Shown: piece after piece, positions 1-28,467 of the stretch
Position numbering within the stretch: the first letter of the stretch is position 1
Layout of the letters: each line of letters opens with the position of its first letter
Source of the DNA: a virus
Strand: one strand, 5' to 3'
DNA length: 28,467 nucleotides
IMG/VR virus record: IMGVR_UViG_3300032245_000847
Coordinates: 1-28,467 of that record
The notes under the pieces: generated by a model
Seen by the model: the letters and a program-made list of their open reading frames with translations, nothing else
What the model was told of the DNA's origin: nothing
Databases searched by the model: none
Program-made: the position numbers and the translations under genes

Positions 1-18
1 GGGAGATATGTAAAGAGA
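1..18. repeat. Terminal direct repeat, left copy
   Basis: The sequence gggagatatgtaaagaga opens the window and is repeated exactly at 28450-28467. I infer that the contig is circular, or was assembled from a circularly permuted genome, and that the overlap is 18 bases. Gene order across the join (HNH nuclease followed by terminase small and large subunits) supports this. A genuine packaging repeat or cos site cannot be excluded from one sequence. Confidence 0.75.
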
Positions 19-232
19 CGCTGGTCTCCGTCGTGTGGTCGTTTCTAAAAACCGGCATGGCCTCTGACCTGCGATTATGCACGCACAGTGGTGGGCGTCG
101 AGCGATTGTGTTGGCCTGCTGGCAACGCAGATGGGTACTGGTCGTGCGTCGAGAAACTGAGCGTGTGCCGCTGCGGTTGTGTTGCCTAGTGCGGTTTGTC
201 ACTGGGTGTGGTGATTTGTGGGTGGTTACCAT
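1..232 (-). CDS. Possible junction-spanning small ORF (5' part)
   Basis: If the window is closed into a circle, an ATG at 232 opens a 109-codon frame that runs through position 1, continues at 28449 and stops with TAA at 28352. Its start overlaps the end of the HNH gene by a few bases and its stop overlaps the terminase small subunit start by 8 bases, the tight packing seen everywhere else here. The predicted protein is rich in Arg, His and Thr and I recognise no family. No good ribosome site is visible. Another minus frame is also open across most of the join but lacks a start codon. This could equally be a 316-base non-coding packaging region. Confidence 0.3.
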   Translation of the reverse strand, partial: MVTTHKSPHPVTNRTRQHNRSGTRSVSRRTTSTHLRCQQANTIARRPPLCVHNRRSEAMPVFRNDHTTETSVSLHIS

Positions 233-525
233 TGTCGGGTGGTGCCCGGTCGTGCGGTTAGCCAGTTCTTGCGGGCTGCGCCACCGCGTGTGTTGCATTC
301 TTCGCATTCTGCTCGCAGCCAGCTGCCTGTGGGTGGCTCAAGCATGGATAGCCACGGCTGGGCCATTGGGTCGCCGTCTACGGTGTGGCCTGCGTGCCAG
401 GGTCTGCCGTGTTCTGTTTGGGTGCGGTGGCAGCGCCAGCAGCGTACTGTTGGGTTTGCCCATGCCCATTGGCGTAGTCGGCGTGCTGCTTGCCGGTAGG
501 CGGGGCCGTGGTGGGCGTGTGACAT
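226..525 (-). CDS. HNH endonuclease
   Basis: This 99-residue protein carries the zinc-binding HNH layout: Cys29-x2-Cys32, a Gly-His pair at 46-47 that would hold the catalytic His, then Cys74-x2-Cys77 followed directly by Asn78. HNH proteins of this size next to terminase genes are common in siphophages and are known in several phages to assist the terminase in DNA cutting. On a closed circle this gene lies just upstream of the terminase small subunit (28359), which supports that role. The ATG overlaps the stop of the preceding gene as TAATG, indicating translational coupling. A homing endonuclease is possible but less likely because the gene sits in operon order. Confidence 0.85.
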   Translation of the reverse strand: MSHAHHGPAYRQAARRLRQWAWANPTVRCWRCHRTQTEHGRPWHAGHTVDGDPMAQPWLSMLEPPTGSWLRAECEECNTRGGAARKNWLTARPGTTRQW

Positions 526-785
526 TAGGTGCCGTATGCCTGTCGGGTGAGTGGGCGTAGTGCGTTGACGTTGAGTTTGCGACGGCTGGTGATGTCTCGC
601 AGGGTGCGTTGGGCGTCTGGTTGTGTGCGTGGATCGGCTAGCAGGTCGTTGAGTGCGATTAGTGCGGCGTGTAGGTCGTGGCGTGCTGCCAGGCCGCTGG
701 CTTGCAGTTGCTCGATTTTGTCGACGGCAATGGCGGCATCGGGGTGGTTGAGTGCCAGCAGTCGGTTCACGATGTCGTCAGCCAC
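525..785 (-). CDS. Small array protein D (VADDIV start), unknown function
   Basis: The gene encodes 86 residues starting at a GTG inside the 32-bp junction unit at 768-799, which gives it a strong AAGGAGG ribosome site and the leader VADDIV shared with the three preceding genes. After the leader the protein resembles none of its neighbours. It is mostly helical, rich in Ala and Leu, without cysteines, and has a basic segment near residues 65-80. It is the last member of the array and lacks the KEADRG ending. Its stop overlaps the HNH start. I do not recognise a family; a small regulatory or host-takeover protein is only a guess. Confidence 0.75.
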   Translation of the reverse strand: MADDIVNRLLALNHPDAAIAVDKIEQLQASGLAARHDLHAALIALNDLLADPRTQPDAQRTLRDITSRRKLNVNALRPLTRQAYGT

Positions 786-799
786 GGTCGGCCTCCTTG
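768..799 (-). repeat. 32-bp gene-junction unit, copy 1
   Basis: Read on the minus strand, this unit encodes KEADRG and the TGA stop of the gene upstream, contains the AAGGAGG Shine-Dalgarno site, and contains the GTG start plus VADDIV of the gene downstream. The two genes overlap by 8 bases within GTGGCTGA. The sequence is identical to the copies at 988-1019 and 1235-1266. Confidence 0.95.
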
Positions 800-1005
800 G
801 GGTGCAGCAGACGGGCGGTCGGGCACGGGTACTCAACGAAACAAGACAAACACCACGGCACCGGCCACGCATCTGGCTGGTGCAGTTCGTCAATGGCGTA
901 AAGCAGTGCAGCAACGTCAGCGACGGCATCGGCCATGCGTACCGAGGGGTCGCAACTGCAATGGGGAAGCTCGCGTACGATGCGGGTCACGATGTCGTCA
1001 GCCAC
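778..1005 (-). CDS. Small array protein C, Cys-rich (C-x2-C-x5-PCPT)
   Basis: This is a 75-residue protein that starts with VADDIV and ends with KEADRG, both supplied by the flanking 32-bp units. The body is unrelated to genes A and B: a helical stretch at about 24-45, then Cys52-x2-Cys55-x5-Cys61-Pro-Thr. The same spacing occurs in the 59-residue protein at 1547-1726, which suggests a small zinc-binding fold. Two further cysteines lie at 16 and 18. Translation is likely coupled to gene B upstream and gene D downstream by the 8-base overlaps. Function is unknown. Confidence 0.8.
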   Translation of the reverse strand: MADDIVTRIVRELPHCSCDPSVRMADAVADVAALLYAIDELHQPDAWPVPWCLSCFVEYPCPTARLLHPKEADRG

Positions 1006-1019
1006 GGTCGGCCTCCTTG
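988..1019 (-). repeat. 32-bp gene-junction unit, copy 2
   Basis: This copy is identical to 768-799. It supplies the end of gene B and the ribosome site and start of gene C. Identity with the fourth copy extends further on the upstream-gene side, covering codons for YEAAR before KEADRG. Confidence 0.95.
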
Positions 1020-1252
1020 CGTGCTGCCTCGTACGCAGTCAGAGTGGTAAACGATTGGATCAAGCAGTCGGCCAGATCACCCCGACCGTGCAGCACCTTG
1101 GTGACCTCGCTGACTTCACGCAACGCTTCGGCCAACTGGTCAGCCAAGGCACGCAGCCGTTCGATCTCTGCCTTTGCCAGACAGAACGTGCATTGGCCGC
1201 AACCATCCTTGTTGTAGATGCATTGCAGTCGGGTCACGATGTCGTCAGCCAC
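998..1252 (-). CDS. Small array protein B, zinc-knuckle-like and coiled coil
   Basis: The 84-residue protein has the VADDIV leader, a cysteine cluster C-x6-C-x2-C-x2-C at about residues 11-24, and then a heptad-like helix (AEIERLRA onward) that predicts a coiled coil. Its first 35 or so residues are almost identical to gene A, while the rest differs, except that both end in KEADRG. Its ending, YEAARKEADRG, matches the tiny remnant at 1501-1566. The pattern fits recombination between array members. A metal-binding, DNA- or protein-binding regulator is plausible but unproven. Confidence 0.8.
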   Translation of the reverse strand: MADDIVTRLQCIYNKDGCGQCTFCLAKAEIERLRALADQLAEALREVSEVTKVLHGRGDLADCLIQSFTTLTAYEAARKEADRG

Positions 1253-1266
1253 GGTCGGCCTCCTTG
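1149..1266 (-). repeat. 118-bp direct repeat, copy 1
   Basis: This segment matches 1405-1522 over 118 bases with about five differences. It covers the 5' third of gene B, including the cysteine cluster, plus the complete 32-bp junction unit. The offset is exactly 256 bases. The high identity points to a recent duplication or gene conversion. Confidence 0.9.
1235..1266 (-). repeat. 32-bp gene-junction unit, copy 3
   Basis: This copy is identical to copies 1 and 2. It carries the end of gene A (KEADRG, TGA), the AAGGAGG ribosome site and the GTG start of gene B. Confidence 0.95.
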
Positions 1267-1508
1267 AAGTAGTTGCCGTACTTGTCCCAGTACGACTGGA
1301 TAGCGGGGGTCAGCAACTGCCGCCACGACTGCTCATGGCTGGAACCGACCACAAGCCACGCGGTACCCTCGCTGGCGAGAATGGCGTGGGCGTGTTCGAC
1401 CTGTGCACGCAGCCGTTCGATCTCTGCCTTTGCCAGACAGAACGTGCATTGGCCGCAACCATCCTTGTCGTAGATGCATTGCAGTTGTTTCACAATGTCG
1501 TCAGCCAC
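1245..1508 (-). CDS. Small array protein A, zinc-knuckle-like
   Basis: The 87-residue protein begins at GTG 1508 inside the fourth junction unit. Cysteines at 11, 18, 21 and 24 form a likely metal knuckle, followed by a short charged helix shared with gene B to about residue 35. The C-terminal half is specific to this gene, with several Trp and Tyr residues, and then KEADRG. A longer in-frame start exists upstream at 1595 but would overlap the 59-residue gene. The strong AAGGAGG site and the array logic favour 1508. Function is unknown. Confidence 0.8.
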   Translation of the reverse strand: MADDIVKQLQCIYDKDGCGQCTFCLAKAEIERLRAQVEHAHAILASEGTAWLVVGSSHEQSWRQLLTPAIQSYWDKYGNYFKEADRG

Positions 1509-1522
1509 GGTCGGCCTCCTTG
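1405..1522 (-). repeat. 118-bp direct repeat, copy 2
   Basis: This is the partner of 1149-1266. It holds the 5' part of gene A and junction unit 4. Four of the differences cluster around the VADDIV-flanking codons and one lies in the cysteine-cluster codons. Confidence 0.9.
1491..1522 (-). repeat. 32-bp gene-junction unit, copy 4
   Basis: This copy has a single mismatch to the other three. It provides the ribosome site and GTG of gene A. Upstream it encodes the KEADRG ending, but no full-length gene precedes it, only a short remnant frame. Confidence 0.95.
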
Positions 1523-1566
1523 CGTGCTGCCTCATAGGTTGCCGTCCTAAACAAGGTACTGGGCAT
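1501..1566 (-). pseudogene. 3' remnant of a lost array gene
   Basis: An ATG at 1566 opens a 21-codon frame ending in TYEAARKEADRG at the TGA inside junction unit 4. This ending is nearly the same as that of gene B (AYEAARKEADRG). The rest overlaps the 59-residue gene in another frame. The simplest reading is that a former array member was deleted and only its last dozen codons survive, possibly still translated and useful for coupling to gene A. Confidence 0.5.
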
Positions 1567-1726
1567 TGAGAGTTGCGAGTGTGTCGCACGGCCACAGCTG
1601 GTTGCAGTTCTCACACACTGGATCGTCAATCGCGCCTGTCTGCTTGTGCAGGTCGATCAGACAGTTCAAGGTGACGAACAGGTGCCTAAGGACAGTTAGT
1701 GCTGTCAGTTCTGGTTGTGTATCCAT
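1547..1726 (-). CDS. Small Cys-motif protein (C-x2-C-x5-C-x-T)
   Basis: This is a 59-residue ORF with ATG at 1726 and TAG at 1547. The N-terminal 30 residues look helical. The C-terminal half has Cys38-x2-Cys41-x5-Cys47 with Pro46 and Thr49, the same spacing as array protein C. No Shine-Dalgarno site precedes the ATG. Instead a 25-bp element shared with the gene at 4365 ends a few bases upstream, which may mean an unusual start or a regulated promoter. Small proteins with this kind of motif occur in actinophages. Function is unknown. Confidence 0.7.
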   Translation of the reverse strand: MDTQPELTALTVLRHLFVTLNCLIDLHKQTGAIDDPVCENCNQLWPCDTLATLNAQYLV

Positions 1727-1729
1727 GTG

Positions 1730-1754
1730 GTCAGTGAACCATGCCTGTCAAGTG
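1730..1754 (-). promoter_or_regulatory. 25-bp repeated upstream element, copy 1
   Basis: On the minus strand the element contains TTGACAGG followed by TGGTTCACTGAC and ends 3 bases before the ATG at 1726. It matches 4369-4393 at 23 of 25 positions, with almost the same distance to a start codon. TTGACA resembles a -35 box, but I see no -10 box at the right spacing before the gene. Confidence 0.55.
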
Positions 1755-1755
1755 G

Positions 1756-1923
1756 TCAGACTGTTCGGCCGCGCCAGGTGTCGTCTACGGTGGCGCAGCG
1801 GCAGCACACCAGCTCGAACAGTGGTGTGGCGTCAATCATGCCGGTCAGTTTGTGGTGGGTGGCTGGTTGGTGGCAGCGACAGCAGTAGCTGTCGCCGTCC
1901 CAGTCGCATGGCTCTTTGGGCAT
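1756..1923 (-). CDS. Small zinc-ribbon-like protein
   Basis: The protein has 55 residues with two CCRC clusters: Cys14-Cys15-x-Cys17 and Cys40-Cys41-x-Cys43, plus Cys6 and several His. This is a typical spacing for a small zinc ribbon, with about 22 residues between the clusters. The ATG shares its A with the stop of the gene upstream (TGATG), so translation is coupled. It probably binds zinc and perhaps nucleic acid or protein. Its specific role is unknown. Confidence 0.7.
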   Translation of the reverse strand: MPKEPCDWDGDSYCCRCHQPATHHKLTGMIDATPLFELVCCRCATVDDTWRGRTV

Positions 1924-2072
1924 CAGTGAAGCCTGCGTGTGCCGCGTGCTGGTGGTGTTGGGCGTGGCTGCCAGGTGGCAACCCGTTGGTGGGCCTCGAT
2001 AATCCAGCGTCGTATAGCTGCGATGGTTTTAGCGCTGTCCTGATGTGTGTCGTCTAGCGGTTCAGTCCACAT
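1923..2072 (-). CDS. Small basic helical protein, unknown
   Basis: The 49-residue frame starts at ATG 2072, inside the end of the replication gene (11-base overlap), and ends at TGA 1923, overlapping the next ATG. It has a likely helix at 14-35 (AKTIAAIRRWIIEAHQR) and a basic Pro/Arg-rich tail. A longer start at 2144 in the same frame would overlap the replication gene much further and is less likely. I recognise no family. Confidence 0.55.
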   Translation of the reverse strand: MWTEPLDDTHQDSAKTIAAIRRWIIEAHQRVATWQPRPTPPARGTRRLH

Positions 2073-2814
2073 GGTGTTGCTCGCTGTGCAGCTGGATGAC
2101 GGGTGCAGGTTCAGCGAAGTATCCCAGCGAATGCTTATCGCCATGCAACGCGGCTGCGATCACATCTGCTGGCGCATGAGGGAACTGGGCAAGCAGGCGC
2201 TGCAGGTCAGGGTTTGACAGTGCGGCCAGCTCGAGCGCGTGCAAATAGCCGTGCATATTCCCAATCTTGATGCCGCGCTGCTCTGCCTGCCGTGCACCGA
2301 TCAGCGCAAACTGGGCTGCGACGTCGTCAGCAAACGACGGACAGTTATCCACAGGTGCGGCTGTAGTGGTTGTTTTTATCGGGTGTGGGTATGGGTGTGG
2401 GGTTGATTCTGCGTTACTTGCACGTTCAGTGCTGCGTTGCGTCTGCGTTGGTTCTGCGTTGCTGTCTGCGTTGGTTTTGCGTTGGCGTTGCGTTGCAGAT
2501 TTGCTCCCTGCTTTGCTGGCCGCTGCGCTGCGCTTTACACGCGTGGCGCGCACTTCATCGGCTGAAGGGTTGAAATCAAGCCAGTCTGGAATCTGCCAGC
2601 CGCTGTCAGTGCCGGCCAGTAGCCCTACCGTGTGAAGCGCCTCAAGCTGCTCGCTGGTGGCAATCATGGTGGCGACCTGCGCAGGTATGTGTCCGTCTGT
2701 CAGGTGGTCGCTGCACCAGGCGCCCATGCGCACCCAGGCGCCCACAGCAGCGTTGCCGGCCTGCACCACCTTTGGGTGCGAATGGAATCTGTCATCTATT
2801 TTGAACCAGGCCAC
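2062..2814 (-). CDS. DnaD-like / phage replication initiation protein
   Basis: The 250-residue protein starts at GTG 2814. Residues 1-90 resemble the N-terminal winged-helix domain of phage replisome-organiser proteins (MAWFKIDDRFHSHPK start, then SDHLTDGHIP and a GLL..W..PDW stretch). Residues 95-150 are a low-complexity polar linker rich in Thr, Gln, Asn and Ser. The C-terminal 90 residues are helical. In other phages such proteins bind the origin and help load the host helicase. The linker-coding DNA contains phased repeats (2410-2494) that could be the origin. RusA, ERF and SSB lie nearby. No helicase or polymerase is encoded here, so the host would supply them. Confidence 0.75.
   Translation of the reverse strand: MAWFKIDDRFHSHPKVVQAGNAAVGAWVRMGAWCSDHLTDGHIPAQVATMIATSEQLEALHTVGLLAGTDSGWQIPDWLDFNPSADEVRATRVKRSAAASKAGSKSATQRQRKTNADSNAEPTQTQRSTERASNAESTPHPYPHPIKTTTTAAPVDNCPSFADDVAAQFALIGARQAEQRGIKIGNMHGYLHALELAALSNPDLQRLLAQFPHAPADVIAAALHGDKHSLGYFAEPAPVIQLHSEQHHVD
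2410..2494. repeat. Phased TGCGTT iterons inside the replication gene
   Basis: On the plus strand the core TGCGTT starts at 2410, 2433, 2444, 2455, 2467, 2478 and 2489. Successive spacings are 23, 11, 11, 12, 11 and 11 bases, about one helical turn (or two). Because 11 is not a multiple of three, the repeat runs through all codon phases, so it is unlikely to be selected for the protein sequence. A purine/pyrimidine-skewed stretch with an A-run on the minus strand lies beside it (2365-2400). This resembles initiator-binding iterons within lambda gene O. Origin function is my inference. Confidence 0.6.
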
Positions 2815-2818
2815 TTGC

Positions 2819-3136
2819 TCAGCTTTCTGTCAGGGTGTCTGTGTGCCAGTCGTGATCGAGCAGACCGACCATGGTGGCTGCCCGTATGTGTTGAAGAGCC
2901 CAGTGCCAGTGCTGCTCACACAGCAGGGTGCAACGATCCGGTGTGGGCCTGCCGAATGGGCGCATGGGAAGCACCAGGTTGATGCCGGCGCAGTCTGTGG
3001 CGTGTGCTGCCAGCCAGATGATGCCGGCATCACCGAATCTGTCTGCGATGACGCGTGGGAACTGGCAGCTCTTCTGTGCTCGATGGACGCGCCAGAACAG
3101 CCACCAGCGGCGCCAAATACTCAGGTGGCGTGTCAC
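2819..3136 (-). CDS. Conserved-looking hypothetical protein in replication region
   Basis: The protein has 105 residues. The GTG at 3136 overlaps the RusA stop as GTGA. It is rich in Trp, His and Cys, with a Trp/Arg-rich N terminus (IWRRWWLFW), a central hydrophobic stretch and an HWHWAL segment near residue 80. No signal peptide or clear membrane span is convincing. I do not recognise a domain. Position between RusA and the replication protein suggests a role in DNA metabolism, but this is only context. Confidence 0.6.
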   Translation of the reverse strand: MTRHLSIWRRWWLFWRVHRAQKSCQFPRVIADRFGDAGIIWLAAHATDCAGINLVLPMRPFGRPTPDRCTLLCEQHWHWALQHIRAATMVGLLDHDWHTDTLTES

Positions 3137-3618
3137 AACAGACTGGGCATATCGTCAGCCACGGCAGGCCTCCGTGCATGGCTTGCTGGGGCCAGGGTGA
3201 TCGCTGCACCAGTCCAGCCGTCTGCCACTTCAATCTTCGTTGCCTGCCATGCGACGATGCGCGCATCGTTCACGATCAGTGTCGACTGCAAAGAGTCACC
3301 AATACTGCGCAGCAATTTATCCAGATCGGGTGCTGTGGCCTTGTAGGCCCAGCCGTCTGCGCGCACACTGGCAGGCCGGCTGGCCGGCATCCGGAAGCGG
3401 AACACGACCTGCACTGCGATTTCTGGCCAGTCGACATATCCGTGCTCGAGCGCGTTCAATGCTGACGCGCGAGCCACATCGTTTCGCCAGTCTGCTTTCG
3501 CCTGGCGTGACTGGCTGGTGCCGGCCTCAACCATGGCACCGTTTGGCATTCGTGTCTTAGAGCCCTGCGGTGTGGGCACACCATGCACGATCAGTTCACG
3601 CAGGCCGGTAATCATCAT
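3133..3618 (-). CDS. rusA: RusA-family Holliday junction resolvase
   Basis: The 161-residue protein has the RusA pattern: an N-terminal GVPTPQGSKTR strand-turn (13-23), the acidic PDLDKLLRSIGDSL motif (97-110; Asp98 and Asp100 would bind metal), and the VNDARI segment (116-121; Asp118) followed by Lys128. RusA proteins cut four-way DNA junctions, which fits a phage replicating through recombination with ERF and SSB. ATG 3618 overlaps the upstream gene in ATGATGATT; an AGGA lies upstream. The last residues (RRPAVADDMPSLL) are encoded by a decayed copy of the 32-bp junction unit, so the native C terminus seems to have been replaced. Confidence 0.85.
   Translation of the reverse strand: MMITGLRELIVHGVPTPQGSKTRMPNGAMVEAGTSQSRQAKADWRNDVARASALNALEHGYVDWPEIAVQVVFRFRMPASRPASVRADGWAYKATAPDLDKLLRSIGDSLQSTLIVNDARIVAWQATKIEVADGWTGAAITLAPASHARRPAVADDMPSLL
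3150..3178 (-). repeat. Decayed 32-bp gene-junction unit, copy 5
   Basis: On the minus strand it reads GGAGGCCTGCCGTGGCTGACGA, close to the array units, about 24 of 29 bases matching. Here it is read in a different frame as the C-terminal codons of RusA, and its GTG would open only a ten-codon frame before TGA. It is probably a relic of a deleted array-type gene. Confidence 0.65.
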
Positions 3619-4009
3619 CTCTGCTTTCCTGGTAGGCCTCGAGTGCTTGATCGAGTGCTGCGTCATCGCCAACAGGTGTGGTTAGGTGTTTCCAGAACTG
3701 GTCGCACATGCTGCGCTCAAGCTCAAGCAGCCGGCTGGTGTGGCGCAGCTCTTGCACAAGTTCGTGCATCTGCCTGTGGGCTGAAGCCAGATCGTCGCGT
3801 GCTTCGTCGCGTTCGTTCAATGCTGCAGCTGTTTGCTGTCGCCAGGTTGACAGTTCGCTGGCCGCTTCACGAATCACCATGGCCAGCTGCTGGGTGTCGG
3901 CGCCGACATGCGCAGAACCAAACAGGGTCGCCAGGCGTGCCGCGTACTCATCGAGCCGGCTGGCAAGCACCAGCAGGTTGTCGCGGACATCGTATGGGCG
4001 CTCGATCAT
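3596..4009 (-). CDS. Coiled-coil protein, unknown function
   Basis: The protein has 137 residues from ATG 4009, which overlaps the upstream stop as ATGA. Almost the whole chain is predicted helix with heptad spacing, strongest from about residue 55 to 110 (ALNERDEARDDLASAHRQ region), with abundant Glu, Arg, Ala and Leu. The acidic tail ends in RDDDYRPA and overlaps the RusA start. There are no catalytic motifs. It may be a structural or scaffolding component of a DNA-processing complex or a host-interaction protein. I do not recognise a family. Confidence 0.65.
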   Translation of the reverse strand: MIERPYDVRDNLLVLASRLDEYAARLATLFGSAHVGADTQQLAMVIREAASELSTWRQQTAAALNERDEARDDLASAHRQMHELVQELRHTSRLLELERSMCDQFWKHLTTPVGDDAALDQALEAYQESRDDDYRPA

Positions 4010-4365
4010 TGCCGGCTGGCCCAGTCTGCTGCGATGGTTGCCAAAGGGTCTGTGATGGTTTGCCATGTGGCGCCGAGTGGCCAGCCCACCAGGTTGACAC
4101 CATCAAAATTGAAATACTGAGCGTCTGCCCAGTCGACCTGGTAGACAGCGACAGCAGCGTGGGCGGTCTGCCACAGCGTGTCGTGTGCCTCATCATCGCC
4201 ATAATCGCACTGCCATTCGTGCAGGTCGACCAGTTCCTGTGTGCTGTGGTCGTAGAGGGTCAGGGTCACATGCAGCACTTTGCCCAGGCCGGTGTAGTGC
4301 TGTTGCACGCGGTCATTCAGTCTGGCAAACAGGTGCGCTGTTGCCTGTGTGTCGTTGTCTGTCAT
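4006..4365 (-). CDS. Hypothetical protein downstream of repeated element
   Basis: The 119-residue protein runs from ATG 4365; a GTG at 4383 in the same frame is possible but lies inside the repeated 25-bp element. It is acidic, with a predicted mix of helix (1-30) and strands (35-70, with HVTLTLYDHSTQELVDL) and several Trp residues towards the C terminus. No domain is recognised. It has no Shine-Dalgarno site, like the other gene preceded by the same element, so initiation may be unusual or the transcript leaderless. Confidence 0.65.
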   Translation of the reverse strand: MTDNDTQATAHLFARLNDRVQQHYTGLGKVLHVTLTLYDHSTQELVDLHEWQCDYGDDEAHDTLWQTAHAAVAVYQVDWADAQYFNFDGVNLVGWPLGATWQTITDPLATIAADWASRQ

Positions 4366-4368
4366 GGT

Positions 4369-4393
4369 GTCAGTGAACCACACCTGTCAAGTG
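4369..4393 (-). promoter_or_regulatory. 25-bp repeated upstream element, copy 2
   Basis: This is the partner of 1730-1754 (23 of 25 bases identical). It contains TTGACAGG and GGTTCACTGAC on the minus strand and ends 3 bases before ATG 4365. The two copies differ only at two adjacent positions. It may be a promoter/operator for a coordinately expressed set of early genes. Confidence 0.55.
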
Positions 4394-4458
4394 TTCCGAT
4401 CAAACAGGTTCAGCTGGTCTGGGTGTGGTGGCTTGATGTCCCACCAGATAGGTAACAG
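4387..4458 (-). other. In-frame extension beyond the WhiB stop with clamp-like motif
   Basis: Directly after the WhiB TGA the same frame stays open for 23 codons and encodes a peptide with DQLNLF near its end, a close match to the bacterial sliding-clamp binding consensus QL[SD]LF. No ATG, GTG or TTG start exists in this frame. Either occasional TGA readthrough, a non-standard start, or coincidence would explain it. Confidence 0.3.
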
Positions 4459-4462
4459 TCAT
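4400..4462 (-). CDS. Possible 20-residue peptide
   Basis: An ATG at 4462 overlaps the WhiB stop as ATGA and opens a 20-codon frame (MTVTYLVGHQ start) that ends before the 25-bp element. The overlap pattern is typical of this genome, but the peptide is too short to judge by composition. It competes with the extension frame described at 4387-4458. Confidence 0.25.
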   Translation of the reverse strand: MTVTYLVGHQATTPRPAEPV

Positions 4463-4971
4463 CTGATGGTTCCTGTCAGATAGTGGCGTGTGTTGGTTTT
4501 GACCACGTTCCTTTGGCGTCTGCGCTGCCGCTCCGATAGGCCTCCCCAGATACCGAAACGCTCATGGTTGTCTAGCGCGTAGTTCAGACAGTCATCAATC
4601 ACTGGGCATGACTGGCAAACAGCTCGAGCCTGATCAATCTTGTGGTGGCTGGTGCCATGCTCAGGAAAAAACAGGCTGGTATCCAGGTCGCGACAGGCTG
4701 CCTGGTCGCGCCATTCCATCGCATCGAAAATGCGTTCGCTGCTGCGCAGATCGGCTGCGAACATCGCCCAGGTGTAACTGCTGCGCTGATGCCTGCCAGT
4801 GTGATCGTAGGGAATGTGGAAGCCGGCCTGTCGGGCGTGGGTGATGCGCTTCGCTGCAGCAGTTTCTGTGCAGCCAAACACTTTGGCGACTGCTTCCCTG
4901 ATGCGCTCACTGCGCTGCAGTGCTTCACAGGCGATCTGTGCGACACGTTCGTGTGTCTCAAAGCTGGCCAC
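4459..4971 (-). CDS. WhiB-family regulator with N-terminal HTH domain
   Basis: The 170-residue protein starts at GTG 4971, sharing a base with the SSB stop (TAGTG). Residues 85-155 form a WhiB domain: Cys93, Cys119, Cys122 and Cys128 would bind a [4Fe-4S] cluster, followed by the GIWGG turn (140-144) and a basic RQRRRQR tail. WhiB proteins bind the host sigma factor and change transcription; phage versions can block host genes or superinfection. Residues 8-52 look like a helix-turn-helix with a V.FGCTETAAAKRI core, so this protein is about twice the usual WhiB length and seems to be a fusion. It marks the host as actinobacterial. Confidence 0.9.
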   Translation of the reverse strand: MASFETHERVAQIACEALQRSERIREAVAKVFGCTETAAAKRITHARQAGFHIPYDHTGRHQRSSYTWAMFAADLRSSERIFDAMEWRDQAACRDLDTSLFFPEHGTSHHKIDQARAVCQSCPVIDDCLNYALDNHERFGIWGGLSERQRRRQRNVVKTNTRHYLTGTIR

Positions 4972-5390
4972 TAGAACGGTTCTTCGTCGCTGACGACAGC
5001 CAGCCGGCGCGCTGCAGGGTGCTGGGCTCGAGCATCACTGAGCGCCTTTGAGATTTCGACTGTCACCCACTGGAGCGAAACGCCACAGTGATCAAGCACC
5101 AGCTGCACATCGTTGCGCTTCTCACCAGACTTTGTTTCCCAGCTATCGGTCTGCAGCCGGCCCACGCACACCACGCGGTCACCTTTGTGGAGCGATGCAG
5201 CCATGTTTTCTGCGAGCTGACCGAACGCTGAAACCTTCAGAAAGCTCGTTTGTTCTTTCCATTCGCCACCAGCCTGGTAGCGGCGTGTGACAGCGACTGA
5301 TGCCTGCACGACTGCGCGTGCATCGTTCGTGAACGTCAGCGCTGGGTCTGCGGTCAGGTTGCCGATGATTGTGGCCGATGATTCGTTCAC
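4971..5390 (-). CDS. ssb: Single-stranded DNA-binding protein
   Basis: The protein has 139 residues with an OB fold: ATIIGNLTADP at the start, then VVQASVAVTRRY and WKEQTSFLKVSAFGQLAEN, and a VCVGRLQTDSWETKSGEKR strand pair, all typical of bacterial/phage SSB. The tail ends DEEPF, like the acidic tip through which SSB recruits partner proteins. GTG 5390 overlaps the ERF stop (GTGA) and has GGAAGG upstream; a longer start at 5435 is less likely. With the adjacent ERF gene it forms a recombination module: SSB coats single strands, ERF anneals them. Confidence 0.93.
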   Translation of the reverse strand: MNESSATIIGNLTADPALTFTNDARAVVQASVAVTRRYQAGGEWKEQTSFLKVSAFGQLAENMAASLHKGDRVVCVGRLQTDSWETKSGEKRNDVQLVLDHCGVSLQWVTVEISKALSDARAQHPAARRLAVVSDEEPF

Positions 5391-6019
5391 TGGGTTGCCT
5401 TCCATCCGATGTGTGTAGCGACTTGCTCGAACCACTGCTGGTCAGCCAGGAATGCAGCGGTTGAAATCTTGCGGCCAGCATCTGTCGCGAGTAGCCGCAG
5501 TTCGTTCTTTGTGGTGTCGTCAACCAGTTTGCAGGCATCAAACAGTTCTGCTGCAGCCTGCAGCCGTGGGTCTGGCTGTGGGTCTGGTGCTCGACCATGG
5601 TCGTAGCTGGTGGTGTCGCTGTCGTCAGTCTTGTCAGCAATGCTGAAGAGCTGCAGAAGCAGATATTTGTATGCCTGTGTGGCTGCCTTATTGGCGCCCT
5701 TGTCGCTGTTATCGCGACCGATGCCACAGGTCTGGGCGTAGATCACATCGGTGACGCCTGCCGGCCCATAGATGGCCCAGTTTACCTCAAGCTGGACATC
5801 GTGCCAGCCTTCTTTCATACCGGCTGCTGGTGTGATCGTCACGATGCGGCTGCTGGGTGCGATGACCACGCCATGTTTGGCGAGCAGTTGCTGCAGGTGT
5901 GCAGTGATCGCTTCGATGCCTCGATAGGCGTAGCCCTGTGGGGCTTTGTCAGCTTTGCTGATCGCTGGCAATTCGGCAGTTATCGCAGCCAGCGCTGTGA
6001 TCACGTTTGATGTGCTCAT
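5387..6019 (-). CDS. erf: ERF-family single-strand annealing protein
   Basis: The 210-residue protein shows the ERF signature: QGYAYRGIEAITAHLQQLLAKHG (about 28-50), GWHDVQLEVNW (71-81) and the strongly conserved GIGRDNSDKGANKAATQAYKY block (99-119) followed by LLLQLFSIAD. ERF proteins form rings that anneal complementary single strands and support phage genome circularisation and recombination. The C-terminal third after DDSDTT is variable, as usual in the family. It is followed immediately by SSB with a GTGA overlap, so both are probably produced together. Confidence 0.9.
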   Translation of the reverse strand: MSTSNVITALAAITAELPAISKADKAPQGYAYRGIEAITAHLQQLLAKHGVVIAPSSRIVTITPAAGMKEGWHDVQLEVNWAIYGPAGVTDVIYAQTCGIGRDNSDKGANKAATQAYKYLLLQLFSIADKTDDSDTTSYDHGRAPDPQPDPRLQAAAELFDACKLVDDTTKNELRLLATDAGRKISTAAFLADQQWFEQVATHIGWKATQ

Positions 6020-6107
6020 GTTGTCTTTCTGTTAGTCGTCTGTGTGCGAGCGCCAACAGGCGCAGCAGTTCGCGCTGTTCGCGTAGTTGATGATCGACCG
6101 GTGTCAT
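5949..6107 (-). CDS. Possible small helical protein overlapping erf
   Basis: An ATG at 6107, preceded by GGAG eight bases upstream, opens a 52-codon frame with a strongly helical charged segment (LREQRELLRLLALAHRRL) and a C-x2-C pair at residues 41-44. It overlaps the first 71 bases of erf in another frame. The good ribosome site and the otherwise empty 114-base gap favour a real gene, but the long overlap makes it uncertain. Confidence 0.4.
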   Translation of the reverse strand: MTPVDHQLREQRELLRLLALAHRRLTERQHEHIKRDHSAGCDNCRIASDQQS

Positions 6108-6133
6108 CGTTCAAGCTCCGCGCATCTTGCAGG

Positions 6134-6625
6134 TCATAGTTGCATGGCCTGTCTGCCGGCTGTAGTGATCTGCCAGAGCACTGCGCTGCGCCCAGTGTCA
6201 GTGGGTGCTCGCCGGCCTGTGTCAGCAACCTGACCGATGGTGGCCAGCTCATGTCGTCGCTTGCCGATGCTCGTGGCTTTGATCGTCACACCGCGTCGTG
6301 CAGCCATTTCTGACAGCCCATAATCGGTGAGCGCGCCATGCTCAAGCAGTAGTGAGAGCACCAGCCTGTGGTTCAGATTCAGTCTGCTACCGGTGTGGGC
6401 TGCGTGGGCTGCCTGGTGTGCTGTGTCAGGGTCTGTCGCTCGAGCCCCAGCCGGTACATCGACCACTAGCGATGGCGCCACAAACTGTTCTAGCGGCCTA
6501 CCTGTGTCACGATTCTTGAGGGTGTAGCAGATAACGCGCAGGTGTTCTGCGTGGGGCTGCCAGGCTGGCTCGACATGCCAGACACGGTTACCTGTCCAGA
6601 TCGGAATAAACACCTGGCGTGTCAT
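6134..6625 (-). CDS. Winged-helix DNA-binding protein
   Basis: The protein has 163 residues from ATG 6625, which overlaps the upstream stop as ATGA. The N-terminal half (1-75) is beta-rich with Trp and no known motif. The C-terminal half has a winged-helix layout: LVLSLLLEHGALTDYGLSEM, a recognition-helix-like SIGKRRHELATIG, then a VADTGRRA...GRSAVLWQIT wing. Similar wHTH domains occur in actinophage regulators near replication genes. It could control the recombination operon that follows or bind an origin. The target is unknown. Confidence 0.7.
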   Translation of the reverse strand: MTRQVFIPIWTGNRVWHVEPAWQPHAEHLRVICYTLKNRDTGRPLEQFVAPSLVVDVPAGARATDPDTAHQAAHAAHTGSRLNLNHRLVLSLLLEHGALTDYGLSEMAARRGVTIKATSIGKRRHELATIGQVADTGRRAPTDTGRSAVLWQITTAGRQAMQL

Positions 6626-6711
6626 CGGCAGAACCAATCATGCGCAACCATCGCAACGAACATGACCAGCAGACCGAACAACGCGAAGAGCCAGCACGCA
6701 TCGTGGCTCAT
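6622..6711 (-). CDS. 29-residue single-span membrane peptide
   Basis: ATG 6711 overlaps the previous stop (ATGA) and TGA 6622 overlaps the next ATG, exact packing on both sides. The peptide is one hydrophobic helix (WLFALFGLLVMFVAMVA) between a short polar start and HDWFCR. It would insert into the membrane. Its role is unknown; small phage membrane peptides can act as lysis accessories or superinfection-exclusion factors. Confidence 0.55.
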   Translation of the reverse strand: MSHDACWLFALFGLLVMFVAMVAHDWFCR

Positions 6712-7046
6712 TGCAACCTGACCTGTTCGCACACCAGATCAGCGGCCTGTTTGGTTCGGTCGCTGATTTCTGAACGCACCTGCCACCAGCCGTCATATTC
6801 GCTGGGCGTGGTTTGGCCGGCCTGTCGATACTCAATCGTGGTGCACAATGCAAACACGATGGTGGGTGTCAACTGGTCAATCAGCATTGCTTCATCTGAG
6901 CCTTCGCACACCTGACATAGTGCGTCGAGTGCGTCAGCGATTTGGGCGATGGTGGCCAGCGCGGCTCGAGGGCTAGCCGCGCTGGCCTGCTGCGTCAGAC
7001 CTGCTGCGGAATCAGGCTGCGCGGCGATGTTGTTTGCTGTGGTCAT
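6708..7046 (-). CDS. Hypothetical acidic helical protein
   Basis: The protein has 112 residues from ATG 7046, overlapping the stop of the transglycosylase-like gene as ATGA. It is Ala- and Gln-rich, largely helical, with a QIADALDALCQVCEGSDEAML core and a C-terminal helix rich in charged residues. There is no signal peptide despite following a secreted enzyme. I do not recognise a family. The extended start at 7196 would overlap the upstream gene by 150 bases and is rejected. Confidence 0.6.
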   Translation of the reverse strand: MTTANNIAAQPDSAAGLTQQASAASPRAALATIAQIADALDALCQVCEGSDEAMLIDQLTPTIVFALCTTIEYRQAGQTTPSEYDGWWQVRSEISDRTKQAADLVCEQVRLQ

Positions 7047-7450
7047 GCGCCACCACGCCAGGGTCGATAGCAGGCGCTCGACTGGTGGCGTGCGTTGCGC
7101 CAGAACTGGCAGAGCGCTGCAGCTGCCTGCACATTGAACGCTGGCTGCTGCAAGGCTGCGCGAGTCACAGTGATACCAAAATGGTTCGACAGCCATGGCC
7201 AGGTGACAGGATGAATCTGCAGCAGGCCTGTGTCGCCACCACGCTTATTGACCACTTGCGGCTGGCAGCGGCTTTCACGCCACATAGTGCGCGACATCTT
7301 CGCCACATCCCAGCCGCCAGGTGGCGCATACTGTTGCAGCATCGTTTCCCACTGCCGGCAGCGGCCATAGGCCTCGACAGGTGTGCTGGTGAATGGCGCC
7401 AGTGTGATGGTGAGTGCTGCAGCGTGCAGCCAGATTTGCTTACGCATCAT
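7043..7450 (-). CDS. Secreted lytic-transglycosylase-like enzyme
   Basis: From ATG 7450 the 135-residue protein begins with a classic Sec signal (MMRKQ, then a hydrophobic stretch to about residue 20, then TPVEA before the likely cleavage near 27). The mature part has a lysozyme-like SLT core: MSRTMWRES with Glu59 as probable catalytic acid, then GDTGLLQIHPVTW, the usual GLLQI motif. Such enzymes cut the glycan strands of peptidoglycan. It lies far from the amidase lysin and has its own export signal, so it may act in early wall remodelling, timed lysis or exclusion. Cysteines at 31 and 62 could pair after export. Confidence 0.75.
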   Translation of the reverse strand: MMRKQIWLHAAALTITLAPFTSTPVEAYGRCRQWETMLQQYAPPGGWDVAKMSRTMWRESRCQPQVVNKRGGDTGLLQIHPVTWPWLSNHFGITVTRAALQQPAFNVQAAAALCQFWRNARHQSSACYRPWRGGA

Positions 7451-7685
7451 CGCGCACCCACAGTGAAGGGTCGCCCGATACCAACGCGCCAAACGCATAA
7501 GCGTTCAGCATGTCGCCAGGTTCGATGCAACCATCGTTCCAGTCAGGTTTGATCAGGCCGGCCAGAATGGCGTCTGCTGCTGCGCTGATGTTGAATGCTT
7601 CGCCGGATGTGTAACCAATGGAAAAGCGCCTGCAGATCAGAAGCGCTGCAAGCAGGTCTGTGCGATCAAAGTGCGATGTGCTCAT
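7440..7685 (-). CDS. Hypothetical protein, 81 residues
   Basis: ATG 7685 overlaps the upstream stop as ATGA. The protein is a compact mix of helices with a DLLAALLICRRFSIGYTSGEAFNISAAAD start region and an acidic end. Its last codons overlap the first codons of the secreted enzyme. No known motif, signal or membrane span. Function unknown. Confidence 0.65.
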   Translation of the reverse strand: MSTSHFDRTDLLAALLICRRFSIGYTSGEAFNISAAADAILAGLIKPDWNDGCIEPGDMLNAYAFGALVSGDPSLWVRDDA

Positions 7686-7867
7686 TTGGCTGCCGGCCTA
7701 CTCAAGTCCGACCACAGCAACATGCCGCCATCTAGTTTCATTTCACCGCGCACATAGTGCTCTGAGCGGGCACGCCAGGAACGTTCAGTGCGTGCTGCGA
7801 TGTTGACTGGATTAGTCCGAGCAGCGGCGCGGCCCGACCTTGGGAAGTGGCGCGATGTGTTGCTCAT
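7682..7867 (-). CDS. Hypothetical basic protein, 61 residues
   Basis: ATG 7867 overlaps the end of the small membrane protein upstream (ATGA) and its stop overlaps the next start. The first 40 residues are Arg- and Ser-rich (RSGRAAARTN, SWRARSEHYVRGE), suggesting nucleic acid contact. The rest is hydrophobic. No family recognised. Confidence 0.55.
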   Translation of the reverse strand: MSNTSRHFPRSGRAAARTNPVNIAARTERSWRARSEHYVRGEMKLDGGMLLWSDLSRPAAK

Positions 7868-7989
7868 TCGGTCACCTGCTCTTCGTCGGGCATCATCCAG
7901 TCAGTGAGCTGCGGCCAGCGGTCGCCAGCCCATGCGATTAGATAGACGATAGGGACTGGCCAGAATAGCCAGATGGTGTTGTGCCACAT
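7864..7989 (-). CDS. 41-residue membrane protein
   Basis: ATG 7989 with GAGGG about 10 bases upstream opens a short frame with one hydrophobic, Trp-rich segment (TIWLFWPVPIVYLIAWAG) followed by an acidic cytoplasmic-like tail (DEEQVTE). Its stop overlaps the next ATG. It is too short for a catalytic role; a lysis accessory or exclusion peptide is possible. Confidence 0.55.
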   Translation of the reverse strand: MWHNTIWLFWPVPIVYLIAWAGDRWPQLTDWMMPDEEQVTE

Positions 7990-8018
7990 GGTGAAACCCT
8001 CGATTCTTGTGTGGGGCT

Positions 8019-8037
8019 GTCACTGAACCACAGGTGG
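8019..8037 (-). promoter_or_regulatory. Partial third copy of the GGTTCACTGAC-type element
   Basis: On the minus strand this intergenic stretch reads CACCTGTGGTTCAGTGACAG, matching the core of the 25-bp elements at 1730 and 4369 with one change, but without TTGACA. It lies 30 bases before the ATG at 7989 in one of the few gaps (50 bases) of this half of the genome. Confidence 0.35.
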
Positions 8038-8039
8038 CG

Positions 8040-8288
8040 CTAGTCGTCAAGCATTTTCGTGGTGTGCCGCGAAATAATGTTGGCGAGTGGGATTGAAAAC
8101 ACACCTGTGGCGAGCCCATCTGTGGTGTACGAATGCGCCAGCAGCAGGTGTCTGGCTGTCTCCTCGAGCAGCCAGCCGGCTGTGGTCACGATCACTTCAC
8201 AGTCGATGCTGGCAGGGTCGCACCATTCACCAGGCGAATGATGGGCTGCGTCAGACCAGCAGATAATCAGCAGCTGGTGCTCGATCAT
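8040..8288 (-). CDS. Small beta-rich hypothetical protein
   Basis: The protein has 82 residues from ATG 8288, overlapping the upstream stop (TGA/ATG). The second half reads EVIVTTAGWLLEETARHLLLAHSY, then GVFSIPLANIISR, the strand pattern of a widespread small phage protein that I know only as hypothetical. No catalytic residues stand out. A 50-base gap with the partial repeated element follows. Confidence 0.65.
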   Translation of the reverse strand: MIEHQLLIICWSDAAHHSPGEWCDPASIDCEVIVTTAGWLLEETARHLLLAHSYTTDGLATGVFSIPLANIISRHTTKMLDD

Positions 8289-8428
8289 CGCTGTTCGCCT
8301 AGCAGTCGTTTCAGCCAGGCCTCAATGTTGACTGCTTCCTGTGGTGATCGTGGCCGACAGGTCGCGGCCATTAGCGCAGCCAAATGCCGTGCTTCACCTG
8401 TTGACAGTTTCAGATGTCCCTTAGCCAC
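8285..8428 (-). CDS. Small helical protein, 47 residues
   Basis: GTG 8428 overlaps the stop of the metallophosphoesterase by 8 bases (GTGGCTAA). The peptide (start MAKGHLKLSTGEARHLAALM) is two probable helices with a basic surface. Its stop overlaps the next ATG. It may be a small DNA-binding or regulatory protein, but nothing diagnostic is present. Confidence 0.55.
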   Translation of the reverse strand: MAKGHLKLSTGEARHLAALMAATCRPRSPQEAVNIEAWLKRLLGEQR

Positions 8429-9602
8429 TTCGATATTCCTTACCGCGCCAGATGGCGCGCCCATGGCTGATGTGCACCAGCTCTTTAGACCATGTGCCGT
8501 CAGCAGCGACAGTGATCACTGCACAGCCTTGCTGCCATGCCTCAACACGATGCACAGGCCGGCCACGCGGGTCTGTGGCGCCACGCACACTGGGCACCGC
8601 GCCATCTATGCGACAAAGACAGCCTGGCGACCACGCATTTACCACAACAGGCTGGCCGGCTAGGTCGTAGGTTTCCCAGTGATCCTGCAGCCTGTGAATG
8701 TGTCCCTGCACAAAGCTTTGGCGTTCGTTCTTTGCGACTGCTGACACCGTGAGTCGTTCACCATGGATAGCCCACAGGCCTGTGATGTGATCTGAGCCTG
8801 GAGCGAGCTGCAGCCGGCCTGCTGGGTAGCCGGCCACATAGGTGACACGTTGTGTGCCATCTGTGAGGGTGCCGAAATCGTGCAGGCGTAGCAGGTGTGG
8901 CATGGAGAGCACTGGCCAGTCGTCTGGTGTGTTTGCTCTTCGTAGTCTCAGCGCGGCCATTGCGTTTCTGGTGATGGCCATAGGTAGGCGCGCGTCGTGG
9001 TTGCCTTCGAGCAGTGCGAAGGTGCAGCCGTCTGGTGCGGCAGTTATTTGTTCTGCGATGAAACGGTGCAGCCTGTCGATGGTGGGCTGGGTGGTCAGCA
9101 CCATTTCTGGGCTTACCAGAAACTTGTTTGACCATTCTGGAAAATCGCAGCTGTCACCCAGTGTCACGACCTGATCTGGTTTGGCTGCCTGCACGATTTG
9201 GAGCGCCACATCTATCGCAGCCTCATCGTGGAATGGGTCTAGCTGACCTTGCTCGTCGCGCCTGTATCCGATCTGTGGGTCTGGCAGTATGACAATGGTG
9301 CGCTCGAGTCGTTGCGCTTTGGGTGCTGGGCGTGGTCTGGCGATGACTGGTGCAGCCGGCTGCACTACCGGCCACTGTGGGCCTGTTTCCCAGCTGGGCG
9401 CGAGCTGTACGCCCATAAGGTCAACCACGTTGTTTTCGCCTGTGGCCTCATCTTTGCTGAAGCCCTGCCATAGCGACACCTTCGTGATCGCACCTACTTC
9501 TGCAACATCAATGCCGTTGCGGTCGAGTAGGTCTGCGATGCGGCCTAGCGTGACTGCACGCGATGGCTGCTGCTCGCCAGCCATGGCATCAGATAGCGAC
9601 AC
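8421..9602 (-). CDS. Calcineurin-like metallophosphoesterase
   Basis: The 393-residue protein contains the metallophosphoesterase motifs in order: DPQ at 108-110 (the first motif is usually D-x-H, here Gln), GDSCD at 149-153, GNHD at 200-203, His280 in HGE and GHIH at 300-303. Residues 1-100 are an N-terminal extension: a possible HTH-like segment at 15-45 and a Pro-rich linker. Such phage enzymes may process nucleic acid ends or nucleotides; the substrate is not predictable. GTG 9602 overlaps the upstream gene by 14 bases; an ATG at 9584 is an alternative start. It separates lysis/tail genes from the small-gene region. Confidence 0.8.
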   Translation of the reverse strand: MSLSDAMAGEQQPSRAVTLGRIADLLDRNGIDVAEVGAITKVSLWQGFSKDEATGENNVVDLMGVQLAPSWETGPQWPVVQPAAPVIARPRPAPKAQRLERTIVILPDPQIGYRRDEQGQLDPFHDEAAIDVALQIVQAAKPDQVVTLGDSCDFPEWSNKFLVSPEMVLTTQPTIDRLHRFIAEQITAAPDGCTFALLEGNHDARLPMAITRNAMAALRLRRANTPDDWPVLSMPHLLRLHDFGTLTDGTQRVTYVAGYPAGRLQLAPGSDHITGLWAIHGERLTVSAVAKNERQSFVQGHIHRLQDHWETYDLAGQPVVVNAWSPGCLCRIDGAVPSVRGATDPRGRPVHRVEAWQQGCAVITVAADGTWSKELVHISHGRAIWRGKEYRSG

Positions 9603-9825
9603 ACGAACACTCGTTTTTGCGGTGGCGACGCACAGTGTGCTGGCGTATCAGATGGTTCTGTGACACCAGCGCGCGTTCAATAGCGGCGTTACTGATGTGT
9701 GCATCAACAAGCCAGGTGACCAGCGTCTGTCTGTCTGCTGCGTCAAGCTGCTCAAGCAGGATCGCGATAGCGCAGCGTAGGCGTCGCGGTTTCGTTGCCT
9801 GCTCGAGCGCGTCTGCAAGCGCCAT
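9589..9825 (-). CDS. Small HTH-like protein with CSC tail
   Basis: This is a 78-residue helical protein. The second half (LVDAHISNAAIERALVSQ, then TVRRHRKNECSC) looks like a helix-turn-helix ending in a basic RRHRKNEC segment, a pattern seen in small actinophage proteins near lysis genes. Start ATG 9825 lies 3 bases after the previous stop. A DNA-binding role is inferred only. Confidence 0.55.
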   Translation of the reverse strand: MALADALEQATKPRRLRCAIAILLEQLDAADRQTLVTWLVDAHISNAAIERALVSQNHLIRQHTVRRHRKNECSCVAI

Positions 9826-9828
9826 AGG

Positions 9829-10002
9829 TTATTCGTACCAGGTGCGTGCAGCGCTCAGGATTGCTTCAGCAGCAAGCTGAATCGCTGCGACCTGATCTGC
9901 TGTCAGCTTGAGCCCGAACGCTGTAGCACACACGATGGCCGCGCGGAGCACTGCGCGCAACGCCTGAGCCTGTTTGTCTGAGCCAAAAATCTTGTGCATC
10001 AT
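9829..10002 (-). CDS. Small hydrophobic helical protein near lysis cassette
   Basis: ATG 10002 is preceded by AGAAGG, a good ribosome site. The 57-residue protein has a moderately hydrophobic helix (RAVLRAAIVCATAFGLKL) then a LTADQVAAIQLAAEAIL segment. The pattern of hydrophobic helix, FG, LTADQVAAI recurs in small proteins encoded near holins in actinophages. It may be a membrane-associated lysis accessory. The span is short, so membrane insertion is uncertain. Confidence 0.6.
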   Translation of the reverse strand: MMHKIFGSDKQAQALRAVLRAAIVCATAFGLKLTADQVAAIQLAAEAILSAARTWYE

Positions 10003-10008
10003 CACCTT

Positions 10009-11517
10009 CTAGTTGATAGCCATCCACATGAGCTGGCCGGTAGCGCCCACAGATGCTGCAGCGACAGTCGCCGGCAGATCAGTAAGACCTGTCACAGCGC
10101 CATTCAGTCGTGGTGCCAACGCACCGATAGTGCCACCGATACTGCCACCCAGCATGGTGGGCGCTGCTGCTGCAGTCGTGATCAGCATCCCGAACGCATA
10201 TCGCTGGCCGGCCACCACGCTGTAACTGCTCGTCAGTGCACGCGTGTAAAGCGTGGTCGCGGCTGCGCACAGGCTGGTGTCGTTTGCTGTCGACGCGACT
10301 AGCGTCAGGTCACCACTGGTCGCGACCGAATAGAGCCCGAATCGAATCAGTGTGGGTGTCGCGCCGGCTGCTGTGGTGCCTGACTGGAACTGCAGCTTTG
10401 TTGCGGTGAACGATGATGCAGCAGTGAAGTAGGTGAGCCTCAGTGCGCCGTTGCTGGTCGTGATCGAAGAGGCGAGAGCCAACAGACGCGGTAACGATTC
10501 GGCGCCAGCCATCGCCTGAGCCCGAAAATACATCGCCAAAGCAGCTTCCTGCAGCGCTGTTTCGACGTTCCCAGCTGTGTAAAGGTTGCCGCTGTCAGCG
10601 ATAGTGACCTGTGATGCGAGCTGGCCCACCTGCGCAAACATCACAGGCGTGGCAGTCACAATCAGCGACGCGGTGCTGGGGTAGACACCTGCGGCTGCAG
10701 CGGTCTGGATAGATACATCAGTGCTTTCAGCGGTCCAGACCAGCTCGAGGTAGTCGCCGGCTATCAGCGTAAAAATGTAGTTCCATGCTGGTAGCGCGTG
10801 CCCATTGACGCCACCATGCTTGCCAGGAACACTGACCAAACCTGTTGAGCCGACAATATCGGCGCCGTTCTTACGCACCCAGATATAGGCATCGTGGTCT
10901 GACACGTTTGCGTTTTCGAACTGGCCTGACCACTGCACGTTGTAGGTGCCTGGTGCAGCGAACGTCAGCCGCGACGATGAAACCATGCTGACGTTATTTG
11001 CACCATCGTTCGTGTTGAACGTCATCAGCTTTGCGACACCAGCAGTGACCAGCGTCTGATCGGTGTAGTCGCTGAAAGCGCCATAGTTACCTAGCGCGCC
11101 ACCAGCGTTTGACAGGCTGCCACCGATACTGATGCTGGCTGCACCAGTCGTGATCGACAGACTGGCGCTGGTGGTGCTTGAGCCGGCCCAGCCTGGTTCC
11201 ATGATCTGCAAAGAGCCGGCTAGCCAGGTGCGACTGTTGCCGCTGGTGGTCACTACGATTGCGTAACGCCAAACACCGATACCCAGTGTGCTGGTTTGCG
11301 TGTCGGACAATGCGACCAGCATCGTGCCAGTCGATGGTGTCGTGATCGTAAACGTCGTGGCAACAGCTGTCGCGTCGTCATAGATCGCGCTGGTAACGGT
11401 GACGCCAGACCAGTCTTGCAGCGAACCACTGTTAGTGATCGTGAACGTGCAGCTGAAGTCGTCTGCTTTGACAGCGACAAGATCGAGCCCTGCAGGTGCC
11501 TGCGAAATTAGAGCCAT
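10009..11517 (-). CDS. Tail fibre / receptor-binding protein
   Basis: The 502-residue protein is beta-rich in Ser, Thr, Ala and Gly. Residues 1-110 resemble the immunoglobulin-like N-terminal domain of baseplate upper proteins (KADDFSCTFTI...WSGVTVTSAIYD). Residues 165-290 look like a C1q/TNF-type jelly roll (APGTYNVQWSGQFEN, then IWVRKNGADI, then LIAGDYLELVW). The C-terminal 180 residues are a further beta domain and probably bind the host surface. Location after the holin is unusual but still within the late operon. The start overlaps the holin stop region (11517). The exact receptor role is inferred from fold pattern and position. Confidence 0.7.
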   Translation of the reverse strand: MALISQAPAGLDLVAVKADDFSCTFTITNSGSLQDWSGVTVTSAIYDDATAVATTFTITTPSTGTMLVALSDTQTSTLGIGVWRYAIVVTTSGNSRTWLAGSLQIMEPGWAGSSTTSASLSITTGAASISIGGSLSNAGGALGNYGAFSDYTDQTLVTAGVAKLMTFNTNDGANNVSMVSSSRLTFAAPGTYNVQWSGQFENANVSDHDAYIWVRKNGADIVGSTGLVSVPGKHGGVNGHALPAWNYIFTLIAGDYLELVWTAESTDVSIQTAAAAGVYPSTASLIVTATPVMFAQVGQLASQVTIADSGNLYTAGNVETALQEAALAMYFRAQAMAGAESLPRLLALASSITTSNGALRLTYFTAASSFTATKLQFQSGTTAAGATPTLIRFGLYSVATSGDLTLVASTANDTSLCAAATTLYTRALTSSYSVVAGQRYAFGMLITTAAAAPTMLGGSIGGTIGALAPRLNGAVTGLTDLPATVAAASVGATGQLMWMAIN

Positions 11518-11789
11518 CAGCGCCTGCCTTTGGGTGTGGTCACATGATCTTCGATCAGGGTGATGCGTGTGGCCAGCTGGTCGTGGCGCTGATGCAGCCT
11601 GCCCACTGACTCTTCGACGCGGTCGATTGCATCACGCAACGAGCTGCCACCATTCTTGCGGTATTCGCTGCTGGTCTGCTTCGCGGACACTGCTGCTGCA
11701 CGCGCCTGCCAGGCGTTATATGCAGTGCCGATCACCACTGGCACCACTGCTGCGAGCACCACAGCGTCAGCGTCAGACAGCGCCAGCAT
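11517..11789 (-). CDS. Holin candidate (one-span, DUF2746-like)
   Basis: The protein has 90 residues. ATG 11789 shares a base with the endolysin stop (TAATG). Residues 8-28 form one hydrophobic span (AVVLAAVVPVVIGTAYNAW), followed by a soluble helix with NGGSSLRDAIDRV and a coiled-coil-like LHQRHDQLATRITLIEDH. This layout matches a common actinophage membrane family next to endolysins. It likely forms or assists the membrane lesion that triggers lysis. A single span is fewer than in classical holins, so it might be an accessory. Confidence 0.65.
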   Translation of the reverse strand: MLALSDADAVVLAAVVPVVIGTAYNAWQARAAAVSAKQTSSEYRKNGGSSLRDAIDRVEESVGRLHQRHDQLATRITLIEDHVTTPKGRR

Positions 11790-12493
11790 TAGATCGTTCC
11801 GCACTGCCAGCCCGTTTGCTGCACAAACTGGGCCAGGTTGTCGACCACGCGGCGCCGGATGTAGTCCATTTGGGCGATACGCGCCCGACCTGGACAGGTC
11901 TTGCCTCTGACGTTTGTCCAGGCTGGCCGGCCGATGCCCTGGAATGGAAACAGTGTGTGGTGGCCGATACCGGATGCATCCCATGTGGCCGGCTGCGTGC
12001 ATTGAATGCCGTAGACCACTGCCAGACAGGTAAGGGTGGCGATCATTGACTCGAGCTGTTGCAGCGACCATGGCGTGGTGTCGACTGTTGCAGCACCTAG
12101 GTCTTGTGTTTCAAAGCTGATCGCACCCCACATGGTTGAGCCGTCACGCCACCTGTTTGCGCTGTAGTTGCAGTCAGCGCGACGGGTGAATGGCAGGTAT
12201 TGCTCGACACCTGTGAACGACACCTGCAGGTGCGACTCGCCGCTAACCAGCGGGTTGGTGTAGTAGGCCCACAGTGATCTGGCGCTGGTCTTGCCAGCGT
12301 TCGTGTGCAGAATGGCGCTGCGCGGCTTGATGATCGGCTGCGTGGTCGATTCAGGAATGGGTCTATAGACAACATGCGGCCCGATAAGAACATCGGCGCT
12401 GGTGATGGTGTAGCCGCCAGTGATGGCAGAAAGAACGTCATACCAGGGTGTGCCGGCGCTGGTGCGTTGCTGCAGGCGTCGATGCGGCGTCAT
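11789..12493 (-). CDS. Endolysin, N-acetylmuramoyl-L-alanine amidase type
   Basis: In this 234-residue protein, residues 55-215 follow an amidase-2/PGRP layout: His63 in AILHTNAG, SFETQD near 126-131, His178 in GIGHHTLFP, and Lys198-Thr-Cys200-Pro in RGKTCPGR, the residues that bind zinc and the stem peptide. It would cut between muramic acid and L-alanine in the host wall. No signal peptide is present, so release would need the holin encoded just after it. There is no separate cell-wall binding domain. Start ATG 12493 overlaps the upstream stop (ATGA). Confidence 0.85.
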   Translation of the reverse strand: MTPHRRLQQRTSAGTPWYDVLSAITGGYTITSADVLIGPHVVYRPIPESTTQPIIKPRSAILHTNAGKTSARSLWAYYTNPLVSGESHLQVSFTGVEQYLPFTRRADCNYSANRWRDGSTMWGAISFETQDLGAATVDTTPWSLQQLESMIATLTCLAVVYGIQCTQPATWDASGIGHHTLFPFQGIGRPAWTNVRGKTCPGRARIAQMDYIRRRVVDNLAQFVQQTGWQCGTI

Positions 12494-13116
12494 GCGTCAC
12501 CAGCCGCAACATAGGTGCCGCTGATGCGCCATACATCGGTGTTTGCCCAGCCGCCAGATTTGGGCACAGTGTTCGTGACGTTCACATCCTTTGCGAAACC
12601 TGACAGGTGGTTAGTGTCGATCGCTTTGAGGGTGCAGACAGTGGTGCTCGTCATCACTGCCAGCCCTGAGTAGTTGATGGCGCCTGCAGTGTCGACCAGG
12701 TAGGCGTGAAATGCGAGCAGTTCAGTACCTGTCACTGGCAGCGTGAACGTCACAGGCGTGGTGACAGTGGCGCCAGTGAGCGTCAGCTGCACTTTGAAAA
12801 ACACTGTGCGACCCACACGCGAATATTCAGCCACCACAGTGCTAGTTCCCAGCGTGATGCCAGACCAGGTGGGTGTAAAGCTGGTGAGCGCACCATGGGC
12901 CGGCCCGATAGTCGACCACGCGGCGCCGCTGTAGACGGTCAGCGTGTTTGTGTCGATCAGATAGGCCATCATGCCTTCTGTCTTTACTGCTGACAGTGCA
13001 GTGTCACGCGCAGCCGCGCTGGCAAATCGCATCACTGCCTGCAGTTCGCAGTAATCCTCAAGGTCTGCAGCAGCGAGGGTGGTACCTGCCACAAAATCTT
13101 TATAGCCAGCGGCCAT
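12490..13116 (-). CDS. Minor tail / fibre protein
   Basis: The protein has 208 residues. Its N terminus (YKDFVAGTTLAAADLEDY, then MRFASAAARDTAL, then GMMAYLIDTNTLTVYSGAAW) is the familiar start of actinophage minor tail proteins. The rest is a beta sandwich with YSRVGRTVFFKVQLTLTGA, typical of host-contact domains. It lies between the baseplate gene and the endolysin. It probably trims the tail tip or carries a receptor-binding domain. Confidence 0.75.
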   Translation of the reverse strand: MAAGYKDFVAGTTLAAADLEDYCELQAVMRFASAAARDTALSAVKTEGMMAYLIDTNTLTVYSGAAWSTIGPAHGALTSFTPTWSGITLGTSTVVAEYSRVGRTVFFKVQLTLTGATVTTPVTFTLPVTGTELLAFHAYLVDTAGAINYSGLAVMTSTTVCTLKAIDTNHLSGFAKDVNVTNTVPKSGGWANTDVWRISGTYVAAGDA

Positions 13117-13132
13117 CAGTCAGTCTTTCTGC

Positions 13133-14374
13133 TCAGAACACCAGCACTGTAGTGCCGCCAAGTATGCCGTTAGTGGCACTGTCAAGTGTGAATGGGCCAC
13201 GCTGATCACTCTTGCCTAGCGTGAGTGTCACCTGATGTCTCCCAGGGAAGATGTCGTGTCGGATGCCATCTACGATGCTGTCCTGCACAATGGCTGTGCC
13301 CACTTTGTTAGGCGTCCAGGTGACACCCACTAGGTCTGCCAGCTCGACTGCGAGCAGCTGCGCAATCTCACTGGTTGATAATGCCTGTGTGTCTATCGCT
13401 GTGCCGATCTGCGACACACGCGCTTCACCTGTGGCATAAATGTTGGCCAGATAGGTCGCCATTTCCAATGCCTGTGCATCGCTGTTCTGCAGCAGCCCAT
13501 CCAGCGTCAATGACACCACATCGTCAGTGCTGGCTGATGCGGTCTGATAGGCCTGTGCAGTGCCACCTGCGCGAGTGACCTGCACGCGGGTATAGAACGT
13601 GTCACTGCCACTGGTGACAGCCACACTGGTAAATGGTGTGTTGGTGCCTGTGTCATCAAACTGGGCGACTGCTGGCGCTGTGAACAGTGATGCGCGATCT
13701 TTGAAGGTGAGCACACCGTCACGACTGGCAAAGAATGCGCCAGCGTCGCTGCGTGCAACGGTCTGCGTGTAGGTCAGCACGTTTGTGCCGGCTGTCACGC
13801 TGTCGCCCTGCAGCACGCTGACACCTGTCGACAGGCTGCGAGCCCCACCAGACCACGACACTTCGCTACGGTTGAGCACATCGGTAAGCCTGGGCCCAGC
13901 GGTCTGGCTTGCGGTTGCTGTCCAGGCTGCGAACTGTTTACGCGCCAGCGCGGCTAGCGCATCTTCACACATCATGTTGGCAATCGACCGGCCCGAGCGG
14001 TCATAGGTGAGCTGCCAGTCACTGATGCGACCATCAAAGATCGGCACCGCGTCTGCATAGATGGTGACGCGTTTCCCTGGGCGCAGATTGCCAGCGTAGG
14101 GTGACGCACTGTAAAGCGGGTCGTAGTCGCGATCTTCATTGTTCAGCTGCACCGTCGCGGTTCCAGCCTGGAACGCCGCGAAGAGTTGACTGGTGCGGCC
14201 ACGCTGAATCTGGATACTGATCGCATCGCTAGCCACATCGGTGCCAGTGTCACCACCCAACAGATAGCTGGCCGAATCAAGCAGACCGCGTGTGCTGTCA
14301 TCAAGCGTGAAGGTGCCGGCGCCTGTGGTACTCGTACCAAAGAACACCACGACACGGTAGGTGGGTGTGCTCAC
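13133..14374 (-). CDS. Minor tail protein / baseplate hub-like
   Basis: The protein has 413 residues. ATG 14374 overlaps the tape measure stop (ATGA). The N-terminal 110 residues contain ISIQIQRGRTSQ and TATVQLNNEDRDYDP, common to distal-tail/baseplate proteins of actinophages. The middle has GRISDWQLTYD and MMCEDALAALAR, found in tail-tip hubs. The position directly after the tape measure fits a protein that caps the tail tube and attaches fibres. No lytic domain is apparent. Confidence 0.75.
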   Translation of the reverse strand: MSTPTYRVVVFFGTSTTGAGTFTLDDSTRGLLDSASYLLGGDTGTDVASDAISIQIQRGRTSQLFAAFQAGTATVQLNNEDRDYDPLYSASPYAGNLRPGKRVTIYADAVPIFDGRISDWQLTYDRSGRSIANMMCEDALAALARKQFAAWTATASQTAGPRLTDVLNRSEVSWSGGARSLSTGVSVLQGDSVTAGTNVLTYTQTVARSDAGAFFASRDGVLTFKDRASLFTAPAVAQFDDTGTNTPFTSVAVTSGSDTFYTRVQVTRAGGTAQAYQTASASTDDVVSLTLDGLLQNSDAQALEMATYLANIYATGEARVSQIGTAIDTQALSTSEIAQLLAVELADLVGVTWTPNKVGTAIVQDSIVDGIRHDIFPGRHQVTLTLGKSDQRGPFTLDSATNGILGGTTVLVF

Positions 14375-16185
14375 AGTGAGCCGTTCTGCGCTTCATACTG
14401 TCTGATGGCCTCAACCACCTGGCGTGGGTCAGCCGATAGCACGTTCACCACGATGCCACCAGCCGGCGCTGCACCACTGCCGCTGTTTAGGGTGCCGATG
14501 CGTGCCATATTGCGAGTCTGCGCAGCAGTGTGAACCTTCGACCCGCGTGGCAGGTCGACCAGTTCTGGCCCTAGTTCGCCCACCAGCGCGACACCACCAG
14601 GGTGATAGTTCGTGCCGGCCGCATACTTGCGCGAGCCGCCGATCACTTTCACTTCTGTTACCACATCGCTAGGAATCTTCTTTAGGTTCCTGATGTAATC
14701 ATCAATCATGCCCGACAGTTGTGGGTAACGCGTCTGCTGATCTTTGAGATATTCAATCTGCATGGCGATGGCAGCGCTTGAGCCTTCCACCGCGCCTTGC
14801 GAATCCGAATAAGCGCTCGCGCCGTCCATCACTGCCTGCGCAGCGTCAATCTCTTTGAGTCGCAGATCACGCAACGCCTGCGCTTTCTCATCGGCAGTCT
14901 TTGTGCTGTCAGCCATCACTGTCATCAGCTCACCGTCAGACTTGATCAGATCGGCGTAGGTGTTGTCGAGGTTTAGCTGGTTCTGTTCGGTGGTGAATAG
15001 GGTGTCATTGCGATGCAGGTAGGCGTCGGTCAGTGCTTTCTCAGTTTCCAGCAAGCCGGCTGCAGCGTTGTCTGCTGCTTGCACTTCCTGAGTGTGTCGA
15101 GCCTGAGCATCGGCTGCAGCGTCACTGGCTGCTGCATTCTCATTCAGAATCTGTGTCACTTCGTCAATATCGCCAGCAGTCTGCTGCGCAACATCGCCCG
15201 AACCTGCATAGGCCTCTCGCGCGATTTCCAGCTGATCAATGAGATTCTGCCATGCGGTCGACTGTCGCGTGTACGCGTGAATCTCCGTCTCGTTGAGTGT
15301 GCCCCACCTATCCACAATGTCATCCTGATAAGCCTTGTATTTTGCTTTCAGATCGTCCAAACCAGAACCATGGCCCTGCATGATGTTGATTACGTCGCGT
15401 GTGCTGAGCCCGAACTGCTTGCTGTTGTGAATCAGGTCACCGTATTGGTCAACCAAATCTTTTGCAGCGTCGGAAAATTGAGCGTCTGCCAGTTTTTCTT
15501 GTACGCCCAGAAGCTTGTCTGACTGCTCTTTCACCTTGCGTTCGTGCTCGCCCAGCTGATCCATGATCATTGACAGACCAGCAAACGCTAAACCGATAGC
15601 TGCGACAGGCCCAGCAGCCTTCAGAAACTGGCTTAGGTTTATATCGCCTTCAGCCGCGTATTCTGCGAACTGGCCGATAGCAGTGTTCAGCGGCCCGAAC
15701 GCGCCAGACAGCCCTGGCAGCTCCTGTGCGGCGTTACCAACAAAGTTCGCCAGCACACCTTTTGACTTGCCCATCTCATCGTTCGTGCGGCGCGCTGCCT
15801 GCTCCACAGAATCAAAACTGCCGGTGGCATCATCCATCTGGCGCAGCGAATCAGCGAACCTGCTAGCGCCACCTTCGATCTCCTCAAACGACAGGCCGGC
15901 TGTGCGCAGTTTGCCTAGAAACTCGTCAAGTTTGGCTGTGCCAATCTTCGCTGACAGTTCTGGCCCTAACGCTTCTGCGAGCGCTGCAGCAGCCTTATCG
16001 GCCGCTTTCATGTCGGATACCATCTGTGCTGTTGACGCGTCGAGTGCGTCAGCAACCATGTCTGCTGCGCTGCCGGCATCATCGAAACTGTCAGCGAGTT
16101 TGTCGGTAGCTCGAGCCAGATCGGCAGCCTGTTTCAATGCCTTAGCAGTTGAGATGTCAATAACGACTTCTAGTTTTTCTGACAT
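14371..16185 (-). CDS. Tape measure protein
   Basis: The protein has 604 residues from ATG 16185 (TGATG overlap with the upstream gene); a start at 16200 is less likely. It is long, helical and Ala/Asp-rich, with a hydrophobic segment near residues 190-210 (AAGPVAAIGLAFAGLSMIM). The C terminus has the characteristic GGVALVGELGPELVDLPRGS stretch followed by VHTAAQTRNMARIG. Tape measures set tail length and pass DNA into the cell; the size suggests a short flexible tail of roughly 90 nm by the usual 0.15 nm per residue rule. No peptidase domain is seen. Confidence 0.93.
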   Translation of the reverse strand: MSEKLEVVIDISTAKALKQAADLARATDKLADSFDDAGSAADMVADALDASTAQMVSDMKAADKAAAALAEALGPELSAKIGTAKLDEFLGKLRTAGLSFEEIEGGASRFADSLRQMDDATGSFDSVEQAARRTNDEMGKSKGVLANFVGNAAQELPGLSGAFGPLNTAIGQFAEYAAEGDINLSQFLKAAGPVAAIGLAFAGLSMIMDQLGEHERKVKEQSDKLLGVQEKLADAQFSDAAKDLVDQYGDLIHNSKQFGLSTRDVINIMQGHGSGLDDLKAKYKAYQDDIVDRWGTLNETEIHAYTRQSTAWQNLIDQLEIAREAYAGSGDVAQQTAGDIDEVTQILNENAAASDAAADAQARHTQEVQAADNAAAGLLETEKALTDAYLHRNDTLFTTEQNQLNLDNTYADLIKSDGELMTVMADSTKTADEKAQALRDLRLKEIDAAQAVMDGASAYSDSQGAVEGSSAAIAMQIEYLKDQQTRYPQLSGMIDDYIRNLKKIPSDVVTEVKVIGGSRKYAAGTNYHPGGVALVGELGPELVDLPRGSKVHTAAQTRNMARIGTLNSGSGAAPAGGIVVNVLSADPRQVVEAIRQYEAQNGSL

Positions 16186-16712
16186 CAGCCCTTGCCCCAA
16201 ATCTCGAACAGGATTTTCTGCAAAGTATCAGCAGCCACCTTCATGTAGGTTTCTGTGATCTGTGCGCTGGCACGCGTCCAGGTGCCCTTGCCGGCTTGCG
16301 CTTTGCGGCCTCGATGCACTGTCTGCATCCTCAGCTTTATTTCGCCAGTCTTTTTGCTCTTGTATTTTTTGCGTACACGCTGATCACCAGCGGTGTAGCC
16401 CTTCGTGCCTGATTCAAGAATCGACATGCGCCCAGCCTTATTGCCCTGCGGGTATATGCGAATCGAATCACCTTTGAGTTCGTAGCGCGCATCAATAGGT
16501 GTGGCTATGCCTTGCGCTCTGAAGCCTGACATTTGCTGATCGGCAAGGCTGCGCCCAGCAGTCACAGGTGTGGCCTTTATTGCTGCGTCTACATCGGCAC
16601 GCGCCTGTGTCCCTACTGCTGTCTGGATGCGCAGCAGGCCTTCGCGCTCAAGCTTGTTGCCGAGCTGGGCTAGCTGGCGCTGAAAGTCAGCGAGACTGGC
16701 CACATTAGGCAA
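16185..16712 (-). CDS. HK97 gp10-like tail/neck protein
   Basis: The protein has up to 175 residues. The frame opens at TTG 16712; GTG 16703 just after the previous stop is an alternative. It has a helical N terminus, a basic middle (RVRKKYKSKKTGEIKLR) and the GKGTWTRA segment followed by a C-terminal helix, a pattern of gp10-like proteins. In HK97-type phages this protein is normally encoded before the tail tube; here it lies between the tube and the tape measure, where tail chaperones usually sit. The assignment is moderate. Confidence 0.55.
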   Translation of the reverse strand: MPNVASLADFQRQLAQLGNKLEREGLLRIQTAVGTQARADVDAAIKATPVTAGRSLADQQMSGFRAQGIATPIDARYELKGDSIRIYPQGNKAGRMSILESGTKGYTAGDQRVRKKYKSKKTGEIKLRMQTVHRGRKAQAGKGTWTRASAQITETYMKVAADTLQKILFEIWGKG

Positions 16713-17199
16713 TCAGTCGTTCAACCTTGCCGGTGGTGGGGAACTGCAAGCTGATGGTGGCAAGGTCACCGACAGCGCCACTGATGGGCGTGTAGTTGAG
16801 CGGCACGATCTGCATAACGTAGCTGGCGTTCGTCGCACTACGCGCTGCTGATGTGGGCCGAATCTCGCAGTAGTAGGGGCCGGCGCCACCGAACGGCATC
16901 AGCGACCCACCGATACCAAACAGTGCGTCAACCTTCGATGCTGCGAAATCTTGGTTGAAGTTGAGCTGCAAGGTTCCTGACTTGAGCCCCGAGATTTTCT
17001 GACGCCAGCCACCGCTGCCAAAGGTCGTCAAGTCGAGTTCTTCAGCGCTCACTCCCAGATCGACACTGGTTGTCATGGTTGACAGGTCAGTGCTCGTCAG
17101 GGTGCCGGAAACGGTCTGGGTGCCAGGGTCGCCAGGCGCGGTGCCAGTCCAGCTGGTGCCGATGCCGATAAAACAGCTGGTCATCGTAAAGACTGCCAT
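16705..17199 (-). CDS. Major tail tube protein candidate
   Basis: This is a 164-residue beta-rich protein. It shares MTSC near the start, LDLTTFGSGGWRQKI and TPISGAVGDLATISLQFPTTG with the neighbour at 17233. Tail tube proteins have this size and carry the GAVGD..T..L.....G ending. The leader contains GGAG 8 bases before ATG 17199 and a 23-bp element shared with the capsid gene, hinting at strong expression and making this the likelier main tube subunit. Confidence 0.75.
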   Translation of the reverse strand: MAVFTMTSCFIGIGTSWTGTAPGDPGTQTVSGTLTSTDLSTMTTSVDLGVSAEELDLTTFGSGGWRQKISGLKSGTLQLNFNQDFAASKVDALFGIGGSLMPFGGAGPYYCEIRPTSAARSATNASYVMQIVPLNYTPISGAVGDLATISLQFPTTGKVERLIA

Positions 17200-17202
17200 G
17201 GT

Positions 17203-17225
17203 GTGTGCTCCAGTGTTGAGAAGGT
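17203..17225 (-). promoter_or_regulatory. 23-bp leader element shared with capsid gene, copy 1
   Basis: The 23 bases are identical to 21036-21058. On the minus strand they end with CTGGAGCACAC just before the start codon, so the element includes the GGAG ribosome site. It occupies most of the 33-base gap before the tail tube gene. Confidence 0.7.
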
Positions 17226-17232
17226 AAGCCGG

Positions 17233-17964
17233 TTACAGAACGCCAGCGCTGACCACAAAAGTAGCCGATGTGAAGCCGGTGATGGTGTAGCCCACACGAA
17301 TGTGGGTTTCACCTGTCAGCGCGCCAGCGAGCGAACCTGAGCTGGCGCCAACAGCAGTGAGCGCGCTCGAGGTGATGCGAGTGGTGGGTGTGGTAAATCC
17401 GGCGTTGTCATCGGTCTGGATAGTGAATGTCACTGAGCCAGTACCGGATACTGCGAGCAGGTGCCAGTTCGCATATAGCGTCTGGGTCGCGGTGGGCGCG
17501 GTAAATGCCACAGCGCTGCCGTTGCCGCTTGCTGTGCGTGCCGCTGAAGGGTGCAGACGCAGCCCGCGCACCAGCGGCCCTGTGGTCGACCAGCCCAGTT
17601 GGAAGGTCGCAGGGTCACCGACAGCGCCAGCCAGCGGCGTGTAGCTGGTGATCACGCCACTACCGAAATAGGTGATGTCGCCGGCTGCGCTGCCACCTGT
17701 GGGTGCAACGCTGATCGTTTGCGTGGCACCAAAACCGCTGATCGGATAGGCAGGTTCGATGCCGGTGGTAGCGGTATCGGTGAAACCTGATGCGGTGATG
17801 GTGGCCATGGCCAGACTAGACTTGATGGTGCGCCAGCCACCGCTGGCAAACGTGGTGAAGTCTTGCGAATCGTCCTGGGCATCGACTGACAGCTGGTTAG
17901 CAAATCCGGTGATGGCGAAACCGTCAGCGAGAATCTCGCAGCTGGTCATCGAAAAAACTGTCAT
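17233..17964 (-). CDS. Tail tube paralogue with extra C-terminal domain
   Basis: The protein has 243 residues. The first 130 or so parallel the smaller tube protein downstream: MTSCEI near the start, QDFTTFASGGWRTIKSSL, then TPLAGAVGDPATFQLGWSTTG. Residues 135-243 add a separate beta domain with Thr/Ser-rich strands (ATQTLYANWHLLAVSG, FTIQTDDNAGFT), perhaps displayed on the tail surface like the Ig-like decoration of other tail tubes. It follows the tail terminator after 3 bases. It may be a minor tube subunit or a tail decoration. Confidence 0.65.
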   Translation of the reverse strand: MTVFSMTSCEILADGFAITGFANQLSVDAQDDSQDFTTFASGGWRTIKSSLAMATITASGFTDTATTGIEPAYPISGFGATQTISVAPTGGSAAGDITYFGSGVITSYTPLAGAVGDPATFQLGWSTTGPLVRGLRLHPSAARTASGNGSAVAFTAPTATQTLYANWHLLAVSGTGSVTFTIQTDDNAGFTTPTTRITSSALTAVGASSGSLAGALTGETHIRVGYTITGFTSATFVVSAGVL

Positions 17965-17967
17965 GGC

Positions 17968-18432
17968 CTATCTCCGTTCGAAACCTTCAAACTCAAAGCG
18001 TGCAGCAAGGTATTCGCGCACCCCATCTTCTGGGATGAAACGCTGCGGCGCACCCACTGCCCTAATCCAGCAGGATTCTATTACGCCACCTAGGGTCTTA
18101 TCAGCCTCAACAGCATTAATGATCGACGCGGCAGTGCCAGTTGACAGCCACGCATCCATCGCCATTTGTGCGTCAATATCCCAGCCACCTGCGCGCACTT
18201 CGATTTCTAGCTCGATGCCGGCCAGCGCGTTATCGCCCTGCACATTGCTGCTGAACGATTTGTGGTATTGCACATAGGTGGCTGTGTTCTGGCGTGGCCT
18301 GATCAGCACTGCTGGCAGCTCCGGTGAATCAGGCGGATAGGCGTAGACGTTTGCAGGTCTGCTTGAGCCGTTTAGTGCGTCACTGATCACTGTTTCAAGT
18401 GCCTGGCGAATCTCGCTCAGATCAAGAGCCAT
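17968..18432 (-). CDS. Tail terminator protein
   Basis: The 154-residue protein starts at ATG 18432 overlapping the previous stop (TAATG). MALDLSEIRQALETVISDAL, VYAYPPDSPELPAVLIRP and an ASIINAVEADKTLGG stretch are typical of actinophage tail terminators, small alpha/beta proteins that cap the tail tube and join it to the head. Its position after the head-tail adaptor and before the tube genes fits. Confidence 0.75.
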   Translation of the reverse strand: MALDLSEIRQALETVISDALNGSSRPANVYAYPPDSPELPAVLIRPRQNTATYVQYHKSFSSNVQGDNALAGIELEIEVRAGGWDIDAQMAMDAWLSTGTAASIINAVEADKTLGGVIESCWIRAVGAPQRFIPEDGVREYLAARFEFEGFERR

Positions 18433-19013
18433 TAGGCAATCCCGAACGCGTGAGCCCGAACCAGCTTCGCCACCAGTGCCGACACCACAGGATTTTCTCG
18501 CACACGAATACCTGCGTAATCTGTGAAGCCCAAAACACCGTTGCGAATGTCGCGGTTATCAAGGATGTCTGCCGTCAGAATCTTGACAGCCTCAAAGTAC
18601 CTCGCTGGCAGCTGCGGCCAGCCCCAGGTCGCGGTCACGCTGACAGTTGCCTGCCCATAGAAGCGCGACCAGTAGCCAGGCTGAATCAGCCTAATGGCTG
18701 TGTATGGGGTGCTTTCACCCCAGCTCTGCAGACCGTTCACTGGCTCGAGCTGGTAGGCGCTGGCGTCAATCGTGTTGCCTGAGTCAGTGACCAGCGTGAC
18801 AGTCGTACAGTCGTCAATGTCAATGACTGTCGACCTGTCGCTGGTAGCGCGAAACAGTCTGGCTGATGCGGCACCAGCAAGGCTGAACTGGCGCCCACAA
18901 TGCTGCGCCAGCGACTCTTCTGCGCTGTCAATCGCAGCCTGAATGAGTGAATCATCGGTGGAAACCTCTACACGTTTCCAGGCTTTGAACGCTGCAGTGC
19001 TCAGGTTTGACAT
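18432..19013 (-). CDS. Head-tail connector (gp6-like adaptor)
   Basis: The 193-residue protein has the helical N terminus of connector proteins (DDSLIQAAIDSAEESLAQHCGRQF), then strands that include VTVTLV-type repeats and a VSVTATWGWPQLP segment, ending with helices. In HK97-type phages this ring binds below the portal. The ATG shares a base with the previous stop. Neighbours (capsid upstream, tail terminator downstream) support the call. Confidence 0.8.
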   Translation of the reverse strand: MSNLSTAAFKAWKRVEVSTDDSLIQAAIDSAEESLAQHCGRQFSLAGAASARLFRATSDRSTVIDIDDCTTVTLVTDSGNTIDASAYQLEPVNGLQSWGESTPYTAIRLIQPGYWSRFYGQATVSVTATWGWPQLPARYFEAVKILTADILDNRDIRNGVLGFTDYAGIRVRENPVVSALVAKLVRAHAFGIA

Positions 19014-19219
19014 CAGTCAGCCTTGCGTGGCCGGCCTGCTCGTCGCACTGCTGTTTCGACAGGCTGGCTGTCTGCAGCGGTTTCGATGATGGCCGGCTGG
19101 TCGACATGGTGGCCGATAGCTGCCAGTGCTGCGTCAACCTGGGCGACGCGCAACGGCAAGCCTCGAGCGATGTAAGCATCGCGTTCTGCGAGCAGTGCTG
19201 CGACTTCGCGTGCATCCAT
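19013..19219 (-). CDS. Small head-region protein, unknown
   Basis: The protein has 68 residues with a helix (REVAALLAERDAYIARGLP) and LRVAQVDAALAAIG, then a linker and a basic end (RRAGRPRKAD). Similar small proteins with this RVAQVDA core sit after capsid genes in actinophages. The role is unknown; it could be an assembly or capsid-binding factor. The basic tail resembles a nucleic-acid-binding AT-hook-like GRP. Confidence 0.6.
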   Translation of the reverse strand: MDAREVAALLAERDAYIARGLPLRVAQVDAALAAIGHHVDQPAIIETAADSQPVETAVRRAGRPRKAD

Positions 19220-19221
19220 GG

Positions 19222-19566
19222 TTATGCCCCCAAATCGTATTCGCGCACGCTGAACGTGAAGCTGGGTGTGGTGCCACCGATGGTGAATACCACACGGTAA
19301 ACGTTGGATTTGCAGCGAAACTGCTTAGCCACGTTTGTCGCTGCAGTGATCTGGGTGAACGCGTCAACAGGGTCTGCGCTTGCCCAGGTGCTGCCACCGT
19401 CAGGTGACCATTCCACGCTGATAGTGAGCGTGGGTGTGGTGCCAGAGACTGCAGTGACGTTCGCCAGCAGTGCGATGACAGGTGTCTGGCCGCATTGCAG
19501 CGATGCTGACTGGCCGGAGGCTGTGCGAGCCGCGCTGGTGATGACCGTTACTGGGCTTTCGTACAT
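19222..19566 (-). CDS. Small beta-rich virion protein
   Basis: The 114-residue protein is composed of predicted strands with SVEWSPDGGSTWASADPV, an Ig-like or decoration-type sandwich pattern. It comes right after the capsid gene and its hairpin, a place often taken by head decoration or completion proteins. No direct family recognised, so decoration is inferred. Confidence 0.6.
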   Translation of the reverse strand: MYESPVTVITSAARTASGQSASLQCGQTPVIALLANVTAVSGTTPTLTISVEWSPDGGSTWASADPVDAFTQITAATNVAKQFRCKSNVYRVVFTIGGTTPSFTFSVREYDLGA

Positions 19567-19607
19567 GGCCGCTGCGCTTTCTGTTTGTGGTCTGGTGCTG
19601 GTGCTGG

Positions 19608-19641
19608 CAGTGGCCAGCCAGATCGGTCTGGCTGGCCACTG
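19608..19641. terminator. Perfect 15-bp-stem hairpin after the capsid gene
   Basis: Two perfect 15-base arms (19608-19622 and 19627-19641) flank a four-base loop (TCGG on the plus strand), starting 13 bases after the capsid stop on the minus strand. No T-run follows on either strand, so it is not a textbook intrinsic terminator. It could partly end or pause transcription, or protect the 3' end of an abundant capsid message. Confidence 0.7.
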
Positions 19642-19654
19642 TCAGGTTGTCAGG

Positions 19655-21031
19655 TCAGAACGTGGGCGTAACCAGGCCGGTGCCGCTGATCTTGCCGTGG
19701 GCGCTGGGGTAGCGACCGAAGGTGTAGGCAAAATAGCTATACACGACGAACAGTGCGCCGAGGCTGGCCGCTGCCGGCTGCTCTGCACGAATGAAGAGCG
19801 GCGCATTCGGATCTTCCCACAGGTGAGCTTCGCTGGCGGTCACACCGTAGATGCGATCCTCGTTCGTGCCTGCACCCAGGTTCGTGGCGATGCTGGCGTC
19901 AAGGATGACCGGAACACCAGCGAGCGTGCCGGCGATCACAACACCATCAGTGGCAGTGTTGTAGGCGCCCGAACCGTTGTAGCTGCCAGCAGTCTGGCTG
20001 CCAGCGCCAGTGACCTGCAGGAACGGCCACGACGTACCGACCTGCGATGCAAGCCAGTTCCAGCGGCGGGGGTGCATCACAAAGTGACTCACGCCCATGT
20101 AGACAGCGGTCTGCACCTGGCTGATCAGGTTGAACAGCGACGGGTACAGCTCTGCAGCGGTGGGCGTCGCGTCAGTGTAGGTCACGCTGACACCTGCGAT
20201 GGCATCAAGACCGTTGGTGGCCTGGTTGATCAGCGTCGAGTCGATCACAGTGTGCACGCGGCGCACCAGGTCACCGATCACGATGGCCTCAGTACCGGTA
20301 CCACGCGTGAGCGCCTGCAGCGAAATCGTCTGCTGGCCTGCAGCGGTCAACACTGCCGGCGACAGCAGCGTATCGTCCATGTTGGTTTCCGACACACCGC
20401 TGTTTTCGGACGACTGCAACGCACCCGATGCGGAAGTGGTGACTCGCGAAATGTTCACCGTCATGCCGGAAGCAGGCAGTTCCCACTTCGTGCAGATGTT
20501 GGCAAGCGGCCGCATCGCTGCGACAGCCGGCGCTGCCAGATCGGTCAAATACTGGGGGACGACGAGACCGGCGAACGCCGAGGTGCCGGCGGCGCGGGTT
20601 TCAAACCCAGGCCGCTCCACACGCTCTTCAGCCATGTGGCGTTCGAGACGCTCGCTGGCCCCAGGAACATGGCCGGTGATGCGGCTGGCAACATCGTTGA
20701 GGAACGACACACCATCAGTATTGTTGTGGCGACCGTAGGTGCGCACTTCGCGGCGCACATGGCTGGTGAACGTGTGAGCCTTCGCGGCCTCAAAGCGGCG
20801 GGCCTCGATCTGCTCCAGCTCAGCGATGCGAGCCTGCAGCTGGTCGATGTCAGCATCAGCGGTGGTCACGCGATCCTTGCTGCCGGCGAAACGCTGCGCC
20901 TCAGCATCGTTCAAATCGCGCTGCTCAGCAGTGGGCTGCTCGAGAATGGCGTCGAGTTCAGCCTTAGCGGCGTGGCGCTCGTCAATGCGGGCCTGCAGCT
21001 TTGCGCGCAGGGTGGTGAGAAAATCAGACAT
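19655..21031 (-). CDS. Major capsid protein, HK97 family
   Basis: The 458-residue protein opens with a helical delta domain (1-90, charged coiled coil with DADIDQLQARIAELEQIEARR) that acts as scaffold and is usually removed by the protease encoded upstream. The mature fold begins near 140 (AFAGLVVPQYL) and contains the P-domain and A-domain patterns, with ISRVTTSASG and LINQATNGLDAI segments and a typical C-terminal LFVVYSYFAYTFGRYPSA. It is preceded by a 124-base gap holding the 23-bp leader and followed by a strong hairpin, indicating special expression control. Confidence 0.93.
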   Translation of the reverse strand: MSDFLTTLRAKLQARIDERHAAKAELDAILEQPTAEQRDLNDAEAQRFAGSKDRVTTADADIDQLQARIAELEQIEARRFEAAKAHTFTSHVRREVRTYGRHNNTDGVSFLNDVASRITGHVPGASERLERHMAEERVERPGFETRAAGTSAFAGLVVPQYLTDLAAPAVAAMRPLANICTKWELPASGMTVNISRVTTSASGALQSSENSGVSETNMDDTLLSPAVLTAAGQQTISLQALTRGTGTEAIVIGDLVRRVHTVIDSTLINQATNGLDAIAGVSVTYTDATPTAAELYPSLFNLISQVQTAVYMGVSHFVMHPRRWNWLASQVGTSWPFLQVTGAGSQTAGSYNGSGAYNTATDGVVIAGTLAGVPVILDASIATNLGAGTNEDRIYGVTASEAHLWEDPNAPLFIRAEQPAAASLGALFVVYSYFAYTFGRYPSAHGKISGTGLVTPTF

Positions 21032-21035
21032 GGTG

Positions 21036-21058
21036 GTGTGCTCCAGTGTTGAGAAGGT
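21036..21058 (-). promoter_or_regulatory. 23-bp leader element shared with tail tube gene, copy 2
   Basis: This copy is identical to 17203-17225. It ends a few bases before the capsid ATG and includes GGAG at 9 bases spacing. The remaining 100 bases of the gap up to 21155 hold no gene; I see no convincing promoter box there. Confidence 0.7.
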
Positions 21059-21155
21059 GTGTGTGGGTTTGTCAGGTGCTATCGGGTGCCGGCTGGTGCC
21101 ACCTGCTGGTGACGGCGAGCTGGCGACGCGATATGCGGCGTGACGCGAACTGTGC

Positions 21156-22136
21156 TCAGGCTAAAGCTGCAGCCTGTGCCTGTGCCAGCCCCAGCGGCAT
21201 CGCGCCAGCTGGCTGCTCGACAGGAATCAGTGACTGGGGGATAATCCAGCGCTTACAGATGCCTGCAGGGTCGATGTCGCCGCTGACGATTTCGCACTGG
21301 CGAGCACCATCGTAGAAAGCGCAGCTGCCACAGACCAGCCCAGGGAATGGGGACGCAGCAACATAGTGGGCGCCGTCAGCGTTGCTGGTCTGGTCGTACT
21401 GGCCGAACACTTCCACCAGCTGTTCATCAGCCATGTGTTGGGCGATCTGGCGTGGCGTAAACAGTTCTGGTTCAGCATCGCGTTGCTCGACCAGATCGTG
21501 GCTGCGCGCAGCCATCATAGTCGGCTGGTCAACCACGCCCACAATGGTGGCGCTGTTCGCAGGGTAGGTGACCACACTGACATCAAACATGGCTGCTTCA
21601 GTGATCAGCCGCTGGGTGTAGTCAGCGTTCCATTCCTGACGCATCACCACGAACGCCCAGCTGCACTGGTCGACATTGCCTGATTCGATGGCCAGCGCCA
21701 GGTCGCGTGCATCAGTCCTGTTGCCATCCATGGTGGCCCGAAACCAGATGCCTACATCGTCGCTTCGCAGCTCAAGGTCACCATCTTTGACGCGCGCCAA
21801 AGCGAGCCCTTCGTGATTGATCAGCAGCCTGCAGTCAGACTGTTCACTGATGCTCTTGTCAACTGCGCCACGCTGGATTGACTCAAGCCAGCCATACGGT
21901 GGGCCACCTGCGACCGGGTAGAACGTGTCCCAGGTGGCCGCGTAGCCTTCAATCACGATGGTGTTTCCATCTTTGGCACGAACCTCAAGCGGGTTTCTGC
22001 GAGCCTCAACACGATGCGCGCGAGTCTTGCCAGCCTGCTGCCGTGTCGCCATGGTGCTGATGCTGTCCAGGTCGATGCCACGATCAGCAACAGACTGATA
22101 GGCCTGTGCCAGTGAACGGTGCAATAGGTCACGCAT
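21156..22136 (-). CDS. Prohead protease (HK97 / U35 type) with four-Cys C-terminal domain
   Basis: The protein has 326 residues. ATG 22136 has AGGAG 8 bases upstream. The protease domain (50-205) shows GYAATWDTFY, NHEG with His108, the CSWAF motif with Ser159 and FDVSVVTYPANS. It would cleave the capsid delta domain. After residue 255 comes a separate module: Cys269-x2-Cys272-x8-Cys281-x12-Cys294-x2-Trp, with the spacing of high-potential iron-sulfur-like or zinc-binding motifs. A C-terminal Ala/Gln-rich tail may serve as scaffold. The extension is unusual for HK97 itself. Confidence 0.87.
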   Translation of the reverse strand: MRDLLHRSLAQAYQSVADRGIDLDSISTMATRQQAGKTRAHRVEARRNPLEVRAKDGNTIVIEGYAATWDTFYPVAGGPPYGWLESIQRGAVDKSISEQSDCRLLINHEGLALARVKDGDLELRSDDVGIWFRATMDGNRTDARDLALAIESGNVDQCSWAFVVMRQEWNADYTQRLITEAAMFDVSVVTYPANSATIVGVVDQPTMMAARSHDLVEQRDAEPELFTPRQIAQHMADEQLVEVFGQYDQTSNADGAHYVAASPFPGLVCGSCAFYDGARQCEIVSGDIDPAGICKRWIIPQSLIPVEQPAGAMPLGLAQAQAAALA

Positions 22137-22150
22137 AAAGGTTTCTCCTG

Positions 22151-22639
22151 TCAGATCAGCGCCAGAATCAGCGCTAACTGATCATCAGTTTCTGGCCGAT
22201 AATCAAAGCTGATCGGATGATAATCACCGAAATGTGGTGAGCCTGTGCTACCTGTTGGCGTGACTGGGCCGAAATCGCCGCTGATGGCTTGCACCAGTAC
22301 GCTGGCAGCGCTCGCTGTCCAGGTCGCTGCACCACCTGTGAAGGTGCCACTGGCACCTGTGTGGCTGATCGTGCCGGCGCTGCCAGTCCAGATGATGGCT
22401 GCGCTGAAGGTGCCACTGGTGCCGCTGACAGTCACTGTGCCAGCGCTGCCTGTCCAGGTGGTGGCACCAGTGAAACTGCGACTGCTGCCAGCAACGCTGA
22501 TGGTGCCGGCGCTGCCAGTCCAGATGATGGCTGCGCTGAAGGTGCCACTGGCACCTGTCTGGCTGATCGTGCCGGCGCTGCCAGTCCAGGTTTGTGGTGT
22601 GGCTGCAGCAGACTGGCCGAATAGCAGCAGCAGTGTCAT
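22151..22639 (-). CDS. Tandem-repeat virion protein (22-residue units)
   Basis: The protein has 162 residues. After a short hydrophobic start it has four units beginning WTGSAGT and ending F-x-A/G-A with a Gly-rich centre, plus a weaker fifth (WTASAAS). The C terminus (HFGDYHPISFDYRPETD) is unique and probably anchors it. Repeats of this kind usually form beta-strands in fibrous or decoration proteins. ATG 22639 overlaps the previous stop (ATGA). The location between protease and fibre-like head genes suggests a head decoration. No homologue recognised. Confidence 0.65.
   Translation of the reverse strand: MTLLLLFGQSAAATPQTWTGSAGTISQTGASGTFSAAIIWTGSAGTISVAGSSRSFTGATTWTGSAGTVTVSGTSGTFSAAIIWTGSAGTISHTGASGTFTGGAATWTASAASVLVQAISGDFGPVTPTGSTGSPHFGDYHPISFDYRPETDDQLALILALI
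22322..22588 (-). repeat. Four 66-69-bp tandem repeats in the 162-residue gene
   Basis: Three 22-codon units and one 23-codon unit follow each other. Alternate units are more alike (first and third share FSAAII endings), which suggests a later doubling of a two-unit block. DNA identity is high, so copy number may change between isolates. Confidence 0.85.
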
Positions 22640-23481
22640 CGCAGCACCGTGCTAGCAGGGAATCTGACGTTAGATGCAAAATCCCAGCTGCGTGGTTCGC
22701 CCTGTGCAGAAACAATGATGCCGGATGTAGTCATCGTGACACGATCAATCACAGTGGTTGTGGTCGCTGACAGGTTCTGTCGCAGCATGGTCGCTGTCGA
22801 AACCAGTTCGACGTTCAACCATTCGGCTGCAGTGAGCCCGTCGCGCACATAGTGCGACGGATGTTTTCCGGCCCAGACTGGCAGGATTATTGTTTCTTCG
22901 ATCAGTTTACGTTCGTCGCTGGTTGATGCTGCAGCAGTGGCGATTGGTAGTGGACTGTTCACGCCCACAGTGCAGATCATCGCGACCATTGAACCTATAT
23001 CGCCCTGAAATGATGTGGTGCCGGTGGTGGTTGAGTTCCCGATGACAAAACCACCGACACCTTGCGTGCCTGATTGGGCTGTGGTGTTTACGATTGTCAT
23101 CGCAGTGGGTGCCTGTTCTATGGTGCCTAGCCACATGCGCCATTCTGTTGCTGGCGCGTTTGTGATGCTGACGAGCCCTGCGACGAACCACCACTGGTTT
23201 GTGGTGATGCCGCTGGGATACAGCACGCTGTCTGCTGTTGCAGTCCACAGCCCTGGCCTTGACAGCGCACTGTTCATCTGCAATGTTCCAGCAGTGCTGC
23301 CCACCTTCACGCCGTAGTTGGCTGTGGCACTGTTCGCACCTATCGAATACAGGTAGCGGCCTGCTGTGAGGGTGGTGGGATAGAACCAGCCCATGACCAG
23401 TGCGCCATGGCTGTTGGCACCGAATGATGGGCCTAGCCTGTTCGCAAAGTCAGATGTTGCCGCACCGAAAGTGAACGGCAT
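22636..23481 (-). CDS. LamG/concanavalin-like virion protein
   Basis: This is a 281-residue beta-rich protein. The first 200 residues resemble a jelly-roll of the laminin-G type (GALVMGWFYPTTLTAGRYLYSIG, then WWFVAGLVSI, GFVIGNSTTTG, FQGDIGSMVAM), a fold that binds carbohydrates. The C-terminal part has an SHYVRDGLTAAEWLN helix and more strands. Its place in the head region suggests a head fibre that may attach the particle to surfaces. Confidence 0.6.
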   Translation of the reverse strand: MPFTFGAATSDFANRLGPSFGANSHGALVMGWFYPTTLTAGRYLYSIGANSATANYGVKVGSTAGTLQMNSALSRPGLWTATADSVLYPSGITTNQWWFVAGLVSITNAPATEWRMWLGTIEQAPTAMTIVNTTAQSGTQGVGGFVIGNSTTTGTTSFQGDIGSMVAMICTVGVNSPLPIATAAASTSDERKLIEETIILPVWAGKHPSHYVRDGLTAAEWLNVELVSTATMLRQNLSATTTTVIDRVTMTTSGIIVSAQGEPRSWDFASNVRFPASTVLR

Positions 23482-23484
23482 TGT

Positions 23485-24294
23485 TCAGTATCTTTCAAGA
23501 TAGACCACTAGCTGCAGGTTGCCTACCGCGCTGAACACTGCTGTGGTGGCTCGAGGAATGAGCGCTGCATACAGGCTGGTGCTACCTGAGCACACATATG
23601 GGATGGCGATATTTTGTGCCTGTGCGACACGTTGCGCAGTGAAAGAGTAGGCGCCTGCAAGCTGGGCGATGCCCACTGTCTTGTTGTAGTCAGTTCCTGT
23701 GGACAGTGCAAAGGCTGCGTTATCTGCAGCAAGTGTCACGCTGCTATCAAAGAACACCACATCGACAGCGCCGATCTTCGCTGCAGCATCAATGAGGGTG
23801 ACGCCTGTGATCATGCCACCACCACCACTGATGCGTGCAGCGTTCGCAATCGTAAACAGGTTGCCCATTTGGTCACCGCTGGTGTAGGAAGGTGTGGTGA
23901 TGGTCAGGCCGGCGCTGGTTACTGCGATGCGCTGCACATCTTTGCGAACCACTGTGTGCAGGTCGCCATAACTTGAAACCGACACGGCTGCGTAATCACC
24001 ATCGGTGGTTGAACCCGAAATATGATTTCTTACGCCGAGCATCATCACGCCAGCGTGACCGTCAACATGCGGCTGATCTTCCTGCTGGAATGCAGACACA
24101 CCAGTGCCACCAGTGTTGATCATCATCGGCTGGACGCGCAGACCTGCAGCAGCAGTCACCGTCGCGACATCGCTGGCTGTGGCAGGGTCACCCACCACGA
24201 TCACCTGCCGATGTTCATCTACACCAGCGCCAACAGTTCTGGTGTCAATCTTTGTGCCACTGCCGGCTGTGATCGGCACATCGCTGTCTGCCAT
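23485..24294 (-). CDS. Beta-rich structural protein, possibly head fibre
   Basis: The 269-residue protein begins with MADSDVPITAGSGTKIDTRTVGAGVDEHRQVI, a start I associate with hypothetical virion proteins of metagenomic phages. The remainder has strands with ISGGGGMITGVTLID and VFFDSSVTLAADNAAF, then a C-terminal beta end. It is followed after 3 bases by the LamG-like gene. Decoration or fibre is inferred. Confidence 0.6.
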   Translation of the reverse strand: MADSDVPITAGSGTKIDTRTVGAGVDEHRQVIVVGDPATASDVATVTAAAGLRVQPMMINTGGTGVSAFQQEDQPHVDGHAGVMMLGVRNHISGSTTDGDYAAVSVSSYGDLHTVVRKDVQRIAVTSAGLTITTPSYTSGDQMGNLFTIANAARISGGGGMITGVTLIDAAAKIGAVDVVFFDSSVTLAADNAAFALSTGTDYNKTVGIAQLAGAYSFTAQRVAQAQNIAIPYVCSGSTSLYAALIPRATTAVFSAVGNLQLVVYLERY

Positions 24295-24296
24295 GG

Positions 24297-24728
24297 TCAG
24301 CTGCCAGTGATCGTGATCGACAGGCCCGAATATGTGATGTTGCCACCGTTCGTTGCGATGCTTGAGCTGGGCACATCGACAGCGATCAGCTGGCGCAGCG
24401 CATCGGTAGCGGCCTCAACATAGAACGCGACACCTAGCCAGGTTTCACCACTGGCCACGCTTGTCCAGGTGTAACCGCTGCTGGTGATCGTCACTGTGTC
24501 GAGCGTGTCATTCTCAGCGACTGCCAAACCTGCAAGCGTTGCCCTGTTATAGCCAGAGGCTGCAGCCTCAGTGGTGCCGGCCAGCAGATCGGCAACAGTG
24601 TTGTAATCGCGAATCGCAGCGACAGTGGGTGTGGTGGTCTTGAACGCCAAAGCGCGCACATCGCTAGACGCGGTGAACGCTGTAGTGGTGATCGTGTGAA
24701 GACCACGGTTAGTCATCGTCATGGGCAT
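24297..24728 (-). CDS. Small beta-rich structural protein
   Basis: The protein has 143 residues. ATG 24728 shares a base with the portal stop (TAATG). It is rich in Thr, Ser and Ala with predicted strands (LDTVTITSSGYTWTSVASG, ITYSGLSITITGS). Early residues contain HTITTTAFTASSDVRALAFK. It is probably a virion component; no family recognised. Confidence 0.6.
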   Translation of the reverse strand: MPMTMTNRGLHTITTTAFTASSDVRALAFKTTTPTVAAIRDYNTVADLLAGTTEAAASGYNRATLAGLAVAENDTLDTVTITSSGYTWTSVASGETWLGVAFYVEAATDALRQLIAVDVPSSSIATNGGNITYSGLSITITGS

Positions 24729-26443
24729 TAGGTCTGCTCCTCGACAACTTCACTGACGCGACCCTGCCTGTCATAAATCACACGCTTTCGGGTCGCTGGC
24801 ACATCGGCCGGCTGCACCACGATGGTAGGCTGCACATCAGCAGCCTGCACATTCACGACAGGTGCCGGCTGATCTGGAACATTCACCTGCACATCAGCAG
24901 GCTGCACATTCACTGTCACATCAGGTGTGGTCACATTCACCACTGGTGCCGGCATCGTTTCTGCTAGCAGTCTGATGGCCTCGAGCTGATCGGCTGCGAG
25001 CTGTCGCTGCTCGCTGATCGCTGGTGCTAACGCTTCGATGGCGCGTGGTAATGCATCTGATTCGCGCAGCTGGATTTCTGGCAGGTTCACTGTCACTTGG
25101 GCTGGCTCTTGCCGGCTGGTGATGTGGCGCAATGCCTCGATGATTCGTGCATCACGCTGTTCTGCTGCTGCGTCGCGGTTAGCGATGCTGTCACGCATGA
25201 TCTGCTGCAGGTCATGCTGGTGGCGTTCCATCTGATCTGGTTGGCTGTCACGCATCACTGGTGCTGATGCCGGCTGCGGGTAGGTGTCGCCACCTTCAAT
25301 GGGTGGCATGTTTTCTAACCGGCGCATGTCATTGATAGTGAGCAAGGGTGCGCCCATAATCGCTGAGACTTCAGCGCTTGTCTTGTAGCTGGCATAGCGT
25401 GCTGCCAGGTCGCTGCGCAGCAACGCGTCGACATTGTGTTTCACATAGCAGCCTGTAGGCACCAGTGTTGACAGCGCCTGTTCAAAGGGAATGAGGTAGC
25501 GCGGCGCCAGTGATAGTGAAATCCAGTCAGCGTTACGCTGCTCCCTGTTCGCGTAGGTGATGGCTGAGCCGCTGACACTGCCACCGATCAGCTCAGGGAA
25601 ACCACCCAGGAATACGCGTGCGATCTCTTCGACGCCATAGCGCTGGGTTTCCAGAAACTGGGAATCCTCAGCGGGCACAGACATTTTTTCGATTTCAATC
25701 TCGCGTGGCATGACCAGTGGTTCACGCGTTCCGCGTGTCACATCGGTCACCTGCTGCTTCAGCGCTCGAGCCTCATCAGGTGACAGCCTGACAGGTGGCC
25801 GCAGGATGATAGATGGGTTACCGCCACCATCAAAGAACTGTTGGCCGAAACGCTGCGCAGCAAGCGCCGCACCTATCGACTGTTTGTGATACTCGACAGG
25901 TGATAGGCCGATAGGCGAGCCAGGCTGCTGGAACAACGCGAAGTGAAACAGATCGCCCATGGGCCAGCGTTCGCGTCGCTGGCCGTCAACATAGACCGAC
26001 CACTGCCACAGGTCGCCCTGCTTCTCCCACTTCCAGGTCACACGATCAGGATGGATTGACACCAGACCGGTAGGCCGGCCTGATTCGACACCCAGCACCT
26101 GGGCGTAGGCGTTGCCGCGTGTCGCCGCGCTGCGCAGCATCTGAGCCCGAAACGCTACCGCTGACACAGACGGGTCTGGATCGGGGTCAGCAAACACAGT
26201 CGACAGTGGCAGCTGCTGCTGCTGGCCGGCCACTGAACGATATTCATCTAGCGGCATTGAAGAGCCCACACCAGCGATCAGCTCGATAGCTGCCCATACT
26301 GCTGACAGTCTGATAGCTCGATCAGGGTCGACCACGACACCTGCAGTTGTCAAACCTGATCTGTCAGCGAACGCCTGCAACGATGCCAGCGTGGCTGCAC
26401 GCTCTTCTACTGGCTGCTGTCTACTGCGTCTGAAGATTGCCAT
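24728..26443 (-). CDS. Portal protein, HK97 family, with repetitive C-terminal tail
   Basis: The protein has 571 residues. The core (30-390) has the HK97-family pattern: AIRLSAVWAAIELIAGVGSSMP, LRSAATRGNAYAQVLG, DLFHFALFQQPGSPIGLSPV and EIARVFLGGFPELIGG. Portals form the dodecameric ring through which DNA enters the head. Beyond residue 400 there is an unusual extension: a helical segment, then repeats of V-N-V with Pro/Asp (about 490-550), and a short KRVIYDRQGRVSEV end. Such tails are frequent in environmental phages and may reach into the capsid. The core is about usual length. Confidence 0.9.
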   Translation of the reverse strand: MAIFRRSRQQPVEERAATLASLQAFADRSGLTTAGVVVDPDRAIRLSAVWAAIELIAGVGSSMPLDEYRSVAGQQQQLPLSTVFADPDPDPSVSAVAFRAQMLRSAATRGNAYAQVLGVESGRPTGLVSIHPDRVTWKWEKQGDLWQWSVYVDGQRRERWPMGDLFHFALFQQPGSPIGLSPVEYHKQSIGAALAAQRFGQQFFDGGGNPSIILRPPVRLSPDEARALKQQVTDVTRGTREPLVMPREIEIEKMSVPAEDSQFLETQRYGVEEIARVFLGGFPELIGGSVSGSAITYANREQRNADWISLSLAPRYLIPFEQALSTLVPTGCYVKHNVDALLRSDLAARYASYKTSAEVSAIMGAPLLTINDMRRLENMPPIEGGDTYPQPASAPVMRDSQPDQMERHQHDLQQIMRDSIANRDAAAEQRDARIIEALRHITSRQEPAQVTVNLPEIQLRESDALPRAIEALAPAISEQRQLAADQLEAIRLLAETMPAPVVNVTTPDVTVNVQPADVQVNVPDQPAPVVNVQAADVQPTIVVQPADVPATRKRVIYDRQGRVSEVVEEQT

Positions 26444-26453
26444 TAGCGGTCGC

Positions 26454-27938
26454 TCACTGCAGGAAGAAATCGAAAACTGGTTCGCTCAGCTGCGCGCGTG
26501 CCATGGCAGCAGTAGTGAGCGCCACCACAGGTTCTGGAGATTTGCGCCTGTCGAAAATCCATGAGTCACCCACTTCTCGCGCTCGAGCTGTCAGGCCGGC
26601 GATTTCTAGCCTGTCATTCTCAACAGATGGCCGGCGCACCTTGCCATCAGAAACTGCTTGCAGAAACGATGTGCAGGCTAGACGATACTGGCTGTGTGTC
26701 AGTGGCTGTAGGCGGCTGGTGTCGAGCTGGGCGCGTTCAAACTCGAACCTGATTTCGCCTAGCGCTGCTGCAGCGGCGCCGCTGCCACCATCCAGCACGA
26801 TGGTTCGTGGCTGCCACCGTCTGGTCAGCTCAACCAGCCGGTGAGCAAGCCAGCCTGTGCCACTGCGATGTTCGATGGTTTCCACATAGCCATCTGCCAC
26901 TGTGCCGTAGGCGATGCTGATCGCTGACCAGCTCGAGTCGATTTCCACATCGAATGCCATCACCAGTGTGTCTGGGCTGATCGCTGGTGGCGTGCTGGTG
27001 GCTGTGTCCATCCAGGCATCTGCTGGCAGTTTGGCGCCGGCCTGCACTGTCATTGATGGCAGCGCATCCCACACTGTCAGGTGTTCGCGGCTAAACAGCT
27101 CTTCGCCCAGCAGACGATATTGGGCCTCTAGGAAGTCGTAGCTGATGCGTGTTCCGAATGCTGGGTTTGCCTGGGCCCACATTGCTGGGTCTGCTGCGTC
27201 TGGTGTGGTCGATGCGAACCTGCCGTGTTCGTCAATCCAGCACACTTCTGCACCATGCTCGAGGTACGCATACCGGCCAGGTTTGCTGCGCAGCGCGTCT
27301 AGGCGCATCTGCCACCAGACTTCGCTGGTTGACAGACCGGCGCTGCCAGTCAAGATCACCTGGCTGTTGGGGTGCGTCGCGAGTGTAGGTGATGACGCGG
27401 CGACATGCTCAGGCTTTAGGTGTTGCGCTTCGTCATAGACCACTAACGCAATGTGGTCTAGGCCGCGTGCGCCACCACCTGTGCGCGCCCGATATTTGAT
27501 GCTGGCACCGTTCCTGAAGTCGATGCCCTGCTCACCGTTCGCCAGGCGCACACGCTTCACCAGCCTGCGCAGATCGTCATAAGCTTCTAGGGTTGAGCGC
27601 AGCCTGTTGAACGCTGACACGCTGGTGGCCAGTTCGTGGCTGGTATGAATGATCTGCTCACGCAGCTGCACAAGCCCATGCAACTCTCTTGCCTGTAGCG
27701 ACTCACCTTTACCGTTCTGGCGTGCCACACAGTGTGCTGCTGTGCGTGCAGCCCACATGCCGGCATCATCGGTGGCCAGCCACGACTGCAGAACGTGCTT
27801 CTGCGCATCGTCCAGTGCCGGCCCATAGGTTTCTGCCAGTTCGATGCAGTCAACTGCTTCAGCCAGACTGGCGTGGTCTGGCACCTTTGCGATTGCTGGT
27901 GACTGTGTTCCTGTCAGCGCGACGGTTGGCGAGTTCAT
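26454..27938 (-). CDS. Terminase large subunit
   Basis: The 494-residue protein has Walker A-like RQNGKGE near residues 74-79, Walker B VVYDEAQ (Asp169-Glu170), the LTGS coupling motif near 197 and nuclease-domain acids in MAFDVEID (Asp330) and IVLDGGSG (Asp383). It packages DNA into the prohead using ATP and cuts concatemers. ATG 27938 follows a TTG at 27941; both overlap the small-subunit gene by about 80 bases. A GTG at 27884 with less overlap is possible. Confidence 0.93.
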   Translation of the reverse strand: MNSPTVALTGTQSPAIAKVPDHASLAEAVDCIELAETYGPALDDAQKHVLQSWLATDDAGMWAARTAAHCVARQNGKGESLQARELHGLVQLREQIIHTSHELATSVSAFNRLRSTLEAYDDLRRLVKRVRLANGEQGIDFRNGASIKYRARTGGGARGLDHIALVVYDEAQHLKPEHVAASSPTLATHPNSQVILTGSAGLSTSEVWWQMRLDALRSKPGRYAYLEHGAEVCWIDEHGRFASTTPDAADPAMWAQANPAFGTRISYDFLEAQYRLLGEELFSREHLTVWDALPSMTVQAGAKLPADAWMDTATSTPPAISPDTLVMAFDVEIDSSWSAISIAYGTVADGYVETIEHRSGTGWLAHRLVELTRRWQPRTIVLDGGSGAAAAALGEIRFEFERAQLDTSRLQPLTHSQYRLACTSFLQAVSDGKVRRPSVENDRLEIAGLTARAREVGDSWIFDRRKSPEPVVALTTAAMARAQLSEPVFDFFLQ

Positions 27939-28359
27939 CAATTTTGCTTTCAGTAGTGGCCGGCATCAGCTCTTCGATTCGGTCGAGCACCAGCCGGTAT
28001 TCGCGCGACAGTACCGCGCGCTTAGTGGAATCTGTTTCAGTGGTGAGCGCGACTGCGAGCTGGTCGCGTGCTGCGAGTAGCCGCTGCTCGCGTGTCGTCG
28101 CTGCGCTGCTGGCTGCTGAGACTTGCAGCCTGGCAAAGCCTGCCGCTATCGACGTTTCTAGGTCGCGCAGTGCGCGTCGGTCTGCGCTGTCACCTTCAGC
28201 GATAACCAGTGCGCGCAACGCTGTACGCTCATCGACCTGCTCGCACAGCTGCTGCAACAGTTCCAGCTCGACAGGCGCTGCAGGTCTGGGCACGCTTGAC
28301 CAGATCGCTAGGCCGGCATCGTTCAGTGGGCGCAGCGAACGATTCACCTGCTTAGCCAT
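27859..28359 (-). CDS. Terminase small subunit
   Basis: The protein has 166 residues from ATG 28359. The beginning LRPLNDAGLAIWSSVPRPA and the helical LELLQQLCEQVDERTALRAL follow the pattern of actinophage small terminases. The centre is a helical Ala/Thr-rich stretch and the C terminus is Arg-rich (RRADRNTVTSNRKGARPR). It recognises the packaging site and regulates the large subunit. It overlaps the large-subunit start. The frame remains open upstream without a start codon. Confidence 0.75.
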   Translation of the reverse strand: MAKQVNRSLRPLNDAGLAIWSSVPRPAAPVELELLQQLCEQVDERTALRALVIAEGDSADRRALRDLETSIAAGFARLQVSAASSAATTREQRLLAARDQLAVALTTETDSTKRAVLSREYRLVLDRIEELMPATTESKIDELANRRADRNTVTSNRKGARPRQSG

Positions 28360-28449
28360 GGTGCCCCATCGTTTCCACCACGCGTCGTGGTGATTGTGGG
28401 CTGCGCAGAAACTGAGCGCCTGCGCCCGTTTTCGGCTGGTTTTCGTGGA
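28352..28449 (-). CDS. Possible junction-spanning small ORF (3' part)
   Basis: This is the C-terminal part of the 109-codon frame that begins at ATG 232 if the ends are joined. It stops at TAA 28352 and overlaps the terminase start by 8 bases (ATGGCTAA). It encodes HENQPKTGAGAQFLRS and a basic end. See the entry at 1-232 for doubts. Confidence 0.3.
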
Positions 28450-28467
28450 GGGAGATATGTAAAGAGA
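28450..28467. repeat. Terminal direct repeat, right copy
   Basis: These 18 bases are the exact copy of positions 1-18; removing them leaves a circular unit of 28,449 bp. Confidence 0.75.

Follow-up and report, generated by a model that had tools for sequence, protein, structure and literature searches.

Small genes of a tailed phage appear to be re-sorted at two short, phase-matched DNA joints

The locus described here is probably a shuffling array of small accessory genes in a tailed phage, which would be re-sorted by short-homology recombination at its joints and kept by translational coupling. Judging from the sequences compared, we put the probability of this reading at roughly 0.7. At that level of comparison, modularity of the genes, matching of their phases, breakpoints at the joints and sharing between unlike phages are established; the recombination itself is the proposed part.

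The window, by which we mean the whole stretch of DNA analysed, is a 28,467-base IMG/VR virus record from a tailed phage with terminase, portal, and major head and tail proteins. Its other genes include an ERF-family recombinase, a RusA-like resolvase and a WhiB-like regulator. The host is probably an actinobacterium because of the WhiB-like regulator and because of the cultured phages matched by the window terminase, which are mainly Mycobacterium, Gordonia and Propionibacterium phages, all at less than 60% identity. The array occupies a minus-strand slot flanked by a replication-initiation-like gene and an HNH-like gene, and the features that the argument needs are as follows.

5387–6019, minus strand: ERF-superfamily (Rad52-like) recombinase (PF04404, E 2.9e-16)
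3152–3173, minus strand: orphan half-unit GGAGGCCTGCCGTGGCTGACGA at the 3' end of the RusA-like ORF, where another reading frame is used
2062–2814, minus strand: replication-initiation-like gene that precedes the array and is a syntenic anchor in G001
1547–1726, minus strand: upstream small gene, 59 aa; CENCNQLWPCDT resembles Cys-rich array tails (CCECDYEWPCDT), by eye only
1501–1546, minus strand: relic of an array-gene tail (TATYEAARKEADRG) that belongs to no intact gene
1490–1521, minus strand: border unit 1, with one mismatch; supplies gene C with its ribosome site and GTG; preceded by the relic
1405–1522, minus strand: unit, head and linker, 118 nt, 96% identical to 1149–1266
1245–1508, minus strand: array gene C, 87 aa (VADDIVKQLQCIYDKDGCGQCTFCLAKAEIERLRA...KEADRG); head in common with L051, tail with L051 and L055
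1407–1424, minus strand: EIERLR linker of gene C, read from the sequence
1234–1265, minus strand: border unit 2, exact; end of gene C and start of gene B
998–1252, minus strand: array gene B, 84 aa; head of the gene C type; its different tail has 94% identity to the last part of another L047 gene
1151–1168, minus strand: EIERLR linker of gene B, read from the sequence
987–1018, minus strand: border unit 3, exact; end of gene B and start of gene D
778–1005, minus strand: array gene D, 75 aa; tail end (...TARLLHPKEADRG) also in L049, there preceding a different gene
767–798, minus strand: border unit 4, exact; end of gene D and start of gene A
525–785, minus strand: array gene A, 86 aa; head RLLALNHPDAA also in L048 and L063
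226–525, minus strand: HNH-like small gene after the array; syntenic anchor, 61% aa identity in G001; HNH by eye, with no family match in a domain search

The border unit, AAGGAGGCCGACCGTGGCTGACGACATYGTGA, is 32 bp long and is present in four minus-strand copies, one of which has a single mismatch; no copy is expected by chance (100 shuffles). It consists of AAGGAGG, a 6-nt spacer and GTG GCT GAC GAC ATY GTG A. The stop of the preceding frame is the TGA inside GTGGCTGA, 8 nt into the following gene, and the KEADRG peptide is simply the ribosome site translated. This anatomy suggests that the 8-base overlap results in translational coupling. The spacings between units (220, 247 and 256) are each 1 mod 3, and pairs of window units have exact stretches of 28–39 nt in common. 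A repeat analysis of the window reported no inverted repeats at the units. Outside the array, there is a 37-nt direct repeat, 84% identical, at 1724–1760 and 4363–4399.

The window copies bear out the original prediction that one unit encodes a gene end, AAGGAGG, a GTG start and an 8-base overlap. Its claim that four units border four genes holds for the four gene starts, but only three of the units end an intact gene. The KEADRG frame before the unit at 1490 (...TATYEAARKEADRG) lies after the stop of the gene at 1547–1726 and could start only at a TTG within that gene. Thus, not every joint bounds a working gene: a relic precedes one unit, and there is also the orphan half-unit, which is possibly the scar of a lost cassette. 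At the other end of the array, the last gene lacks a unit and has an ATGA overlap with the next gene instead. The gene bodies were also said to differ between units; this is true of genes B and C only beyond their first 118 nt, where the similarity breaks just past EIERLRA and the sequences are unrelated from there.

The place of this break is a second joint. A linker, (A)DEIERLR (GAGATCGAACGG...), lies inside most array genes and splits each of them into a head, which runs from the start up to the linker, and a tail, which runs on to the gene end. In the genes sampled, its two Glu codons are GAG in 43/45 and GAA in 43/45, against a background of about 50% in these phages (binomial p below 1e-10, relatedness ignored), so the linker is conserved as DNA. 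Codon statistics for the start unit are biased by our search patterns, and those for the linker are less so. In oriented loci, the linker DNA was found in 36 forward copies and in none on the other strand. All 28 linkers in called array genes are in phase 0, so heads and tails are phase-compatible. With heads in phase 0 and cassettes of 1 mod 3, a head can be joined to another tail with the frame kept, and genes can be inserted, deleted or duplicated without loss of frame or of coupled translation.

The four window genes had no Pfam match above the cut-off and no PHROG match, and a few of their relatives gave weak PHROG matches, the best (6e-5) to a zinc-finger domain family. Many array proteins are Cys-rich. 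A low-confidence structure prediction (mean pLDDT 65) was all helical, and the proteins are predicted to be mostly helical. Their role is probably an accessory one, in interaction with host or phage.

Scanning viral contigs with exact and degenerate patterns yielded 30 other viral records with a like array or gene start. Two further records, L077 and L078, were reached by the linker sequence alone, and both have a start unit of this type; that the two joints go together is therefore no artefact of searching with the start unit. Exact 22-mer matches in other viral contigs lay at an apparent gene start in 14 of 14 cases. Nine of these (L001–L007, L010 and L014) look like convergent strong overlaps of other phages rather than array members, and they were left out of the counts. 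L007 (near 4372) and L014 (near 7569), from an apparently unrelated phage group, behave at this border as the arrays do: near-identical upstream gene ends (...LEAARAAKEADRG) lead into different downstream genes past VADEYTP. In L078 (9002–10037, reverse-strand coordinates), the borders follow a dialect with an 11-base overlap (...EARRER / VSGD), whereas heads and tails are otherwise common to other arrays. An array gene in L063 (2305–3243) and L054 (1–930; both in reverse-strand coordinates) encodes a long AAWDAARDAAW-type repeat protein, onto which a head of the L048 type is apparently fused, and has a border unit at its end. In L051 (3074–3646), a 190-aa ORF contains two linkers and the gene C tail in series and resembles a fusion of two array genes.

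Most of the phages that carry these arrays lack a detectable relative of the window terminase. A close relative, at 57% aa identity, was found in G001 only, and matches at 30–33% in four other array-bearing records; the rest, some of which are fragments, gave no match. G001 is syntenic with the window, and its 115-bp terminal repeat implies a circular form. A terminase search of viral contigs came back empty, probably owing to overly strict peptide patterns; G001 was reached via the unit instead. DNA and protein searches of cultured phages gave no array relative, only weak mycobacteriophage matches over about half of a composite query. The start unit was present in none of the 84,980 bacterial and archaeal species genomes scanned, so no prophage host can be named. 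Misjoined assemblies are an unlikely source of the arrays, as 99–100% identity was seen in each of six pairs of array-bearing contigs that go under separate names.

Heads and tails are re-paired among these loci. We compared 62 array genes (41 with the linker) from 25 dereplicated loci. Heads were alike in 16 pairs and tails in 13, and both were alike in L062/L063 only, which are of the same phage type; without these, 15 pairs share a head, 12 share a tail and none shares both. Across gene borders, at the protein level, 22 pairs were alike upstream and 110 downstream, and the two that were alike on both sides were again both L062/L063. Distinct ends of similarity fell within 6 nt of a joint in 63 of 93 cases, where 18 were expected and the maximum in 20,000 simulations was 36. 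Collinear similarity carried across 62% of points outside arrays, 21% of start units and 4% of linkers, the count of linker breaks being inflated because short heads bring the start unit into the query window.

Individual genes illustrate the same pattern. The gene C tail precedes a different gene in L055, as does the gene B tail in L047, and one head carries two different tails in L049 and L063. One L055 gene consists of the head of one L078 gene (78%) and the tail of another (90%), joined just past the linker.

The content of the array also varies between related phages. L053 and L074 share 5,532 bp at 88.9% on the left flank, and this similarity stops at the last base of the stop/start overlap of the first unit. 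On the right flank they share 4,554 bp at 89.6%, with a breakpoint that is not at a unit. Their arrays contain six and three genes, respectively, of which only the last is clearly alike. In G001, the array occupies the same slot as in the window, between the replication-initiation-like and HNH-like genes, with largely different genes. The reverse is seen as well: 12 matches within arrays, each with at least 90% identity, join pairs of loci without other detectable common DNA, within the stretches compared, some of which are incomplete contigs.

The expectation that related phages would carry different bodies between conserved units was thus confirmed by the L053/L074 flanks and by G001. The contrary outcomes, a fixed set of genes or units away from gene borders, were not seen, as content varies and the 22-mers all sat at apparent gene starts. 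The idea that whole genes are swapped in frame from unit to unit has to be modified: array content does differ, but the piece exchanged is often a half-gene bounded by EIERLR.

Based on these results, we propose a model for how the array is re-sorted and maintained. We infer that recombination uses the unit as homology and that exchange would occur by homologous pairing at the joints, where this phage offers exact stretches of 28–39 nt. The agent would probably be a single-strand-annealing recombinase of phage origin, for which the ERF protein of the window is a candidate. Minimal pairing lengths are 31–34 bp for RecA and 23–27 bp for Red-beta (PMC3945230), and the stretches shared in the window are in or near these published lengths. 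Against such an agent, an ERF gene was recognisable in the window only, and RecT was found in 0 of the 24 related records searched, though many of these are fragments. The border unit itself may be kept intact by selection for translational coupling. More broadly, two phase-matched DNA joints might be a widespread phage format, in which unrelated phages draw heads and tails from a common pool to build new small proteins, with coding sequence as the recombination site and with no dedicated recombinase; we consider the chances of this wider proposal to be evenly balanced.

The evidence for exchange is wholly comparative, and the junctions could stem from illegitimate recombination followed by selection for frame, which we regard as the main rival to pairing at the joints. 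The unit would then act as a strong translation-start element and nothing more, in the manner of the Start-Associated Sequences, and junctions that happened to keep frame and start would survive. The textbook ribosome site with its good spacing, the orphan half-unit without a cassette, and the exact 22-mer at single gene starts of unrelated-looking phages are all what one would expect of such an element. The linker, however, is left unexplained, because it has no ribosome site, yet is conserved at the codon level, and it too is a breakpoint. We hold the start-element explanation to be unlikely.

Tandem paralogues are common in phages, and genes B and C, with their first 118 nt 96% identical, could be read as a case of tandem duplication and divergence. 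The genes would be paralogues with a conserved N-terminus and coiled coil, the units would be ancestral leftovers, and there would be no exchange between phages. Heads that are decoupled from tails, segments 90–99% identical in phages without other detected common DNA, and an L055 gene that merges parts of two different L078 genes all speak against this, and the re-paired segments shared by unrelated backbones already appear to disfavour it; we consider duplication improbable. We give almost no credence to a system dedicated to moving the cassettes, whether site-specific or targeted (integron-like, shufflon-like or a diversity-generating retroelement), even though the cassette layout, the repeated site in one orientation and the many variants would suit one. 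Neither an integron integrase, an invertase nor a retroelement reverse transcriptase was present among the main window genes scanned, which took in part of the small ORFs. Moreover, no inverted repeat that could form palindromic attC-like sites was reported at the units, which are coding sequence with variation tolerated, and two different joints are in use. Short-homology re-sorting at the two joints thus remains our preferred reading.

This matters for a long-standing question: do the borders of phage mosaics coincide with gene borders through targeted short homology, or through random joining and selection? The array does have such border sequences: they recur, match in phase and are associated with breakpoints, and the second one lies inside genes. 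The array is a natural system for a direct test of both models of mosaicism, and it makes visible how phages could put together new small accessory proteins.

Several known systems resemble the array in part. The available part of the report on the Start-Associated Sequences of cluster K mycobacteriophages describes a 13-bp GGGATAGGAGCCC a few bases before starts, mostly of genes with upstream gaps of more than 50 bp, and proposes a role in translation initiation, not in exchange (PMC3203893). Like the array unit, this is an actinophage repeat with a ribosome site just before the starts of non-structural genes. The array unit differs from it in sequence, does not match the 13-bp element and extends into both coding sequences, whereas that part of the report describes no encoding of the previous gene's end.

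Work on the shuffling of protein fragments in phages centres on core functions tied to host interaction, and more mosaicism is expected there in accessory or unknown proteins (PMC10684548). In that work, as here, proteins are built of exchangeable parts, but the array joints are conserved as DNA and phase-matched, and the array carries such shuffling over to tiny accessory genes. Relaxed homologous recombination by Rad52-like recombinases has been described for diverged homologous regions of lambda and related phages (PMC3945230). Such short-pairing recombinases are a candidate mechanism here, given the ERF gene of the window; the repeated gene-border unit sets the array apart.

The closest parallel is the boundary-sequence, or linker, model, in which short conserved intergenic sequences provide the homology for module exchange (PMC3233612, PMC3029335). 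This model has been held to be unsupported at most borders because such sequences were not found at most, or many, mosaic borders (PMC3233612, PMC3029335). In the array, as in the model, a conserved short sequence lies at module borders, module borders are gene borders, and unlike modules flank the border in related genomes (L053/L074; window/G001). Unlike the model, the array reuses one unit many times, also across unlike phages, and this unit fuses stop, ribosome site and start, while a second joint exchanges half-genes. The array thus agrees with this model of phage mosaicism, of which it is an unusually dense version with two joints.
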